Assembly (NCBI RefSeq): GCF_001677335.1
Contig: NZ_LZYB01000004.1
Coordinates: forward strand, 1 to 64,000
DNA length: 64,000 nucleotides
Direction of reading: 5' to 3'
Source of the DNA: Erythrobacter dokdonensis DSW-74
Lineage (GTDB): Bacteria > Pseudomonadota > Alphaproteobacteria > Sphingomonadales > Sphingomonadaceae
Within the stretch, counting starts at the first letter, position 1. Every line of letters starts with the position of its first letter. Under the pieces are notes generated by a model. It was given only the letters and a program-made list of their open reading frames with translations, was not told the origin of the DNA and made no database searches. Both the position numbers and the translations under genes were made by a program. Of this stretch, positions 1 through 64,000 are shown piece by piece.

Positions 1-787
1 CGATATGTGGCCCGGTATTGCACGCAACCTTCGGCGGCGGAGGCGGCGGAGGCGGCGGCGGAGGGGGCGGAGGGGGCGGCGGCGGAGGCGGCGGCGGCGG
101 AGGCGGCGGCGGCGCGGGCTCGCTTCCCCCGAGATTGAAGGTCAGCGTCGCAAGAACCGAATGGGACGTCCAGTCAGTCTCGTAGACGAAGTTGTCGACC
201 GCATTGTCCATGTCGTAATCGGTGACGTTGAAGTACCGGTACTTCAGGCCCAGATCGACACCGTTGCTGATCGGGAACCGCAGTCCGGCCAGGGCCTGCC
301 AGGCAAAACTGCCGCCATCCCCATCGAACAGCGTCACGCCGGCCTGCGGGACGACAGATGCGACTTCGTGATCGACCCAGGCGTAACCCGCGCCGCCACC
401 GACGAAGAACTGCACGCCGTCATCCGAACCGAAGTCGAGTAGACCGTTGACCATGAGGCTGAGGGCCGAAGCGTCGCCTTCCAGATCGGTCAGAGAGCCG
501 CCGGGCGTGTCGATCCGGTCGTTGCCAAGCGTGCGATAGGCCGCTTCGCCTTCCAGGCGGAAACCACCGAAATCGTAACCCACGACCCCGGCCGCTTCCC
601 AGCCCATGTCGGTGTCAAGCACACCAAAGGGACCGGTGGCAGGTGCCGTCTGGATGATATCGAAATCTTCCGCGAAGACCACGCCGCCATCGATTTCGAT
701 ATAGGCCTGATCGTCGCGCGCCAGAGCAGGTGCAGTACATGCGCCGGCAAGTACAGTGGCGCACAACAATCGCGTGTAAAGTCTCAT
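1..787 (-). CDS. OmpA-family outer membrane protein, C-terminus cut by window edge
   Basis: The reading frame opens at an ATG at 787 with a signal peptide (MRLYTRLLCATVLAG..., Ala-rich, ending near ALA) and continues in frame to base 1. The first ~220 residues alternate aromatic/hydrophobic and polar residues with many glycines (FFVGGGAGYAW, LGLKYRYF), as in an eight-stranded OmpA-type beta barrel. A run of 27 consecutive proline codons follows (112 down to 32), then VACNTGPHI. In related sphingomonad proteins that motif opens the peptidoglycan-binding OmpA/MotB domain, so the missing part is probably that domain. The likely role is structural tethering of the outer membrane to the wall. The family call is good; completeness cannot be judged because the gene runs off the window. 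Confidence 0.8.
   Translation of the reverse strand, partial: MRLYTRLLCATVLAGACTAPALARDDQAYIEIDGGVVFAEDFDIIQTAPATGPFGVLDTDMGWEAAGVVGYDFGGFRLEGEAAYRTLGNDRIDTPGGSLTDLEGDASALSLMVNGLLDFGSDDGVQFFVGGGAGYAWVDHEVASVVPQAGVTLFDGDGGSFAWQALAGLRFPISNGVDLGLKYRYFNVTDYDMDNAVDNFVYETDWTSHSVLATLTFNLGGSEPAPPPPPPPPPPPPPPPPPPPPPPPPPPPKVACNTGPHI
32..112 (-). repeat. Poly-proline codon tract (27 x CCN)
   Basis: Twenty-seven uninterrupted proline codons (mostly CCG, some CCT and CCC) lie inside the OmpA-like gene between the barrel and the predicted periplasmic domain. A tract this repetitive is prone to slippage and ribosome stalling. Confidence 0.9.
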
Positions 788-868
788 CACAATCTTCCCC
801 TTCAACCCCGTCCGAAAACCATGTTTGACGTTAGCCGGCATTCACCCGCAACAATTTGAAGGTATAGG

Positions 869-896
869 AAATTATGACAAGACTTCATATAGACAA
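869..896 (-). promoter_or_regulatory. Possible sigma70-type promoter of the OmpA-like gene
   Basis: On the minus strand TTGTCT (896-891) and TAATTT (874-869) are separated by 16 bp in the AT-richer leader of the OmpA-like gene. This is a weak match judged by eye. The remaining 788-976 shows no gene. Confidence 0.3.
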
Positions 897-976
897 ATGC
901 AGCCGCACAATTGACATTTTCTGCCAATCGGCCTCCTGCCCCTGAAGGCGAACCGCGCCTGCGCGGAATGCTCGCC

Positions 977-1747
977 CTAACCCATTGCCTCGAGCACATC
1001 TTCCAGCCGCGCCGGATCGCCCAGCGCGATTACTGTCCCGTCGGACCCGGCATCGAGCGGGTTGCCCTGCCAGTCGCTCATCATGCCCCCTGCGCCCTCC
1101 ACCACCGGCACCAGCGCGGCGTAGTCGTAGAGCTTCAATCCCGCCTCGATCACCACGTCGATATGGCCCGAAGCGACAAGGCCGTAATTGTAGCAATCCC
1201 CGCCGAACACGATCTTCTTTTCCGCGACCGTCTTGGCGACCGACATGAAGGCGTCGGCCTCTTCATTGGTGAACAGGTGCGGGCTGGTGGTGGCAAGCAC
1301 CGCGTCGGACAGCTCCTTCAGGGGGCGGGCCGTCGCGGGCTTGCCGTTGAACACCGTCGGCTGGCCGATCGCGCCGACCCAGCGTTCGCCCGCCACCGGC
1401 TGGTCGATGATGCCGAGCACCGGCCAGCCGTCCTGCAGCAGCGCGATCAGCGTGCCGAAGATCGGTCGCCCGGCGATGAAGCTGGTGGTGCCGTCGATCG
1501 GGTCGAGCACCCATTGGCGCCCCGCGCCCTCGTTGCGGGTGCCATATTCCTCGCCGATGATCCCGTCGGCGGGGAAGGCATTCTCGATCAGCTTGCGCAT
1601 CGCGGCCTCGGCGGCGCGGTCAGCCTCGGTGACGAAGCTCCGGTCGGACTTGCGTTCATGGCTCCATTCGCCCCGGAACAGCGGACGGATCGCGGCCCCG
1701 GCAGCATCGGCAAGGGCGAGGGCGAGGGCGAGGTCTTTGTCGGTCAT
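977..1747 (-). CDS. hisN: Histidinol-phosphatase, inositol monophosphatase fold
   Basis: A 256-residue protein of the Mg2+-dependent IMPase superfamily. It shows GEE (65-67), the metal-binding DPIDGT (82-87), GGDCYNYG (182-189) and the C-terminal metal aspartate in KLYDYAAL (D208). The GDCY..G and L..YD.AAL..V.EGAGG motifs fit the HisN branch better than inositol phosphatases. The reaction would be L-histidinol phosphate to L-histidinol plus phosphate in histidine synthesis. The start was set at the ATG at 1747, which overlaps the stop of the upstream gene by ATGA; the longer open frame is the upstream gene read out of frame. It is last in a coupled operon after prs, which supplies PRPP, the first substrate of the histidine pathway. 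Action on other sugar or inositol phosphates is possible. Confidence 0.85.
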   Translation of the reverse strand: MTDKDLALALALADAAGAAIRPLFRGEWSHERKSDRSFVTEADRAAEAAMRKLIENAFPADGIIGEEYGTRNEGAGRQWVLDPIDGTTSFIAGRPIFGTLIALLQDGWPVLGIIDQPVAGERWVGAIGQPTVFNGKPATARPLKELSDAVLATTSPHLFTNEEADAFMSVAKTVAEKKIVFGGDCYNYGLVASGHIDVVIEAGLKLYDYAALVPVVEGAGGMMSDWQGNPLDAGSDGTVIALGDPARLEDVLEAMG

Positions 1748-2091
1748 CGAGCGTTCCAATAGTCGAAGGCTTCGGCCTGTCGAGCCTGAGTGTAGCGCCG
1801 CGCCTCCGGCCCTTCCCATTCGAGCGGCAAGTCGTCGTAGATTGCGGTGCGGCTGACAAACCAGCCCTGTCCCGGCAATCCGTCCGACTGGCGCACGACC
1901 AGCACCGCAAGCCCGGGTTCGCCGCAGGCCCGTCCGTCCTCGTCGATCCGGTCGAGCACCTTGCACAACTGCCGCATCAGGGGCCGCGTGAAGGTGTGGC
2001 CCAGCAGGCCGAGCAGTCCGCCATAGGTGAAGGTCGTGCGCTGCCGGGCGGCGCTTGCAAGAATGTCCCGAACCTCGCCGGGGTCGAACAT
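1744..2091 (-). CDS. Small conserved protein of unknown function between prs and hisN
   Basis: A 115-residue cytoplasmic protein without signal peptide or membrane segment. The N-terminal half (VRDILASAARQRTTFTYGGL) reads as a short helical DNA-binding-like fold, reminiscent of the winged helix of alkyltransferase-like proteins, but I cannot assign a family. The C-terminal half has VLVVRQSDGLPGQGWF and a Trp/Tyr-rich tail. Its ATG shares a base with the prs stop (TGATG) and its own stop overlaps the hisN start (ATGA), so translation is likely coupled across all three genes. Function unknown; position suggests a role in PRPP or histidine metabolism. Confidence 0.75.
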   Translation of the reverse strand: MFDPGEVRDILASAARQRTTFTYGGLLGLLGHTFTRPLMRQLCKVLDRIDEDGRACGEPGLAVLVVRQSDGLPGQGWFVSRTAIYDDLPLEWEGPEARRYTQARQAEAFDYWNAR

Positions 2092-3026
2092 CAATCGAAC
2101 AGCGAGCTGACCGAGCTTTCGTCCGCGATCCGGCGGATCGCCTCGCCCACTAGCGGGGCGATGGTGAGCACGCGGATACGGCTCGACTGTTCGGCGGCTT
2201 CGGTGGGACGGATCGAATCCGTGATCACCAGTTCCTTGAGACTCGACCCGTCGATACGCGCCACCGCGCCGCCCGACAGCACCCCGTGGGTGATATAGGC
2301 GGCGACCGACTTGGCCCCGTTGGCCAGCAGCGCCTCGGCGGCGTTGCACAGCGTGCCGCCCGAATCCACGATGTCGTCGATCAGGATGCAGTGCCGGCCC
2401 GAAACGTCGCCGATGATGTTCATCACTTCCGATTCGCCCGGACGGTCACGCCGCTTGTCGACAATCGCGAGGGGGGCGTTGTCGAGCCGCTTGGCCAGCG
2501 CACGGGCGCGCACCACGCCGCCCACGTCGGGGGAGACAACCATCAGATCCTGGTCGCCATAGCGGGCCTGGATGTCGGCGGCCATGACCGGCGCGGCGTA
2601 AAGATTATCGGTCGGGATGTCGAAGAAACCCTGGATCTGCCCGGCGTGGAGGTCCACCGCCAGCATCCGGTCGGCCCCCGCCTCGGTGATGAGGTTGGCG
2701 ACCAGCTTGGCCGAGATCGGCGTGCGTGGCCCCGGCTTGCGGTCCTGTCGGGCATAGCCGAAATAGGGCACCACCGCGGTGATTCGCTTGGCCGAGGCGC
2801 GGCGCAGCGCGTCGATGCAAATCAGCAGTTCCATAAGGTTGTCGTTGGCCGGAAAGCTGGTCGGCTGGACGACGAACACGTCTTCGCCGCGCACGTTCTC
2901 GTGTATTTCGACGAACACTTCCTCGTCCGCGAAGCGCCGCACGCTGGCATCGGTCAGCGGCATTTCGAGATAGGCCGCAATGGCCCGGGCGAGCGGCAGG
3001 TTCGAATTGCCGGACATGATCTTCAT
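2091..3026 (-). CDS. prs: Ribose-phosphate pyrophosphokinase
   Basis: A 311-residue PRPP synthetase making 5-phosphoribosyl 1-diphosphate from ribose 5-phosphate and ATP, the precursor for purines, pyrimidines, histidine, tryptophan and NAD. Visible signatures are the ATP-binding loop YARQDRK (91-97), DLHAGQIQG (125-133) with the metal-binding His, VSPDVGG (165-171) and the PRPP loop DDIVDSGGT (217-225). Length is typical of class I enzymes. The ATG at 3026 was chosen because [13 protein letters not shown] is the usual N-terminus. It heads the operon prs-unknown-hisN and is divergent from the porin gene at 3265. Confidence 0.96.
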
Positions 3027-3182
3027 GGCGCGCGAATCCCCGGAAGGCAGGTGGTATGGCCCGCCTAGCGACACGTCACCAAATTGCAACGCGAAGCGGC
3101 GCGGTTGTCGTCAGGCGGGACATGATCAGCCGACCTGAGCAAGGCGGAAGGGCGCGACGAATGTCGGAAGAGTTTGTCGCAT

Positions 3183-3200
3183 ATGTCACATACCTGACAT
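3183..3200 (+). promoter_or_regulatory. Candidate Pho box upstream of the phosphate porin
   Basis: ATGTCAC (3183-3189), ATAC, CTGACAT (3194-3200): two 7-bp half-sites with an 11-bp period, matching the CTGTCAT half-site of PhoB boxes at 5 and 6 of 7 positions. It sits 65 bp before the porin start. PhoB control is inferred. Confidence 0.55.
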
Positions 3201-3264
3201 GAAATGAACATAGACGCGCGCCGGCGGCTCAGCCCGGGCCACCTGACCAGACAGGCGAGTTTTC

Positions 3265-4770
3265 ATGTTCCGCATTGCCGATGGGTTGTCCATCGCCCCC
3301 TTGGCCGCCATCCTTCTGGCCGGCACCAGTGCTCCAGCGCTGGCCCAGAGCGCGCAGGATCCTGCCGCGACGTCCGAGGCCGATCAGGCCCGCACCATCG
3401 CCGACCTCCAGCGGCAGATCGACGAACTCAAGGCAATGGTCGCCGCCCTGCAGGCCGCGCAGACCGCGCAGGCTTCCGCTCCTCCGGCTGCAGTTCCGGC
3501 GCCGGTCGCTGCCACCGCGCCCGCCATGGCACAGGCCGCGCCACCCCAACCTGTGGCGGAAGCCCGCCCGAATTCCGGGGAGCCGTCCGTGCCGCAGGTT
3601 GCCGTCGCCGCACCGCCCAAGGGCAAGCAATGGTACGAAAAGCTGCGCCTGCGCGGCTACACCCAGATGCGGCTCAACGAGATCGTATCGGGCGATGCCA
3701 CCGCGCCAGCAGGCGTATCGCGCCTGCGCACCATCGGTGACAGCGGCGTTCGGGCCGACAACAATTTCAGCTTCCGCCGGATCCGCCTGATCCTGCAGGG
3801 CGACGTCAACGACTACGTCTCGCTCTATTTCCAGCCCGATTTCGCCGCAGCGGTTTCGAACCAGTCGGTCGGCGAGCGGCGCGAGGGCACGGTCTCCTTG
3901 CGCGACATGTATGCCGATGTTTTCCCGACGGGCGACAAGTCCTTCCGCATCCGCCTCGGCCAGTCGAAGGTGCCGTTCGGATGGGAAAACCTGCAGTCTT
4001 CCTCCAACCGTCTCGCGCTTGACCGGACCGACGGGATCAACAGCGCGTTGCCGGGCGAGCGCGACATCGGCATCGTCGCCTATTACACGCCCGACCAGGT
4101 GCAGGAGATCTGGGATCGCCTTGCGGCCGACGGACAGAAGCTTTTCGGCAATTACGGCGCCTTCGGTGTCGGGGTGTTCAACGGCCAGGGCATCAACCGG
4201 ACCGAGACCAACAACAGCACGATGCAGGTGGCGATGGCGACCTGGCCTTTCGCGCTCGACGGTATCGGGCTTGACGGGCAGGTGTTCGAACTCGGCGGCG
4301 CGATCCTGCGCAACCGCGTCAGCCCGGAAGTGCGCACCGGCGGAGTGAGCCCGGTCGCCTTCAAGGACAACCGCGTGGGGCTGCACGCCATCCTCTACCC
4401 GCAGCCCTTCGGCCTTCAGGGCGAATGGAACTGGGGCACCGGCCCCGAATTCGATCCTGTCACGGGCCGGATCGAGGAGCGACCGCTGCGCGGCGGTTAT
4501 GTCCAGGCGATGATGAAGATCGACGAATCTCCGGTCGGCCGGATCTATCCCTTCGCGCGCTGGCAATATTACCGCGGCGGTTTCAAGGGCGCGGTCAACG
4601 CGCCGCGGCTGGAGACCGAGGAACTGGAAATCGGGCTCGAAGTGCTGCTGAACTCGGCACTCGAACTGACTGCCACCTATGGCTGGGCCTCGCGCAAGGA
4701 AGCGGACGAGCGCCGCTTCGGCCGGGCCGAGGGCGAATTGCTCAGGTTACAGGCCCAGTGGAACTACTGA
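3265..4770 (+). CDS. Phosphate-selective porin, OprP/OprO family
   Basis: A 501-residue outer membrane protein with a signal peptide (MFRIADGLSIAPLAAILLAG..., cleaved near ALAQ), a short coiled coil (about 42-66, IADLQRQIDELKAMVAAL) of the kind that trimerises such porins, an Ala/Pro linker, then a long beta barrel (from about residue 125) ending in the aromatic terminal strand LRLQAQWNY. FSFRRIRLILQGDVNDYVSLYFQPDF is typical of the OprO/P family. It should admit phosphate or polyphosphate under limitation. A Pho-box-like site lies upstream and phoU converges on it from downstream, both supporting phosphate control. Ligand specificity cannot be read here. Confidence 0.85.
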   Translation: MFRIADGLSIAPLAAILLAGTSAPALAQSAQDPAATSEADQARTIADLQRQIDELKAMVAALQAAQTAQASAPPAAVPAPVAATAPAMAQAAPPQPVAEARPNSGEPSVPQVAVAAPPKGKQWYEKLRLRGYTQMRLNEIVSGDATAPAGVSRLRTIGDSGVRADNNFSFRRIRLILQGDVNDYVSLYFQPDFAAAVSNQSVGERREGTVSLRDMYADVFPTGDKSFRIRLGQSKVPFGWENLQSSSNRLALDRTDGINSALPGERDIGIVAYYTPDQVQEIWDRLAADGQKLFGNYGAFGVGVFNGQGINRTETNNSTMQVAMATWPFALDGIGLDGQVFELGGAILRNRVSPEVRTGGVSPVAFKDNRVGLHAILYPQPFGLQGEWNWGTGPEFDPVTGRIEERPLRGGYVQAMMKIDESPVGRIYPFARWQYYRGGFKGAVNAPRLETEELEIGLEVLLNSALELTATYGWASRKEADERRFGRAEGELLRLQAQWNY

Positions 4771-4798
4771 ACCGCCAGACCATCGTGCGCCTGCGGGC

Positions 4799-5464
4799 CT
4801 ATTGCCCGGTCAACATGTAGGATACGTCACCGGCGATATTGCTGGCATAGTCGCCGACCCGTTCGAGCTGCTTGCCCATCAGGATCAGCTGGATCGCATC
4901 GCCGCTGGCAAGGCTGCCGTCGTCGATCCCCGCGCTGCAGGACTCGATCAGCCGCGCGTTCATGGCGTTCAGTCCGGCATCGTCGGCAATCACCTCCAGC
5001 GCGAGCGCGTGGGAGGCGGCATTGAAGCTCTCGATCGCCTTGGCCAGCATCGCGCTGGCATAACGCTCCATCGCGCGGACCTGCGCAAAGCGCGGGCCGA
5101 GCGCAGCCCGGTCAACGGTGTCGAGCCGCCGCGCGATGCGCTTGGCCTGGTCGCCCGTACGTTCGAGCATCTTGCCGACCCGGATCGCGGCGATGAGATA
5201 GCGCAGGTCCTCGGCCATCGGCGCGCGCGACATGATGGTCATAAGCGCCAGCTGTTCGAGTTGCCTCTCTAGCTCGTCGATCGCCTTGTCGTCGGCAACG
5301 ATCTGCATCGCGGCGACCACATCGGCATTCTGCAACGCATCGAGGCCGCCAGCCAGCAGCGCGCGCGCCATGTCGGTCATGCGATTGATGATCGCACTGA
5401 CCTGCGAGAGCTGCTGGTTGTACGAGGAAACCGTGTGTGGCCGGTCGATTACAGGGTGCGCCAT
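4799..5464 (-). CDS. phoU: Phosphate-signalling complex protein PhoU
   Basis: A 221-residue all-helical protein with two PhoU repeats; the metal-binding signatures are in ERTGDQAKRIA and ERVGDYASNIAGDVSYM. PhoU links the Pst transporter to the PhoR-PhoB system and restrains the Pho response when phosphate is plentiful. The start at 5464 keeps the usual HTVSSYNQQLSQV N-terminus. No pst genes or phoB/phoR lie alongside, so phoU appears to stand alone here. Two tandem Pho-box-like elements lie 10-46 bp before the start codon, an unusually close position. Its 3' end faces the porin gene. Confidence 0.93.
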   Translation of the reverse strand: MAHPVIDRPHTVSSYNQQLSQVSAIINRMTDMARALLAGGLDALQNADVVAAMQIVADDKAIDELERQLEQLALMTIMSRAPMAEDLRYLIAAIRVGKMLERTGDQAKRIARRLDTVDRAALGPRFAQVRAMERYASAMLAKAIESFNAASHALALEVIADDAGLNAMNARLIESCSAGIDDGSLASGDAIQLILMGKQLERVGDYASNIAGDVSYMLTGQ

Positions 5465-5473
5465 GCGCTGAAC

Positions 5474-5510
5474 ATGACACTTTTGTTACAAAGTGCAAGT
5501 TTTGTTACAC
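5474..5510 (-). promoter_or_regulatory. Tandem Pho-box-like elements upstream of phoU
   Basis: Read on the minus strand, GTGTAAC-AAAA-CTTGCAC (5510-5493) is followed by TTGTAAC-AAAA-GTGTCAT (5491-5474). Each is a pair of 7-mers with an 11-bp period, as in PhoB boxes, and the two elements repeat TGTAACAAAA with a 19-bp period. The second is the better match. Confidence 0.5.
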
Positions 5511-5520
5511 CGGCTCGAAG

Positions 5521-6537
5521 TCACCCGATGCGGTGTTCGCCCCTGATCCACCTGACCGTGCCGCTGGACGCGCGCATCACCACGCTCTCGGTGGTCATGT
5601 AGACTTCGCCGGTCGGCTTGCGACGCCGCTTGACCCCGTCGAGCAGCGAGCCGCTGGTCACGCCGGTTGCAGCGAAGATGCAATCGCCCTTGGCGAGATC
5701 CTCGAGCTTGTAGATGCGATCCAGATCGGTGATGCCCCACTTGCGCGCGCGGGCTTTCTCGTCATCGTTGCGGAACACCAGCCGCCCGTTGAATTGTCCG
5801 CCGACGCAGCGCAGCGCCGCCGCCGCCAGCACGCCCTCGGGCGCGCCGCCCTGCCCCATATACAGGTCGACCGTGGTATCCTCGTCAGTCACCGCGATCA
5901 CTCCGGCAACGTCGCCGTCGCCGATCAGCACCACCCCGCAGCCCAGCGAACGCAGCTCGGCGATCAATTCGGCGTGACGCGGACGGTCGAGCACGCAGAC
6001 ATTGATCTGCGATGGATCGACGCCCTTGGCCGCAGCCACGGCCTTCACATTATCGGTCGGCGACTTGGCAAGGTCGATGATGCCTTCGGGATAGCCCGGC
6101 CCGACCGCGATCTTGTCCATATAGGTATCGGGCGCGTTGAGCAGGCAGCCTTCCTCCGCCGCCGCCAGCACGGCAAGTGCATTGGGGCCCGCCTTCGCGG
6201 TGATGGTGGTGCCTTCGAGGGGGTCGAGGGCGATGTCGATCTTCGGGCCCTTCCCCATGCCGACCTTCTCGCCGATATAGAGCATCGGCGCCTCGTCGCG
6301 CTCGCCCTCGCCGATCACCACGGTGCCGTCGATGTAGAGATTGTCGAAGGCGCGGCGCATGGCTTCCACTGCCGCCGCGTCTGCCGCCTTTTCATCTCCG
6401 CGCCCGATCAGCTTGGCCGCCGCAATCGCTGCCGCCTCGGTCACGCGCACCATCTCCAGCACCAGCACGCGCTGGATGGCGTTTTCGCTGCCGGCTTGCT
6501 TGCCTGCAAGGAGGTCGGTATCGGTTGCAGAGTTCAT
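5521..6537 (-). CDS. glpX: Class II fructose-1,6-bisphosphatase
   Basis: A 338-residue GlpX-type FBPase hydrolysing fructose 1,6-bisphosphate to fructose 6-phosphate in gluconeogenesis. It carries GEGERDEAP (76-84) and DPLEGT (105-110), the metal and substrate motifs of this lithium-sensitive phosphatase family, followed by the family blocks TGVTSGSLLDGV and TTESVVMRASSGTVRWI. The ATG at 6537 was preferred to a TTG six bases upstream. It is divergent from the secreted-protein gene at 6603; 6538-6602 must hold both promoters. Confidence 0.95.
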   Translation of the reverse strand: MNSATDTDLLAGKQAGSENAIQRVLVLEMVRVTEAAAIAAAKLIGRGDEKAADAAAVEAMRRAFDNLYIDGTVVIGEGERDEAPMLYIGEKVGMGKGPKIDIALDPLEGTTITAKAGPNALAVLAAAEEGCLLNAPDTYMDKIAVGPGYPEGIIDLAKSPTDNVKAVAAAKGVDPSQINVCVLDRPRHAELIAELRSLGCGVVLIGDGDVAGVIAVTDEDTTVDLYMGQGGAPEGVLAAAALRCVGGQFNGRLVFRNDDEKARARKWGITDLDRIYKLEDLAKGDCIFAATGVTSGSLLDGVKRRRKPTGEVYMTTESVVMRASSGTVRWIRGEHRIG

Positions 6538-6602
6538 GCGCAATTCAGCCCCTTATCGCTCTGGTGGTGACCAGACGTTCATTCGCCCCGGCGCTTAAGC
6601 TG

Positions 6603-7244
6603 ATGGAGACGGGTTTGTCGAGCAATGCCACACCCGTCGTGCCGGGTTTTCGCCGCCTTGTGACGTTTCCGGCCCTGTCGGCCTTTGCGCTGTTTGCCGG
6701 ATCGGCTGTGGCCGCTCAGGATGACAAGGTCGCGACAGAGCCGCCCGCCGAACCTGCCCAGGAGGAGGCGCCGCGCCCGCGGATCAATGTGCTGGTCACG
6801 GTGCCGCGGGGCGAGGTCAACCAGGCGCAGGCGCAGGAATGTGTCGATCGCGCGGACGCGGGTACGATCAGCGGGGAAATCGTGGTGTGCCGCGAAATCG
6901 GCGTGGACAATTCGGCCCTGACCGGCGACCGCGCGACGTCGCAGAAACGTTACGCGCAGGAGACCGCCTTTAAGGGCGCGCCGCCGCCGCCCGACATGTT
7001 CGGCATTCCCGACAATGGCAAGGGAATCGGTATCGGCGGGGTGCCGCCCCCGGCGGTCTTCATCGACGTCGAGGCATTGCCCCAGGCGCCCGCCGGTTCC
7101 GATGCCGACCGCATCGCGCGCGGCCTGCCGCCGCTGAACCAGAACGCCGAGCTTTCCGAGGAAGAGGAAAAGGCCCGCCGCGAGGCCTTGGGCATCAAGA
7201 CGACCCTGCCGCCACGGCCCGCGACGAAAAAGAAGAAGAATTAA
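6603..7244 (+). CDS. Secreted protein of unknown function
   Basis: A 213-residue exported protein: signal peptide to about residue 38 (FPALSAFALFAGSAVAAQ), then an acidic Pro-rich stretch, a central block with two cysteines (ECVDRADAG..GEIVVCREIG) that could pair, Gly/Pro-rich segments and a highly basic tail (PPRPATKKKKN). Proteins of this kind recur in sphingomonads, but I know of no function. The start was set at 6603 because it gives a proper signal peptide; the longer frame runs into the glpX leader. Its stop overlaps the hom stop tail to tail by 4 bp. Confidence 0.7.
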   Translation: METGLSSNATPVVPGFRRLVTFPALSAFALFAGSAVAAQDDKVATEPPAEPAQEEAPRPRINVLVTVPRGEVNQAQAQECVDRADAGTISGEIVVCREIGVDNSALTGDRATSQKRYAQETAFKGAPPPPDMFGIPDNGKGIGIGGVPPPAVFIDVEALPQAPAGSDADRIARGLPPLNQNAELSEEEEKARREALGIKTTLPPRPATKKKKN

Positions 7245-8557
7245 AGCGGCAGGATGGGCAGCACTAGCGGATCGCCCGCGAGGCTGTCGGATCCTTCGAG
7301 CAGTGCGAGCGCGCGCGCGACGTTAGCCTCTGGCCCCTCGTGGGTGACCATTGCCACCATCACCTCGCCGCCCTCGGCGCTGCGGCCCTGCTGGATCAGG
7401 CTCTCGATCGAAACGCCCCCGTCGCGCATCGCCGCGGTGATTTCGGCCAGCACGCCCGGGCGGTCCTTGACCATGAAGCGGATGTAGCTGCGCTCGGTCC
7501 GCTCGCCCGGCTCGGCGGGCGGGATTGCGGCAAGGTTCGCGACCGGAATCGAGAAAGGTGCACCCACCTCGTCGCGGGCGATATCGATGAGGTCGGCAGC
7601 GACCGCGCTGGCGGTCGGCCCGTCGCCGGCACCCGCACCCTGGAACAGCAGGCGGCCCGAAAAGTTGCCCTCGGCCACAACCGCATTGGTCGGCCCGTCC
7701 ACCGCACTCAAGGGATGGCCCCTGGCGACAAGGCAAGGGCGCACCCGCTGGAGCAGGCGCGCGCCCTGCGGCGTCTCCTCGACATCGGCCTCGCCGACCA
7801 GGCGGATCACGAAGCCCAGCGCATCGGCCTGGGCGATGTCGGCAGCGCGCACCCGGGTGATGCCCGCGATGCGCACACCCGCAAAATCGACCCGCGTGCC
7901 AAAGCCGATGGCGGCGAGGATGGCGAGCTTGTGCGCTGCGTCCACGCCCTCGATGTCGAAGGCGGGATCCGCCTCGGCAAAGCCGCGCGCTTGCGCCTCG
8001 GCCAGCACCGCGGCGAAATCGGCACCGGTCCGCTCCATGGTGGAGAGGATGTAATTGCAGGTGCCGTTCAGAATGCCGTAGACCTTGGTGAGCGCATTGG
8101 CGCTGGTGCCCTCGCGCAGGCCCTTGATGACAGGGATGCCGCCGGCCACCGCAGCCTCGAATTTCAGGGGCGCATTGCTTGCCTCGGCCAGCCCGGCCAG
8201 TTCCAGCCCGTGATGGGCGATCATCGCCTTGTTGGCGGTGACCAGTCCCTTGCCCGCCGCCAGCGCCGCACGCGAGCACGCCAGCGCCGGGCCGTCGGAG
8301 CCGCCGACCAGCTCCACCACAACGTCCACGTCATCGCGCCGGGCGAGCGCGGTCATGTCGTCTTCCCAAGCGAAGGGAGCGATATCGACACCGCGATCCT
8401 TGCCGCGGTCGCGCGCGCTGACCGCCACCACCTCGATCCGCCGCCCGGCCCGCGCGGCGATGATGCCGGCATTGGTCGCGAGCAGCCGGATGACGCCCAC
8501 ACCGACGGTGCCGAGGCCGGCGATCGCGATACGCAAGGGAGCAGAAGGAGTGGTCAA
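7241..8557 (-). CDS. hom: Homoserine dehydrogenase
   Basis: A 438-residue enzyme reducing aspartate 4-semialdehyde to homoserine for threonine and methionine synthesis. The N-terminal Rossmann motif is GLGTVGVG (14-21); the catalytic domain includes VTANKAMIAHHG, ILNGTCNYILSTM and the FAEADPAFDIEGVDAAHK block; the last ~80 residues (YIRFMVKDRPGVLAEITAAM) form an ACT domain, usually an allosteric amino-acid-binding module. The start appears to be TTG at 8557, six bases behind a strong GGAGG ribosome site; no in-frame ATG fits. It converges with the secreted-protein gene with overlapping stops. Confidence 0.95.
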   Translation of the reverse strand: MTTPSAPLRIAIAGLGTVGVGVIRLLATNAGIIAARAGRRIEVVAVSARDRGKDRGVDIAPFAWEDDMTALARRDDVDVVVELVGGSDGPALACSRAALAAGKGLVTANKAMIAHHGLELAGLAEASNAPLKFEAAVAGGIPVIKGLREGTSANALTKVYGILNGTCNYILSTMERTGADFAAVLAEAQARGFAEADPAFDIEGVDAAHKLAILAAIGFGTRVDFAGVRIAGITRVRAADIAQADALGFVIRLVGEADVEETPQGARLLQRVRPCLVARGHPLSAVDGPTNAVVAEGNFSGRLLFQGAGAGDGPTASAVAADLIDIARDEVGAPFSIPVANLAAIPPAEPGERTERSYIRFMVKDRPGVLAEITAAMRDGGVSIESLIQQGRSAEGGEVMVAMVTHEGPEANVARALALLEGSDSLAGDPLVLPILPL

Positions 8558-8641
8558 GCGCGCCTCCGGAAAGTTCTAGGGAGCATGGCGCTTAGCCCCG
8601 GTCCGCGCGGGGTCAAGCCCGCCCGTGGGTCGGCAGCGCGT

Positions 8642-9538
8642 TCACTCGCCCCTGGTAATGCGCCGTTCGCAGGGGCCAAGCGCCTCGCGCACGAAGGCAT
8701 AGTCGCCCGCGGCCAGCCGCCGCGCTACAGGATCGCGCGCGAGGTTGGCACTGCTCGGTAACTGGGCAGGGAGCGCACAGGCGAGACGATACCAGCGCAG
8801 GGTCTCGGGCGCGGGCGGGCGGGCCGACGAATCGATGATCTCGCCCCACGACACACCCCATTGCACCGTCTGGCCGGGACGGCGCAGGATCGTGAGCGAA
8901 ACCGGCGAGCCATCCGCACTGGCAAGAAAGATCTGCGTCTCCGATTCGCCCGCCAGCGTACCGGGAACCGCCAGCGCGTCACTGATTCCGGTTATGCGCG
9001 GAGCAACCTCGGCGGCGTAAAGCTCGGTCAGGATGGGGCGCAGGCGGGATTCGAGCGCGGGCGTGAAATCCAGCTGCGCACCGGGGGCGACCAGCTGCAC
9101 CTCGCCCGGCCGACCGGGCACCGCATCGGCAAACAGCACCATCTCACGATTCTTGAGCTTGGGCACCTTGCCTCTCGCATCAAGCGGCACATCGACGAGA
9201 TAGGCGATGCTCTCGCCCACCCCGCTGCGCCCGGCGATCAGGGCAAGCGTGCCCGCCTCGATGTAGAGCCGCGCGAATCCGGCGGAAAGGCCGGGCGCGC
9301 GTTCGGGTTTGAGCGCTGTCTGGCGGCGAATCTGCACGCGGATCACCAGGTCCGCCGCCTCTGAAAGCGTCGCCAGGTCGGCATAGGTCGGCTCTACCGC
9401 AGCCGCCGCGGCAGGGTTTGCGGGGGCTTGTGCCAAAAGCGGAAAAGGCACCGCAACAGCCCCCGACACGGCCAGTGCAAACGCCGTCAGGTATTTGAAA
9501 AAAAGTCTTAATTCGGAATTAACCTGTTGCTTCATCAT
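8642..9538 (-). CDS. Exported protein of unknown function
   Basis: A 298-residue protein with a signal peptide (KYLTAFALAVSGAVAVPFPLLAQ, cleaved near residue 37). The mature part has no recognisable catalytic motif: it contains an OB-like beta stretch (ADLVIRVQIRRQTAL), two regions with VLFADAVPGRPGEVQLVAPG and IFLASADGSPVSLTILRRPG, and a C-terminal cysteine pair (YRLACALPAQ, LGPCERR). The ATG at 9538 follows AGGTGAAGGG; the much longer open frame to 9946 has no signal peptide and was rejected. An adjacent in-frame ATG at 9535 is possible. A periplasmic or surface role is inferred only from the signal peptide. Confidence 0.7.
   Translation of the reverse strand: MMKQQVNSELRLFFKYLTAFALAVSGAVAVPFPLLAQAPANPAAAAAVEPTYADLATLSEAADLVIRVQIRRQTALKPERAPGLSAGFARLYIEAGTLALIAGRSGVGESIAYLVDVPLDARGKVPKLKNREMVLFADAVPGRPGEVQLVAPGAQLDFTPALESRLRPILTELYAAEVAPRITGISDALAVPGTLAGESETQIFLASADGSPVSLTILRRPGQTVQWGVSWGEIIDSSARPPAPETLRWYRLACALPAQLPSSANLARDPVARRLAAGDYAFVREALGPCERRITRGE
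9508..9522. promoter_or_regulatory. CtrA-like TTAA-N7-TTAA motif
   Basis: TTAATTCGGAATTAA is a perfect inverted repeat and matches the alphaproteobacterial CtrA consensus TTAA-N7-TTAA. It lies inside the first ten codons of the exported-protein gene starting at 9538, so a regulatory role is uncertain. Confidence 0.3.
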
Positions 9539-9922
9539 GCCCTTCACCTGACCAGATATTGCCCACCTTCTAGCAGCCCCGAAAGGACATTGCGCGCAGT
9601 GAATCGGCGCTGAACCGATAAAGCGTTTGATTGGGTTGGGCTTGCCCGTTAAAGCCGCGAAGGCCGACCGTGCGGGCTTGGGGACACTCTTCGCGCGTTG
9701 GGCTTTTTTGCGTTCTGTGTCGAATCGGGTGTAGTCCCGTGCCGTGCAGAGTGTGCCAGTCGGGGATCGGACTTTTGCGAAAGGCGCAGCGATGCGCCGG
9801 CCGTCCTGCTCTCTGGCGTGGGAGGATTGAAATGAGTGGGTTCTGCCTGTCGATCCGATGGTCGGCAGGTGGGAAGTATGCCGGGCACCTTGTCCGGCCC
9901 GAAATTGGAGAGAAAGCGCTGG
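9539..9922. other. Intergenic region before tonB
   Basis: A 384-bp divergent spacer between the exported-protein gene and tonB. It should hold both promoters. I see no convincing gene, riboswitch or operator; open frames across it have no ribosome site or family features. Confidence 0.5.
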
Positions 9923-10597
9923 ATGTCCTACGCTGACCAACAACAAGGATTGACCGGCACCAAGCTCGCCGCACTGATTATCGCTCTCGCGATCGTCGGT
10001 GGCATCGGGGCGGTCATGGTCATCGGCCTTGCTATCAATGCCGTTAAGCAGGTCGTCGAACGGGTGACCACCGTCGATATCGAAGAGCCGCCGCCGCCGG
10101 AAGAACCGGACGAGCCGCCGCCGGAGCAGCCGCAGGAAGTGGCCCCGCCGCCGCCGGTCGCGCCGCCGCCGCCGATCAACATCGCGCCGGCCCCGCCCCC
10201 GATCCAGACGCAGCCGACCATTCCGCCGCCGTCGCCGCCGGCCCTTCGGATTCCGCCGCCTGCGCCGGTCGCGCCGCCTGCACCGCCGCCGGCGCCGTCC
10301 AAGGCCCGCGGCGCGCGCACCAAGAACGAGCGCAGCTGGGCCTCGCGGATCCAGGAAAACTATCCGGCCCGCGCCCTGCGCGAGGAAATCGAGGGGACTG
10401 TCGGCGTGCGCGTCACCGTTACCCCCGATGGACGTGCAACCGGCTGTTCGGTCACCGCCTCGAGCGGTTCCGACATCCTCGATGCGGCCGCGTGCGCCGG
10501 CATGGAGCGTTATGCCCGCTTCGAACCGGCTCTTGATGACGCCGGCAACCCGACCACGGGCAGCTATGCGACGCGGATTACCTATCGTTTGAATTGA
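9923..10597 (+). CDS. tonB: TonB energy-transducing protein
   Basis: A 224-residue protein with one N-terminal membrane anchor (about 14-40, TKLAALIIALAIVGGIGAVMVIGLAINAV), a long periplasm-spanning proline-rich region (55-150, repeats of APPPP, EEPPPPEEPDEPPPEQP) and a C-terminal TonB-like domain (YPARALREEIEGTVGVRVTVTPDGRA..CSV..SSG...LD.AAC). It transmits proton-motive force from ExbB/ExbD to TonB-dependent receptors. The start at 9923 follows GGAGAG. The C-terminal cysteine pair is common in sphingomonad TonBs. First gene of tonB-exbB-exbD-exbD. Confidence 0.9.
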   Translation: MSYADQQQGLTGTKLAALIIALAIVGGIGAVMVIGLAINAVKQVVERVTTVDIEEPPPPEEPDEPPPEQPQEVAPPPPVAPPPPINIAPAPPPIQTQPTIPPPSPPALRIPPPAPVAPPAPPPAPSKARGARTKNERSWASRIQENYPARALREEIEGTVGVRVTVTPDGRATGCSVTASSGSDILDAAACAGMERYARFEPALDDAGNPTTGSYATRITYRLN

Positions 10598-10670
10598 CGG
10601 CTCAATCCGGTCCCGGCCTCACCACAAGGCCGCGGCCACAGGGAAATTTCTTTCAAGAGGACTACTCGCA

Positions 10671-11429
10671 ATGAACCTTATGATTCTCGCCGCGGCCGCC
10701 GAAGCCCCGGAAAACAAGTTCGGTTTCGTCGAAGCCATGAAGGAAGGCGGCCCGGTCGCCTGGTCGATCCTTGCCGTGATGATCATCATGTCGGTCGGTT
10801 CGTTCTACATCCTGTTCACCAAGTTGTTCGAGCAGAACAAGATCATGAACCAGTACAAGACCGTGCAGACCCAGTTCTGGCGCGCCGGCAGCCTCAAGGA
10901 AGGCGCAGCCAAGCTCGACAAGGACAGCGCCTGGCGCCAGCTCGCGGACGACGCGATCAAGGCTCAGGAAGAGCATGGCAAGATGACCGACAGCCTCGAA
11001 TCGCATGACTACATGCACGGTTCGCTGCGTCGCTCGGAAGATTCGATCAACGCGGTGCTGGCCGGCGGTCTGCCGTTCCTCGCCTCGGTTGGTGCGACCG
11101 CGCCGTTCATCGGTCTGCTCGGCACCGTGATCGGGATCTACCGCGCGCTGATCAACATCGGCATCGCCGGTTCGGCCTCGATCGATAAGGTCGCCGGCCC
11201 GGTCGGTGAAGCGCTGATCATGACCGCGATCGGTCTGCTTGTGGCGGTGCCCGCGGTGCTTGCGTTCAACTGGCTGCAGTCGCGCAACCGTCGCATCGCC
11301 GAGAAGCTCGACAGCTTCGCCACCGACATCCTCGCCTACATCAACTCGAACGGCACGGTGAAGCCGTCGGTCCAGGCGGCCCCGGCTGCCAAGCCCGCCG
11401 CCAAGCCGGCCACGGCCACCAAGGCCTGA
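10671..11429 (+). CDS. exbB: Biopolymer transport protein ExbB (TolQ/MotA family)
   Basis: A 252-residue inner membrane proton-channel subunit. Three membrane segments are visible: about 27-49 (PVAWSILAVMIIMSVGSFYIL), 124-156 (containing GLPFLASVGATAPFIGLLGTV) and 180-203 (GEALIMTAIGLLVAVPAVLAF), with a cytoplasmic domain between the first two. The ASVGATAPFIGLLGTV signature is diagnostic. An Ala/Lys/Pro-rich tail (AAPAAKPAAKPATATKA) ends the protein. An AGAGGA ribosome site precedes the ATG. Works with the two ExbDs and TonB encoded next to it. Confidence 0.95.
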   Translation: MNLMILAAAAEAPENKFGFVEAMKEGGPVAWSILAVMIIMSVGSFYILFTKLFEQNKIMNQYKTVQTQFWRAGSLKEGAAKLDKDSAWRQLADDAIKAQEEHGKMTDSLESHDYMHGSLRRSEDSINAVLAGGLPFLASVGATAPFIGLLGTVIGIYRALINIGIAGSASIDKVAGPVGEALIMTAIGLLVAVPAVLAFNWLQSRNRRIAEKLDSFATDILAYINSNGTVKPSVQAAPAAKPAAKPATATKA

Positions 11430-11586
11430 TCGCCATTGCCGGACGCGCCGGGGGCGGGCCAGATTGGCTTGCTTCCGGCGCTCCCCGGAACCGGCGTTGC
11501 CAGGACAGACGACCACGGCAGACAAGGGTTCCGGGACGCCTTCGGGCACAACTCAAGTCAATGTTTTGACAAGGTAGGAATTCACA

Positions 11587-12117
11587 ATGGCGATTTCGAT
11601 GGGAGGCGGGGGCGAGACCCCGATGTCCGACATCAACACCACGCCGCTGGTGGACGTGATGCTGGTGCTCCTGATCATCTTCCTCATCGCGGTTCCGGTG
11701 GCGATCCAGACGATCGAAAAACTGGAAATCCCGGTGTTCGAGTCGGTCGAATCCAAGGACAAGGTGGAAAACCTGCTGCTGACCGTCAGCACCACCGACG
11801 CCGCCGGACGCAGTGCGGGGGAACCGGGCTTCGAAGGCGCCTCGCGCCAGGGGGAGTGCCGCGTGTACTTCAACAACATCACGCCGGTTACCTCGGAAGA
11901 GCTGTATGATAAGGCCTTCACCCGGCTCGACAACATCGTGACCCGCGCCGGTGGTCCGGAAGCGATCATGCAGAACCCCGACCAGATCCCGCAGGTGCAC
12001 ATCCGCGGGGACGTGAACGCGCCGTGGCGCTGCGTCGCAGGGGCAATCTACAACGTGCAGGCCGCGGGCTATCCGACCGTCGGGTTCATCTCGAACCCGG
12101 TCGATCCGAACGGCTGA
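11587..12117 (+). CDS. exbD: ExbD, long variant with two periplasmic cysteines
   Basis: A 176-residue ExbD/TolR protein with one transmembrane helix (about 20-41) containing the conserved proton-carrying Asp (D23 in NTTPLVDVMLVLLI). The periplasmic domain is about 35 residues longer than in the neighbouring ExbD, carrying an inserted acidic/Gly segment (TTDAAGRSAGEPGFEGASRQ) and cysteines C91 and C149, which could form a disulfide. The 157-bp gap after exbB holds no gene. Two ExbDs in one tonB operon imply a mixed stator or division of labour, which is inference. Confidence 0.92.
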   Translation: MAISMGGGGETPMSDINTTPLVDVMLVLLIIFLIAVPVAIQTIEKLEIPVFESVESKDKVENLLLTVSTTDAAGRSAGEPGFEGASRQGECRVYFNNITPVTSEELYDKAFTRLDNIVTRAGGPEAIMQNPDQIPQVHIRGDVNAPWRCVAGAIYNVQAAGYPTVGFISNPVDPNG

Positions 12118-12149
12118 TCCGGCATCACGCGATTTAAGGAGTAACTGAC

Positions 12150-12581
12150 ATGGGTATGTCCGGAGGAAAGCTCGACGGCGAACCGATGATCGACATGAAC
12201 ATGACGCCGCTGATCGACGTGCTGCTGGTGCTGCTGATCATGTTCATCATTACCATCCCGGTGGCCACGCACTCGGTCGATATCGACCTGCCGCAGGGCG
12301 ACAACCCGCCGCAGGAAGACATGGTCGATCCGGTCAAGAACAAGCTGATCCTGACCGCACAGGACCAGATCCTGTGGAACGGCACGCCGGTGACCGAAGG
12401 CCAGCTGATCACGCTGCTGGCTGAAACGACCCGGATGGCGGTCGAGCCCGAACTGCAGTTCGAGCCCGAGGCACTCGCCAGCTACGAGATCTCGGCCCGC
12501 GTGCTGCAGGACATCAAGGCATCGGGCGTGACGAAGTTCGGCTTCGTCGGCAACGAAAAGTACCGCACCTTCGGCAAGTAA
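12150..12581 (+). CDS. exbD: ExbD, short variant
   Basis: A 143-residue ExbD/TolR protein of standard length: cytoplasmic N-terminus, one transmembrane helix (about 20-42, LIDVLLVLLIMFIITIPVATHS) with the conserved D23, and a periplasmic domain ending KFGFVGNEKYRTFGK. A strong AAGGAG lies before the ATG, 32 bp after the preceding exbD. It lacks the insertion and cysteines of its neighbour. Last gene of the operon, followed by a clear terminator. Confidence 0.93.
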   Translation: MGMSGGKLDGEPMIDMNMTPLIDVLLVLLIMFIITIPVATHSVDIDLPQGDNPPQEDMVDPVKNKLILTAQDQILWNGTPVTEGQLITLLAETTRMAVEPELQFEPEALASYEISARVLQDIKASGVTKFGFVGNEKYRTFGK

Positions 12582-12618
12582 GGTGCCAGGCGCCCCCGGG
12601 TGCCTTAAGAGTAGCCTC

Positions 12619-12651
12619 AGGGGCGCTATGAGTGTTCATAGCGCCCCTTTT
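12619..12651 (+). terminator. Rho-independent terminator of the tonB-exbBDD operon
   Basis: A perfect 13-bp stem (AGGGGCGCTATGA / TCATAGCGCCCCT) with a GTGT loop, followed by TTTT, 38 bp after the exbD stop. Confidence 0.9.
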
Positions 12652-12701
12652 GCTTGCCCTTGACCCCCCTTTGACCCCCCTTTGCCTCCTCTTAGCGGCG
12701 C

Positions 12702-12717
12702 TGTTTCACGTGGAACA
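12702..12717. other. parS-like ParB-binding site
   Basis: TGTTTCACGTGGAACA matches the parS consensus TGTTTCACGTGAAACA at 15 of 16 positions and keeps the GTTNCAC/GTG.AAC core. It lies in the short spacer between the exbD terminator and the 3' end of the helicase gene, where no coding constraint explains it. Confidence 0.75.
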
Positions 12718-12738
12718 TCCGTTCAGCGGTGCGGCGCT

Positions 12739-15192
12739 CTAATCCCCTTCGCGCGGTTCATCGGGACGCATTGCGGCGGCGATCAGGCCTTCGGCCTCGA
12801 TCAGCAGTTCATCGTCCACCGCCCCCTGCGGCACGGCCTCGCGCCCGATCATGGTCATCACCGGCACGGCCAGCGGAGAGACCCGTTCCAGTTCGACATG
12901 CACCAATTCGCGCTGGGATCGTTCAAGCAGATCGGCAAGCCGCCCCACATCGGTCATCCGCGCCCGCGCGTCGGCCCACGCCGCCTCGATAAGCACATGA
13001 TCAGGCTCGTATTTCCTGAGCACGTCGTAGATGAGGTCGGTCGAGAAGGTCACCTGCTTGCCGCTCTTGCGCTGGCCGGGATGCTGGCGCTCCACGAGGC
13101 CGGAAATCACCGCCACCTCGCGAAAGGCGCGGCGCAGCAGGTGGCTCTCGGTTACCCACTCGGTGAATTCGTGGGTGAGAATATCGGGCGATAACAAGGG
13201 GGCAGGGTCGGTAACGGGCTTCAATCCCCACACCGCGAGGCAATAATCATTGGCCACGAACCCGCCCGGCAGCAATCCGCGATCCTCCATCCGCCGGGTA
13301 ATCAGCATCCCGAGGCTCTGGTTCGCATTCCAGCCCTCGAAGGTGTAATAGGCGGTGTAGTGCTTGCCCCCATGCGGGAAGCTTTCGACCAGAAGTTCGC
13401 CCGGCGCGGGCAGGCGTGAGCGGTAATCCTGCATCTCCAGCCATTCGCGCACATCATCAGGAAACCGCGCCCAACCCGCACGGTCGGCAAGCAGGCCTTG
13501 CACCCGCCGCGACAGATGTGTGGTGAGAGGCATCCTGAGGCCCCCATAGGACGGGATGGTGGCACTCGTCTTCGCCGCGCGCACCACCACGTCCATGTCC
13601 TTCACGCCCTCCACCTCAAGGCTCATGCCCGCGAAGAAGAAGGTATCGCCGGGGGAGAGCTGCGCAGCGAAACGTTCCTCTACCTTGCCCAGGCTGCGGC
13701 CGTTCTTGAACCTGACAGTCAGCATCTCGCTATCGACGATGATCCCGGCATTCATGCGGTGACGCTGTGCCTGATTGGGATGCGCGAGCCGCCAGACGCC
13801 TGATTTGTCGCGAATAATCCGCTGAAAGCGGTCATAGGCCTTCAGCGCGTAGCCCCCGTTGGAGACGAACCCCAACACACGCTGGAAGGTCGCGTAGTCC
13901 ACCCAGCTATAGGCCAGCGCGCTGCGCACCTCGGCGAGCAGTGCATCCTCGTGAAACGGCCCCGCACAGGCGCAGGCCATGATGTGCTGGGCAAGCACGT
14001 CTAGGCTTCCGGGGCGGAACGCCTCGCCGTCGCGCTGGCCCTCGTCCACTGCCTGCTTGGCGGCAATAGCTTCCAGAAATTCGAAACGGTTGCCCGGCAC
14101 CAGCACAGCGCGGCTCGGCGTATCGAGCCGGTGCCCTGCGCGCCCGATCCGCTGCAACAGGCGCGATGAGCCCTTGGGGGCGCCCATCTGCACGACGAGG
14201 TCAATGTCCCCCCAGTCAATACCGAGATCGAGGCTGGCCGTGCAGACCAGCGCCCTCAATTCGCCCCGCGCCATCGCCTCCTCCACCTTGCGCCGTGCCT
14301 CTGTCGAGAGGCTGCCGTGGTGGATGCCGATGGGGAGGTGATCCTCGTTCTCTCCCCACAGGCACTGGAAGATGAACTCGGCCAGAAAGCGCGTGTTGGT
14401 GAAGACGAGCGTGGTTCGGTTGGCCCTGATTGCCTGCATCAGCTGCGGGATCGCCCAGCGCCCCGCGTGGCCGCCCCACGGCACGCGCTCTTCCTGCGGC
14501 AGGAGGATCTCGACTTCGGGCTCGGCGCCCTCCTCGCCCAGCACCAGCTCGGCCGCCGCGATTTCGCCCGCTTCGCCCGTCTGCGGCGCGAGCCATTCCT
14601 GAAAGTCGCGCGGGTTCGCCAGCGTCGCCGAGAGTGCCACCCGCTGCGCCTGCGGGGCGAGGGCGTGCAGCCGCGCGAGGCTCAGGGCCAGCAGATCGCC
14701 GCGCTTGTCGGTGGCGAAGGCGTGGACCTCGTCGATCACAATGCGCTTCAGCCCCGCGAACAGTTCCGCGCTTTCGGGGTAGGACAGCAACAGCGAGAGG
14801 CTTTCCGGCGTGGTCAGCAGCACGTGCGGCGGGCGTTCGCGCTGGCGTTTCTTGCGGTCGGACGGGGTATCGCCGCTACGGGTTTCAACCTTGATGGGCA
14901 GGCCGATTTCCTCGATCGGCGTCAGCAGGTTGCGTTTCACATCCTGCGCCAGCGCCTTGAGCGGCGAGACGTAGAGCGTATGCAGGCCGTCCGGCGGCGG
15001 CGTCTCGGTCGCAAAGTCGCACAAGGTCGGCAGGAAGCCCGCGAGCGTCTTGCCAGCGCCGGTATCGGCGACGAGCAGCGCATGGCGACCTTCGCGCGCT
15101 TTGGCCAGCATCCTGTGCTGATGACGCCTTACCCGCCACCCGCGCCGGGCGAACCAGTCAGCGATTTCGGGCGGGAGAGCGGGGTCGTTCAC
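12739..15192 (-). CDS. Ligase-associated DNA damage response DEXH-box helicase (Lhr-like)
   Basis: An 817-residue superfamily 2 helicase of the Lhr core type. Motif I is ADTGAGKT (42-49), motif II DEVH (154-157), motif III SAT (in RVALSATLANPRDFQEWL), then IGIHHGSLS and motif VI RIGRAGHR, followed by the winged-helix and Lhr-specific C-terminal domain. The preferred start is GTG at 15192 (VNDPALPPEIADWF), where similarity to the family begins. In other bacteria this gene sits with an ATP-dependent ligase, an exonuclease and a phosphoesterase; none is next to it here. It ends 22 bp after the parS-like site. Confidence 0.88.
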   Translation of the reverse strand: MNDPALPPEIADWFARRGWRVRRHQHRMLAKAREGRHALLVADTGAGKTLAGFLPTLCDFATETPPPDGLHTLYVSPLKALAQDVKRNLLTPIEEIGLPIKVETRSGDTPSDRKKRQRERPPHVLLTTPESLSLLLSYPESAELFAGLKRIVIDEVHAFATDKRGDLLALSLARLHALAPQAQRVALSATLANPRDFQEWLAPQTGEAGEIAAAELVLGEEGAEPEVEILLPQEERVPWGGHAGRWAIPQLMQAIRANRTTLVFTNTRFLAEFIFQCLWGENEDHLPIGIHHGSLSTEARRKVEEAMARGELRALVCTASLDLGIDWGDIDLVVQMGAPKGSSRLLQRIGRAGHRLDTPSRAVLVPGNRFEFLEAIAAKQAVDEGQRDGEAFRPGSLDVLAQHIMACACAGPFHEDALLAEVRSALAYSWVDYATFQRVLGFVSNGGYALKAYDRFQRIIRDKSGVWRLAHPNQAQRHRMNAGIIVDSEMLTVRFKNGRSLGKVEERFAAQLSPGDTFFFAGMSLEVEGVKDMDVVVRAAKTSATIPSYGGLRMPLTTHLSRRVQGLLADRAGWARFPDDVREWLEMQDYRSRLPAPGELLVESFPHGGKHYTAYYTFEGWNANQSLGMLITRRMEDRGLLPGGFVANDYCLAVWGLKPVTDPAPLLSPDILTHEFTEWVTESHLLRRAFREVAVISGLVERQHPGQRKSGKQVTFSTDLIYDVLRKYEPDHVLIEAAWADARARMTDVGRLADLLERSQRELVHVELERVSPLAVPVMTMIGREAVPQGAVDDELLIEAEGLIAAAMRPDEPREGD

Positions 15193-15239
15193 AACCGCAC
15201 AGGTGGCGCCTTGAGCCCCCGCCCGCAAGCGCTCGCGTG

Positions 15240-16064
15240 CTATTCTGGGGATTCGCCCGCGAGCCGCGCTTCGATATCAGCGATGCCGAGGCCGGTCAGT
15301 TCGGCAACGCGGGCCTTTTCGCTGTCCGCGAGTTCGGCGAAAGCGCGCTTGGCGGGAAGATCGGCGCTAGCCTCGGCCATCTTCTGCTCCATGGTCGCAA
15401 GCGAGCCCATGATCTGCGGCATGGCTTCCATCGAGGCGCTGAGGATGCGCGGGTCGCTCGCCATGGTGAAGCTCTTGCGGGCATAGGTGGCGCCGACCTC
15501 GGTCTGGAAGAAGGCTTCGATGCCGTCGAGTTCGGTCTGATTGAAGTTGATCGCATAAAGCTCGGACATGGCCTTGCGCATACCGGGCTCCATCAGGTTC
15601 ATCATCTCTGCCATCAGGGTCGGCATCAACGCCATCTCGCGCTTCTGGCGTTCGGCCCAGGCCGGATCGAACAGCCGCGCAAGTTCGTCCGATTGCTCGG
15701 GGCTGAGATCGAGTTCGTAGGTCGAAAGGCCGGTGGCCGCAGTCACGGTGCCGATCGAGCTCGGGCCTGCCGCGTCCATGATCGGTCCCATCATCCTGTC
15801 GAACATTCCGCCCATCATCTCGGCCAGCGTGCCTTCGGGGATGAGTGCGGCAATGATCCGGCGGGCCTGGGGCAACCGGGCTTCCTGCTCGGCGGTAAGC
15901 GTCTCGGCCGGGAACATCCCGCTGAGCATCGCCATGGCCTGTTGCATTTCATCGGCCTCGTCACGCTCGGCTTCGGGCGCAGCGTCCTGCGCGGCGAGCG
16001 GCGGCGGGACCAGCGCGAGCGCGGCGATCCCGGCAGTGGCAGCGAAAATCCGGCGACGAATCAT
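15240..16064 (-). CDS. Exported DUF2059-type protein
   Basis: A 274-residue periplasmic protein with a clear signal peptide (MIRRRIFAATAGIAALALVPPPLAAQ). The mature part is helical and methionine-rich (EMMGGMFDRMMGPIMDAAG), with a C-terminal block LDGIEAFFQTEVGATYARKSFTMAS that resembles DUF2059 proteins, where F..T..G..........P is conserved. Function unknown. It may be transcribed with pgmG, which ends 30 bp upstream. Confidence 0.72.
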   Translation of the reverse strand: MIRRRIFAATAGIAALALVPPPLAAQDAAPEAERDEADEMQQAMAMLSGMFPAETLTAEQEARLPQARRIIAALIPEGTLAEMMGGMFDRMMGPIMDAAGPSSIGTVTAATGLSTYELDLSPEQSDELARLFDPAWAERQKREMALMPTLMAEMMNLMEPGMRKAMSELYAINFNQTELDGIEAFFQTEVGATYARKSFTMASDPRILSASMEAMPQIMGSLATMEQKMAEASADLPAKRAFAELADSEKARVAELTGLGIADIEARLAGESPE

Positions 16065-16094
16065 GATGATGCTCTCCCCTGAGTTCGGGCGGAC

Positions 16095-17510
16095 CTAATG
16101 CCCGACGCTCTCCCCGCGCTCCAGACCCGATGCGGCGAGTTGCGCATCAATCTGCGCGAGCAGGCGGGCGAGCCCTTCCTCGCTGTCGCTTTCGGCGCGG
16201 GCGACCAGCACGTCCTGCGTGTTCGAGGCGCGCAGGAGCCACCAGCCGTCGGCGGTGTTGACCCTTACGCCGTCGGTGGTGTTGAGGCTCTCGACCTCGG
16301 GCCCGGGATTGCCGGTAAGCCGTCCGGCGATTTCCTCCATCGCGGCAAACTTGCGCGCCTCGTCGACCTGAAAGCGCAGTTCCGGCGTGTTGAGCATCGG
16401 CGGGATCGCACCGCGGAGCTCGGTGACGGACTTGCCCAGTCGCGCCGCCGCCGCCAGCAGCCGCACTCCGGCATACAGCGCATCGTCGAAGCCGTAATAT
16501 TCGTCGGCGAAGAAGACGTGCCCGCTCATCTCGCCCGCCAGCGGCGCACCGGTTTCCTTCATTTTGGACTTGATCAGCGAATGGCCGGTCTTCCACATCA
16601 GCGGCTCGCCACCCAGTTCGGCCACGCGGTCGAAGAGCGCGCGGCTGGCCTTCACATCGGCAATAATCGTTGATCCGGGGCGGGTTTTCAGCAGGTCCTC
16701 GGCATAGATCATCAGAAGCTGATCGCCCCAGATCACCCTACCGGTGCCATCGATCGCCCCGATCCGGTCGCCATCCCCGTCGAAAGCCACTCCGAAATCG
16801 AGGTTCTTGTCAGCGACGAGCGCCCGCAAGTCGGCCAGATTGGCCTCGACAGTCGGATCAGGATGGTGGTTGGGAAAATGTCCGTCAACTTCGGTAAACA
16901 GCAGATGGTGTTCCCCGGGCAGGCGGGCAGCAAGCGCCTCGAGCGCGGGGCCGGCGGCGCCGTTCCCGGCATCCCAGCCGACGCGCAGGGTTTCGAGCCT
17001 GGCCGTATCGATCCCGGCCAGTCCCTCGAGCAGGCGCTCGACATACTCGCCCAGGATGTCGCGCGTGGTGACTTCGCCCTGCCCGCTGGCAAAGGCCCCG
17101 TCTGCTGCCAGTTTCCCGAGCTTCTGGATATCGGCGCCGAAGAACGGCCGGCCAAGAAATACCATCTTGAAGCCATTGTAATTGGGGGGATTGTGGCTGC
17201 CAGTTATCTGAATGCCGCCATCCACCTCTTTGCTTGAGGCTTCGGCGTAATAGAGCATCGGGGTCGCCCCCAAGCCGATCCGCACGACGTCGCACCCGCT
17301 GGCGGTAAGCCCTTCGACCAGCGCGTGTTCCAGCATGGGCGAACTCACCCGCCCGTCATACCCCACCGCCACGGTCTTGCCACCCGCCTCGCACAGCAGC
17401 GTCCCGAACGCGCGACCGATCGCTCGCGCATCATCCGGACCGAGCGTTTCGCCGATGATCCCGCGAATATCGTACTCGCGCAGCACCGTGGGGTGGAAAT
17501 GGTGTGACAT
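16095..17510 (-). CDS. pgmG: Phosphomannomutase/phosphoglucomutase
   Basis: A 471-residue alpha-D-phosphohexomutase interconverting mannose-6-P/mannose-1-P and glucose-6-P/glucose-1-P, supplying sugar nucleotides for exopolysaccharide and LPS. The phosphoserine loop TGSHNPP places the active Ser at 105, the Mg2+ loop DGDGDR lies at 244-249, the sugar-specificity loop around GEMSGHVFF, and the phosphate-binding loop near RASNTQDVLVARAES. Start MSHHFHPTVLREYDIRG is standard. The gene symbol follows the Sphingomonas enzyme PgmG, by resemblance only. Confidence 0.93.
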   Translation of the reverse strand: MSHHFHPTVLREYDIRGIIGETLGPDDARAIGRAFGTLLCEAGGKTVAVGYDGRVSSPMLEHALVEGLTASGCDVVRIGLGATPMLYYAEASSKEVDGGIQITGSHNPPNYNGFKMVFLGRPFFGADIQKLGKLAADGAFASGQGEVTTRDILGEYVERLLEGLAGIDTARLETLRVGWDAGNGAAGPALEALAARLPGEHHLLFTEVDGHFPNHHPDPTVEANLADLRALVADKNLDFGVAFDGDGDRIGAIDGTGRVIWGDQLLMIYAEDLLKTRPGSTIIADVKASRALFDRVAELGGEPLMWKTGHSLIKSKMKETGAPLAGEMSGHVFFADEYYGFDDALYAGVRLLAAAARLGKSVTELRGAIPPMLNTPELRFQVDEARKFAAMEEIAGRLTGNPGPEVESLNTTDGVRVNTADGWWLLRASNTQDVLVARAESDSEEGLARLLAQIDAQLAASGLERGESVGH

Positions 17511-17597
17511 GAAAGACTTGTCCCTTGTTTGATATGCACTCGCGGCCTGCGACTGGACGGCAAATGTGTCAATCCCGCGATGCCGCCTAGGCGCGGC

Positions 17598-17900
17598 TCA
17601 ATCGCTCTCCCCGCCGACCGGCGCGGGCAGTTCGGCCAGTAGCAGGTCGCGCGCGGCATTGGCTTCCTGCATGGCCTCCTTGCTGCCGCCGCGATCGGGA
17701 TGGACAAGCCCCACCAGCCGGCGATGGGCAGCGATCACCTCCTCGCGGGATGCCTCGGGTGCGACGCCGAGCAGGCTGCGGGCCCGGCGCAGCGCTGCAA
17801 CCCGCGGACTGGTTGCCCTCAGATAGTCCCATGGCCACTTGCCCAAGATCCAGCGACATAACAGGCTCGCCGCCGCGATGAGAACGAGGTAGCGCAACAC
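17598..17900 (-). CDS. Membrane-anchored J-domain (DnaJ-like) protein
   Basis: A 100-residue protein with an N-terminal hydrophobic segment ([19 protein letters not shown]) and a C-terminal J domain (about 38-95) with [31 protein letters not shown]; the HPD tripeptide needed to stimulate DnaK ATPase is present. It resembles the short DnaJ-type proteins found in alphaproteobacteria. Its ATG lies 4 bp after the mipZ stop, so it is likely co-transcribed with mipZ. Client unknown. Confidence 0.85.
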
Positions 17901-17904
17901 GCCT

Positions 17905-18741
17905 TCAGGCCAGTTCCAGCTCGCTTTGCGCGCGCACGAAATCGGGCAGACTCAGTGCCATCACGAGGCTGCGCAATTCCTGCCGCGCAACCAGATGGCT
18001 CGTGCCGAGTTCGCCCAGATGCCCCTTGTCGAGCAGGGTCAGGCCGGACGGAAACAGCTCGCGGTAGATAACACGCTCGGACAGGCCCTGCGTCACCCTG
18101 AAGCCGACCCGCTTGGCCATTTCGGTCAGCGCCCGCTGGAGGCGCGCCTGGTTGCGTGCCTCGACATGGCCGGTGCGGTTCCTGACCACGACCCAGTCCA
18201 TCTCGGGGCGCTGCTGTTCAATCGTCATGCGGCTGCGCTTCAGCCGCGCTTCCCAGATCAGCTCGGCGAAGAAGGAGAGCTTCTTCACCTTGAAAGTCTC
18301 GGCATCGACCTGCCCGATCAGGTCGAAATCCACGAAGCTGTCGTTCATCGGGGTGACCAGCGTATCGGCGTTCTCCACCGCAGTCCGGGCGAAGGGGTCG
18401 TCGCGCCCCGGATTGTCGATGATCAGGAAATCGCAGGTCGCCTCCAGTCGGCTGATAGCTGCCAGCAACTCTTCCGGCGTCTCCCCGCGAAAAACCTCGC
18501 AATCGGGGGTCGGCAAAGTCAGCTGGCGCTTTTCAAGGGTGGCGAGCCGGTTCTCGATATAGCGGTGCATGGTGCGCTGGCGCGGATCGAGATCGAGCGA
18601 GGCCACGCGCGCGCCGAGATAGGCAAGCGCCACCGCGACATGGACCGCAGTGGTCGATTTGCCGGTACCGCCCTTTTCGTTGGCGAAGACGATGCGATGG
18701 GCCTTGCCGGGGATCCGCCGCGAAGGGGCAGTGCTGGCCAT
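17905..18741 (-). CDS. mipZ: Division-plane positioning ATPase MipZ
   Basis: A 278-residue ParA/MinD-family ATPase. The deviant Walker A is KGGTGKST (23-30), followed by [18 protein letters not shown] and [40 protein letters not shown], both MipZ hallmarks. In Caulobacter MipZ forms a bipolar gradient by interacting with ParB at parS and inhibits FtsZ, placing the septum mid-cell. The ATG at 18741 was chosen over upstream starts because family similarity begins there. It is divergent from panC and about 5 kb from the parS-like site. Confidence 0.93.
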
Positions 18742-18846
18742 GATCTTGCGAAACCTCTTGTTCGTGCCGCCGCTTGGCGGGGCCGCTTTGAAAAGCGCGC
18801 CCGCGCGGCTAGGGAGGCCTCCGGTTCTATCGGCTGGGGAAGGCCC

Positions 18847-19716
18847 GTGCAAATTGCAACGACCCGCGATGTGTTGAGAAATGCGGTTGCAGGGCTACGC
18901 CGGCAGGGGGCAGGGCGGATCGCGCTGGTGCCGACCATGGGCGCGCTCCACGAGGGCCACCTCACGCTGGTACGCCGCGCGCGGGCGGAAGCCGATCACG
19001 TGGTCGCCTCGATCTTCGTCAACCCGAGGCAGTTTGGCCCGAAGGAGGATCTCGCCGCCTATCCGCGCCAGCTTGCCGAGGATGCGGCGATGCTCGAGGC
19101 CGAGGGCGTCGCGCTGCTCTGGGCGCCAACGGTGGAGGAAATGTATCCGGCAGGCTTTGTCACCAACGTCAGCGTGGCAGGCGTCAGCGAGGGCCTGTGC
19201 GGCGCCGCCCGGCCCGGCCATTTCGACGGGGTGGCAACAGTCGTCTGCAAGCTGTTCAATCAGGTGCAGCCCGACATGGCCTTCTTTGGCGAGAAGGACT
19301 TTCAGCAGCTCGCCGTGATCAGGGCGATGGCGCGGGATCTCGACCTGACCTTGCCGCACGCGGATGCAATTATCGGCGTGCCGACCGTGCGCGAGGCAGA
19401 CGGGCTCGCGATGTCGAGCCGCAACCGATACCTCTCGCCAGAACAGCGCGCGGCGGCGGCCGCTCTGCCGCGCGCCATGAGGAAAGCGATCGCTGCCATC
19501 GTAGGCGGCGCGAATGCGACCGCGGCGCTCGCCGAGCTGGAGGCCGAAATGACCTCCGCCGGCTTCACCAGCGTCGATTATGCGGTATTGGCCGATGCGG
19601 CGAGCCTCGCCCCTCTGACGGCGCTGGACGGGGCCCCCGCCCGCCTGCTGGTCGCCGCGCGGATCGGCGGCACCCGCCTGATCGACAATATGGCGGTGAT
19701 GCCGGCGCTCAAGTAG
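18847..19716 (+). CDS. panC: Pantothenate synthetase
   Basis: A 289-residue enzyme condensing D-pantoate and beta-alanine with ATP in pantothenate synthesis. It has the nucleotidyltransferase motif MGALHEGH (31-38), [45 protein letters not shown] and the MSSRNRYL signature. The start is GTG at 18847 ([14 protein letters not shown]); the open frame upstream is antisense to mipZ. Divergent from mipZ with 105 bp between. Confidence 0.94.
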
Positions 19717-19787
19717 TGAAGCGATAGCGCGCAGAGAACCGTTGACCTGCCGAGGCAATCGGTGGCATTGGCGCGTCGTTGGCCTGA

Positions 19788-19874
<87 letters not shown>

Positions 19875-20018
19875 AAACAGCCCCGGAAAGTCTATAAAAC
19901 CCTTGGAAATCCTAGGGATTTGTGCCTTCGGTCGTCCGAGAATGTCCCTATTCTTCCCGCTGCATCCGGGGCCCTTGGGGGCCACATCGCGGGGCCAAGG
20001 CATTTCGGGCAATTGGAC

Positions 20019-20038
20019 TGGCCCCCACGTGGGGGCCA
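20019..20038. promoter_or_regulatory. 20-bp perfect palindrome upstream of the integrase
   Basis: TGGCCCCCACGTGGGGGCCA ends 24 bp before the integrase ATG. GGGGGCCAC also occurs once more upstream, at about 19976-19984. It is a candidate operator or recombinase arm-binding site. Confidence 0.55.
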
Positions 20039-20062
20039 CGAGCTGGGAAAGGACCGAGGGCC

Positions 20063-21292
20063 ATGCCGCTGACAGATGTTGCGATCCGGAACGCCAAGCC
20101 GCGAGAGAAACCCTATAAGGTGGGCGACACGCTCGGCCTGTTCCTGCTGGTGCAGCCTTCGGGCGGCAAGCTGTGGCGGGTCAAATATCGCATCGACGGC
20201 AAGGAGAAGAAGCTGGCGATCGGGATCTATCCTCAGGTTGGTCTCGCGGAGGCGCGGCGTAGGCGTGATGCCGCCCGCGAGTTAGTGGCAGCAGGCAAGG
20301 ATCCGGGCCGCGAGAAGCAGCGCGAGAAGGTGCGGTCGCGCATCCAGGCCGAGACAACCTTCGACGCTATTGCCGCCGAGTTCTGCCAGAAGCGGCGGCG
20401 CGATGGTCAAAAGGCCTAGGCGGTGAGCACGGCCACTCGCAGCGAGTATCTGCTGTCGCTGCTCAAGGGATCGATCGGCAAACTGCCTATCACCGATATC
20501 GAACCTGCCGATGTGCTTATTGCCGTCCGCAAGATCGAGCGCAAGGGCCAGCTGGAAAGCGCCCGCCGCACCCTGCAACTGGCTGGCGCGGTGTTCCGCT
20601 ACGCGGTGGCAACCGCCCGTCTCTCGTCGGACCCCACGCGCGACCTGCGCGGCGCGCTGACCGCGCCCACCGTCACCCACTACGGCGCGATCATCGACCC
20701 CGCGCGCGTGGGCGAACTGCTGCGCGCCATCGACGGCTATGAGGGCCAACCAATCACCATGCTGGCGATGCAACTGGCCCCGCATGTGTTCGTCCGCCCC
20801 GGAGAGCTACGCCACGCCGAATGGAGCGAGTTCGATTTCGAAGGTGCCTTGTGGACCATCCCGGCGGCCAAAACCAAGATGCGCAAGGATCACCTCGTTC
20901 CACTCTCACGCCAGTCGATTGCGATCCTCGAAGACCTCCGCACGCTGACCGGACCTGAGGGCTACGTCTTCCCTTCGATCCGCTCCCGCAAGCGCCCAAT
21001 GAGCGACAATACGATCAACGCAGGGCTTCGCCGCCTCGGCTACTCCACCGACGAGATGACCGCCCACGGCTTTCGGGCCGTGGCCTCGACCCTGCTGAAC
21101 GAAAGCGGCAAGTGGCACCCAGACGTGATAGAGCGGGCATTGGCTCACGGCGACAGCGACAGGATCCGTGCCGCGTACCACCGGGGCGCACACTGGAAGG
21201 AGCGCGTGGCCATGGCGCAATGGTGGAGCGACCACCTCGATCAGCTGCGCAAGGGCGCAGACGTAGTGCCGATCAAGGCGGAGAAGCGGTGA
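20063..21292 (+). pseudogene. P4-type tyrosine recombinase (integrase), interrupted by in-frame TAG
   Basis: MPLTDVAIRNAKPREKPYKVGD begins a DUF4102-type N-terminal domain of P4-family integrases. Codon 119 (20417-20419) is TAG, and the same frame then continues without a shift through the core-binding and catalytic domains to 21292 (410 codons in all). Related integrases usually have tryptophan here, so TGG to TAG is the simple explanation. Downstream catalytic residues look intact: Arg in VRPGELRHAEW, HGFR, LAHG and the Tyr in RAAYHRG. A GTG at 20423 could restart translation, giving a 289-residue protein without the N-terminal domain, so a split but partly active enzyme is not excluded. 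Integration is directed at the adjacent tRNA-Gly. Confidence 0.88.
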
Positions 21293-21462
21293 TTAGTCTT
21301 GAGAAACCGCCACTCGTGTATGATCCGCAATCGCCCGAAGAATTGCGATGGTATTTCAGAAATTTAACGCTGAGTAGTTTGCTCGCAACTCGCCGCAAAC
21401 CCGCACAACTCGTGGGCGGGTCATTTGTGCACAAACCGTGTTTCCTTCAATACATCAATTAG
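21289..21462 (+). CDS. Possible small protein after the integrase
   Basis: A 57-codon frame beginning at a GTG that overlaps the integrase stop (GTGA). The product has no signal peptide and no recognised motif; it contains YDPQSPEELRWYFRNLTLSSLL. The overlap is the only support. It may be chance. Confidence 0.3.
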   Translation: MISLEKPPLVYDPQSPEELRWYFRNLTLSSLLATRRKPAQLVGGSFVHKPCFLQYIN

Positions 21463-21875
21463 ATGCGACCCGAATTCGCGGGGTAGGGTGTGCTCACTGT
21501 TCCCCAACTGCGTGGTGCCGGTTCAATGCCTCTGACGCTTTCAGCTCCGGGCTCCATCAAAATGCTACAGAGCGGAGCCACCGGCAGAAAGAAGCTTCGC
21601 TGTGATCTCGTCCTGGGGGTTGTGAACACACAACCTAAAGCGTTCCATCCCGTCATCGCGACCCGGGGATCTCGGAGCCGGCCTGAAATGCCAACAGCCA
21701 ACCATGATCGCTTAGGCCTTCGATGCGATCTGTGCGCTGGCATTGGCAGCTAATGCCAGTTTTTTGGCAGGAATTGCAGATGGTATCCCATCTGGCGACC
21801 GAGTAGTTTTCCTTAGCATTTGCGAAGATAGGTCCGGCATCGTCCACCGGACCTTCGCCGACCGGGAGACACGAG
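21463..21875. other. Intergenic region between integrase and pilus-associated genes
   Basis: 413 bp without a supported gene. It holds a perfect 7-bp hairpin CAGATGG-TATC-CCATCTG (21777-21794) and a shorter TGCCA...TGGCA repeat at about 21754-21769. The promoter of the 21876 gene and perhaps of the pilus operon should lie here. Confidence 0.5.
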
Positions 21876-22589
21876 ATGAACAAGTTCGCTGCGATTATAG
21901 CGTGTGTGATAGCCTTGGCAGCCGCGCCAGTTGCGGCCCAGCGGGTCGAACAGGTTCACTTCGCCCGCGGCGCGAGCGGAACCACGATCGATGCTTCGAT
22001 CGTCGGGGAAGAGTATATCGATTATCATCTGACGCTGGCGGCCGGGCAGATGCTTTCGGTTTCGCTGCAGGATCGCGGCGGGTCGGCCTATTTCAACGTG
22101 ATCGAGCCCGGCGCGGGGAATGTGGCGATCTACAACAGCTCGACGAGCGGTCAGACGTTCGAGGCGCGCACCCGCATGGCCGGAACATACACCATCCGAG
22201 TCTATCAGATGCGCGCGAGCGGGCGACGCGGCGAAAGGGCGAGCTACCGGCTGAACATCTCTGCCACCGGCAGCGGCGCCTCGCACAGTTCCGACGTGCT
22301 GGTTTCGGGCACGCCCTATCACGCGACCGCGATGATCCGCTGCGTCGCCGAACCCAGCAAGCCTATGAGCAGTTGCCGCGCGGGCGTAACACGGCGCGGG
22401 TCTAGCGCGACAGTCCATGTGGATACGCCCGATGGCGGAGAGCGCACCATCCTGTTCCGCGGGAACAAGGCGGTTTCGAGCGATTCGGACGCCGGTATCT
22501 ATGTGGAAAGGCGGGGCGACACTTCGGTTGTAAAAATCGGCACCGTCGAGGTTTACGAGATCCCGGATGCCTTCGTGCAGGGAGGGTAA
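21876..22589 (+). CDS. Secreted protein with pre-peptidase-like beta domain
   Basis: A 237-residue exported protein (signal MNKFAAIIACVIALAAAPVAAQ). Residues ~25-130 (VHFARGASGTTIDASI...YIDYHLTLAAGQMLSVSL...AYFNVIEPG...YTIRVYQMR) read like a PPC-type beta sandwich. Residues ~145-237 form a second domain with two cysteines (MIRCVAEPSKPMSSCRAG) and PDGGERTILFRG. The second domain is shared with the lipoprotein at 31168-31671 in the same island. A GGGAGA ribosome site precedes the ATG. It is the first gene upstream of the pilin cluster and may be linked to it; function unknown. Confidence 0.75.
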   Translation: MNKFAAIIACVIALAAAPVAAQRVEQVHFARGASGTTIDASIVGEEYIDYHLTLAAGQMLSVSLQDRGGSAYFNVIEPGAGNVAIYNSSTSGQTFEARTRMAGTYTIRVYQMRASGRRGERASYRLNISATGSGASHSSDVLVSGTPYHATAMIRCVAEPSKPMSSCRAGVTRRGSSATVHVDTPDGGERTILFRGNKAVSSDSDAGIYVERRGDTSVVKIGTVEVYEIPDAFVQGG

Positions 22590-22653
22590 TGCCGGTGTCT
22601 GACCCCTTCGCGAACATGGCGGAACCATTGTGCACCCAGATCGCAGATTGACG

Positions 22654-23202
22654 ATGCGAAACTTCAAGCTGCTCATGGCACTTGCGGCCTGTGCGGTTGC
22701 CGCCCCGGCCATCGCGTCAACCCAGGGCACGCCCGGGCCGACTTCGACCGGGACGGTCACGATCAACGCCTCGATCACGCCCGAAGTGAACATCTCCAAT
22801 CTGGACGACTTCACCTTCACCGCGACCCAGCTCGCGACTGCAGTCAATACCGGCCGTCCCGCCGGGCTTACCGACGACATCTGCCTGTGGACGAACAATG
22901 TCGACAACACCCTGTTCGTCACTGCCACGGGCGACGGCGCCGGGGGCGCCTTTACCCTTACCGATGGAAGCCGCACGCTGCCCTATTCCGTGACGCTGCG
23001 CGTGATTGCCAGTCAATTTCAATTGACCCCGGGAACCAAGACCCGTCCTATCGTCATTTCCAATGCGGGCGTTGACTGTTCCGCCTTCCGCAATGGAACC
23101 AACGCCAGCCTCGCCATCATCCTCCAGCGCGACGACATCGCCGCGATGGAAGCAACCACCACCTACACCGGCGTGCTGACCCTGCTGGTTTCGCCGACCT
23201 GA
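22654..23202 (+). CDS. Pilin subunit 1 (chaperone-usher type, spore-coat-U-like)
   Basis: A 182-residue exported protein: signal peptide MRNFKLLMALAACAVAAPAIAS, then an N-terminal extension (TQGTPGPTSTGTVTINASIT) of a type that could be the donor strand, then a beta-rich domain with two cysteines (DDICLW, VDCSAF) and the terminal strand YTGVLTLLVSPT. It is paralogous to the next two genes. The ATG at 22654 gives the best signal peptide. With usher and chaperone downstream it should be an assembled pilus subunit. Assignment to the SCPU family rests on overall pattern only. Confidence 0.8.
   Translation: MRNFKLLMALAACAVAAPAIASTQGTPGPTSTGTVTINASITPEVNISNLDDFTFTATQLATAVNTGRPAGLTDDICLWTNNVDNTLFVTATGDGAGGAFTLTDGSRTLPYSVTLRVIASQFQLTPGTKTRPIVISNAGVDCSAFRNGTNASLAIILQRDDIAAMEATTTYTGVLTLLVSPT
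23134..23202 (+). repeat. Near-identical 3' segment of pilin 1
   Basis: This 69-bp segment differs from 23702-23770 at a single base (GTT versus GTC), far closer than the rest of the genes. Confidence 0.9.
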
Positions 23203-23227
23203 CAATTCCAGCCCCAGAGGACACACC

Positions 23228-23770
23228 ATGAAGATGAAGCTTCTCGCCGCCGCCACTGCAGTCGCAGGGCTTTCCGCTCCCGCCTTCGCTGCCACGCAGG
23301 GCACGCCCGGGCCGACTTCGACGGGCACGGTGACGATCAATGCCACGATCACGCCCGAAGTGGCGATTTCGGATCTCGACGATCTCACATTCACCGCCAC
23401 CCAGCTGCAAACGGCGCTTAACACCGGCGCAAATGCCCAGCAGGCTGACGATGTCTGCGTGTGGAGCAACAATGTCGATGGAAGCTACTATCTCACAGCG
23501 ACCGGCGATGGTGCCGGGAACGCATTTACGCTGACTGATGGCACGCGAACACTGGCCTACTCCCTGGGCTGGCGGTTCGGAGGTGGAGCGGTCCAGTCGC
23601 TGACATCCGGGACCAAGTCCCCGCGTTTGACTACCACTGCGACTGCGCCCGATTGCGGCGGGTCAACAACGGCTAGCCTGCTGGTAATCCTGCGGAACGC
23701 AGACATCGCCGCGATGGAAGCAACCACCACCTACACCGGCGTGCTGACCCTGCTGGTCTCGCCGACCTGA
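23228..23770 (+). CDS. Pilin subunit 2 (chaperone-usher type)
   Basis: A 180-residue paralogue of the flanking pilins. Signal peptide MKMKLLAAATAVAGLSAPAFA, N-terminal extension TQGTPGPTSTGTVTINATIT, conserved VAISDLDDLTFTATQL, cysteines in DDVCVW and PDCGGS, and the same terminal strand YTGVLTLLVSPT. The ribosome site AGAGGA precedes the ATG; it begins 25 bp after pilin 1. Its middle (LGWRFGGGAVQSLTSGTKSPR) is the most divergent part, which in pili is often surface-exposed. Confidence 0.82.
   Translation: MKMKLLAAATAVAGLSAPAFAATQGTPGPTSTGTVTINATITPEVAISDLDDLTFTATQLQTALNTGANAQQADDVCVWSNNVDGSYYLTATGDGAGNAFTLTDGTRTLAYSLGWRFGGGAVQSLTSGTKSPRLTTTATAPDCGGSTTASLLVILRNADIAAMEATTTYTGVLTLLVSPT
23702..23770 (+). 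repeat. Near-identical 3' segment of pilin 2
   Basis: A copy of 23134-23202 with one base difference; the third pilin (24270-24338) carries a more diverged version. Confidence 0.9.
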
Positions 23771-23795
23771 GCTTTCCGACTCAAGGAGACACGAC

Positions 23796-24338
23796 ATGAA
23801 GACGAAGATTCTTGCGACTGCCGCCGCGCTGGTCTGCCTTTCGGCCCCCGCCTTCGCCGCAACGCAAGGCACGCCCGGACCGACCTCGACCGGGACGGTC
23901 ACGATCAACGCCAGCATCACGCCGGAAGTGAACATAACCAATCTCGATGACATCACCTTCGCTGCTACAAGCCTGCGGACCGCGCTCAACACCGGGGCCA
24001 ATGCCAACCAGTCCGACGACATCTGCATCTGGTCGAACAATCCCGACGGCAGCTTTTTCGTCACGGCTACCGGCGATGGCGCCGCCAATGCCTTCACGAT
24101 AACCGATGGGACCCGCACAACGCCCTATTCGATCGTGATCCGGGATTTCGCCGGGACATCGCAGACGCTGACCGCAGGGACAAAGTCCGCGCAATATCGC
24201 AGCAACGCGGTCGCACCCGATTGCGGCGGCTCCACCAACACGACCCTTACGGTCCAGATCACCTCCACCGCGATCGCAGCGATGGAGGCTACCACCACCT
24301 ATACCGGCGTGCTCACCCTGCTGGTCTCGCCGACCTGA
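23796..24338 (+). CDS. Pilin subunit 3 (chaperone-usher type)
   Basis: A 180-residue third paralogue: signal peptide MKTKILATAAALVCLSAPAFA, extension TQGTPGPTSTGTVTINASIT, VNITNLDDITFAATSL, cysteines in DDICIW and PDCGGS, terminal strand YTGVLTLLVSPT. The leader CAAGGAGACACGAC repeats the type seen before pilin 2. Spacing of 25 bp between the genes implies one transcript. Three related major-type subunits could be co-polymerised or used alternatively; the sequence does not say which. Confidence 0.82.
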   Translation: MKTKILATAAALVCLSAPAFAATQGTPGPTSTGTVTINASITPEVNITNLDDITFAATSLRTALNTGANANQSDDICIWSNNPDGSFFVTATGDGAANAFTITDGTRTTPYSIVIRDFAGTSQTLTAGTKSAQYRSNAVAPDCGGSTNTTLTVQITSTAIAAMEATTTYTGVLTLLVSPT

Positions 24339-24363
24339 TCAGGGCATCAGCGGTCGCCAGATA

Positions 24364-24864
24364 ATGAGCAGGAGAGCGCCCGCTCTGACCGGTGCGGTGC
24401 TGTTCGCGACAGGGTTTGCCCTGACGTTGGCTGCCCCGCCGCTCGCCGCGCAGAGCGTGAACATCTCGGGCCTGTCGGACGTGTCCTTCGGCGCGTTGCG
24501 GCCCGTCAATGACGCGCGCCGTGCGCAGTCGCTATGCGTGTTCAGCGATCTGCCGGGGCGCGGCTATCTGGTCACCGCCACCGGCTCGGGGGCGGGCGGC
24601 GCCTTCGTGCTCGACGGCGGCGGCGGGGCCGACCTGCCCTTCGCGATCGAATGGGCCGACCAGCCGAGCGTCGATCAGGGAATGCCGCTCAATCCCGGCC
24701 AGCCGCTCGGCGGGCAGACCAGCACGGCAACCGATGCCACCTGCGGTTCCGGGCCGACCCGCACAGCCAGCCTTGTCGTGGTGATCGCGCGTGCCGATCT
24801 CGCCGCCGCCCGTTCGGCGACCAATTACAGCGGCACGCTGACCCTCGTCATCGCGCCGCAATAG
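24364..24864 (+). CDS. Fourth pilus subunit lacking the N-terminal extension
   Basis: A 166-residue exported protein. After the signal peptide (...LTLAAPPLAAQ) the mature chain starts directly at SVNISGLSDVSFGAL, which aligns with VNIS.LDD.TF of the three pilins; the ~22-residue extension present in those is missing. Two cysteines (QSLCVF, ATCGSG) and the final strand YSGTLTLVIAPQ are kept. A subunit without a donor extension can only accept a strand, so it would cap the fibre tip; this is inference from the donor-strand mechanism. It lies directly before the usher gene. Confidence 0.75.
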   Translation: MSRRAPALTGAVLFATGFALTLAAPPLAAQSVNISGLSDVSFGALRPVNDARRAQSLCVFSDLPGRGYLVTATGSGAGGAFVLDGGGGADLPFAIEWADQPSVDQGMPLNPGQPLGGQTSTATDATCGSGPTRTASLVVVIARADLAAARSATNYSGTLTLVIAPQ

Positions 24865-24872
24865 GGAGAGGC

Positions 24873-27416
24873 ATGAAACACCTGCGCCCCTGGCTTTGCG
24901 GTTGCTGTTCGCTTGTCATCGCAGCTCCGGTGCTGGCGCAATCGCAAGATCCGGCGCTGCTCGCTTCCGAGGTCGAGCGCGAGACCGCGCCGAACGCCCC
25001 CGGCGCACAGGTCCGGTCGGCGGCGGCCTTCACCATCTCCACCCCGCCCGGCTTCGAGGATCTGGTCGATCCAGCACCGGTGGTGGTCGACATTTATTTT
25101 GGCGGGCGTCTGATCGGCACCACCTCGGGCATCCAGGAGCCCGGATACTTCACCTTCGACGAGCCCGATAAGGTGATCGCGCTAATCGACGGGGTCACGG
25201 ACCCGCAGGCTGTTGCAGCGGCGCTCACGGGCAGGCTCGACAGCAACGCAGGCCTTGCCTGCCGCGACGATCCGCGCCCCGGCTGCGGCGTGCTGTCGCC
25301 GCCGGTTGCGGCGATCATCCACGATCCCGGAAGCTTCCGGCTCGAAATCTTCATCGCCCCCGCGTTTCTCGCTGCGGTCGAAGTGCAGACCAGAGAATAC
25401 CTGCCGATTCCCGATGCCGGCCTTTCTCTGATCAGCACATTCGCCGGTTCGGTTTCGGGCGTTGAGGGCCGCGCGGCAAACTATGCGCTCCAGAACCGCT
25501 CGATCCTCGCATGGCGCAACGCAAGGCTCGTTGCGGATGTGGGCCAGTCGGACAATTTCGGCTTCCAGAGCCAGATCCTCGCCGCCGAGCTCGATACCGG
25601 CGCGCTGCGCTATCGCGGCGGGCTGATGTTCTCCGAACCGCTCGCCTTTACCGGGCAGGCGCGGATCTACGGGGCTAGCGTCGGCACGCAGTATGACACC
25701 CGCGCCGATGCGGAAGGTGCCTTCACCCAGCCGATTGCCCTGTTCCTGCCGCGCCGCTCGCAGATCAACGCCTATCGCGACGGGCAGCTGCTGGCCTCGA
25801 TGCAGCTCGATGCCGGCAACCAGCTGGTCGATACCTCGGTGTTTCCGGCAGGCGCCTACAACATCACGCTCGAGATCATCGACGACACCGGGGCCACCCG
25901 CACCGAGACACGCTTCTTCACCAAGGACCGCAGCCTGCCGCCGGTCGGCCGCACCGCCTTCTCCGCCACGGCTGGCACCCTGGCGATGGACATGGGCAGC
26001 GGGCTGCCGGAATTCGGCGATGACCTGTTTATGCAGGGCACAGTCGGTCACCGTCTGTCGCCCAATGTCTCGCTCGAGGGCGGCGCGCTGCTGGTGGGGC
26101 AGGACTTTGTCGCCGAAGCCGGTGCGAGCTATCTGGCCGATGGTTTCAACGGGCGGTTGGTGGGGCTGGCGGGCAATAATGGCAATTACGGGTTGATTGC
26201 CAATGTCTCGTGGTTCGATCTTGCCAATGTCTCGGCCAATGCTTTCTTCCGGCGCACCTGGGGGCCGGGCTTCGGCGGCCTTGGCAACCGCGACCGCTTC
26301 GGTCTCACGCCAATTAACGACATCAACCTGCTGGTCGGCGACAGCACGCAGGCAGGCGGCAATATCGGGATGCGGCTGGGGCGCGCCAACCTGCGGTTCG
26401 ATGGTCTCTATTTCAAATCACCCCGTTCAGAGGCCTTCTACGCATTTGGGCCCAGCTTCGATTATGCCACCCGCCCGGCGCGCAATCTCCAGTTGACATT
26501 ATTCGGCGACGGACGCCGCAGCAGCGACGGCTGGGATGTTCGGGTGGGCATCCGTATTAACTTCCTGCGCGACAATTTCGTGGTGCTGGGCGAAAGCGCC
26601 GGCGCATGGCGGCGGCGAGGCGGGGTCGAGGACAGCGGCCCCATCGGCAACCTGCTGGCAACCTATTCGAGCCCCGGCGTGCTGCGCGGCGACTTGTCGG
26701 TGGCGGCGGGCTATGCGCGCGATCTCGACAGCGAAAGGGTGCGCGCTGAGGCCAACCTTGACAGCCAGTATGGCCGATTCCTCGGACAGGTCGAACATGT
26801 CTTCGACACGCCCGGCGGGGGCGGCACGCGCTATGCCGCCAACGCGATCACCAGCCTTGCGATCGGCGGGAACGATGCCACGCTCGGCGGACGCGACATC
26901 GGCGAAAGCGGGATCGTCGTCGCCCTCAAGGGAAGCGGGGACGATGTCGAGATGGACGTGCTGGTCGACGATGTGCCGCGGGCCCGGATCCGTCCGGGCC
27001 AGAGCATCCCGGTGTTCCTCCCGCCCTACCGCGCCTATGCGGTGCGGCTTGCGCCGGTGCGTGGGCGGGGCGGCAGATTCGACGCAAATGCGCGCGAAGT
27101 CTCACTCTACCGCGGCAACATGCAATATCTCGAATGGGAGGTGCGCGCGGTCCAGGCGGTATTCGGGCGCGTGGTCGACATGGAGGGCAAGCCGCTGCCG
27201 GGCGCGGCACTGTTCGGCGAACGCGACTTCATGCAGACCGACGGTTCAGGCTATTTCCAGGGCGAGATCGCTGGCGAGGAAACCTACGTCATGCGAAAGG
27301 CCGGCGCGGAAGTGTGCCGCATCACCCTTGCGCCATCGGACAGCAGCCGGCCCCTGCTTGACCTTGGGGACGTGGTATGCACCACAGTAGCGACAAAATC
27401 CGGGGACGATTCATGA
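24873..27416 (+). CDS. Outer membrane usher of the pilus
   Basis: An 847-residue protein. Signal peptide (MKHLRPWLCGCCSLVIAAPVLAQ), N-terminal periplasmic domain binding chaperone-subunit complexes (FEDLVDPAPVVVDIYFGGRLIGT), a long beta barrel from about 190 to 690 with an inserted plug-like segment (RRSQINAYRDGQLLASMQLDAG...LVDTSVFPAGAYNITLEI), and C-terminal Ig-like/carboxypeptidase-regulatory-type domains (VFGRVVDMEGKPLPGA.LFGERDFMQTDGSGYFQGEI). The length matches ushers. Features resemble the CS1/TcfC-type as much as the archaic Csu-type, so the clade is left open. The start at 24873 follows GGGAGAGGC; the longer frame runs into the preceding gene. Confidence 0.85.
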   Translation: MKHLRPWLCGCCSLVIAAPVLAQSQDPALLASEVERETAPNAPGAQVRSAAAFTISTPPGFEDLVDPAPVVVDIYFGGRLIGTTSGIQEPGYFTFDEPDKVIALIDGVTDPQAVAAALTGRLDSNAGLACRDDPRPGCGVLSPPVAAIIHDPGSFRLEIFIAPAFLAAVEVQTREYLPIPDAGLSLISTFAGSVSGVEGRAANYALQNRSILAWRNARLVADVGQSDNFGFQSQILAAELDTGALRYRGGLMFSEPLAFTGQARIYGASVGTQYDTRADAEGAFTQPIALFLPRRSQINAYRDGQLLASMQLDAGNQLVDTSVFPAGAYNITLEIIDDTGATRTETRFFTKDRSLPPVGRTAFSATAGTLAMDMGSGLPEFGDDLFMQGTVGHRLSPNVSLEGGALLVGQDFVAEAGASYLADGFNGRLVGLAGNNGNYGLIANVSWFDLANVSANAFFRRTWGPGFGGLGNRDRFGLTPINDINLLVGDSTQAGGNIGMRLGRANLRFDGLYFKSPRSEAFYAFGPSFDYATRPARNLQLTLFGDGRRSSDGWDVRVGIRINFLRDNFVVLGESAGAWRRRGGVEDSGPIGNLLATYSSPGVLRGDLSVAAGYARDLDSERVRAEANLDSQYGRFLGQVEHVFDTPGGGGTRYAANAITSLAIGGNDATLGGRDIGESGIVVALKGSGDDVEMDVLVDDVPRARIRPGQSIPVFLPPYRAYAVRLAPVRGRGGRFDANAREVSLYRGNMQYLEWEVRAVQAVFGRVVDMEGKPLPGAALFGERDFMQTDGSGYFQGEIAGEETYVMRKAGAEVCRITLAPSDSSRPLLDLGDVVCTTVATKSGDDS

Positions 27417-28108
27417 GTTTCTTTTGCCGCATCATGGCAACCGCAATCGTTGCGATGGCTGGCACTGTGCCCGCTCTGGCTCAAATCGCGGTGCACCCGG
27501 TTATCATCGACCTTCCGCCCGAGGATCTGCAGCGCGCCGATTTCACCGTCGAAAACCCGACGAGTGAGCGTGTTTTTGTGGCCGTCGAACCCGCCCGGAT
27601 CGACGCGCCGGGCAGCGAAGGCGAAACACGGGTGGCGCTCAGTGATCCGCAGCAGCTCGGCCTGCTCGCATCGCCGCCACGGATGATCCTCGAACCCGGC
27701 GAGCGCCGCTTCGTGCGGCTTGCTGCCCTGACCCCGCCGGGTGATGCTGACAGGGTGTTCCGCGTTGCCGTCAAGCCAGTAGCGGGGGATGTAACCGGCG
27801 AAGAGAGCGGGCTGAAGATTCTGGTCGGCTATGATCTGCTGGTGATCCAGCGCCCGGCTAATCCGACGCTGACCATAGACTGGGAAAACAGCGCCGAGCA
27901 GGTGATTGTCCGCAACAACGGCAACAGCAACGCCCAGCTGATCAACGGCCGTTCCTGCAAGCCCGGTCAGCCGGAAGAGAGCTGCACCAAGGTGCCTTCC
28001 TCCCGGCTCTATGCCGGAAACGCGATCACCGTGACCAAGGGCGCCGAAGAGGTTGTCACCTTCGACGTGCTCTTCATGGGGCGAAGCAGCCGCATAGTGA
28101 TGGAATGA
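27413..28108 (+). CDS. Periplasmic pilus chaperone
   Basis: A 231-residue protein: signal peptide MSFFCRIMATAIVAMAGTVPALAQ, then two Ig-like domains (IAVHPVIIDLPPEDLQRADFTVENPT...; SPPRMILEPGERRFVRLAAL...DRVFRVAVKPV, the G1-type edge and conserved YR/FRV strand of pilus chaperones). The C-terminal domain has a cysteine pair (RSCKPGQPEESC). The ATG at 27413 overlaps the usher stop (ATGA), so translation is coupled; a start at 27377 would spoil the signal peptide. It caps subunits in the periplasm and delivers them to the usher. Confidence 0.85.
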   Translation: MSFFCRIMATAIVAMAGTVPALAQIAVHPVIIDLPPEDLQRADFTVENPTSERVFVAVEPARIDAPGSEGETRVALSDPQQLGLLASPPRMILEPGERRFVRLAALTPPGDADRVFRVAVKPVAGDVTGEESGLKILVGYDLLVIQRPANPTLTIDWENSAEQVIVRNNGNSNAQLINGRSCKPGQPEESCTKVPSSRLYAGNAITVTKGAEEVVTFDVLFMGRSSRIVME

Positions 28109-28207
28109 CCCGCGGCCGCTGCGGCCCGTCGCGCTCCGGATCGCCGGTTGGCACGCCCGCGACGGTCGCCTAGGTTGCATTCTGTCGCAGGCAGCGAGGC
28201 AGAGATC

Positions 28208-29563
28208 ATGGAAGCGGACCACGACCAGCCAAGCTTGGGCATGGTGCTCGCCGAATCATCGGGCCTGCGGCTGTTCACCCTCGTCCTGTTCTACTTCAAT
28301 CAGGGGATCGCTCCGGGCATCTTCCTGTTCGCGATTCCCGCTTGGCTTGCAAGCCATGATGTCCCGACGGCGGGAATTGCAGTGGTCGTGTCGGCGGCGG
28401 GTCTGCCGTGGACACTCAAGTTCCTGCTCGGGTTCCTGATCGATCGCTACCCCTACCTGCCGATGGGCCGCCGCAGGGCGTGGATCATCGCGGCGCAGGG
28501 GACGCTGGTCGCCGTGATGATCGCTGGAGCACTCGCTAACCCGCAACCTGCCGAAATCGTGCTCCTCGCCGGCCTCGCCTTTCTCGCCAATATCGCCGTG
28601 AACTTCCAGGATGTCGGGATCGACGCGCTGGCGATCGACCTCATGGCCGAGGAAGAGCGAACCGGCGCTGCCGCGATGATGGTGGGGGCACAGGTGATCG
28701 GTCTTTCAATCAGCGTGGCGACGTTCGGCTGGGCGCTGGAGCACGCCGGCACTCCGGCCGCGATGCTGGCCGCCGCAGCCGTGCCGCTGGTCACGATGAT
28801 CTATGGCTGTGTGCTGGTCGAGCGGCGCGGGGAACGCCGTCTGCCGTGGAGCAAAGGCACGGCCCATCCCGGCAACCGCGCGATTCAAGTGGCGGCGTGG
28901 CGTCCCCTTTTGCGTGAGACTTTTCGTGCCCTCAGAGGGCCGTTTTCCCTCGCTTTCGTGCCTTTGCTTCTGGTGCGCAGCCTTCCTTCCGGGGTGCACG
29001 AGACCTATCTGCCCGCGCTGTTCGCCCGCGCGGCGGGCTGGACTTTGTCGGACTATACCAGCCTGATGGCCATGCTGACGACGGCTAGCGGTGCCTATTG
29101 TATCCTTGCTGGCGGCCGGATTGTCTCTCTTTTCGGAGAACGCCGGGTACTTGCGGGATGTGCGGCAATCCTTGCCGTTTGGGCCAGCCTCTTTGCAGCC
29201 CTGCCATCGTTGTGGAACCAGACTTCCATCCTTATCGGCTATGCAGTCGTCGCGGAATTTCTGATCATGACATTCACAATCGCGTTGGTGCCAGTGGCCA
29301 TGCGGCTGTGCGTCCCGGGTGCGGCTGCCAGCCAGTTCGTGGTCTACATGGGACTGAGCGGGGTCGGTCGTCCGTTCGGGGCGCTGCTGGCGGGCGCCGC
29401 GAGCGGGATGGGCGTTCCGGAGGTGATGTTCTGGGTGATGAGCGCCTGCCTCGCGGCGGCAGGCTTTTATGCGGCAATCTTCAAGCTTGCGGTGGAGCGG
29501 GCCGCCCAGCCGGAGTATCGCGGCGCCCGGTTCGAAGCGCCCGGGAACAATGCGGTGCCTTGA
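28208..29563 (+). CDS. MFS transporter, AmpG/PAT-like
   Basis: A 451-residue protein with about 12 membrane helices. FYFNQGIAPGIFLFAIPAWLA, WTLKFLLGFLIDRYPYLPMGRRRAWI and ANIAVNFQDVGIDALAIDLM (an internal acidic motif) recall the PAT/AmpG branch of MFS carriers, whose members import muropeptides or acetyl-CoA. The substrate here is unknown. The start was set at 28208. It follows the chaperone by 99 bp on the same strand and may be on the same transcript. Confidence 0.75.
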   Translation: MEADHDQPSLGMVLAESSGLRLFTLVLFYFNQGIAPGIFLFAIPAWLASHDVPTAGIAVVVSAAGLPWTLKFLLGFLIDRYPYLPMGRRRAWIIAAQGTLVAVMIAGALANPQPAEIVLLAGLAFLANIAVNFQDVGIDALAIDLMAEEERTGAAAMMVGAQVIGLSISVATFGWALEHAGTPAAMLAAAAVPLVTMIYGCVLVERRGERRLPWSKGTAHPGNRAIQVAAWRPLLRETFRALRGPFSLAFVPLLLVRSLPSGVHETYLPALFARAAGWTLSDYTSLMAMLTTASGAYCILAGGRIVSLFGERRVLAGCAAILAVWASLFAALPSLWNQTSILIGYAVVAEFLIMTFTIALVPVAMRLCVPGAAASQFVVYMGLSGVGRPFGALLAGAASGMGVPEVMFWVMSACLAAAGFYAAIFKLAVERAAQPEYRGARFEAPGNNAVP

Positions 29564-29577
29564 TTGGCACCGCCGCG

Positions 29578-30102
29578 TCACGGGCCGGGCAGGGGTTCCT
29601 CGCGCAGCATCTGGCCCTGCCGGCCGGCCGCGGCGACAAGAGAGTCGGCCTCCTTGAGAAGCCCGATGAAAGCGACATAGCCGTCATCTAGGCAACCCGA
29701 ATTCCAGGCGATTTCGGTGGTTGTCGCGCCCTTGGTCAGCCGGAGCGTGCCATAGGGAAGATCGGACATGAAGTTGGCGCAATTACCGTAATCGGGCGCA
29801 ATCGGCGGCAGCCGGTCAAACACTCGCCGAAGCGCAAGGGCGAGTTGCGCTTCGGCGGGAATTTCATGCCAGACCGCGATATCCCCGGCAGGTGCATCGA
29901 CGGCTGCCTTGCGGACCTCGGTCCACGAGCCCTCACCGCTTGAGGTGATCCGCCAACTGCTGACGGGTTGTCCCCAGCTCTTGACCTCGAAGGCAATGAA
30001 GTCCCATTCTGATGCTGGCAGCGCCCCGTCCCGCGCAGCCAAGGGCGCAAGCGATCCGCAGACCGCCTGAAAGGCTATAACAAGGAAGGTTGCCAAGCGC
30101 AT
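29578..30102 (-). CDS. Small secreted protein of unknown function
   Basis: A 174-residue exported protein, signal peptide MRLATFLVIAFQAVCGSLAPLAA. The mature part has WDFIAFEVKSWGQPVSSWRIT and a cysteine pair (YGNCANFMSDLPYG, NSGCLDDG); no family recognised. The chosen ATG (30102-30100) lies on the same CATG as the start of the gene on the other strand (30101). An upstream start at 30129 would enlarge the overlap and bury the signal peptide. Confidence 0.6.
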   Translation of the reverse strand: MRLATFLVIAFQAVCGSLAPLAARDGALPASEWDFIAFEVKSWGQPVSSWRITSSGEGSWTEVRKAAVDAPAGDIAVWHEIPAEAQLALALRRVFDRLPPIAPDYGNCANFMSDLPYGTLRLTKGATTTEIAWNSGCLDDGYVAFIGLLKEADSLVAAAGRQGQMLREEPLPGP

Positions 30103-30340
30103 GTGGAAGTGGATCTTAATTGCCTTCACCCTCCTTTACGTGATTGCGCTGGCGCTGCTTGCCATCGGGACTTTCGGTTTGTTCGGGCAGGAACGCGACC
30201 CGCTTTCGGCCGTCTTCCTGCTCCCGCTCGGGCTGCCGTGGAATCTCGTTGGAGACCGCATCGGGCTGGCCGGGCCTTGGCTGCCAATCCTTGCCCCGGG
30301 GATCAACGCTGCCATCCTCTACTGGCTGTGGCGGCGTTGA
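30101..30340 (+). CDS. Small two-helix membrane protein
   Basis: A 79-residue protein with two hydrophobic segments (WILIAFTLLYVIALALLAIGTFGLF, 4-28, and about 55-75) separated by GQERDPLSAVFLLPLGLPWN. Composition looks like a genuine small inner membrane protein, but no function is known. It starts on the same CATG as the divergent gene 29578-30102. Confidence 0.6.
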   Translation: MWKWILIAFTLLYVIALALLAIGTFGLFGQERDPLSAVFLLPLGLPWNLVGDRIGLAGPWLPILAPGINAAILYWLWRR

Positions 30341-30387
30341 TCCCCTGGGCTGGGTCGCACGCGCCCAAAGCGGAATGTTGGACGACT

Positions 30388-30843
30388 TCAGTCGCGGGTG
30401 AAGACATAGACCTCCGCTTGGGTGCGGATGATCAGGCCGGTCCCGTCTGATGTCAGCGTATAGCCGCTGGCCTTGGGCAGTTCGGAGGCAAGCTCCTCGC
30501 CGAAAGTCGGACGCGGACAAAGCGCGCGGGTCGAGGCAACCGGGCCGAAGCTGATCGTGCCATTGCCGCTGCGGGGCGTGGAGGCCGACCACCTGGCGTT
30601 GCCGCGGTTGCAATCAAGCTGCATCACCGCCCGCTCGCTTTCGAATGTCAGCGTGTGACGTGACGACAATTCCTCGGTCAGCCGCGTCGATGTGCCCGAT
30701 GTCTCGACATCGACCAGCCGCCAGCGTGTGCCTTCGAGCGGGTGTGGCGGCGAGGATGTCGCACAGGCCGCAAGCGCGAGCGCCGCGCCGCCCGCGAGGA
30801 TGACAGCTTTCCCCCGCAAAATGGCCTTTTTGCGATTGATCAT
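30388..30843 (-). CDS. META-domain lipoprotein
   Basis: A 151-residue lipoprotein with a lipobox (GAALALAAC, Cys at ~26) and a META/HslJ-type domain: LEGTRWRLVDV, HTLTFESERAVMQLDCNRGNARW, STRALCPRPTFGEELASELPKASGYTL, GLIIRTQAEVYVFTRD. META proteins in other bacteria are envelope proteins tied to stress or secretion; the function here is unknown. Its start overlaps the stop of the upstream gene by ATGA. Confidence 0.8.
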   Translation of the reverse strand: MINRKKAILRGKAVILAGGAALALAACATSSPPHPLEGTRWRLVDVETSGTSTRLTEELSSRHTLTFESERAVMQLDCNRGNARWSASTPRSGNGTISFGPVASTRALCPRPTFGEELASELPKASGYTLTSDGTGLIIRTQAEVYVFTRD

Positions 30844-31154
30844 GAATCCTCCCCTGCTCGCTTGATGTTTTCCAGCACCTCACGGCACGCTGCCGCGCTT
30901 TCTGCGATCTGCTGGCCTTGGGCGATCGGCTTTCCGGAAATGTCCTCGGCGGCGCGCTTCATGACCTCATTGACCTGTTCGTCGGTCAGGTAGCCGAGTT
31001 CCTTGGCCGCCTGCACGGTCATGCAGGTTCCGGTCGATAAACCGACCCCGGCGCCCGCCCCCATCATGGCACCGGCGATCAGCGGCGCTCCGATCAGCGT
31101 CCCGCCTACGAGGCCCACGAGTAGCGTGAGGATACCGATTGCCAACTTGCCCAT
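30840..31154 (-). CDS. Small glycine-rich membrane protein
   Basis: A 104-residue protein. The first ~45 residues are hydrophobic and Gly-rich (LAIGILTLLVGLVGGTLIGAPLIAGAMMGAGAGVG), enough for one or two membrane passes; the rest is a soluble helical tail with two cysteines (TGTCMTV, AAACREV). Not recognised. It couples to the META lipoprotein by ATGA. Confidence 0.6.
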   Translation of the reverse strand: MGKLAIGILTLLVGLVGGTLIGAPLIAGAMMGAGAGVGLSTGTCMTVQAAKELGYLTDEQVNEVMKRAAEDISGKPIAQGQQIAESAAACREVLENIKRAGEDS

Positions 31155-31167
31155 GCTTTCCTCCCTG

Positions 31168-31671
31168 TCAGCCGCCGGTGATCATCGCATCGACGACGAC
31201 ATAGGTCTCAGGGCCAAAGGTGATGGTGGTCTGGTCTCCGTTGCGGGTCCATTTCAGGTCCCATTCTGCCGAACCATCTGCCTGGACGCTGTCGGCGCCA
31301 TAGGGCTCGGTGCCGCGGAAGAAGATCGCGCGTTTCATGCCGTCGGGTTTGGTCACTTCGACCAGATGTTCCCCCGGCGCATCGCCCCAGTTACGCTTGA
31401 TCCCGGCATCGCATTTCTGCGTGGGCGGGGCACCGTCGAAGCCGCAGGAGATGATGGTCGTGGCGTTGTAATCTGTGCCGGGCACCAGCTCGTCCTCGCC
31501 GTCAGTTGCGGCATCGGGCGGCGGTGGCGGGCCATTGGTTTCGGCTGCCGCCATCGCTTCGGTATCGCCCGCAGCTGCACTGTCGGTGGTGTCGTCCCCC
31601 CTGCCGCCGCAAGCCGCGAGGCTTGCCGCCAGCAGCGCGGCCCAAAGCAGACGCGTGTTCATCATCGTCAT
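31168..31671 (-). CDS. Lipoprotein with a domain shared within the island
   Basis: A 167-residue lipoprotein: lipobox ASLAAC (Cys 21), a low-complexity acidic/Pro linker to about residue 60, then a C-terminal domain YNATTIISCGFDGAPPTQKC with KPDGMKRAIFFRG and VVVDAMITGG. This domain aligns with the C-terminal half of the secreted protein at 21876-22589 (MIRCVAEPSKPMSSC, PDGGERTILFRG, DAFVQGG). Function unknown. Confidence 0.7.
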   Translation of the reverse strand: MTMMNTRLLWAALLAASLAACGGRGDDTTDSAAAGDTEAMAAAETNGPPPPPDAATDGEDELVPGTDYNATTIISCGFDGAPPTQKCDAGIKRNWGDAPGEHLVEVTKPDGMKRAIFFRGTEPYGADSVQADGSAEWDLKWTRNGDQTTITFGPETYVVVDAMITGG

Positions 31672-31702
31672 GGTCTTTCCCCTTCGATCGAAGTGCAGCG
31701 CC

Positions 31703-32317
31703 TTACAGCGCGCCTTCGCTTCCGGTGTACATCACCTCGCCGATGGTGCCGTCGCGATAGGCGAGGCAACGCCATGGGGCCTCGGCACCCGCAACATTGA
31801 TGTAGATTTCGATCGCAGCTTCGGACTCCGAGATCCGGTTGACTCCGGTCGCGCCGCCGCCTGTCACTTCATTGACCTGCGCGAGGCATTTTTCCTCGAG
31901 CCCGCCGGGGCCACGGATCTTTGCCGCTGCGGCTTTGGCGGGCGAGGTATCGGCAGCGGCAGCCGGGCCGTTCTCTCCCATACCGGCATTGGCATCGCCC
32001 GTCGGTATGCTCACCAACCGCACGCCATCGACATTGCTCACGATCGTCCCGCCGAGCGCCTCTGCCGAGGCTTCGTCGGGGCAGCCGACCAGAACCGCGC
32101 TGTCGTCGAGGTAGCTCGACGTAGCCGGGCTTTCGCCCAGACGGCGGCAGGGCGCGCCGGGACCCGGATAGCCGTCGCCGAAGGGGGCGAGGCTTTCGGG
32201 AATGTCCGCCGCAGCCGATCCGGCGGCAGGCTCGGCCGCGCTGTCTTCGGCCGGAGTTCCGCCACAGGCGGCGAGAACCAGTGCGAGACTCGATGCAATC
32301 ATAAGGCGAGAAATCAT
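31703..32317 (-). CDS. Lipoprotein of unknown function
   Basis: A 204-residue lipoprotein with lipobox LVLAAC (Cys about 17), an Ala-rich acidic linker and a body rich in Gly/Ala. It contains APCRRLGESP, VLVGCPDEASAEALGG, a KCLAQVNEVTGGGATGVNRISESEAAIEIYI block and a terminal APWRCLAYRDGTIGEVMY. Four cysteines could form two disulfides. The ATG at 32317 was chosen for the compact lipoprotein signal. Not recognised. Confidence 0.65.
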   Translation of the reverse strand: MISRLMIASSLALVLAACGGTPAEDSAAEPAAGSAAADIPESLAPFGDGYPGPGAPCRRLGESPATSSYLDDSAVLVGCPDEASAEALGGTIVSNVDGVRLVSIPTGDANAGMGENGPAAAADTSPAKAAAAKIRGPGGLEEKCLAQVNEVTGGGATGVNRISESEAAIEIYINVAGAEAPWRCLAYRDGTIGEVMYTGSEGAL

Positions 32318-32436
32318 GTCATGCTCCACTGTCATCACAAGACAGGAAAGTGTGGCGGGGCAGTTTCATGCCGGCGGTGTGCCTCGGTGCCGGCATGATC
32401 CGGCCCCGCCATTCGTAACCGGTTTACCCGTCCCGC

Positions 32437-33222
32437 TCAGCGGCAGTTCGGGTGCTGACCGATATCGCGGATGTCGTAGAACTTGCCGTCGTCGATGATC
32501 ACCTGCACACACTGGCGGCTATCGCGCTTCCACTGGATCGAATAGCGGCTGTTGCCGCTGGTGAAATTGTCGACCTGGGTAAAGCCGCGCCGTTCCAATT
32601 CGCTCATGCCGCCGGCCGCGCGTGCGCCCCGCAGGTCGTCGATCCGGGCGGTCTGGACATAGCCGCCGCGGCGGTGGTGATGGCTGAGGTTGGCCTCGCG
32701 CTCATCCACGCCTTTCTCGTAACCATGCGAATAGGCATCCGAGCGGCTGTAATTGTGGTAGGTCGCGCCATGGAGCCCGTCGGTGTAGCCGCGATCGAAC
32801 TCGGCGGTCTGCTCGCGGTCGTAGTCGCGGCCTTCCTTGTGGTGCGACTTGCCGCCGAGAAGCGCGCCGAGGATCGCCGCGCCAGCGACCACACCGACCG
32901 CGGTGGCAGCGCCGTCACCCTTGTGATGGCCGCAATCCTGATCGGTGGCGTCGTTGATGGTCATGACCTTGCCGCTCGTGGATTCGACGACCACGCAGTT
33001 GTCGTTGCCGCCGTGCCACCAGTAGCTGTTGACGAAGCCGCCGGAACTGCGATGGCTGGAAATGCTCTTGAAACCGCGCTTGACGAGTTCCCGCTCGGCG
33101 CTAGCGGCATCCATGCCGTTGATCCAGGTCAAGCTGCTGGCCTTTTCCGCCAGAACAGGTGTGGCGACCAGTGCAGCGCAGGCCGTTCCCAAGGCGACGC
33201 GGCGAACGAAATGGTTCTTCAT
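32437..33222 (-). CDS. Exported protein with an internal duplication
   Basis: A 261-residue protein with a signal peptide (MKNHFVRRVALGTACAALVATPVLA). Two similar ~65-residue blocks flank the centre: INGMDAASAERELVKRGFKS...NDNCVVVESTSGKVMTINDATDQDC and LRGARAAGGMSELERRGFTQ...SRQCVQVIIDDGKFYDIRDIGQHPNC. Between them lie a Gly-rich hydrophobic stretch (TAVGVVAGAAILGALLGG) and a His/Asp/Tyr-rich linker. The repeat pattern suggests a tandem domain duplication. Function unknown; divergent from the AraC-family gene with 228 bp between. Confidence 0.7.
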   Translation of the reverse strand: MKNHFVRRVALGTACAALVATPVLAEKASSLTWINGMDAASAERELVKRGFKSISSHRSSGGFVNSYWWHGGNDNCVVVESTSGKVMTINDATDQDCGHHKGDGAATAVGVVAGAAILGALLGGKSHHKEGRDYDREQTAEFDRGYTDGLHGATYHNYSRSDAYSHGYEKGVDEREANLSHHHRRGGYVQTARIDDLRGARAAGGMSELERRGFTQVDNFTSGNSRYSIQWKRDSRQCVQVIIDDGKFYDIRDIGQHPNCR

Positions 33223-33450
33223 TGACTTCTCCCAATCTGGCGGCGCGATCCCGCCTACGTGTCCCGGCGTTCGTCACGACGTTTCAAAAGCCGTTCCGCA
33301 CACGCCCTGTTCCGGTCCAACGAACTGGAACGGTTGCAAGACTACCCTATGCAGACTGGCAGATATATCGGCACCTTCAGCCAAAAACTTGACATTTCCT
33401 GCCGCTGTAGGCCTACTCATCACAGGATCGGGCGACGTAGGGAGCGTGCC

Positions 33451-34542
33451 ATGTACGTGATTTCGCCAGTCGGCTTTGATGAATTCCTAGACCGATTGAT
33501 GCGGAACGATCCGGAGTTTGCCTCTTCGAAAGTCCCTACAGGCGTCACCGCCTTCTGGTGTGAAAGCCTTGGCAGGCCCGGCTGGATGTTTGCAGGGACA
33601 GATCTTGATCCGGGCAGTCCGCTCCCGCGCGAGATCAGCCAGATCAACGACCTGCAGATCATGTCCAATTTGCTGCAAATGCACGGGGAGGCGCGGCTGG
33701 CAGCAATGATGCTGGAGTGGTCTAACTATCCTGCCCAAAGCCAGATTCTCGCCGCGCCGGATCTCGGGGCGGCCCTGCAATTCGTGGTAACTGCCAGCAA
33801 TCGCAAGAACCCGGCCATGGCTGCTCGAATTATCCGATCGCAGGGCATGGCGGTTTTCCGGTTCGACATGGATCCTCGGTTCGGCCCTTTCTGCGGCATC
33901 CACGAACAGCTCCTGCTGATCTGGATCTTCCTCATCATCCGCTCGTTTCTTGGTGTCAGCGCCCAAGGCATCGGCCAGCTCCCCCGCATCGTCATATCGC
34001 GCCTGCATTCAAACGATGCGATCGATGCGCTACTGCCTTGCGAGGTAGTATATGACAGCGAAGCGGCTTCCGTCGGTGTGCCGGAGGAACTTATGGACTT
34101 CCCCGGGCTCACATTCGATCCGGAGCTATGGGCGAGCATCTTGGCCTCTCTGGAGAAGGCTGGAGGTGGGAAGCGCCGCCCATCCTCGAGAAGGCCCGAT
34201 GAAATCGAGCATCTTGTCCGCAATGTCCTCGCGAAAGAGGCAAGAGTCCCACCCTTCGCCGAGATCGCCGCCGAACTGGGCCTTTCGGAACGCACCCTTG
34301 CTCGCAATTTTGCGGCCTGCGGACAGACCTATCGCGCGCTCATCGACAAGTTGCGCATGGCGATGGCGCAGGAAATGTTGCTGCAAGACGGGCTAAAGGT
34401 GAAGGATCTCGGCCACCAGCTCGGCTACAGTGACCCCTCTGCCTTTGTGCGGTCCTTCCGGCGCTATTCGGGTGTGTCACCGGCACGGTGGCGCAAGATG
34501 AAAAAGCGTGAAGGTTCACCGCATGGCGGCTCGACACGCTAG
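33451..34542 (+). CDS. AraC-family transcriptional regulator
   Basis: A 363-residue regulator. The N-terminal ~220 residues resemble the arabinose-binding-like domain of the OruR/ArgR-type AraC group (HSNDAIDALLPCEVVYDSEAASVGVPEELMDFP). The C-terminal ~100 residues form the paired helix-turn-helix: FAEIAAELGLSERTLARNFAACGQTYRALIDKLRMAMAQ and VKDLGHQLGYSDPSAFVRSFRRYSGVSPARWR. The ATG at 33451 follows GGGAGCG. It is the only regulator in the island and so the likely controller of the pilus or lipoprotein genes, which is inference. Confidence 0.88.
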   Translation: MYVISPVGFDEFLDRLMRNDPEFASSKVPTGVTAFWCESLGRPGWMFAGTDLDPGSPLPREISQINDLQIMSNLLQMHGEARLAAMMLEWSNYPAQSQILAAPDLGAALQFVVTASNRKNPAMAARIIRSQGMAVFRFDMDPRFGPFCGIHEQLLLIWIFLIIRSFLGVSAQGIGQLPRIVISRLHSNDAIDALLPCEVVYDSEAASVGVPEELMDFPGLTFDPELWASILASLEKAGGGKRRPSSRRPDEIEHLVRNVLAKEARVPPFAEIAAELGLSERTLARNFAACGQTYRALIDKLRMAMAQEMLLQDGLKVKDLGHQLGYSDPSAFVRSFRRYSGVSPARWRKMKKREGSPHGGSTR

Positions 34543-35076
34543 GCTGAACCGCGCACCTGAGTGCGCGACTTTGTCGGCAATCTCAGGGACATCCGTGCCT
34601 CATCAGTTTGTGTACGTTCAAAAAGGGCGGGATTAGTTCCCGAGGAGAGTTCGATGCGCTGCGGAACCGCTTCGGATACGGGCCGGACTGCACCGTTGGG
34701 CTGGGCCGCAATCAGTACTGGTACTGGATCCCGCCCTTAGCGCTTTAAATTGGGGCACACCCTACGCGACGGGTCGCAGTTATATCGCTCTGATTTAAAA
34801 ACTGAAAACTGCAAAAATGGATGCGGAAGCTTCTCAATTAAATCCGATTTGCCAATCGGATCCGATAAACTGGACGCTATATCGCTGAAAAAACGTCACA
34901 ACTCCATCGAGGTTGGCTATCCGAATCTGATTGACGACTCCCAACTTCGAATCCGAACCGGACTGTCCCAAGTTTTCCACATGCATCCAGCAAATTTGGG
35001 GTGTCGGTTGGGGGCCATAGAAATTTAATGTTCAGAAATAGACTTTCAATATCAATTCATTAAGCCAACTTTTGGC
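34543..35076. other. AT-richer non-coding right end of the island
   Basis: 534 bp without a credible gene. At about 34648-34746 a short frame reads EFDALRNRFGYGPDCTVGLGRN then QYWYWIPPL and a stop, and may be the tail of a lost gene. From about 34745 the base composition is clearly more AT-rich than the chromosome. A perfect inverted repeat ATCCGATT-TGCC-AATCGGAT lies at 34842-34861. Confidence 0.5.
34842..34861. repeat. Perfect 8-bp inverted repeat near the island right end
   Basis: ATCCGATT, loop TGCC, AATCGGAT, about 215 bp inside attR. It could be an arm-type recombinase or accessory-protein site; no U-run, so not an obvious terminator. Confidence 0.5.
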
Positions 35077-35107
35077 TTCCCGCTACCCGCTCCAGCCCTC
35101 CCTTCCC
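35077..35107 (+). repeat. Attachment site attR
   Basis: A perfect 31-bp copy of the tRNA-Gly 3' end plus flank (19844-19874), 25 bp before the stop of the chromosomal MFS gene. It marks the right island boundary. Confidence 0.93.
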
Positions 35108-35132
35108 GAAACGTTCCGGACGACCCGCCGCC

Positions 35133-36665
35133 TTATTGACCCGGTCGCGGTGCGAGCGCGATCATGTCGGTTTGCAGGGTCCGGCCCGCCAGCAGATAAT
35201 GCAGCGCCGCCCAGCCATAGCCGCAGGCAAAGATCACGATCGACCATTGCAGACCTCGCGCCTCTGCGCTGGAACAGGCCGTGAGGCGCTCCAGCTCCAA
35301 GCCCGCCAGTGCCGCCTTGCCCTCGGGTGCAAGGGCGATCAGCGGCTTGCACGCCTCCAGCGTCAGCGCCGCGTCGGTGCCGCCGAGGAACGCTGACTTG
35401 AGCACGGTCGAGAGGATCCCGATCACCAGCGGCCCGAGCCCGTAGCCAAGCAGGTTGACCACGAACAGCGTAATCGCCACCGCCGTTGCGCGCATCCGGC
35501 TGTCGACCACGCCGCCCGAAACCGCATACATCGGCCCGAGGTAGAAATAGTGGATCATCGCCGCGATCATCAGTGCCGGCATCGCCAGCCACAGGCTGTC
35601 CGCCAGAAAGCCGAAGGCGTAGAGCGGCACGGATGCTCCCATGCCCAGCGCGGGCAACCATGACAGGGCCTTGGGATAGCGTTTCGACAGACGGTCGGCG
35701 AGCCAGCCTGACGAAAACACACCGAGCGCCGCCATCACTCCGAGAATGATCCCGAACAGCAACGATGCATCGCCGATCGAAAGCTTGTGGGTGCGCATCA
35801 AGAAGGAGGTGGTGAACTGGCCGATGCCGTAACCGACGAAAGAAGCCACCGTCGCCCCCATAACCACCTGGCGATAGGCCGGCTTCTTCAACAGCACGCC
35901 CAGCGCCTCGCCGAAGCTGGCGCGTTCAAGCCCTTGCAGCGCGGCCGGATCGGTATAGCCGCGCGGCGGCTCGGCGACCGTGCGCCAGACCAGCAGCGAC
36001 AGCAGCAGCCCGGGAAGGCCGACCACGACAAAGGCGACGCGCCAGCCTTCGACTTGCGCCCAGTCGAGGTGGCCGAACATCCAGCCCAGCCCGGCTGCGT
36101 TCACCCATGCACCGAAGGCCGCACCGTCCAGTCCGGCCAGCTGCCCGCCGAAGACCGAAGCCAGCATCCCGCCCAAAGGCACGCCAAGCGCATAGATCGA
36201 TACAGCGGTCGCACGTCGCGCGGGGACAAAATAGTCGGCGATCAGCGACTGCGCCGGGGGCGTGCAGCCCGCCTCGCCGATGCTGACCCCGATGCGGAAC
36301 AGGAACAGGGTGAGAAAGGACACCGCGAAACCGCACAGCGCGGTGAACAGGCTCCAGATGGCGACCGCGGCGGCGATAATGATTACCCGGTTACGGCGCT
36401 CCGCCAGCCGCGCGATGGGAATGCCGAGGAAGGTATAGAGCACCGCGAAGGCCGGACCGCCAAGCAGCCCCATTTGCCAGTCCTCCAGCCCGAAGGTCAG
36501 CTTGATCGGCTCGGTCAGGATATTGACGATGGTGCGGTCGATGAAATTGAAGATGTAGACCACCAAGAGCGCAGCCAGCACATAGGCGCGGTAACCCGCA
36601 GAGCCGAAGCCCTCGGCCGCGGTGCCCCCAGCCGGCATCGCTCCGGCCACGCGCGATTGCGCCAT
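35133..36665 (-). CDS. MFS transporter (spinster-like)
   Basis: A 510-residue, about 12-helix major facilitator. Helix 1 contains YIFNFIDRTIVNILTEPIK, the loop 2-3 motif is GIPIARLAERRNR, and helix 4 has RIGVSIGEAGCTPPAQSLIADYF, all typical of the spinster-like MFS group common in sphingomonads. The substrate is unknown. Its 3' end lies 25 bp from the attR repeat, so before the island arrived it ended just beyond tRNA-Gly. Confidence 0.82.
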   Translation of the reverse strand: MAQSRVAGAMPAGGTAAEGFGSAGYRAYVLAALLVVYIFNFIDRTIVNILTEPIKLTFGLEDWQMGLLGGPAFAVLYTFLGIPIARLAERRNRVIIIAAAVAIWSLFTALCGFAVSFLTLFLFRIGVSIGEAGCTPPAQSLIADYFVPARRATAVSIYALGVPLGGMLASVFGGQLAGLDGAAFGAWVNAAGLGWMFGHLDWAQVEGWRVAFVVVGLPGLLLSLLVWRTVAEPPRGYTDPAALQGLERASFGEALGVLLKKPAYRQVVMGATVASFVGYGIGQFTTSFLMRTHKLSIGDASLLFGIILGVMAALGVFSSGWLADRLSKRYPKALSWLPALGMGASVPLYAFGFLADSLWLAMPALMIAAMIHYFYLGPMYAVSGGVVDSRMRATAVAITLFVVNLLGYGLGPLVIGILSTVLKSAFLGGTDAALTLEACKPLIALAPEGKAALAGLELERLTACSSAEARGLQWSIVIFACGYGWAALHYLLAGRTLQTDMIALAPRPGQ

Positions 36666-36780
36666 CTCGATCCTTTCCCGAAGCCCGCGTCATCGTGCGC
36701 GGGTCTTTTGTGTCGGTCCCTTCTTCGGAGCATTGGCGGACAAGGTAAAGCCCCCGCCGCCAAGCCTGCGGGCCACGAAA

Positions 36781-38859
36781 CTATTGCCCGCGTGTCCAGC
36801 CGCCCTTGTACTTCTCGAACCAGGCGAGGATCGCCGCCGCCTTGGCCGCGCTTTGCGACGGGCGCGCGGCGATGCCGCCGTGGCTCGCGCCGGGCACCTT
36901 GACCAACGCAGTCGGCACACCGCGCAAGCGGAGCGCGGTGTAATATTGCTCGGATTCACTCACCGGCGTGCGGTAATCCTCGGCGCCGACCACCACCAGC
37001 GTCGGGGTCTCGACCTGGCCGACCAGCGAAAGCGGCGATTGCTGCCAGTAGAATTCGGGGTTCTCCCAGGGCTGCATTCCAAGCCAGTAACGCCCGAAGT
37101 ACGCAGCGCTGTCGGCGGTCAGCACCTGCGTCGTCCAGTTGATCACCGGCTTCTGGGTGACGGCCGCCTTGAACCGGTTGGTCTTGCCGACGATCCAGCT
37201 GGTCAGCACCCCGCCGCCCGATCCGCCGGTGACAAACAACGCTTCGGGATCGGCAATCCCTTGTGCGATCGCCTCGTCGACGATGCTGATCAGGTCGTCA
37301 TAATCGTTGCCGGGATAGGCCTTGTCGATACGGTTGGCGAAATCCTCGCCATAGCTGGTCGAACCGCGCGGATTGGCAGACAGCACGGCATAGCCCGCTG
37401 CCGCATAGAGCTGGTTGTCGCTTGCGAAATGCGGGCCATAGGCGGCGAACGGGCCACCGTGGATCTCGAGGATCAGCGGCACCCTTGTCCCCGCCTGATA
37501 GCCCGGCGGCAGGGTCAGCCAGCCTTCGATGGCGAGGCCATCATGGCTCGATTTCGTGGTGATCTTGCGCACCTCGCCCATGGTCTTGGTCGCGCGCAGT
37601 GACGCGTTGAGATCGGTCAAGGTCTTCACCTTGCCTGCGCTCGCCAGCCGCACGTCGGCCGGAAAGGTCGGCGCACCCCCAGTGAAGGCGACCGCATCAT
37701 TGGCCGCGACAGAAAAGCTCCCGCCAGTATAGGGCCGATCGAACCCGCCGCCGGTCACGCCCTCTAAGACATCGCGGATCGTCCCGTCGAGCCCGATACG
37801 TGCCACCCGTGTCTCGCCACTGATGTCGTATTGTGCATACAGGCCCTTGCCGTCCGCATCCCACACGACGCCGGCGGGGCTGTAGTCCCAGCTCTCCGTA
37901 AGGTTGCGCACCCCGCTTCCGTCCGGCGCCATGATATAGAGATCGTCATTCTCGTAGGCGCGGCCAGCATCGTCGAAGCCGAGGAAGGCGACCAGCTTGC
38001 CGTCGGGTGAAACCTGCGGGCTGGTATCGGGCCCATCGCGCGAAGTCAGTGCGGTGATGGCGCCGCTGGCGATATCGAGCGCGTGAACTTCGCTTTCGAC
38101 CGGATCGAGCTGCCAGTCGGGCTTGCGGTTGGCGCTGAAATAGAGCCTGCGGCCATCCTTGGAAAAGGACAGAGGCCCTCCGTCGTGATAATCGCCGAAA
38201 GTCAGCTGGCGCGGCGCACCGCCGGTCGCCGGGACAATGAAGATCTTCTCGAATCCGGGCTTGAGATATCCCGCTCCGTCGGCGCGGTAGGTGACGAGGT
38301 CGTAGATCTCGAGCGGTTCGGCCCAGGTCGCGCCTTCTGGCTTGCCGGATGGCGCGGACCCGAGCTTCGGCCCCTCGCGCGGTACCAGCATGGTATAGGC
38401 GATCATACTGCCATCGGGTGACCAGGTGATGCTGCCCGGGCTTTCGGGAAGGCCGGTGAGCCGCACGGCCTCGCCCCCCTTCAGCCACTTCACCCATAGT
38501 TGCGCCCCGCCGCTGGCGGTGGAGACATAGGCAAGGCGCGTGCCGTCGGGCGACCAGCGCGGCGCGAAGGCATTGGCATCGGGCCCGCCGGCAAGCGGCA
38601 CTTCCTCCCCCGTCCGGGTGTCGATCAACCAGATGGCCGAGCGGGCGCGGTCTGCCATGATGTCGTTCGAGCGCCGGACATAGGCGATGCGGCTGCCGTC
38701 CGGGCTGATCTGCGGATCGGCGGCGACGGAAAGGTGAAAGAGATCCTGCGCGCTGAAGTGTCGCTCGGAGCCGTCACTCTCGGCCTGCGCGGAGGACGCG
38801 GGTGCAAGCAGGATTGCCGCGACAGGAGCGAGCGCGCTCGCAAGCCAGAACCTGGACAT
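36781..38859 (-). CDS. Secreted S9-family serine peptidase (acylaminoacyl/dipeptidyl peptidase type)
   Basis: A 692-residue protein with signal peptide MSRFWLASALAPVAAILLAPASSAQA, a WD40-like/TolB-type propeller (about 40-400, repeats of the form ISPDGSRIAYV, WSPDGTRLAYV, VSPDGKLVAFLG) and a C-terminal alpha/beta hydrolase. The triad is visible as GGSGGG (Ser), GAEDYRTP (Asp) and GASHGG (His). It should release short peptides in the periplasm. The start was moved to 38859 to include the signal peptide. Confidence 0.9.
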   Translation of the reverse strand: MSRFWLASALAPVAAILLAPASSAQAESDGSERHFSAQDLFHLSVAADPQISPDGSRIAYVRRSNDIMADRARSAIWLIDTRTGEEVPLAGGPDANAFAPRWSPDGTRLAYVSTASGGAQLWVKWLKGGEAVRLTGLPESPGSITWSPDGSMIAYTMLVPREGPKLGSAPSGKPEGATWAEPLEIYDLVTYRADGAGYLKPGFEKIFIVPATGGAPRQLTFGDYHDGGPLSFSKDGRRLYFSANRKPDWQLDPVESEVHALDIASGAITALTSRDGPDTSPQVSPDGKLVAFLGFDDAGRAYENDDLYIMAPDGSGVRNLTESWDYSPAGVVWDADGKGLYAQYDISGETRVARIGLDGTIRDVLEGVTGGGFDRPYTGGSFSVAANDAVAFTGGAPTFPADVRLASAGKVKTLTDLNASLRATKTMGEVRKITTKSSHDGLAIEGWLTLPPGYQAGTRVPLILEIHGGPFAAYGPHFASDNQLYAAAGYAVLSANPRGSTSYGEDFANRIDKAYPGNDYDDLISIVDEAIAQGIADPEALFVTGGSGGGVLTSWIVGKTNRFKAAVTQKPVINWTTQVLTADSAAYFGRYWLGMQPWENPEFYWQQSPLSLVGQVETPTLVVVGAEDYRTPVSESEQYYTALRLRGVPTALVKVPGASHGGIAARPSQSAAKAAAILAWFEKYKGGWTRGQ

Positions 38860-38944
38860 GAACGGATTTCCTTGATGAAGCCTATCGAACGGAGAGCGAT
38901 GTTGCGGCGAGGTGGGTCGCCGGTCAACCATCAACTGGAGCGCG

Positions 38945-39358
38945 CTACTCGTCCTCGAAGCAGCCCGGTGTACCTGCCTTGGGGGATTCGTAGGTCGCCC
39001 ACTCGCTGTCATCGCGCGGGGCGGCGGGCTGGCCGGCGGGGCCGGGCTGCTTGCCCAGCCTGAGCTGGTGCAGATGCACCTTGGCAATCATGTTGGCAGC
39101 GATCGGCGCGGTAACGAACAGGAACAGCGAAACCAGCAATTCATGCGTGGTCCACTCGCCCTTCACAAGCTGGAAGAAGGCCACCGAACCCACCAGCATC
39201 CCGCCAAGGCCCAGCGTTGTCGCCTTGGTCGGGCCATGCAGCCGTTCCATGAGCGAGGGCAGGCGCACCAGACCCCAGCTACCGATCAGGGCAAAGCTGC
39301 CGCCCAGCACGATCAGCGCGCTGACGAGGATCTCGGGCAGGGAAACACCGCCGCTCAT
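38945..39358 (-). CDS. mrpG: Mrp Na+/H+ antiporter subunit G
   Basis: A 137-residue membrane protein with three helices; ILVSALIVLGGSFALIGSWGLVRLPSLMERLHGPTKATTLGLG is the MnhG/PhaG signature. A hydrophilic tail (GKQPGPAGQPAAPRDDSEWATYESPKAG) is added. Last gene of the mrp operon; ATGA overlap with mrpF. Required for assembly of the multisubunit antiporter. Confidence 0.93.
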   Translation of the reverse strand: MSGGVSLPEILVSALIVLGGSFALIGSWGLVRLPSLMERLHGPTKATTLGLGGMLVGSVAFFQLVKGEWTTHELLVSLFLFVTAPIAANMIAKVHLHQLRLGKQPGPAGQPAAPRDDSEWATYESPKAGTPGCFEDE

Positions 39359-39636
39359 TCGATGATGTCCCCCCTGAGCAGGAATTTGCAATAGGCGACC
39401 GTGCCGACGAATCCGACCATCGCGAGCAGCATCGCCGCCTCGAAGGCGGTCGCCTGTCCATTGGCGATACCCGCAAGCACGATGATCCCGATCGCGTTGA
39501 TCACCATGGTATCGAGCGCGAGGATGCGGTCGGCTACCCCCGGCCCCTTGAACAGCCGCCACAGGTTCATCGCCAACGCGATGCCGAGCGCAGCGAAGCC
39601 GAAACCGAGCGCGTAAACGAGAACCGGCCCGATCAT
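39355..39636 (-). CDS. mrpF: Mrp Na+/H+ antiporter subunit F
   Basis: A 93-residue, three-helix protein; LWRLFKGPGVADRILALDTMVINAIGIIVL is the MnhF/PhaF signature, with the conserved Asp-Arg pair in the cytoplasmic loop. ATGA overlaps join it to mrpE and mrpG. Confidence 0.94.
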   Translation of the reverse strand: MIGPVLVYALGFGFAALGIALAMNLWRLFKGPGVADRILALDTMVINAIGIIVLAGIANGQATAFEAAMLLAMVGFVGTVAYCKFLLRGDIIE

Positions 39637-40118
39637 GCGAAGATCTCCTTGAGCCGTGTCTCGTAGCGCGCCTTGGTGCGGGCAATCTCCGCCGCCGGAT
39701 CGGGTGCGTGCAAGGCGTGGACCAGCAGATAGGTGCCGCAGGCCGAGACATCGGCCGAAACCGTTCCGGGCGTCAGGCTGATCGTCCCGGCAAACACCGT
39801 GATCGCCTCGGGCGTGTCGAGTTCAAGCGGGATCACCAGCCAAGCCGGCTGGAGTTTATGGTTGGGCTTGAACAGAATGATCGCGGCGACCTCGAAATTG
39901 GCCACCACAATGTCCCACAGCACGATGCCGATATAGGCGAGGCCCGCAAGGAAATTGAGACGCGGGCGCTGCGGCCAGTAGGCATCGGTGAACAGCGGCA
40001 CGGTCAGGCCGACGACAAGGCCGAGGAACAGCGTGCCGAAGGTCAGGTCATTGACCATCACCATCCACACGAACACCAGCAGCGCGGAAAGGCCCGGATG
40101 CGGGATCAGGCGGCTCAT
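39633..40118 (-). CDS. mrpE: Mrp Na+/H+ antiporter subunit E
   Basis: A 161-residue membrane protein with the MnhE features WMVMVNDLTFGTLFLGLVVGL, YIGIVLWDIVVANFEVA and LITLTPGT-like AGTISLTPGTVSADVS. Overlaps mrpD and mrpF by ATGA. Confidence 0.92.
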   Translation of the reverse strand: MSRLIPHPGLSALLVFVWMVMVNDLTFGTLFLGLVVGLTVPLFTDAYWPQRPRLNFLAGLAYIGIVLWDIVVANFEVAAIILFKPNHKLQPAWLVIPLELDTPEAITVFAGTISLTPGTVSADVSACGTYLLVHALHAPDPAAEIARTKARYETRLKEIFA

Positions 40119-41638
40119 GGCGCAGCCTCCCCCAGCACCGCGCGTGCGGCGGCGGCACGGTCGAGCACCTGTCCCGCGGCGGCTCCGGCATAGGCGCTTG
40201 CCACGCCCGCGCCAGCCGAAAGCGTCGCAAGCAGTGCCAGCGCGATGGCGGCCGCGGCCATATCAGCGCGCGGAGCGGGCGGCACCGGGCTTTCGCCGGT
40301 TTGCGGCGCAGCCCTCCAGAACACCGCGCTGCCCGCGCGGGCAAAGCCGATCACTCCGATCAGAGTGGTGACAAGGATCACGCCGAAGGCCCAGCCCCAG
40401 TCGGGAAGGGCCGACACCGACTTCAGGATCAGCAGCTTGCCGATGAAGCCCGACAGCGGAGGCAGGCCGCTCGCCGCGATGGCGGCGGCCATGAACAGCA
40501 GGCCGACCAGCTGGCGGTCGGCAAAATCGGGGCCGGAACTGGTGTTGTCGGTCGAGCCGCCACGGCGCCGCGCGATCACATCGCTCACCAGAAACAGCGC
40601 GGCCCCGGCGAGGGTCGAATGGACGAGATAATACAGCGCCGCACCCAGCGTCGCCTCCTGCCAGCCCGCAACGGCAATCAGCAGCGTCCCGGTCGACCCG
40701 ATCACCGCATAGGCCGCCTGTTCGGAAAAGCTGCGGGCCACGAACACGCCCACGAAACCGACCGCCGCCGTGACCATCGCGGCCGGCATGAGGAAGGGTG
40801 CGGGAGCCCAGGCAGCGGCCCCCGCGCCTTCGCCAAAGACCTGCGGCACCACGCGGATCAGCGAATAGACGCCGACCTTGGTCATGATCGCGAAAAGCGC
40901 CGCCACGGCGGGCGTCGCCACATCGTAGGTGCGCGGCAGCCACAGGTGGAGCGGGACGATCGCCGCCTTGATCGCGAAGACGCCCGCCAGCAGCAGCGCC
41001 GCGATCCTGAGCAGGCCCTGGTCCTCCGCCGCGATACCCGCCACCCTAACCCCCATGTCGGCCATGTTGAGTGTGCCGGTGAGGGAATAGAGGAGCCCCA
41101 GCGCGATCAGGAACAGCGAGGACCCGACAAGATTGACCACCACATATTGGACCCCCGCCTTCAACCGCGCGGGTCCCTGGCCGTGCAGCAGCAGCCCGTA
41201 GGAAGCGATCAGCAACACCTCGAAGAACACGAAAAGGTTGAACAGGTCGCCGGTCAGGAAGGCGCCGTTCAAACCCATGAGCTGGAACTGGAACAGCGGA
41301 TGGAAATGCCAGCCCTTGCGGTCCGCGCCGGTAACGACGGCGTGCAGCAGGGCGATCAGCGCAAGCGTGGCTGCCAGCGTCAGCATGATCGCGGAGAGCC
41401 GGTCGGCCACCAGCACGATACCGAAAGGGGCGGGCCATTCGCCCACCTCGTAGACATGCACGATCCCGTCACCCGCAAAACCGAGCAGCGCCAGCGCCGC
41501 GACCAGCATCGCCAGGCAAGAGGCAAAGGCCGCGCTTATGCCCCACGCGGGATGGCGTCGCATCAGCATCAGCGTGACCGGAGCAGCAAGCGCGGGGATC
41601 ACGATCGGCAGTATCGGGAGATGGTCGGTCAAGGTCAT
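40115..41638 (-). CDS. mrpD: Mrp Na+/H+ antiporter subunit D
   Basis: A 507-residue proton-translocating membrane protein related to NuoM/NuoN. It contains about 14 helices; LFNLFVFFEVLLIASYGLLL carries the conserved membrane glutamate, and KAAIVPLHLWLPRTYDVATPAVAALF the conserved Lys and proton-path signature. The start at 41638 forms ATGA with mrpC. Confidence 0.94.
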   Translation of the reverse strand: MTLTDHLPILPIVIPALAAPVTLMLMRRHPAWGISAAFASCLAMLVAALALLGFAGDGIVHVYEVGEWPAPFGIVLVADRLSAIMLTLAATLALIALLHAVVTGADRKGWHFHPLFQFQLMGLNGAFLTGDLFNLFVFFEVLLIASYGLLLHGQGPARLKAGVQYVVVNLVGSSLFLIALGLLYSLTGTLNMADMGVRVAGIAAEDQGLLRIAALLLAGVFAIKAAIVPLHLWLPRTYDVATPAVAALFAIMTKVGVYSLIRVVPQVFGEGAGAAAWAPAPFLMPAAMVTAAVGFVGVFVARSFSEQAAYAVIGSTGTLLIAVAGWQEATLGAALYYLVHSTLAGAALFLVSDVIARRRGGSTDNTSSGPDFADRQLVGLLFMAAAIAASGLPPLSGFIGKLLILKSVSALPDWGWAFGVILVTTLIGVIGFARAGSAVFWRAAPQTGESPVPPAPRADMAAAAIALALLATLSAGAGVASAYAGAAAGQVLDRAAAARAVLGEAAP

Positions 41639-42002
41639 TCGCCCCGTCCCGCTTCGCCGTCGTCCCCGTCGCACGGGACATTGTCGCCGTCGACATGGTC
41701 GCTGCCGGTCTCGAGAAAGCTGCGCAGGGCAAGGATCACCACGAAGGCGGTCATGCCGAAGGTGATGACGATCGCAGTCAGCACCAGCGCTTGCGGCAAC
41801 GGGTCGGTATATTCGGTAACCGCCTTGTCCCAGATCGGGGGACGGTTGAGCGCCAGCCTTCCGCTAGCGAACAGGAACAGGTTGACCGCATAGGAAAACA
41901 GCGTGAGCCCGAGCACGACCTGGAAGGTGCGCGCCCGCATCGACAGGTAGATCCCGCCCGCCACCAGCACGCCGATGCTGCTCGCCACGAGGAATTCGTA
42001 GG

Positions 42003-42006
<4 letters not shown>
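41635..42006 (-). CDS. mrpC: Mrp Na+/H+ antiporter subunit C
   Basis: A 123-residue NuoK-like subunit with three helices (FLVASSIGVLVAGGIYLSM, VVLGLTLFSYAVNLFLFASG, LPQALVLTAIVITFGMTAFVVILAL). An acidic tail with one cysteine (DHVDGDNVPCDGDDGEAG) is unusual. ATGA overlaps on both sides. Confidence 0.93.
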
Positions 42007-44852
<2,846 letters not shown>

Positions 44853-45010
44853 TGGCGGTTCCGGCGACCCTTTGTGGCAGAATTGACGTTGCGACTGCGC
44901 CCCTTGCGCGCGCGCCTGCCATAGACGAGGGCTTCGCCTGAGGACAAGCACTTGCACCAAACGCACGGGCAGGTCGCGGCGTTCCCGTGACGAGACGAGA
45001 TGCGGGCAGT

Positions 45011-45562
45011 TCAGTCGCCCTCGAACTCCATCAGCGTGTTCACCTCGATGCCGGCCTCGCGCAGACGCGCCGCGCCGCCAAGATCGGGCAAGTCAATCAC
45101 GAACAATGCGTTTTCGAGCACTGCACCGGCCTGGCGCAGAAGCTCCGCAGAGGCGAGTGCCGTCCCGCCGGTCGCGATCAGATCGTCGACCATCACCACG
45201 CGCTGTCCCGGCATGATCGCGCCCGGGTCCATTTCAAGCCGGTCGGTCCCATATTCGAGAGCATAGTCGATGCCGATGGTATCGATCGGCAGCTTGCCGG
45301 GCTTGCGCACCGGCACGAAGCCGATCCCTAGCTGCACCGCCACCGCCGCGCCGAAGATGAAGCCGCGCGCCTCCATCCCGGCGATCTTTTCGGCTCCGGC
45401 AGCGCCGGCAAGCTCGGCAAGGTGATGAACGCTCGCGGCCATGCCCTGATGGTGGCCGATCAGCGTGGTGATGTCGCGGAACTGGATTCCCGGCTTGGGG
45501 AAGTCCGGCACGGTGCGAATCAGTGCTTTCAGATCTTCGCGGGAGAGGTGCGATGCGGTCAT
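45011..45562 (-). CDS. apt: Adenine phosphoribosyltransferase
   Basis: A 183-residue enzyme making AMP from adenine and PRPP. Visible: TVPDFPKPGIQFRDITTLI, GMEARGFIFG, VRKPGKLP, the YALEYGTDRLEM block and the PRPP loop VVMVDDLIATGGTA. The start was set at 45562 (MTASHLSREDLK). It lies 97 bp after petC on the same strand; an imperfect hairpin (45602-45628) lies between. Confidence 0.95.
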   Translation of the reverse strand: MTASHLSREDLKALIRTVPDFPKPGIQFRDITTLIGHHQGMAASVHHLAELAGAAGAEKIAGMEARGFIFGAAVAVQLGIGFVPVRKPGKLPIDTIGIDYALEYGTDRLEMDPGAIMPGQRVVMVDDLIATGGTALASAELLRQAGAVLENALFVIDLPDLGGAARLREAGIEVNTLMEFEGD

Positions 45563-45659
45563 GTTGGAAGTGGCCCCTTTCGTGCTTCCAATGCACAAGC
45601 GCCCCGCCATCCGCAAGGGATGACGGGGTGCCTGCATCACGCCGTCCAGCGGCGAAGGC

Positions 45660-46517
45660 CTACTTCTTCTTGGGCTTCATGCCGGCCCAGATCTGCTTGT
45701 AGGACAGGAAGGCCAGCGCCGTAGCGAACAGAAGGAAACCCAGAACGAACCAGCCGGTCTGCTTGCGCTGTACGAGCGAAGGTTCGGCGGTCCAGGTCAG
45801 GAAGGCGGCAACATCCTTTGCCATCTGCGGGATGGTCGCTTCGGTGCCATCGGCATAGGACACCTGCCCGTCGAGCACGAGCGGCTGCGGCATGGCAATG
45901 TTCACGTTGGGAAAGTGCTTGTTGAAATAGAGACCCGGCGGGGTTTCGAAACCCAGCTTCGCTGCCTTTTCGGGATCGGCCTCGCCATAGCCGACAAGCA
46001 GATCGTAGACGTAGTTCGACCCGTCATGCCGCGCCTTGGTCATCAGCGAGAGATCGGGCGGGATCGCGTTGTTGTTCGCAGCCGCGGCGGCAATCGCGTT
46101 GGGATAGGGCGAGGGGAAATAATCGGTCGGCTCGCCCGGACGCGTGGTTGGCTCGCCGGTGTTCGGATCGAGGCCGGGAACGGTCCAGCTGGCCGCCTCT
46201 GCGTCGACTTCGGCTTCGGTGTAGCCAAGCTGCTGAAGATTGCGGAAGGCCACGAACTTCAGGCTGTGGCAAGCCGCGCAGACTTCCTTGTAGACCTGAT
46301 ATCCGCGCTGGAGCTGGGCTACGTCCCACTTCCCCATCGGGCCATCGAAGGAAAAGCCGCCTTCCGGCCCCTCGCCATGCTCGTAGAAGGCATAGGAGGC
46401 CTGCTTTTCGGGCGGCGGGCCGAAAGCGAAGTTGATGAAGCCGGGAACCAGCGACCACAGCACCAGCACCGCGGTGATGGCGAGGCCGACAATGATGCCT
46501 CCGAGACGAATAGTCAT
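45660..46517 (-). CDS. petC: Cytochrome c1 of the bc1 complex
   Basis: A 285-residue membrane-anchored c-type cytochrome. N-terminal hydrophobic segment (LGGIIVGLAITAVLVLWSLVP), heme-binding CAACH (80-84), axial Met likely in NIAMPQPL, and a C-terminal anchor (TGWFVLGFLLFATALAFLSY) followed by KQIWAGMKPKKK. It passes electrons from the Rieske protein to cytochrome c. Starts 56 bp after petB. Confidence 0.95.
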   Translation of the reverse strand: MTIRLGGIIVGLAITAVLVLWSLVPGFINFAFGPPPEKQASYAFYEHGEGPEGGFSFDGPMGKWDVAQLQRGYQVYKEVCAACHSLKFVAFRNLQQLGYTEAEVDAEAASWTVPGLDPNTGEPTTRPGEPTDYFPSPYPNAIAAAAANNNAIPPDLSLMTKARHDGSNYVYDLLVGYGEADPEKAAKLGFETPPGLYFNKHFPNVNIAMPQPLVLDGQVSYADGTEATIPQMAKDVAAFLTWTAEPSLVQRKQTGWFVLGFLLFATALAFLSYKQIWAGMKPKKK

Positions 46518-46572
46518 GACCGAACTCTTTCTCGTTATCGGGTCAGATTGCTTGCGAACTGCGGCCGGCCGA

Positions 46573-47934
46573 TCACTCGGCCGGTTGCAGTGAACCATCG
46601 GGCAGGGTGCCTGCATCGCCGCCGTCGACGGTCCCGGTGCGGGACGCTTCGGCGGCCTTGTCCTTGCCGAGCACCGCCTCGGTGATCGAGAAGGGCAGCG
46701 GCTTGGGAACTTCGATCTGGCTGACGATCGGCAGGATCACCAGGAAGTGCAGGAAGTAGTAGGCCGTCGCCACCTGGCTGAGCAGAACATAGGGTTCCTC
46801 CGCGGGAGCGCCGCCCGCGATGAACAGCACTACCATCGTCGGCATGAAGCCGAACCAGAAGAACTTGTTGAACAGCGGACGGTAGTGGCCCGAGCGTACC
46901 GGGCTCTTGTCGAGCCAGGGCAGAATGAACCACAGCAGGATCGAACCGAACATCGCGATCACGCCCAAGAGCTTCGCCGGGATCAGAACGATGCCGGTGA
47001 AGGGGATGGTGAGATCCCCGGTGAAGGCGCGCAGGATCGCGTAGAACGGCCAGAAATACCATTCGGGAACGATGTGCGCCGGGGTCGAGAGCGGGTTCGC
47101 CTCGATATAGTTGTCCGGGTGACCCAGCGCATTGGGAAGGAAGAACACCATCGCGGCGAAGGCGATCAGGAAGACGCCGAGGCCGAAGCCGTCCTTCGCC
47201 GTGTAGTACGGGTGGAACGGCACGGTGTCGCTCTCGCTCTTCACTTCCACGCCGGTCGGATTCGACGAGCCCGGGATGTGCAGCGCCCAGATGTGCAGGA
47301 TCACGACGCCCGCGATCACGAAGGGCAGCAGGAAGTGCAGGCTGAAGAAGCGGTTCAGAGCGGCATTGTCCGGCGCAAAGCCGCCCAGCAGCCAGACCTG
47401 AAGCGGTTCGCCCACCAGCGGGATCGCGCTGAACAGGCCGGTGATCACCTGCGCACCCCAGAAGCTCATCTGGCCCCAGGGCAGCACGTAGCCCATGAAG
47501 GCGGTCGCCATCATCAGCAGGAAGATCACGACGCCCAGCAGCCAGATCATCTCGCGCGGGGCCTTGTAGGACGAATAGAACAATCCGCGGAAGATGTGCA
47601 GGTAGACGACGATGAAGAAGAAGCTCGCGCCGTTGGCGTGGGCGTAACGCAGCGCCCAGCCCCAGTTGACGTTGCGCATGATGTGCTCGACCGTGCCGAA
47701 GGCGACCGCCTGGTTGGCGGCATAATGCATCGCGAGCACGACGCCGGTGACGATCTGGATCATCAGGCAGAAGCCGGCGAGGACGCCGAAGTTCCACATG
47801 TAATTGAGGTTGCGCGGCACCGGATAACCGGCCCCGACCGCGTTGTAGACGAGCCGCGGCAGCGGCAGCTTCTCGTCAAGCCACTTGGTCAGAGCGGTCT
47901 TCGGTTCGTATTGCTTGGCCCAGGCGAAACTCAT
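46573..47934 (-). CDS. petB: Cytochrome b of the bc1 complex
   Basis: A 453-residue, eight-helix quinol-oxidising subunit. It has [51 protein letters not shown] and HLLPFVIAG-type [21 protein letters not shown] with the heme-ligating histidines, plus the [14 protein letters not shown] block of the Qo site. A charged C-terminal extension ([21 protein letters not shown]) exceeds the mitochondrial length. Middle gene of petABC. Confidence 0.96.
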
Positions 47935-48001
47935 GGCGTTCTCTCGGCTTTGATCGTTTTACAAAATCGGGCGATTATCGTTGTGATACAGTTACGAAGG
48001 C

Positions 48002-48565
48002 TCAGCCGACGCGGATGACCGTATCGGAAGTGAAGCTGTATTCCGGCACCTGCAGGTTGAGCGGTGCAGGGCCTTTGCGGATGCGGCCGGCGACATCGTA
48101 GTGCGAACCGTGGCAGGGGCAGAAATAGCCGCCGAACTCGCCCTTGTTTTCGCCTTCTGCAGCGCCCAACGGCACGCAGCCGAGGTGGGTGCAGACGCCC
48201 ATGGTGACCAGAACATCCTCGTGGCCTTCCTTGGTACGATCGGCCAGGGTCTGGGGATCGCGCATGCTGGCGCCATCATCCTTCTTGGCCGCCGCGATTT
48301 CTTCTGCGGTCAGGCGCTTCACGAACAGCGGCTGCTTGCGGAACACCGCCTTGATCGCCTGGCCAGGCTGGATCGCGCTGACATCGACCTCGGTGGTGCT
48401 CGCGGCGAGCACGTCCGCCGAAGGCGCCATCTGGCTCACCAGCGGGATCAGGACCGCAGCGCCGCCGACACCGGCGGTGCTGAGCGCGGCAATGTGAATC
48501 CAGTCGCGGCGGCGGACGCCTTCTTCGGTGCCCGTTTCGTTCAGTACGGCCGTGTCAGAAGCCAT
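48002..48565 (-). CDS. petA: Rieske iron-sulfur subunit of the bc1 complex
   Basis: A 187-residue protein with an N-terminal anchor that looks like an uncleaved Tat-type signal (RRRDWIHIAALSTAGVGGAAVLIP) and a cluster domain with CTHLGC (125-130) and CPCHGSHYD (149-157), giving the two Cys and two His ligands of the [2Fe-2S] cluster. First gene of petABC. Confidence 0.96.
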   Translation of the reverse strand: MASDTAVLNETGTEEGVRRRDWIHIAALSTAGVGGAAVLIPLVSQMAPSADVLAASTTEVDVSAIQPGQAIKAVFRKQPLFVKRLTAEEIAAAKKDDGASMRDPQTLADRTKEGHEDVLVTMGVCTHLGCVPLGAAEGENKGEFGGYFCPCHGSHYDVAGRIRKGPAPLNLQVPEYSFTSDTVIRVG

Positions 48566-48721
48566 TTCGTCTTACCCTGCTCGTGTTGCCGCGCCGGAAA
48601 AACGGCCCGCGCGGCGTGGTGTTACAGTTGCGGGGCGAAAAGCCCCATGACAGTCCGTCGATTGATCCCCGCTCCGGGCAAGATTGCACCTTTGGCGCAT
48701 TCTGCCCGAAACTCGCGGGGG

Positions 48722-48750
48722 CAATTAACGGCAATCCAGCGAGAATCCAA
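48722..48750 (-). promoter_or_regulatory. Possible promoter of petABC
   Basis: On the minus strand TTGGAT (48750-48745) and TAATTG (48727-48722) are 17 bp apart, 157 bp before petA. Judged by eye only. Confidence 0.3.
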
Positions 48751-48793
48751 CCGTGTTTTAAGCAAGGCCTGTTCGCCTGCGCGCAAAGCGGGC

Positions 48794-49543
48794 TCAGGGA
48801 AGCGCGATCATGCTGATCTGCCGCCCGTATTCCGCCGCACGCGCCTGCGTGGACCTGCGATGCGAATGGTAACGCGCGACATGTGAGAAAGTATCCCGGC
48901 CAAGATCGGCAATTTTGCTGAGGCCTGCCCCGGCCAGCCGCGCGATGATGTAGCCGGGCAGATCAAAATGCCACCGGCGCGCTCCTTCGCGCATCCCGGC
49001 ATCGGCGAAAAAGCATTCATCCTCAGCGGTAAAACGGGCACGGAAGGGTGCGTCAACCTCATAGCTCGGCTGGGCGATCGTCGGCCCCAGCACGGCGACA
49101 ATATTCTCCCGCCGTGCGCCCAGCCCTTCCATCGCGGCCACCGTGTTCTCGAGCACGCCCTCGACCGCACCCCGCCAGCCGGCATGGGCGGCCCCGACAA
49201 CACCGGCCTCGCGGTCGGCAAACAGGATGGGACCGCAATCGGCAGTCACGATCCCGAGCACAATGCCGGGCGTGGCCGTTACCACCGCATCGGCCACCGG
49301 GCGGCCTTCGGCGGCATCATCCCAGACTTGCGCAACCACCGCGACATCGGGCGAATGCACCTGATGCGGCGCGGCAAGGCGACCGCCGGGCAATATCGCG
49401 TCGGCGGCTGCCTCTCTCAGCGCGCGCGCCGCAGCGGGATCGCCCGGTCCGCCGAAGCCGAACTGGTGCTTGCCCCCAGCGCTGCCGAAAAATCCGTGCG
49501 GAACGCCTTCGAGCAATGCGTGACGTTCGATCTGGAACTCCAC
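48794..49543 (-). CDS. pgeF: YfiH/LACC1-type purine nucleoside phosphorylase (polyphenol oxidase family)
   Basis: A 249-residue protein with the family's metal ligands: His in VPHGFFGS, Cys in VTADCGPILF and His in GAAHAGWRGAVEGVLENTV. Members act on purine nucleosides, and PgeF of E. coli also edits peptidoglycan precursors. The start is GTG at 49543, 4 bp after the pepN stop, so coupling with pepN is likely. The function in this organism is inferred. Confidence 0.88.
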   Translation of the reverse strand: MEFQIERHALLEGVPHGFFGSAGGKHQFGFGGPGDPAAARALREAAADAILPGGRLAAPHQVHSPDVAVVAQVWDDAAEGRPVADAVVTATPGIVLGIVTADCGPILFADREAGVVGAAHAGWRGAVEGVLENTVAAMEGLGARRENIVAVLGPTIAQPSYEVDAPFRARFTAEDECFFADAGMREGARRWHFDLPGYIIARLAGAGLSKIADLGRDTFSHVARYHSHRRSTQARAAEYGRQISMIALP

Positions 49544-49547
49544 CTGA

Positions 49548-52220
49548 TCAGCCTTCCAGCGATCGGCTGACCTGCTCGAAAGTGTCGCGCGACAGCTTGC
49601 CTGCGGCCATGATGCGTTCCAGCTCGCCCTTCATCAGCGCCGCCCGCTCGGGCTCGATCCGCCGCCAGCGCCCGAGCGAGGGCACGAAGCGGGCCGCGGT
49701 CTGCGGATTGATCGGATCAAGCGCGAGGATCACGTCGGCGATCATGCGGTAGCCTTCGCCATCGGCAGAATGGAACCCCTTGGGATTGCCCGCAAAGGCC
49801 ATGTACAAGGAGCGCACACGGTTGGGATTCTTCATCGTGAAATCGGGGTGATCGGCCAGCGCGCGGGTATGCTCTATCACATCTGGATGCAGCGAGAGCG
49901 CCTGCAGGGTGAACCACTTGTCCACCACCAGCGCATTGTCCTTGTAGCGATCATAGAAGGCCGCCAGCTTGTCCGCCCTCGCCGGATGATCCAGCCCGCA
50001 CAGCACCATCAGAGCGCCCTGCCGGTCGGTCATGTTGTCGGCGGCGTCATACTGCTGCGCCGCCAGATCGCCTGCGCGCGCCGGATCGGCCGCCGCGATG
50101 AGCCCCAGCGCGATGGTCTTGACCTTGCGCGCCCCGCGCCCCGCCGGATCGTCGAGCGCCACCGCCGAAGCGCGCGCGTGAAGGGCTGCGAGTTCCGCCG
50201 CGAGCGCCGTTCCGATTGCCGCCTTCAGCCCCTCGCGCACGGTGTGGATCGCACCCGGATCGGCCTTGCGCTCGCCGGTGCCCCCCGAACCTGCCATCGC
50301 CTCGAACAGATAGGTTTCGGACGGCAGCACCAGCAATTCGCCGCGCATCGCGTCGTCAAGCGCGTTGTCGGCAAGGCTCGAAGCGAAAGCGCCGATGATC
50401 GCTGTCTCGCCCGCCGCCTGCTCCTCATCCGATAGCGTGCCGCTCGCCGCGCCGACGAGGTGGCCGACGGCCAGTTCCTGCAAGGCTTCCGAACGCGCGA
50501 AGGGATCATCGTCATGCGCGGCGAGAAAGACGAGGTCATCGCGCGCCAGATCGCGTTCGATCAGCACAGGCGCGGTAAAGCCGCGGTTGATAGAAACCAC
50601 CGGATCGGGGCCTGCGAGCGGGAGAGAAAAACTCTGCCTCTCCTCGTCCAGAACCACCAGCTGCTCCGCACCCAGCGCGCCGGACCGCGAATGCACCGCG
50701 ACGCGGAGCGGGATCGGCATGGGCTGCTTGTCGGGCTGGCCGGCCGTGGGAGGAACGGTCTGGCGCAACGTCAGGCGAAGCGTCTCACCCTCGACCGCCT
50801 GCGCGACGGCGACGCGCGGGGTACCCGCCTGACGATACCACAGGCGGAACTGGGCGAGGTCAATCCCCGCCCCGTCCTCGATCGCCTTGACGAAATCCTC
50901 GCAGGTCGCGGCCTCGCCGTCGTGGCGCTCGAAATAGAGGTCTGTGCCCTGCCGGAACCGCTCAACGCCCGTCATCGAGCGCATCATGCGGATCACCTCG
51001 GCGCCCTTGTTATAGACGGTCGCGGTGTAGAAGTTCGAGATTTCCCGGTAGCTGTCGGGCCGGATCGGATGCGCGAGCGGCCCCGCGTCCTCGGGGAACT
51101 GCGCGGCGCGCAGAATGCGCACGTCCTCGATCCGCTTGACCGCCTCGCCCCGCATGTCCTGGCTGAAGAGCTGGTCGCGCAGCACGGTGAAGCCCTCTTT
51201 CAGCGAAAGCTGGAACCAGTCGCGGCAGGTCACGCGGTTACCCGACCAGTTGTGGAAATATTCGTGGGCGATCACGCCCTCGACCGCGTCGAAATCGGCG
51301 TCGGTTGCGGTATCGGCGTCGGCCAGGACATATTTGGTATTGAAGACGTTGAGCCCCTTGTTCTCCATCGCCCCCATGTTGAAATCGCTGACCGCAACGA
51401 TGTTGTAGAGATCGAGGTCGTATTCGCGGCCGAACACGTCTTCGTCCCACTTCATCGAACAATGCAGCGACGCAAGCGCGTGATCGGTCCGCGCGAGGTC
51501 TTCCTTGCGCACCCAGATGTTGCATTCGACCTCGCGGCCAGAGCAGGTGGTAAAGGGCTTGCTGTTCGCCACCAGATCGCCCGCCACCAGCGCAAAGAGA
51601 TAGGACGGCTTGGGCCAGGGATCGTGCCATTCGGCCCAATGGGTGCCATCGCCCTTATCGCCCTCGGCGACCTTGTTGCCGTTGCACAGCAGGACCGGAA
51701 AAACTGCCTTGGGCCCCGCCATCCGCACGGTGTAGACCGACAGCACATCGGGCCGGTCGGGGAAGAAGGTGATCCGGCGGAAACCCTCGGCCTCGCACTG
51801 GGTGCAGAGCATCCCGCCCGAGGCATAGAGGCCCATCAACTGGGTATTGGCCGAAGGAGCGATTTCGGTCTCGATGACGATGAGGTGCGCATCCTCGCGC
51901 AGCGGCACGATCAGGTCGCCTGCGTCCATGCGCCAGTCGGCGGGCGCACCATCGACGCTCACCGAAACCGGCTTGAGGCCGTCGCCGTTGAGGCGGATCG
52001 TTTCGGCGTGATCCGCGCGGGCATTGCGCTGCACGGTCAGTTCGGTGCGCACGCGGGTCTGGGTAAGGCCGAGATCGAAATCGAGCTTCACTTCCGGCAC
52101 CAGCCAGCCAAACGGGCGATAATCCTCGCGCAGGATGACCGGCGGCTCGTGCGGCGTGCGCGCCGCATCGGCCAGTTCGGGGTTGCCTTCGGGGTTCGTC
52201 GGGGTGGTTGCGATATCCAT
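49548..52220 (-). CDS. pepN: Aminopeptidase N (M1 family)
   Basis: An 890-residue cytosolic zinc metallopeptidase removing N-terminal residues from peptides. It has the substrate-recognition GAMEN, the zinc site HEYFHNWSGNRVTCRDW (HExxH) and the Glu in LSLKEGFTVLRDQ, followed by the DUF3458-type C-terminal domains. Length is standard. The ATG at 52220 was chosen (MDIATTPTNPEG). Divergent from the gene at 52273 with 52 bp between. Confidence 0.95.
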   Translation of the reverse strand: MDIATTPTNPEGNPELADAARTPHEPPVILREDYRPFGWLVPEVKLDFDLGLTQTRVRTELTVQRNARADHAETIRLNGDGLKPVSVSVDGAPADWRMDAGDLIVPLREDAHLIVIETEIAPSANTQLMGLYASGGMLCTQCEAEGFRRITFFPDRPDVLSVYTVRMAGPKAVFPVLLCNGNKVAEGDKGDGTHWAEWHDPWPKPSYLFALVAGDLVANSKPFTTCSGREVECNIWVRKEDLARTDHALASLHCSMKWDEDVFGREYDLDLYNIVAVSDFNMGAMENKGLNVFNTKYVLADADTATDADFDAVEGVIAHEYFHNWSGNRVTCRDWFQLSLKEGFTVLRDQLFSQDMRGEAVKRIEDVRILRAAQFPEDAGPLAHPIRPDSYREISNFYTATVYNKGAEVIRMMRSMTGVERFRQGTDLYFERHDGEAATCEDFVKAIEDGAGIDLAQFRLWYRQAGTPRVAVAQAVEGETLRLTLRQTVPPTAGQPDKQPMPIPLRVAVHSRSGALGAEQLVVLDEERQSFSLPLAGPDPVVSINRGFTAPVLIERDLARDDLVFLAAHDDDPFARSEALQELAVGHLVGAASGTLSDEEQAAGETAIIGAFASSLADNALDDAMRGELLVLPSETYLFEAMAGSGGTGERKADPGAIHTVREGLKAAIGTALAAELAALHARASAVALDDPAGRGARKVKTIALGLIAAADPARAGDLAAQQYDAADNMTDRQGALMVLCGLDHPARADKLAAFYDRYKDNALVVDKWFTLQALSLHPDVIEHTRALADHPDFTMKNPNRVRSLYMAFAGNPKGFHSADGEGYRMIADVILALDPINPQTAARFVPSLGRWRRIEPERAALMKGELERIMAAGKLSRDTFEQVSRSLEG

Positions 52221-52272
52221 GCCGCCCGATTTAGGTTGATTCGCGCAGCCGTCCAATGATTAGGTTTGATGC

Positions 52273-53067
52273 ATGGGCCATTTGCTGATTTTCGGACTGG
52301 GCTACACCGCAAAGCGGATCGCGGCCGCCATGCGCGAGCTGGGGTGGCAGGTCAGCGCGACAGGCAGCGCGGGCGACATCGCCTTTGCCGATCGCGAGGC
52401 CGTGCTGGCGGCGCTGGGGCAAGCGACGCACATCCTCTCTTCCGTCCCGCCCGACCGGGCCAGCGGCGGGGATCCGGTGCTCGATACCTACGGCGAGGCA
52501 CTTGCAGGTAGGGCGCTGTTCTACCTCTCCTCCACCGGCGTCTACGGCGACCGGCAGGGCGCGTGGGTGGACGAAGCGACGCCGACCATCGCCCAGAGCG
52601 GAGAAGGGCGGAGAAACGCCCGCGCAGAGGCCGATCTGGCATGGCTGAACATGGGCGCGCGGGTGTTCCGCCTGCCGGGGATCTACGGACCGGGGCGCAG
52701 CGCGCTCGACCGGGTGCGCGAAGGCAAAGCGCGGCGGATCGACTTGCCCGATCAGGTGTTCAGCCGCGTCCATGTCGATGACATCGCCAGCGGGGTGGTC
52801 GCCGCGCTCACACAGGACGCACCCGCCGGGGCCTACAATCTCGGCGACGACCTGCCTGCCAGCGGCAATGAAGTGACCGAACACGCCTGCCGCTTGCTCG
52901 GCCTGCCGCTTCCGGCGCTGGAAGCGCTGGAGGAAGCAAACCTGTCGGATATGGCGCGCGGCTTCTACATGGAGAACCGCCGCGTCGCGAACGGCAAGGC
53001 GAAGCGGGTGCTGGCATGGCAGCCGCGCTACCCGACCTATGTCGAGGGGCTAGCGGCGCTGCTTTGA
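52273..53067 (+). CDS. NAD(P)-binding epimerase/SDR-like protein (YeeZ type)
   Basis: A 264-residue atypical SDR. The nucleotide motif is degenerate (IFGLGYTAKRIA), SSTGVYGDRQG replaces the usual catalytic block, and LPGIYGPGRSALDRVREG and FSRVHVDDIASGVVAAL are typical of the epimerase family. Substrate unknown. It overlaps the DMT transporter gene tail to tail by 18 bp. Confidence 0.8.
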   Translation: MGHLLIFGLGYTAKRIAAAMRELGWQVSATGSAGDIAFADREAVLAALGQATHILSSVPPDRASGGDPVLDTYGEALAGRALFYLSSTGVYGDRQGAWVDEATPTIAQSGEGRRNARAEADLAWLNMGARVFRLPGIYGPGRSALDRVREGKARRIDLPDQVFSRVHVDDIASGVVAALTQDAPAGAYNLGDDLPASGNEVTEHACRLLGLPLPALEALEEANLSDMARGFYMENRRVANGKAKRVLAWQPRYPTYVEGLAALL

Positions 53068-53961
53068 ACGCAGCGCCAGCGCCATTCCGAAAAGCGCGAG
53101 CGCCGCACCGCTCGCGGTCAGCGCGGTCCAGCGATAGCCTTCGAACAGCGTCGACAGCAGCATCGCGACGCAGACGGTAACGATGCCGTTATAGGCCGTC
53201 TTCCCCGCCCCGATCTCGCGCACCAGATTGTAGTGCAGCGGGAAGGTGACGACCGATCCGATCAGCGCCAGATAGGCCGTTCCCGCCCAGAACTGCCACT
53301 TTGCCGGCAGAGGCGGCGGCCCGGCGGTTACAGCTGCGAAGAACAGATCGAAGATCGTGCCGTAGAGCATCGCCCAGGCCAGCAGGCTCACCATCGGAAC
53401 GCCGCGGCCTGTGGGATTGGCCTGCACCACGTTGGCGATAGATGCGGCCAGCATCCCGCCCACCGCCAGCGCGATGCCTAGACCGACATTACCGCCGAGC
53501 GGGGCTGCATTCCATTCGTGCACCAGCAGCAATGCCACCCCGCAGATGGCGACAAGGCTCCCGCCGATAAACCCGCCCTGCACCCTTTCGCCGATGACCA
53601 GCCGCGCAAAGATCGCGTTCGGCACCATCAGAAGGGCGAACATCACCGCGACGATGCCCGAAGTGATGTGCATCTCGGCATGATAGACGAACAGGAAATT
53701 GCCCGAAAATTGCGCGAGCCCGACACCGAGCGCGAGCAGTTGTTCAGGCCGCGTCAGCCGCAGTCGCTTGCCCATCAGCAGCGCCACCAGAAACAGCGCG
53801 GGGCAGGCGATGAGGAAGCGGTAGAATACGCTCCATGCCGCCGGCACGCCGTCGATCTGGCCGGTGATGACGAACCAGGTCGAGCCCCAGATCGTCCCCG
53901 TCAGCAGAAACGGGATCAGCACCCGAGGGCTGAGCATGGTCGGCGCGGAAGCCTCGCTCAT
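53050..53961 (-). CDS. DMT-superfamily EamA transporter
   Basis: A 303-residue protein with ten membrane helices in two EamA repeats; the first begins FLLTGTIWGSTWFVITG and the second FWAGTAYLALIGSVVTFPLHYNLVREIGAGKTAY. Such proteins export amino acids or related metabolites. Its start overlaps the threonine aldolase stop by ATGA, so an amino-acid substrate is plausible. Confidence 0.85.
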   Translation of the reverse strand: MSEASAPTMLSPRVLIPFLLTGTIWGSTWFVITGQIDGVPAAWSVFYRFLIACPALFLVALLMGKRLRLTRPEQLLALGVGLAQFSGNFLFVYHAEMHITSGIVAVMFALLMVPNAIFARLVIGERVQGGFIGGSLVAICGVALLLVHEWNAAPLGGNVGLGIALAVGGMLAASIANVVQANPTGRGVPMVSLLAWAMLYGTIFDLFFAAVTAGPPPLPAKWQFWAGTAYLALIGSVVTFPLHYNLVREIGAGKTAYNGIVTVCVAMLLSTLFEGYRWTALTASGAALALFGMALALRSKQRR

Positions 53962-54977
53962 AGGGCGGCGATGGCCTTGCCGAGCGCCTGCGCATCCTCG
54001 GGCTTGGTATTCCACGCGGTCACGAACCGGGCCGAGTCGGCACCCCAGTCATAGAATGCGAAATCCTGCGCGCGCAGCGCCTCGCGCTCTGCCGGGGTCA
54101 GCCGGACAAACAGCTCGTTCGCTTCGACCGGATGCAGCAGCCTCTCGCCGCAGCCCGCTGCGACCTCCTGTGCCGCCGCGTTCGCATGGCGCGCATTGGC
54201 GAGCCACAGGTCATCTTCCAGCATGGCGAGGATCTGTGCGGCCAGATACCGGCCCTTGCATTGCAGGTGTCCGGCGCGTTTGCGACGGTAGCGCACCTGC
54301 ATCGCCGCATCCGGATCGAACAGAACGACCGCTTCCGCCCCCATCCCGCCATTCTTGATGAACCCGAAGGCGAGACTGTCGACCGGGCCGCTGGCGGCAC
54401 GTGCAGCATCTTCGGCGCTACCGCCCAGAAACCCCGCAGCATTCGCGAAGCGCGCACCGTCCATGTGCAGGCCGAGCCGCCGCGCCTTCGCGAAAGCACC
54501 GAGGTCTGCGAGCTCCTCCGGGCGGTAAGTGCAGCCATACTCGCTCGCCTGGGTGATGGCGATGGCATGGGGCTGCACCTGATGCACGTCGTTGCGGATC
54601 GGATCGATCAGCGCGGCAATATCTTGAGGCGTCAGCTTGGCACCCGCGCCATCCGCCAGCATCAGCTTCGCACCGTGCAGGAAGAAGCCGGGCGCGCCGC
54701 CTTCATCCACCTCGATATGCGCCTCGCGGTGGCACACCACCCCGCCGTGCGGCGCGCACATGGTGGCGAGCGCGAGACAGTTCGCCGCCGTACCCGTCGC
54801 CACCCACAGCGCCGCGCACTCGCGCCCGAACAGCGCGGTAAAGCGCGCGTCGAGCTGCTGCGAAAGGGTATCCCCGTCATAGGGATTGTCCGGATGATCC
54901 GCAGCGCGCATGGCCTCCCAAAGCTTGGGGTGGACGGCGGCGGCATTGTCGGAGAGAAAGGGTCTGGCGAGGGTCAT
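53958..54977 (-). CDS. ltaE: Low-specificity threonine aldolase-like PLP enzyme
   Basis: A 339-residue fold type I PLP enzyme of the beta-eliminating lyase/threonine aldolase family: FLSDNAAAVHPKLWEAMRAAD, WVATGTAANCLAL, HIEVDEGGAPGFF, GLHMDGARFANAAGFLG (the Asp that contacts the PLP ring) and the Schiff-base Lys in FGFIKNGGMGAEAV. It would cleave threonine or beta-hydroxy amino acids to glycine plus aldehyde. The ATG at 54977 was preferred to a TTG at 54983. Confidence 0.85.
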   Translation of the reverse strand: MTLARPFLSDNAAAVHPKLWEAMRAADHPDNPYDGDTLSQQLDARFTALFGRECAALWVATGTAANCLALATMCAPHGGVVCHREAHIEVDEGGAPGFFLHGAKLMLADGAGAKLTPQDIAALIDPIRNDVHQVQPHAIAITQASEYGCTYRPEELADLGAFAKARRLGLHMDGARFANAAGFLGGSAEDAARAASGPVDSLAFGFIKNGGMGAEAVVLFDPDAAMQVRYRRKRAGHLQCKGRYLAAQILAMLEDDLWLANARHANAAAQEVAAGCGERLLHPVEANELFVRLTPAEREALRAQDFAFYDWGADSARFVTAWNTKPEDAQALGKAIAAL

Positions 54978-55043
54978 CGTCAAACGCCTCTAGCCACCGG
55001 CGCGGCCATGACAAGTGGATAGGGCAAGAGGGAGGACAAACCG

Positions 55044-55361
55044 ATGAGCGATAATGTCGCCGAGGTCAGCATCACCCATCACGTCCAGGGACAGGGCGGA
55101 TGCTATCTCGCGGTGGTGCGCGGCGCCTCGCAGGAGGCCTATCTCAAGTGGGAACCGGGCGGAGAGCAGGGCGGCAAGGAAGTGCGCATCGCCGCCCATA
55201 CCGTGGTGCCCCGCGCCATCGGCGGACGCGGGGTCGCGCGGCAACTGGTCGAACGGCTGGTCGCGGATGCCGAGCGGCTCGGTTTCCTGATTCGCCCCGA
55301 TTGTTCCTACGTCGCGGCGAAGTTTGCCGAGAACCCGGACTGGGCATCACTCAGGGTCTGA
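55044..55361 (+). CDS. Small GNAT-type acetyltransferase (YjdJ-like)
   Basis: A 105-residue protein with the compact YjdJ/GtnA N-acetyltransferase pattern: AYLKWEPG, IAAHTVVPRAIGGRGVARQLVERLVADAERLGFLIRPDCSYVAAKF. The R-G-x-G-x-A loop for acetyl-CoA is present as GGRGVA. Target unknown. Its 3' end overlaps the PH-domain gene by 55 bp on the other strand. Confidence 0.8.
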   Translation: MSDNVAEVSITHHVQGQGGCYLAVVRGASQEAYLKWEPGGEQGGKEVRIAAHTVVPRAIGGRGVARQLVERLVADAERLGFLIRPDCSYVAAKFAENPDWASLRV

Positions 55362-56866
55362 CCGGCGGATTGATCGAGGCGCGAGAAATCGGTCGCCGCA
55401 ATGGTGGCCAGTACCTTCGCGCGCAAGGCGCGCGCCTCGGCCAGCGGCACACCGCGGATCGCGAATTCGCCGCCCGCAAGGCCGAGATGCACCGTGGCAT
55501 AGCCGCGCCAGCGGGCCAGCGGTCCCTGTGCGATCTCGACAGAATGAAGCTTGAGGCGGGTCGCGGTCTGGCTGGTGGGGGACAACAGGCCATGACTGGA
55601 AAAGATCTGGCTGTCATCGACCGCGTGACGGCGGAACTCCCAGGAATAGAGGTTTACCCCCGCAGCCAGCACAGCCAGCCCGATCGGGATCAGCACCACT
55701 CCCGGCGGCGCGAAGATCGCGGCCGGAATCGCCGCAAGCAGCAGAATTGCCGAATCCCGGATGATCCGGTCAGCGAGATAGCGCCGGCTCGCACGCTGCC
55801 AGTGCGTCCGTGCATCGGGCAAATGGAAGCCCGCGGATGTCGCAATCGCTGCAACCTCATCCATCCTGGCAAAGGGTGCAACGACATGGCTGGCGCTTCC
55901 GGCATCCTGCGCGAGACTGACGAAGCTGAGCGAATGCCAGCCGAAACGGTAGCGCAACAGGCCAGTGCCGATCACCAGCGCCTGAACCCGGTGTGCGGGC
56001 ATCACCACATCGGTCCGGGTGAACAGCCCGCGCAAGCGCCGGAACCCGCGCGGGCCGCGGGTCAGGGTAAAGCCCCAGTCGCGCGCGAAGGTGCGGACAA
56101 TGCCGGTACCGAAGCCGATCAGCACCAGCCCGAACAGCCCGGTAACGGCTCCGAGAACCTTGAGCCGGGCATCAAGCGCGACCAGATCGACCCCCTGCGT
56201 TTCAACCAAATCGCGCCATAGGTCGAAATCCCACACCTCGAAGTTGGTGAGACTGTCGACATACTGCAGGATGCCGCCCAGAACCGCGAAGACCGCGAGC
56301 GAAAACTCGAACAGGCCGAAAGTCAGCAGCCGACGCGGGCCGAGTCTGAACAGCACCTCGCCCTCGTCGGCGTCTTCCGGCGCGGAACCGGGCTCGTCAG
56401 AAACGCTGTCGGCGGCCCGTTCCTCGTCGCGCCGGGCGCGAACCAGCCGGCGCAGGCGTTCGCCCTCGGCGGCGGTGAGATACTGGAGGCTGAGGTCCTC
56501 GCCCCCGCCTGCCCCGGTCTCGAACTTGACCGCTGCAAGACCCAGCAGCCGCGGCAGCAGCTTGGCTTCAAGGCTGACATCCTGGATCCGCTCGTAGGGG
56601 ACAGAGCGGGCCGAGCGGCTGAGGATCCCGCTCTCGACGCGGATATCCTGCGCCCCGATGGTATAGGTCAGCCGCCGCCAGCCGATATAGCTGACCAGCG
56701 TGCCGATCACGATCGATGCCACGCCAACGCCAATCCCGATCAGGAAGCGCCCCGATCCGCCGATGCCCGAGAAGATGATCGCGACGGCCGGAAAAATCGC
56801 ACTGCGGATCGCCCCGATGGCGCCGACAGCGACGCTCAGCGGCGCGGTGTGGCGCGCCTCGCTCAC
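55307..56866 (-). CDS. Membrane protein with tandem bacterial PH (bPH2) domains, YdbT-like
   Basis: A 519-residue protein with several membrane segments (FPAVAIIFSGIGG..., FGLFEFSLAVFAVLGGILQY, VTGLFGLVLIGFGTGIV, LAAIPAAIFAPPGVVLIPIGLAVLAA) and three soluble bPH2 blocks, each like RLTYTIGAQDIRVESGILSRSARSVPYERIQDV. The start is GTG at 56866 within a GTGA overlap with the stop of the partner gene, so the two are coupled as in ydbS-ydbT. Function unknown. Confidence 0.82.
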   Translation of the reverse strand: MSEARHTAPLSVAVGAIGAIRSAIFPAVAIIFSGIGGSGRFLIGIGVGVASIVIGTLVSYIGWRRLTYTIGAQDIRVESGILSRSARSVPYERIQDVSLEAKLLPRLLGLAAVKFETGAGGGEDLSLQYLTAAEGERLRRLVRARRDEERAADSVSDEPGSAPEDADEGEVLFRLGPRRLLTFGLFEFSLAVFAVLGGILQYVDSLTNFEVWDFDLWRDLVETQGVDLVALDARLKVLGAVTGLFGLVLIGFGTGIVRTFARDWGFTLTRGPRGFRRLRGLFTRTDVVMPAHRVQALVIGTGLLRYRFGWHSLSFVSLAQDAGSASHVVAPFARMDEVAAIATSAGFHLPDARTHWQRASRRYLADRIIRDSAILLLAAIPAAIFAPPGVVLIPIGLAVLAAGVNLYSWEFRRHAVDDSQIFSSHGLLSPTSQTATRLKLHSVEIAQGPLARWRGYATVHLGLAGGEFAIRGVPLAEARALRAKVLATIAATDFSRLDQSAGQTLSDAQSGFSANFAAT

Positions 56867-57381
56867 ATGCTTTCCCGGCGGATATGCGCGCGGATCTCCT
56901 CGCGCATATCGCGCGCCAGTTCCTCCCCGAGGCCGGGGAGCGATACCGAGGCATTGTGATTGCCCGCCGTGTGCAGCGTCATGGTGGCGATGCCGAAGAA
57001 GCGTTCGAGCGGGCCCTGGTCGACGTCGATATGCTGCACCCGGCCGAAGGGGACCACGGTGTCGGACCGCCACAGGATCCCGCGCACCACGCGCAGGCGG
57101 TCGGCCGCAATCTGGTAGCCGCGGGCATTGTAGCGGCGGGCCGGCACGCGAATGACGAGAGCCAGCGCGATCAACAGCACCGGTCCCGCAATCGCGCCGG
57201 GGGGCAGCAGCGCCTTGTCCCGGCTGATCGCTTCGAGCACCAAGGCTGCGACAAGAAAGGGAATGGCAAACAGCACCGTGCGCACCCTGAGCGCATGGGT
57301 ATAGTTCGGATGCAGGCGGGTCAGTTCGCCTTCATCATCGACAGGCAGGCCCGAAGGGCTGGGCGCGATCATCTGGTCCAT
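56863..57381 (-). CDS. PH-domain membrane protein, YdbS-like
   Basis: A 172-residue protein with two membrane helices (VRTVLFAIPFLVAALVLEAIS and LPPGAIAGPVLLIALALVIRV) and one bPH2 domain (YNARGYQIAADRLRVVRGILWRSDTVVPFGRVQHIDVDQGPLERFFGIATMTLHTAG). It is the short partner of the following gene. Confidence 0.85.
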   Translation of the reverse strand: MDQMIAPSPSGLPVDDEGELTRLHPNYTHALRVRTVLFAIPFLVAALVLEAISRDKALLPPGAIAGPVLLIALALVIRVPARRYNARGYQIAADRLRVVRGILWRSDTVVPFGRVQHIDVDQGPLERFFGIATMTLHTAGNHNASVSLPGLGEELARDMREEIRAHIRRESM

Positions 57382-57431
57382 GGTGCATTACTTGCGCAAT
57401 ACACTCGTGCCGCGCAAGGATTTTCCGTCGC

Positions 57432-58601
57432 CTAGCGTCGCTGGTCGAAGCGCCTGCCCACCAGTGCAGCAGCGATATTGGTCTTCTGCACGTCGATGCT
57501 GCCCCCGGCGATCCCCCAGGCATAGGCATCGCGCAAGCGCTGTTCCATGCCGTAGTCCTTGTGATAGCCGTAGCCGCCCATCACCTGCATCCCCATCGCC
57601 GCGACCTCGCGCACGATTTCGTTGGCATAGCATTTCGCGACCGAGCTTTCGAACACGGTCGGCAGCCCGTCGGGCTGGTTAGCGGCATTGGCAGCCGCGC
57701 GGTGAATCAGCAGGCGCGCGGCTTCGACCTTCATCGCCATCTCGGCGATCTTGAGCTGCACCGCCTGGAATTCGACGATCGGCTTGCCGAAGGCCTCGCG
57801 CTCCTGGACATATTGCGTCGCGGCCTCCAGCGCGGCTGATGCCACGCCGAGCGACTGGGTCGCATTGCCGCAGCGTTCGAGCCCGAAGGCGCTCATCAGC
57901 CTGCCGAATCCGCCCGCGCCGATGATCACATTGCCCGCAGGCACGCGCACATCCTCGATCGCGTAGTCGGCCGTGGCGATGCCGCGAAAGCCCATCAGCT
58001 CCTCGCGCTTGCCGAACTGCATTCCGGCCAAGTCCTTCTCCAGCAGGATCGCGCCGATCCCCTTGGCTCCCGGTTCATCGGTGAAGCGGCAATAGGTGAC
58101 GTAATAATCCGAATGGCCCCCGCCGCTGGTCCAGCGCTTGTAGCCGTTGACGACATAGTGGTTGCCATCGAGCACCGCGCGGGTTTTCAGGTCGGTCAGC
58201 GCCGTGCCCGCGTCGGGTTCGGACATCGAGACCGCGACCACCTTTTCGCCCTTGATGACTTCGGGCAGCACCTTGGCCTTCATCTCCGCCGAGCCGAAGC
58301 GTTCGATGGTGCGTACCGGCCCGGACAGCGCCTCGAACACCGGAAAGGCAACCGCATTGGAGATCTTGGCGAATTCCTCCAGCACGATCAGCGCCTCGAG
58401 ATGGCCCAGCCCCAGCCCGCCATATTGGGTCGGCAGGTTGATGCCGAGGAAGCCCATCTCGCCATAGGTGCGCAGCATGTCGTGCGGGACGGGGTAGTCC
58501 CTTTCCTCCATGTCGCGCGCCAGAGCTGGCAGTTCCTTGCGCGCAAACTTGCGCGCGGTCTCCTGCAGCTCGCGCTGCTCGTCGGTCAGCTGGAAGTTCA
58601 T
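57432..58601 (-). CDS. Acyl-CoA dehydrogenase
   Basis: A 389-residue FAD enzyme: MNFQLTDEQRELQETARKFARKEL, the FAD-binding VSMSEPDAGTALTDL and YVVNGYKRWTSGGGHSDYYVTYC, IGAGGFGRLMSAFGLERC, and the C-terminal YGYHKDYGMEQRLRDAYAWGIAGGSIDVQKTNIA with the region of the catalytic base. Length is standard. It introduces an alpha-beta double bond in an acyl-CoA. It is divergent from the GST-SDR pair and may belong to the same catabolic cluster. Confidence 0.92.
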   Translation of the reverse strand: MNFQLTDEQRELQETARKFARKELPALARDMEERDYPVPHDMLRTYGEMGFLGINLPTQYGGLGLGHLEALIVLEEFAKISNAVAFPVFEALSGPVRTIERFGSAEMKAKVLPEVIKGEKVVAVSMSEPDAGTALTDLKTRAVLDGNHYVVNGYKRWTSGGGHSDYYVTYCRFTDEPGAKGIGAILLEKDLAGMQFGKREELMGFRGIATADYAIEDVRVPAGNVIIGAGGFGRLMSAFGLERCGNATQSLGVASAALEAATQYVQEREAFGKPIVEFQAVQLKIAEMAMKVEAARLLIHRAAANAANQPDGLPTVFESSVAKCYANEIVREVAAMGMQVMGGYGYHKDYGMEQRLRDAYAWGIAGGSIDVQKTNIAAALVGRRFDQRR

Positions 58602-58711
58602 GGCCGCCTCAATCCTCTGTCATCTCTCGCACGTCCCCTAGCGCATTTGTGAGGCTGGCGCACAAGCCCTGGAAGACTAGGAATTCACCAGACCATTTGC
58701 CGGAGAGACAC

Positions 58712-59371
58712 ATGACCACGCTCCATTCCAGCCTCGGCCCCAATCCGCGCCTCGTTCGGATGTTCATGGTCGAGAAGGGCCTCGAGGAGGGCCCAAAAGG
58801 ACAGGGGGATTTCACCCGCGTCCATTACGACATCATCACCGGCCAGAACCGGCAGGACGCCGCCTATGTCGCAAAGAACCCGATGGGCACCACCCCGACG
58901 CTGGAACTCGACGACGGCACCTGCCTCACCGAAAGCTGGCCGATCTGCGAATTCATCGAGGAAATGCACCCCGAACCCAACCTGTTCGGCGAAACCCCGG
59001 TGGAGCGCGCCACGGTGCGCAAATGGGCGCGCCTGTTCGATCAGGAAGTGGTGGTGCCGATGACGATGGGCTTTCGCGCGGGGGCAGGCCGTCCGATGTT
59101 CGAACCGCGTATGGCGGTAGTCTCGCCGGAGGCAGGGGCGGAACTTTCCGCCATGGCAGACGCGAAGTGGCGGATGTTCGACGAGTTTCTCGGCGGCAGC
59201 AACCACATCGCGCTGGGGCGGTTCACCTTTGCCGACCTGATCATTTTCGCCTTTGCCAATTTCGGCTTCACCGTGGGCTGGAAACTGCCCGAGGGCACCG
59301 ACAACCTCGCCCGCTTCATCGACACCCACAACCAGCGGGCTTGCGCGGCGATCTGGCAACAGGCTGAATAA
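58712..59371 (+). CDS. Glutathione S-transferase
   Basis: A 219-residue thioredoxin-fold GST. The N-terminal domain has LGPNPRLVRMFMVEKGL, NPMGTTPTLELDDGTCLTESWPICEFIEE (the P-T-L-x-L and E-S motif binding glutathione); the C-terminal helical domain has FTFADLIIFAFANF. The start at 58712 follows GGAGAG. It is immediately followed by an SDR gene (TAA directly before ATG). Substrate unknown; some sphingomonad GSTs act in ether cleavage or dehalogenation. Confidence 0.88.
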   Translation: MTTLHSSLGPNPRLVRMFMVEKGLEEGPKGQGDFTRVHYDIITGQNRQDAAYVAKNPMGTTPTLELDDGTCLTESWPICEFIEEMHPEPNLFGETPVERATVRKWARLFDQEVVVPMTMGFRAGAGRPMFEPRMAVVSPEAGAELSAMADAKWRMFDEFLGGSNHIALGRFTFADLIIFAFANFGFTVGWKLPEGTDNLARFIDTHNQRACAAIWQQAE

Positions 59372-60151
59372 ATGCCTGACCTGTCGGGAAAGGTCGCGAT
59401 CGTCACCGGCTGCGCCAGCGGCATCGGCGCGGCGGCAGTGCGGCGCTTTGTGGCGGATGGGGCCAAGGTGCTCGGCACCGACATGGACGAAACGCGCGGC
59501 GCGGCGCTCTGTGCCGAAACAGGCGCGCTGTTTGCCGTGCAGGACGTGTCGGACCGCGCGGCCTGGCCGCAGATCGTGGCGCGCGCGGTGGAGGCCTTCG
59601 GGCGGCTCGATATCCTCATCAACAATGCCGGGATGGTGTCGGGCGCTGGCATCGGCGATCTTGACGATGATGCGATGTTCGCCGCGTGGGACCGGGTGCT
59701 GGCCGTCAACCTCACCGGCACGATGGCAGGGTGCCGGGCGGCGATTGCTGCAATGCGCGACAATCCGGGCGGAGCAAAAGGCGCGATCATCAACATCGCC
59801 TCGACCACTGCCATCGCCCCGCTGCCGACCGATGTCGGCTATTCGGCAAGCAAGGGCGCGGTGCGGGTGCTTAGCAAGTCGGTCGCCACATGGTGCGCAC
59901 AGCATCAATTGGACATCCGCTGCAACACCGTGATCCCCGGCGCGACCATGACCGGCATTCTCGAAGCCGCCGAACAGCAGACCCCCGGCCTGATCGCGGC
60001 GGTGGCCAAGACCTCGCCGCTGAACCGCCTCGCCGATCCGGCGGAAACGGCCGCCGCCATCGCTTTTCTTGCCAGCGACGAATGTCCCTTCATGACCGGC
60101 GCGGAGATGGTGGTGGACGGGGCGGCACTTTCGATCCATCCCGGGTTCTAG
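59372..60151 (+). CDS. Short-chain dehydrogenase/reductase
   Basis: A 259-residue classical SDR. The cofactor motif is TGCASGIG, NNAG is present, and the catalytic Ser is in NIASTTA with YSASK for Tyr-Lys; the C-terminal FLASDECPFMTGAEMVVDGA is standard. The GST stop abuts its ATG, so they are one transcript. Oxidises or reduces a hydroxyl/keto group on an unknown substrate. Confidence 0.9.
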   Translation: MPDLSGKVAIVTGCASGIGAAAVRRFVADGAKVLGTDMDETRGAALCAETGALFAVQDVSDRAAWPQIVARAVEAFGRLDILINNAGMVSGAGIGDLDDDAMFAAWDRVLAVNLTGTMAGCRAAIAAMRDNPGGAKGAIINIASTTAIAPLPTDVGYSASKGAVRVLSKSVATWCAQHQLDIRCNTVIPGATMTGILEAAEQQTPGLIAAVAKTSPLNRLADPAETAAAIAFLASDECPFMTGAEMVVDGAALSIHPGF

Positions 60152-60160
60152 CGCCCCGGA

Positions 60161-61492
60161 TCAACCGGTGCGCATCTTCTCCAGATAACCCGTCGGCCCC
60201 ATCTGCGCCGCAGTCCATGCGAAGATCGCCATGGCGGCAAGGCCCGAGGCAAGACACACGCCGAACACCGCGATCGCGAGCGCACTCGCCCCCTGTGTGG
60301 GCGCCAATGCATCGCTCACCGCGCCGATCACCGCGAGGCCCAGCGCCTGGCCGACCAGGTTGTTGAAGAACAGCGCGATAGCGACCGCAAAGCCGCGGCT
60401 GGCCGGTTCGACGCTGGCCTGAATGCCTGACAGGATGCCCGCCTGACTGGCGACATAGATCGCATAGGCAAGCCCGAACCAGCCGAGGAACGCGACAAAG
60501 CTGCTCGACGTGAGGCTCAGCGCCAGCGGCACCACGCAGCCGAGGCTCACAGCGCCCGGCAGCCAGGCCCGCCAGCGCTCGTCGCGCCCGCACAGCCACT
60601 GGGTGACATAGCCGCCAAGGATCGGCCCCGGTATCCCGCCAAGGAAAAAGGTGAAGCCGAGATAGAGCCCCACCTCGCCGGTCGAGATCGGGAACTGGCG
60701 CAGCATCACCGCCGCCATCCAGAAGGCCAGCGCATAGCCGATCATGATCTGCACCGCCCAGCCCAGCGCCAGCCCCATGAACACGCGGTTGGTGACGAGG
60801 CTGCGGATCGTCGCGCCCAGCGGCTGCTGCGCCATGTCGGTGCCCGCCGGAGCATAGCGCCCGCGCACCGGCTCGCGCACGGTGAGGTAGATGAGCGCTC
60901 CGATCAGCAGGCCCGGCAGACCCATCAGCGCAAAGGCCCAGCGCCAGCCGAAGGCCTCGGCCAGCTGCCCGCCGATCAGCAATCCGCCCGCCGTCCCCAT
61001 GCTCGCCCCGATGGTGAGATAGCCCATCGCCTTGGCCAGTTCGCCGCGCGCGAAGAAATCGGCGACGAGGCTTTGCGAGGAGGGGCCGGAACAGCCCTCG
61101 CCCACGCCCACACCGGTGCGCGCCATGAACAGCGTCCAGAACCCCGTCGCCAGCCCGCAGACCGCCGTCATCAGGCTCCAGAATCCGATCGCGGCGGCGA
61201 CGATGTTCTTCCTCACCGAACGGTCGGCCAGCCGCGCGGCGGGGAAGCCGGCGAGGACATAGACCAGGCTGAACGCCGCCCCGCCGAGCAGACCAAGCTC
61301 GAAATCGCTGAGCGAAAACTCGGCCTTGATGTCCTCGACAAGGATGCCGAACACCAGCCGGTCGGCGACGCTGAAGGCGCTGGTCAGCGTCAGCAGCGCC
61401 AGCACATACCATCTGTAGGCGCCCCGCTGATCGCCGGGCGCCTCCGCCTCAATGGTCGGCCCCTTAATGATGGGGACGCGCGGTAAGGCCAT
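60161..61492 (-). CDS. MFS transporter (spinster-like)
   Basis: A 443-residue protein with about 12 helices: LLTLTSAFSVADRLVFGILVEDIKAEF, GFPAARLADRSVRKN (loop 2-3), RTGVGVGEGCSGPSSQSLVADFF. It resembles the transporter at 35133 in overall type. The 5' end overlaps the preceding SDR gene by 29 bp, so the two are likely co-transcribed and handle a related substrate. Confidence 0.82.
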   Translation of the reverse strand: MALPRVPIIKGPTIEAEAPGDQRGAYRWYVLALLTLTSAFSVADRLVFGILVEDIKAEFSLSDFELGLLGGAAFSLVYVLAGFPAARLADRSVRKNIVAAAIGFWSLMTAVCGLATGFWTLFMARTGVGVGEGCSGPSSQSLVADFFARGELAKAMGYLTIGASMGTAGGLLIGGQLAEAFGWRWAFALMGLPGLLIGALIYLTVREPVRGRYAPAGTDMAQQPLGATIRSLVTNRVFMGLALGWAVQIMIGYALAFWMAAVMLRQFPISTGEVGLYLGFTFFLGGIPGPILGGYVTQWLCGRDERWRAWLPGAVSLGCVVPLALSLTSSSFVAFLGWFGLAYAIYVASQAGILSGIQASVEPASRGFAVAIALFFNNLVGQALGLAVIGAVSDALAPTQGASALAIAVFGVCLASGLAAMAIFAWTAAQMGPTGYLEKMRTG

Positions 61493-62243
61493 TATCCACC
61501 GGGATCGTCAGGCCATTGAGGAAGCGCGCCTCGTCCGAGGCGAGGAACAGCACGCAGCCTGCCACATCCTTCGGGTGGCCCAGCGCGTCCATCGGCAGCG
61601 GGCCTTCGGGGATGTCCATCGGGGTCTCGCCCGCGCGGCCCGATACGCCCATCACCATCGGCGTTTCGATCCCGCCCGGCGCAAGCGCGTTGACGCGAAT
61701 GCCATAGCCCTTGTCCTGAAAATCCATCGCAAGGCTGCGGGTCATCCCGGCGATCCCCGCCTTGCACGCGGCATAGGCAGGGATATTGCCATAGCCCAGC
61801 AGCGCGGCAGTGGAGGCCATGTTGATGATCGACGAGCCGCCCCCGCCGACTGTCTGGTGTCGGTGCTTCATCAGCGGCACGGCATATTTGCACCCCAAAA
61901 AGGTGCCGACCACGTGAATGTCGAGATGCAGGCGGAAGTGGGCGAGGCTGCAATCCTCGATGCTTTCGAAGATCACGTTGCCCGCGTTGTTCACAAGGAT
62001 ATCGAGCCCGCCGTGGCGTTCCTTGACCGCGCGCATGACCTCGATCCACTGGTCCTCGCTGGTGACATCCAGCGCCATGGCATCACCGCCGATCTCGGCC
62101 GCGACCTTGTGCGCCAGTTCGACCTCGCGGTCGGTGACGATCACCGTCGCACCCTCGCGCGCCAGCGCCTCGCAGTCGGCCTTGCCCAGACCCATTGCGC
62201 CGCCCGTAACGAGCGCGACCTTGCCTGCCACCCTGCCCGCCAT
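61464..62243 (-). CDS. Short-chain dehydrogenase/reductase
   Basis: A 259-residue classical SDR: TGGAMGLG cofactor motif, NNAGN, the catalytic Ser in NMASTAALLGYG, and YAACK (Tyr-Lys) with Ala-Cys between. The C-terminal FLASDEARFLNGLTIPVDNGL is normal. It overlaps the following MFS gene, and is divergent from the Rieske oxygenase at 62372. Substrate unknown. Confidence 0.9.
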   Translation of the reverse strand: MAGRVAGKVALVTGGAMGLGKADCEALAREGATVIVTDREVELAHKVAAEIGGDAMALDVTSEDQWIEVMRAVKERHGGLDILVNNAGNVIFESIEDCSLAHFRLHLDIHVVGTFLGCKYAVPLMKHRHQTVGGGGSSIINMASTAALLGYGNIPAYAACKAGIAGMTRSLAMDFQDKGYGIRVNALAPGGIETPMVMGVSGRAGETPMDIPEGPLPMDALGHPKDVAGCVLFLASDEARFLNGLTIPVDNGLTARPHH

Positions 62244-62371
62244 CTGCTCTCTCCCCGAAGCGTTGTTATAGCCTGCAGCCTATCGGGCGCGCGGGCCGCC
62301 GCCACTGTCGAAAGCGCGCATTCGCAGGCCGGGCTGACAGAGCCTATCCTTGCCGCAAGGGGAGAGGCGAG

Positions 62372-63685
62372 ATGATGGACGCGGCCGAAGTCACCCGGTT
62401 GAAGGCGCTGATGGAGTGGGAAGGCAGGCGCACCGCACCGCCAGAGGGCTTCCCCAGGCTGCCCGACATGCCTGCCGCGCGCTATACGTCGCCAGAATAT
62501 TTCGCGCTCGAACGCGAACACGTGTTCCGCAAGTCCTGGCTGTTCGCCGGGCACATGGACGAGGTTCCGGAACCGGGGTGCTGGATGCGCTGGCACAATG
62601 CCGGCGATCCGATCGTTATCGTCCACGGCATGGACGGCAAGGTACGCGCCTTCCACAATACCTGCCGCCACCGCGGCGCGCCTGTCGTGACAGAGGATCG
62701 CGGCAAGTCGAGCCGCCTGATGTGCGGCTATCACAACTGGACCTACAAGACCGACGGGAGCCTGGTCGGCGTGCCCGAGCGGCGCGATTTCCCCGAGGAT
62801 TTCGATCTGTCGTGCCGGGGTCTGCTGCCGGTCAGGTGCGAACTGTTCGGCAAGGTCATATTCGTCAATTTCGACGAGAACGCGATCCCGCTCGTCGACT
62901 GGCTCGGCCCGCTCGCGCGCGAATGGGAGGAGTTCGCCTTCGACCGCATCCGCCTCGCCGCGCGGCACAGCTTCGATCTCAATTGCAACTGGAAGGTGGC
63001 GATGGAGGCCAACATGGAAGTCTACCATGTGCCTTTCATCCATCCCCAGACAGTCGCGCCGCTGGTCGATTCGACGCGCAATCTCAACACCATGTACCCC
63101 AATGGCCATGCGCGGATGCTGGCTCCGCCGCCGCAGCAGACCGACCGCGAACATGTGCGCGCGATTGATTCGCCGCCGGGCTGGCAACAGATCGAGACCG
63201 TGGGTGAGCTGGGGCGCACCTGCACCCAGAGCTACACGCTGTTTCCCAACTGGGTCAGCCCCTTGAGCAACTACTTCGTGCCCCCGCTGGTGTTCTGGCC
63301 CACCTCGCTGACGACCACGCGGCTCGAACTGGTGACCATGGCACTGGACTGGGGTGACGCCCCCGCACCCGACCTGTGGACCGTACCCGATGCCAGCCAG
63401 CCTAACGGACGGCAGATGAGCCCGATCATCCTCGAGGACACCCAGTTCGGCGAGGCAATCCAGCACTCGATGCAATCGGCCGCCTTCCGCAGCGTGCCCC
63501 TGTCCTATCAGGAAGCGCGCATCTACGCCTTCCACCAGAGCCTCGACAGGATGATCGGGGAACGCAACATCCCCGAGCATCTGCGGGTCGAACCGGTGAT
63601 CGGCAGCGACTGGATCTGGCCCAATGATCCGCGCACCGCGCAGATGGAGCGCGAGCGCAGCGCAGGTCGGCAGACAGCGAAATGA
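62372..63685 (+). CDS. Rieske non-heme iron oxygenase, alpha subunit
   Basis: A 437-residue ring-hydroxylating-type oxygenase. The Rieske cluster ligands are C98/H100 (NTCRHRG) and C118/H121 (CGYHNWTY). The mononuclear iron site lies in NWKVAMEANMEVYHVPFIH, with H219 and H224. The usual bridging Asp before the Tyr-His is Glu (E216), as in the CntA-like branch. No beta subunit, ferredoxin or reductase is alongside, so partners must be elsewhere. It hydroxylates or demethylates an unknown substrate. Confidence 0.9.
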   Translation: MMDAAEVTRLKALMEWEGRRTAPPEGFPRLPDMPAARYTSPEYFALEREHVFRKSWLFAGHMDEVPEPGCWMRWHNAGDPIVIVHGMDGKVRAFHNTCRHRGAPVVTEDRGKSSRLMCGYHNWTYKTDGSLVGVPERRDFPEDFDLSCRGLLPVRCELFGKVIFVNFDENAIPLVDWLGPLAREWEEFAFDRIRLAARHSFDLNCNWKVAMEANMEVYHVPFIHPQTVAPLVDSTRNLNTMYPNGHARMLAPPPQQTDREHVRAIDSPPGWQQIETVGELGRTCTQSYTLFPNWVSPLSNYFVPPLVFWPTSLTTTRLELVTMALDWGDAPAPDLWTVPDASQPNGRQMSPIILEDTQFGEAIQHSMQSAAFRSVPLSYQEARIYAFHQSLDRMIGERNIPEHLRVEPVIGSDWIWPNDPRTAQMERERSAGRQTAK

Positions 63686-63883
63686 CGCTACGGCACCGTG
63701 CTTTTGCAGGCTGTTGTGACGTTTTTGTCGCACATTGGCGCGGTCACTATCGCTTTTGCTGATAGCGTGTTCGCGCGCGGGCCATACACCTGCATGCCAT
63801 ACCGATAGGCGCGAAGAAACGCGCCACGGCACTGGGGAACCAGGGCGCGCGGGCGAGCCGCGGCCCGCAGGGGAGAGAGGACC

Positions 63884-64000
63884 ATGAACACACTTCGTGC
63901 CCGAAATGTATCCGGAGCCCGCCACGGCAGATTGCGCACGGCGCTGCTTTGCGGCGCTGCCCTTGGCGGCGTTGCCGCGCTGCCGAGCGCAGCCCATGCG
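63884..64000 (+). CDS. Start of an exported protein, perhaps a TonB-dependent receptor
   Basis: An ATG at 63884 after GGGGAGAGAGG opens 39 codons to the window end, forming a complete signal peptide (LRTALLCGAALGGVAALPSAAHA). Nothing of the mature protein is visible. Long Arg-rich signal peptides of this type are common on sphingomonad TonB-dependent receptors, and the catabolic context fits, but this is a guess. Confidence 0.6.
   Translation, partial: MNTLRARNVSGARHGRLRTALLCGAALGGVAALPSAAHA

Follow-up and report, generated by a model that had tools for sequence, protein, structure and literature searches.

A putative alternative-type (alpha) chaperone-usher pilus operon on a tRNA-Gly island of Erythrobacter dokdonensis DSW-74

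Six genes at 22654-28108 of the window, the 64,000-nucleotide stretch of Erythrobacter dokdonensis DSW-74 DNA analysed here (contig NZ_LZYB01000004.1), very probably form an alternative (alpha) pilus operon of an alphaproteobacterial lineage, with tip-first assembly, a rod of mixed pilins and arrival on a tRNA-Gly island. The features are as follows.

22654..23202, + strand: pilin 1, a proposed subunit of the rod that bears an N-terminal extension; a longer start is possible at a GTG (22630)
23137..23202, + strand: 3'-terminal 66 nt of pilin 1; identity to the copy at 23705-23770, taken as reference, is 98%, and the third copy, at 24273-24338, has 92% identity
23228..23770, + strand: pilin 2, proposed rod subunit
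23796..24338, + strand: pilin 3, proposed rod subunit; the assumed mature part, which was modelled, is 23859-24335
23859..23921, + strand: N-terminal extension that pilin 3 is proposed to use as donor strand; the three pilins have it in nearly identical form and the fourth subunit lacks it
24364..24864, + strand: fourth subunit, made up of one pilin domain that has no donor strand; proposed tip/initiator
24873..27416, + strand: outer-membrane usher, 847 aa, alternative (alpha) type
25728..25925, + strand: TcfC E-set domain of the usher (PF16967, 1.3e-20)
27105..27383, + strand: CooC_C C-terminal domain of the usher (PF15976, 1.2e-13, residues 745-837)
27413..28108, + strand: periplasmic chaperone, CfaA-like, overlapping the usher stop by ATGA

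Every one of the six genes was found at the position given in the earlier sequence-only reading, all six reading frames are intact, and the conserved residues of the pilus proteins are retained. The short spacings reported there were confirmed, with spacers of 25, 25, 25 and 8 bp followed by the 4-base ATGA overlap of usher and chaperone (27413-27416). The claim of a complete chaperone-usher gene set is supported, and the operon is far beyond chance given the usher Pfam E-values and the recurrence of the same order in Sphingomonadales (46 of 48 loci). The precursors of pilin 1 and pilin 2 share 61% and 70% identity, respectively, with that of pilin 3, and the 3' ends of the three pilin genes appear to be homogenised.

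The type of the system was assigned as alternative (alpha) because of the usher domains and the CfaA-type chaperone, so the earlier view that the clade is not obvious from motifs had to be changed. PF16967 and PF15976 were present in all 17 aligned ushers. Searched at E up to 1, the window usher gave no match to PF00577, and two Csu-like ushers matched it, one of them below its cut-off; the usher alignment gave no match to solved chains at 0.001. A chaperone profile of 18 rows, searched against solved structures at E up to 0.1, recovered three distinct sequences, all CfaA-type: two are named CfaA (4.3e-19 and 7.1e-19), and 4ncd (1.1e-20) is labelled merely as a pili assembly chaperone, its printed alignment letters being nearly the same as those of CfaA. 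Arg89 of EcpB is described in an excerpt of PMC4654587 as characteristic of non-classical chaperones; Arg117 of the window chaperone aligns with it (EcpB numbering counted by hand) and is kept in all 18 relatives. So is a pair of cysteines spaced nine residues apart, which resembles that of EcpB.

For the subunits, AlphaFold models of pilin 3 (pLDDT 94.7) and of the fourth subunit (pLDDT 94.3) both show the chaperone-usher pilin fold, the pilins carrying the N-terminal extension in addition. The best matches of the models in the VIA-align and Foldseek lists, beyond which other similar folds may exist, were the CfaE pilin domain and the CS17, CooA, CupE and Csu pilins (Z about 9.5-10.8). The positions of signal-peptide cleavage were set by assumption. 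No Pfam or NCBIfam family was reached at cut-off by the window subunits, and PF05229 (SCPU) had no match in them. PF04449 (CS1 major pilin) matched 0/18 pilins at E up to 1, a search in which HMMER filters drop most weak matches, while three of three CS1-type control pilins matched at 2.2e-23 or better. PF16449 (MatB, the ECP pilin) was found in none of 18 pilins and none of 28 tips, with an EcpA control at 1.7e-98. SCPU was matched by a single pilin of 18, weakly (0.12), and the pilin alignment gave one chance-like match to solved chains (0.15). In the Sphingomonas daechungensis plasmid copy, both subunits are annotated 'hypothetical protein'.

The fourth subunit has no N-terminal donor strand and should thus be the fibre tip, to judge from its sequence. 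Its model begins where the domain of solved pilins begins, and the alignment of the pilin and tip profiles starts at mature pilin residue 22; which strand fills which groove lies outside what such single-chain models can show. When the donor motif was scored by gene position, it occurred in 0/33 usher-adjacent genes versus 41/48 other subunits, the strand pattern being absent, and the gene hence unscored, in 15 of 48 usher-adjacent genes and in 3 other subunits. Among the seven other subunits without the motif, four carry a variant and three seem wrongly anchored. Scoring by profile class gave 0/35 tips versus 57/62 pilins, which is circular, since the profiles themselves contain or lack the extension. 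The mature tip of the window has about 138 aa (cleavage site assumed), and PF07434, the two-domain CfaE/CblD tip, was found in 0/28 tips at E up to 0.1, with one control tip matching at 3.1e-93. That the fourth subunit is instead a terminator, a regulator or a periplasmic decoy, with the rod beginning with a pilin, is distinctly unlikely: the absence of an adhesin domain would suit such a role and the place of the subunit in the fibre is a deduction, but the known terminators PapH and FimI have lost acceptor features and retain their donor strand, the reverse of the situation here, and a subunit of this kind is recognised upstream of the usher in 48/48 Sphingomonadales loci with an alternative-type usher.

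The arrangement was compared across Sphingomonadales loci. The order pilin, short subunit, usher, chaperone was found in the 46 loci mentioned above, out of 48 with an alternative-type usher, and the window has three pilins in the first place. That the order differs from those of Csu and CS1 holds; as an oddity of this island it does not, being usual in the Sphingomonadales group. The 48 loci are separate records whose ushers form 43, 37 and 20 clusters at 90%, 70% and 50% identity, counted after 9 plasmid or unnamed loci repeating other loci were dropped (8 such rows in the case of the first tree) and 4 of 52 Sphingomonadales stretches with no alternative-type usher on the stretch were left out (L040, L041, L042 and L164). 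A scan with a 10-row pilin alignment gave 47 loci, selected for the pilin, so that their pilin counts are not independent. Among 387 Alphaproteobacteria genomes, strong usher matches (E <1e-80) were obtained in the genome of the window and 13 others, and in the genus to which Sphingomicrobium lutaoense belongs 20 of 54 genomes had usher matches at E <1e-150. A contig scan with the single usher gave 87 pattern matches, none of them confirmed as a relative. Ushers of 1194-1317 aa were considered as usher-chaperone fusions and rejected, three of them carrying SPOR domains and the fourth (L098) a Pfam-blank tail.

In the usher comparison, the window usher scored 223-452 bits to 38 Sphingomonadales rows of the 38-row group of the tree, 57-77 bits to CS1-type rows, 66 bits to EcpC and 34 bits to the best Csu-type row. 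From the first tree, 9 further rows had been dropped as redundant without an identity test, together with split ushers below 600 aa. The CS1-type ushers grouped at 100 without the window usher in three trees (9, 5 and 4 rows), Csu-type rows formed a separate group, and the alphaproteobacterial rows failed to resolve as a single group in the 42-row tree. With ushers only, the tree constrained to hold the window with the CS1-type rows was 1.68 log-likelihood units ahead of the unconstrained one (p-AU 0.526); with the chaperone added it fell 1.16 behind (p-AU 0.45). The AU test rejected the constraint in neither set. An usher lying close within a characterised clade of the same order would have refuted the earlier reading; this was not seen, as the group that the usher joins has the order but no published description of it turned up in the open-licence papers searched. 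It is apparently an undescribed branch of the alternative pathway.

Two other pathway assignments were weighed against this alternative-type reading. Acquisition of an ordinary CS1/CFA-type operon from gammaproteobacteria, followed by rearrangement, is highly improbable: usher and chaperone are of the same class and placement beside CS1-type ushers passes the AU tests, but those ushers exclude the window from their own group, PF04449 and PF07434, strongly matched by CS1 controls, are missing from the pilins and the tip of the window, and the same order and subunit families recur across Sphingomonadales. An archaic (sigma, Csu-type) system with diverged SCPU pilins is very unlikely. SCPU was weakly matched by 12/28 short subunits (best 6.1e-5), a count to be read beside the 4 of 12 putative Csu-type subunits that match PF05229 themselves; the tip profile is closer to putative Csu-type subunits (prob 90, over only 34 columns) than to CS1 pilins (prob 12, over 31 columns); the top match of the tip model is a Csu pilin, Z 10.7, tied with CfaE; and Csu-like loci exist in the same bacterial family (L041). 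The pilin profile, however, aligns over 128 columns with CS1 pilins (prob 89), a weak full-length likeness, against 41 columns with putative SCPU pilins (prob 93), in the region of the signal peptide and the extension, and the usher domains, the lack of PF00577, the low Csu-type usher score, the separate Csu-type tree group and the CfaA-type chaperone all speak against an archaic system. The subunits may be intermediate between archaic and CS1-type pilins.

Compared with known systems, CFA/I and CS1 (class 5, CfaABCE/CooBACD) share with the window the TcfC and CooC_C usher domains, a CfaA-like chaperone and the pilin fold, and the N-terminal extension aligns with the CS1 pilin N-terminus. They differ in having a PF04449 pilin and the two-domain CfaE/CblD tip, in their order (chaperone-pilin-usher-tip, seen in the Pantoea control, versus pilin(s)-tip-usher-chaperone) and in their hosts, those of the window type being alphaproteobacterial. 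ECP (EcpABCDE, alternative pathway) is alike in the non-classical chaperone Arg, the cysteine pair and the few kinds of subunit, and unlike in its MatB pilin, its two chaperones instead of one, its 547-aa EcpD compared with the short window tip, and its distant usher EcpC. For the pilin models, CsuA/B and CS1 pilins are matches of similar quality, and the tips are weakly SCPU-like; usher and chaperone are of another type than in Csu (archaic/sigma), the chaperone comes last, and no CsuE-like two-domain tip is present (CsuE as described in an excerpt of PMC9452303). With the Saf and Afa/Dra systems, only the working principle of a single-domain tip capping the fibre is shared. Those thin polyadhesive fibres have a one-domain tip without donor strand and classical-type ushers and chaperones.

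The island that carries the operon is marked by the following features.

19788..19861, + strand: tRNA-Gly (tcc), island insertion site
19839..19887, + strand: left attachment repeat, in the tRNA-Gly end
20063..21292, + strand: tyrosine integrase gene, divided into two ORFs by an in-frame TAG at 20417-20419
35072..35120, + strand: right attachment repeat, 15.2 kb from the left copy

The direct repeat has 49 bp at 86% identity with a 34-bp core at 97%, and the integrase domains PF22022 and PF00589 (NCBIfam PRK09692) lie in the downstream piece. An integrase beside a tRNA and flanking direct repeats are features of a tRNA-borne island, and the proposed island setting in a sphingomonad is upheld; mobility today, as implied by the term 'mobile' organelle, is doubtful because the integrase is interrupted. 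In one of 12 same-genus stretches (L211), the right-hand MFS gene is the same and has panC and tRNA-Gly nearby; 3.7 kb of other DNA, and no island sequence, lies in between. The remaining 11 show neither panC nor tRNA-Gly. The interrupted integrase would also suit silent or decaying cargo, as would the split ushers of the Sphingomonas daechungensis and S. sediminicola copies, which may be sequencing errors, and a plus-strand promoter scan of 21290-28300 that gave no sigma-70-like match, a type of scan that covers alphaproteobacterial promoters poorly. Either state, silent or decaying, is nevertheless unlikely in view of the six intact reading frames and the conserved residues kept.

Under the preferred reading of a functional alternative pilus, the subunits would be exported to the periplasm, where the chaperone would bind each of them and lend a strand. 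With a groove and no donor strand, the short fourth subunit could take only the first position and would become the distal tip. The usher would then add pilins 1-3 by donor-strand exchange, and the pilins should be interchangeable because their N-terminal extensions are nearly identical, which would give a rod of mixed pilins. They differ mid-domain, probably at exposed faces. Since the operon has no separate adhesin domain, the short tip, the pilin faces or both would mediate binding to surfaces or in biofilms, in the manner of polyadhesive fibres. The genes would have been acquired together with the tRNA-Gly island.

The alternative pathway is described in excerpts of PMC9452303 and PMC4654587 as restricted to beta- and gamma-proteobacteria; the present loci extend it to Alphaproteobacteria. 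It is conceivable, at slightly less than even chances, that they represent a third branch, belonging to Alphaproteobacteria, beside the CfaA-like and EcpB-like ones: a stripped-down pilus of rod pilins and a single-domain tip lacking the donor strand, with a sticky shaft in place of a lectin-like adhesin, and with three interchangeable mosaic pilins in the island version of the window. The SPOR domain gained by some ushers could then tie assembly to the peptidoglycan of dividing cells. A tip of one domain and no donor strand allows a clean test of how a fibre of the alternative type can start when no adhesin domain is present, and does so in environmental bacteria instead of enterotoxigenic E. 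coli.

Some neighbouring genes were also recorded. The window has no c-di-GMP or response-regulator neighbour; such neighbours were seen at 19/49 Sphingomonadales loci and 0/12 control stretches, a weak contrast in that the controls are shorter and come down to a single locus. A secreted 237-aa gene upstream (21876-22589) was rejected for now as a pilus part, no homologue being found among ORFs of at least 80 aa at other usher loci at E up to 1e-3. A 76% paralogue lies in another part of the genome, and this gene has matches in 20 of 118 other family genomes.

The six-gene pilus set that the sequence-only reading had placed at 22654-28108 was found in full, with all genes intact, and the short spacings claimed for it were confirmed as spacers of 25, 25, 25 and 8 bp followed by an ATGA overlap. 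The features of the locus and its island are listed below.

19788-19861, tRNA-Gly
19839-19887 and 35072-35120, direct repeat
20063-21292, island integrase gene, interrupted by a single in-frame TAG
21876-22589, secreted protein of 237 aa, 64-bp gap upstream of pilin 1, no family over cut-off
22654-28108, plus strand, pilins 1-3, short fourth subunit, usher and chaperone

Pilins 1-3 are nearly identical at the C-terminus and at the N-terminus (TQGTPGPTSTGTVTINA...) that follows the signal peptide, with their differences sitting mid-protein; the fourth subunit lacks this common N-terminus. Pairwise synonymous differences per site were 0.05, 0.28 and 0.33 in the last 22 codons, where a single synonymous site separates pilins 1 and 2. 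Of three middle segments, the larger two had 0.57-0.78 and the third, of 11 codons, had 0.43-0.65, which suggests that the ends were recently gene-converted while the middle diverged. The tandem pilins (22654-24338), homogenised at their 3' ends and diverged mid-gene, may form a mosaic diversification system. The secreted 237-aa protein has a 76% paralogue at G000:C2:200611-201321, and its C-terminal part resembles 31171-31512 on the minus strand.

None of 18 pilins matched the CS1 pilin family PF04449 or the MatB/EcpA family PF16449 at E up to 1, and none of 28 short subunits matched PF04449, PF07434 (CfaE/CblD tip) or PF16449 at E up to 0.1, while CS1 and EcpA control subunits matched these families strongly. 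The archaic Csu-type family SCPU was matched weakly by 12 of the 28 short subunits. In profile comparisons, the alignment of the pilins to CS1 pilins spans 128 columns (prob 89) and that to putative SCPU pilins 41 (prob 93); for the short subunits, 34 columns align to putative SCPU pilins (prob 90) and 31 to CS1 pilins (prob 12). AlphaFold2 models were built from the window proteins and relatives (pLDDT 94.7 for pilin 3 and 94.3 for the fourth subunit). The best structural match of pilin 3 was the CfaE pilin domain (Z 10.8, 3.0 Å, 125 residues), followed by CS17 (10.0), CooA (9.6) and the Csu pilin (9.6), and the fourth subunit matched the Csu pilin (10.7), CfaE (10.5), CupE (10.1) and CS17 (9.9). 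Since these Z-scores tie within 1, structural matching favours neither the CS1 nor the Csu type.

In the models, the fourth subunit, with an assumed signal-peptide cut, begins at the domain start, since its residue 1 superposes on CS17 residue 12 and pilin residue 20 on CS17 residue 11. Aligning the profiles of pilins and fourth subunits placed the boundary identically. The pilin extension motif, as defined within this analysis, occurred in 0 of 33 scored genes adjoining the usher (15 of 48 being left unscored) versus 41 of 48 other subunits, and, by a partly circular profile classing, in 0 of 35 short subunits versus 57 of 62 others. In established donor-strand biology, a subunit that has a groove but lacks a donor strand can enter the fibre only as its first member. 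The fourth subunit would thus go in first and form the tip, and pilins 1-3, whose extensions appear interchangeable, would then be added in any order. As the operon contains no adhesin domain, binding would likely be through the shaft or the short tip.

The window usher carries the TcfC E-set (PF16967, 1.3e-20) and CooC_C (PF15976, 1.2e-13) domains, both present in 17 of 17 aligned ushers. The window chaperone on its own scores under the PapD_N cut-off, and a profile of 18 relatives matched three distinct sequences of solved structure at E up to 0.1. Two bear the name CfaA (4.3e-19 and 7.1e-19); the third, 4ncd (1.1e-20), carries only the label of a pili assembly chaperone, with printed letters nearly the same as the CfaA matches. 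Arg117, the residue aligned with Arg89 of EcpB, the E. coli common pilus chaperone, and Cys182 and Cys191 were kept in all 18 relatives; PMC4654587 singles out that Arg as what most characterises archaic and alternative chaperones and describes a like cysteine pair in EcpB.

For the clade, the sequence-only reading had proposed usher and chaperone phylogeny. In an 81-row usher tree, the window grouped with 'Candidatus Odyssella' and 38 Sphingomonadales rows (support 93), inside a wider alphaproteobacterial group of 47 (support 99); the long-branched locus L024 was not part of this wider group, nine CS1-type rows formed their own group (support 100), and the ECP-type and Csu-type rows were each grouped apart. 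The CS1-type rows were again apart in a 42-row tree (support 100), in which the alphaproteobacterial rows do not form one resolved group, and a 27-row usher and chaperone tree separated four CS1-type from 23 alphaproteobacterial rows, window included (support 100). Pairwise profile scores of the window usher were highest, at 223-452 bits, against the 38 Sphingomonadales rows of its group; they fell to 120-199 against alphaproteobacteria with the order chaperone, usher, pilin and a few others, to 57-77 against the CS1 type and to 34 against the best Csu-type row. Yet AU tests did not reject constrained trees that place the window with CS1-type rows, either for the usher (p-AU 0.526, the constrained tree being slightly better) or for usher and chaperone (p-AU 0.45), so the window's group may also be rooted beside the CS1-type rows.

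The window usher as query returned one further genome among 150 searched, own included. Of 297 genomes from the order, 17 carried PF16967 above its cut-off, the window's genome among them, and 15 of the 16 others had the order pilin, short subunit, usher, chaperone; in G350 (L024) the chaperone comes first, ahead of pilin, short subunit and usher. Scanning with the pilin brought up 47 loci, most of them under the names Sphingomonas, Sphingomicrobium, Novosphingobium, Qipengyuania, Tsuneonella, Croceibacterium and their relatives. After repeat removal, 48 of 52 Sphingomonadales stretches had an alternative-type usher; the window's order was read directly in 42 of these 48 and, after resolving nested ORFs, in three more (L032, L143, L150), where the short-subunit match falls in the C-terminal part of a long ORF, behind the pilin. 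L131 has an extra pilin, and the exceptions were L024 and L168 (no pilin recognised). A single further same-strand subunit gene lay beside the short subunit in 43 of the 48 loci, and three tandem pilins as in the window in none of them. Among other alphaproteobacteria, L095 had the full order, L093, L094, L166 and L169 had pilin, short subunit, usher with the chaperone elsewhere or unrecognised, and L100, L101, L103 and L105 had chaperone, usher, pilin. The annotated CS1-type control locus of Pantoea (L044) differs, with chaperone, pilin, usher, tip.

The genus of Sphingomicrobium lutaoense, a species with a four-gene form of the locus, had an usher match below 1e-150 in 20 of 54 genomes, fragmented in one of them. 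Within the genus of the window, a strong match was found in 3 of 94 genomes (own, G075 and G1174, the last with the same gene order), and the usher identities to the window of 25% and 28% are consistent with separate acquisitions or old divergence. As for the island, its interrupted integrase indicates that it may no longer move by itself; in a relative (L211), which lacks the island sequence, 3.7 kb separate panC and tRNA-Gly from the same right-hand MFS gene. Sphingomonas daechungensis has one copy on its chromosome and one on a replicon of 128 kb designated a plasmid. The literature searched, mostly open-licence papers, gave no description of the alphaproteobacterial pilus group; PMC7697752 lists pilus classes.

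Several further observations were made. Pilin family members in a gammaproteobacterial bin (L174, L175; MAG Kangiellaceae N1M-Bin_9) may reflect transfer or misbinning, and separate Csu-like loci with several subunits occur in the same bacterial family (L041, L109, L042; G366, G155, G031), where 4 of 12 subunits matched SCPU. Three alternative-type ushers (L093 6581-10378, L094 6558-10418, L167 10166-14119) have C-terminal tails of ~430-540 aa with the peptidoglycan-binding SPOR domain PF05036 (4.9e-8, 3e-8 and 9.2e-17, two stretches in L167), an architecture not encountered in a literature search. Ushers of S. sediminicola and of the chromosomal and plasmid copies of S. daechungensis (L131, L132, L160) are broken into several frames, by sequencing error or decay. 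An AraC-type regulator (PF12833, 33259-34542) near the island's right end could control island genes. Of 49 Sphingomonadales loci, 19 have GGDEF-EAL, PilZ or response-regulator/histidine-kinase genes close to the pilus genes (such genes also occur, e.g., at L030, L133, L160 and L169), a gene neighbourhood that hints at c-di-GMP control of the relatives' loci.
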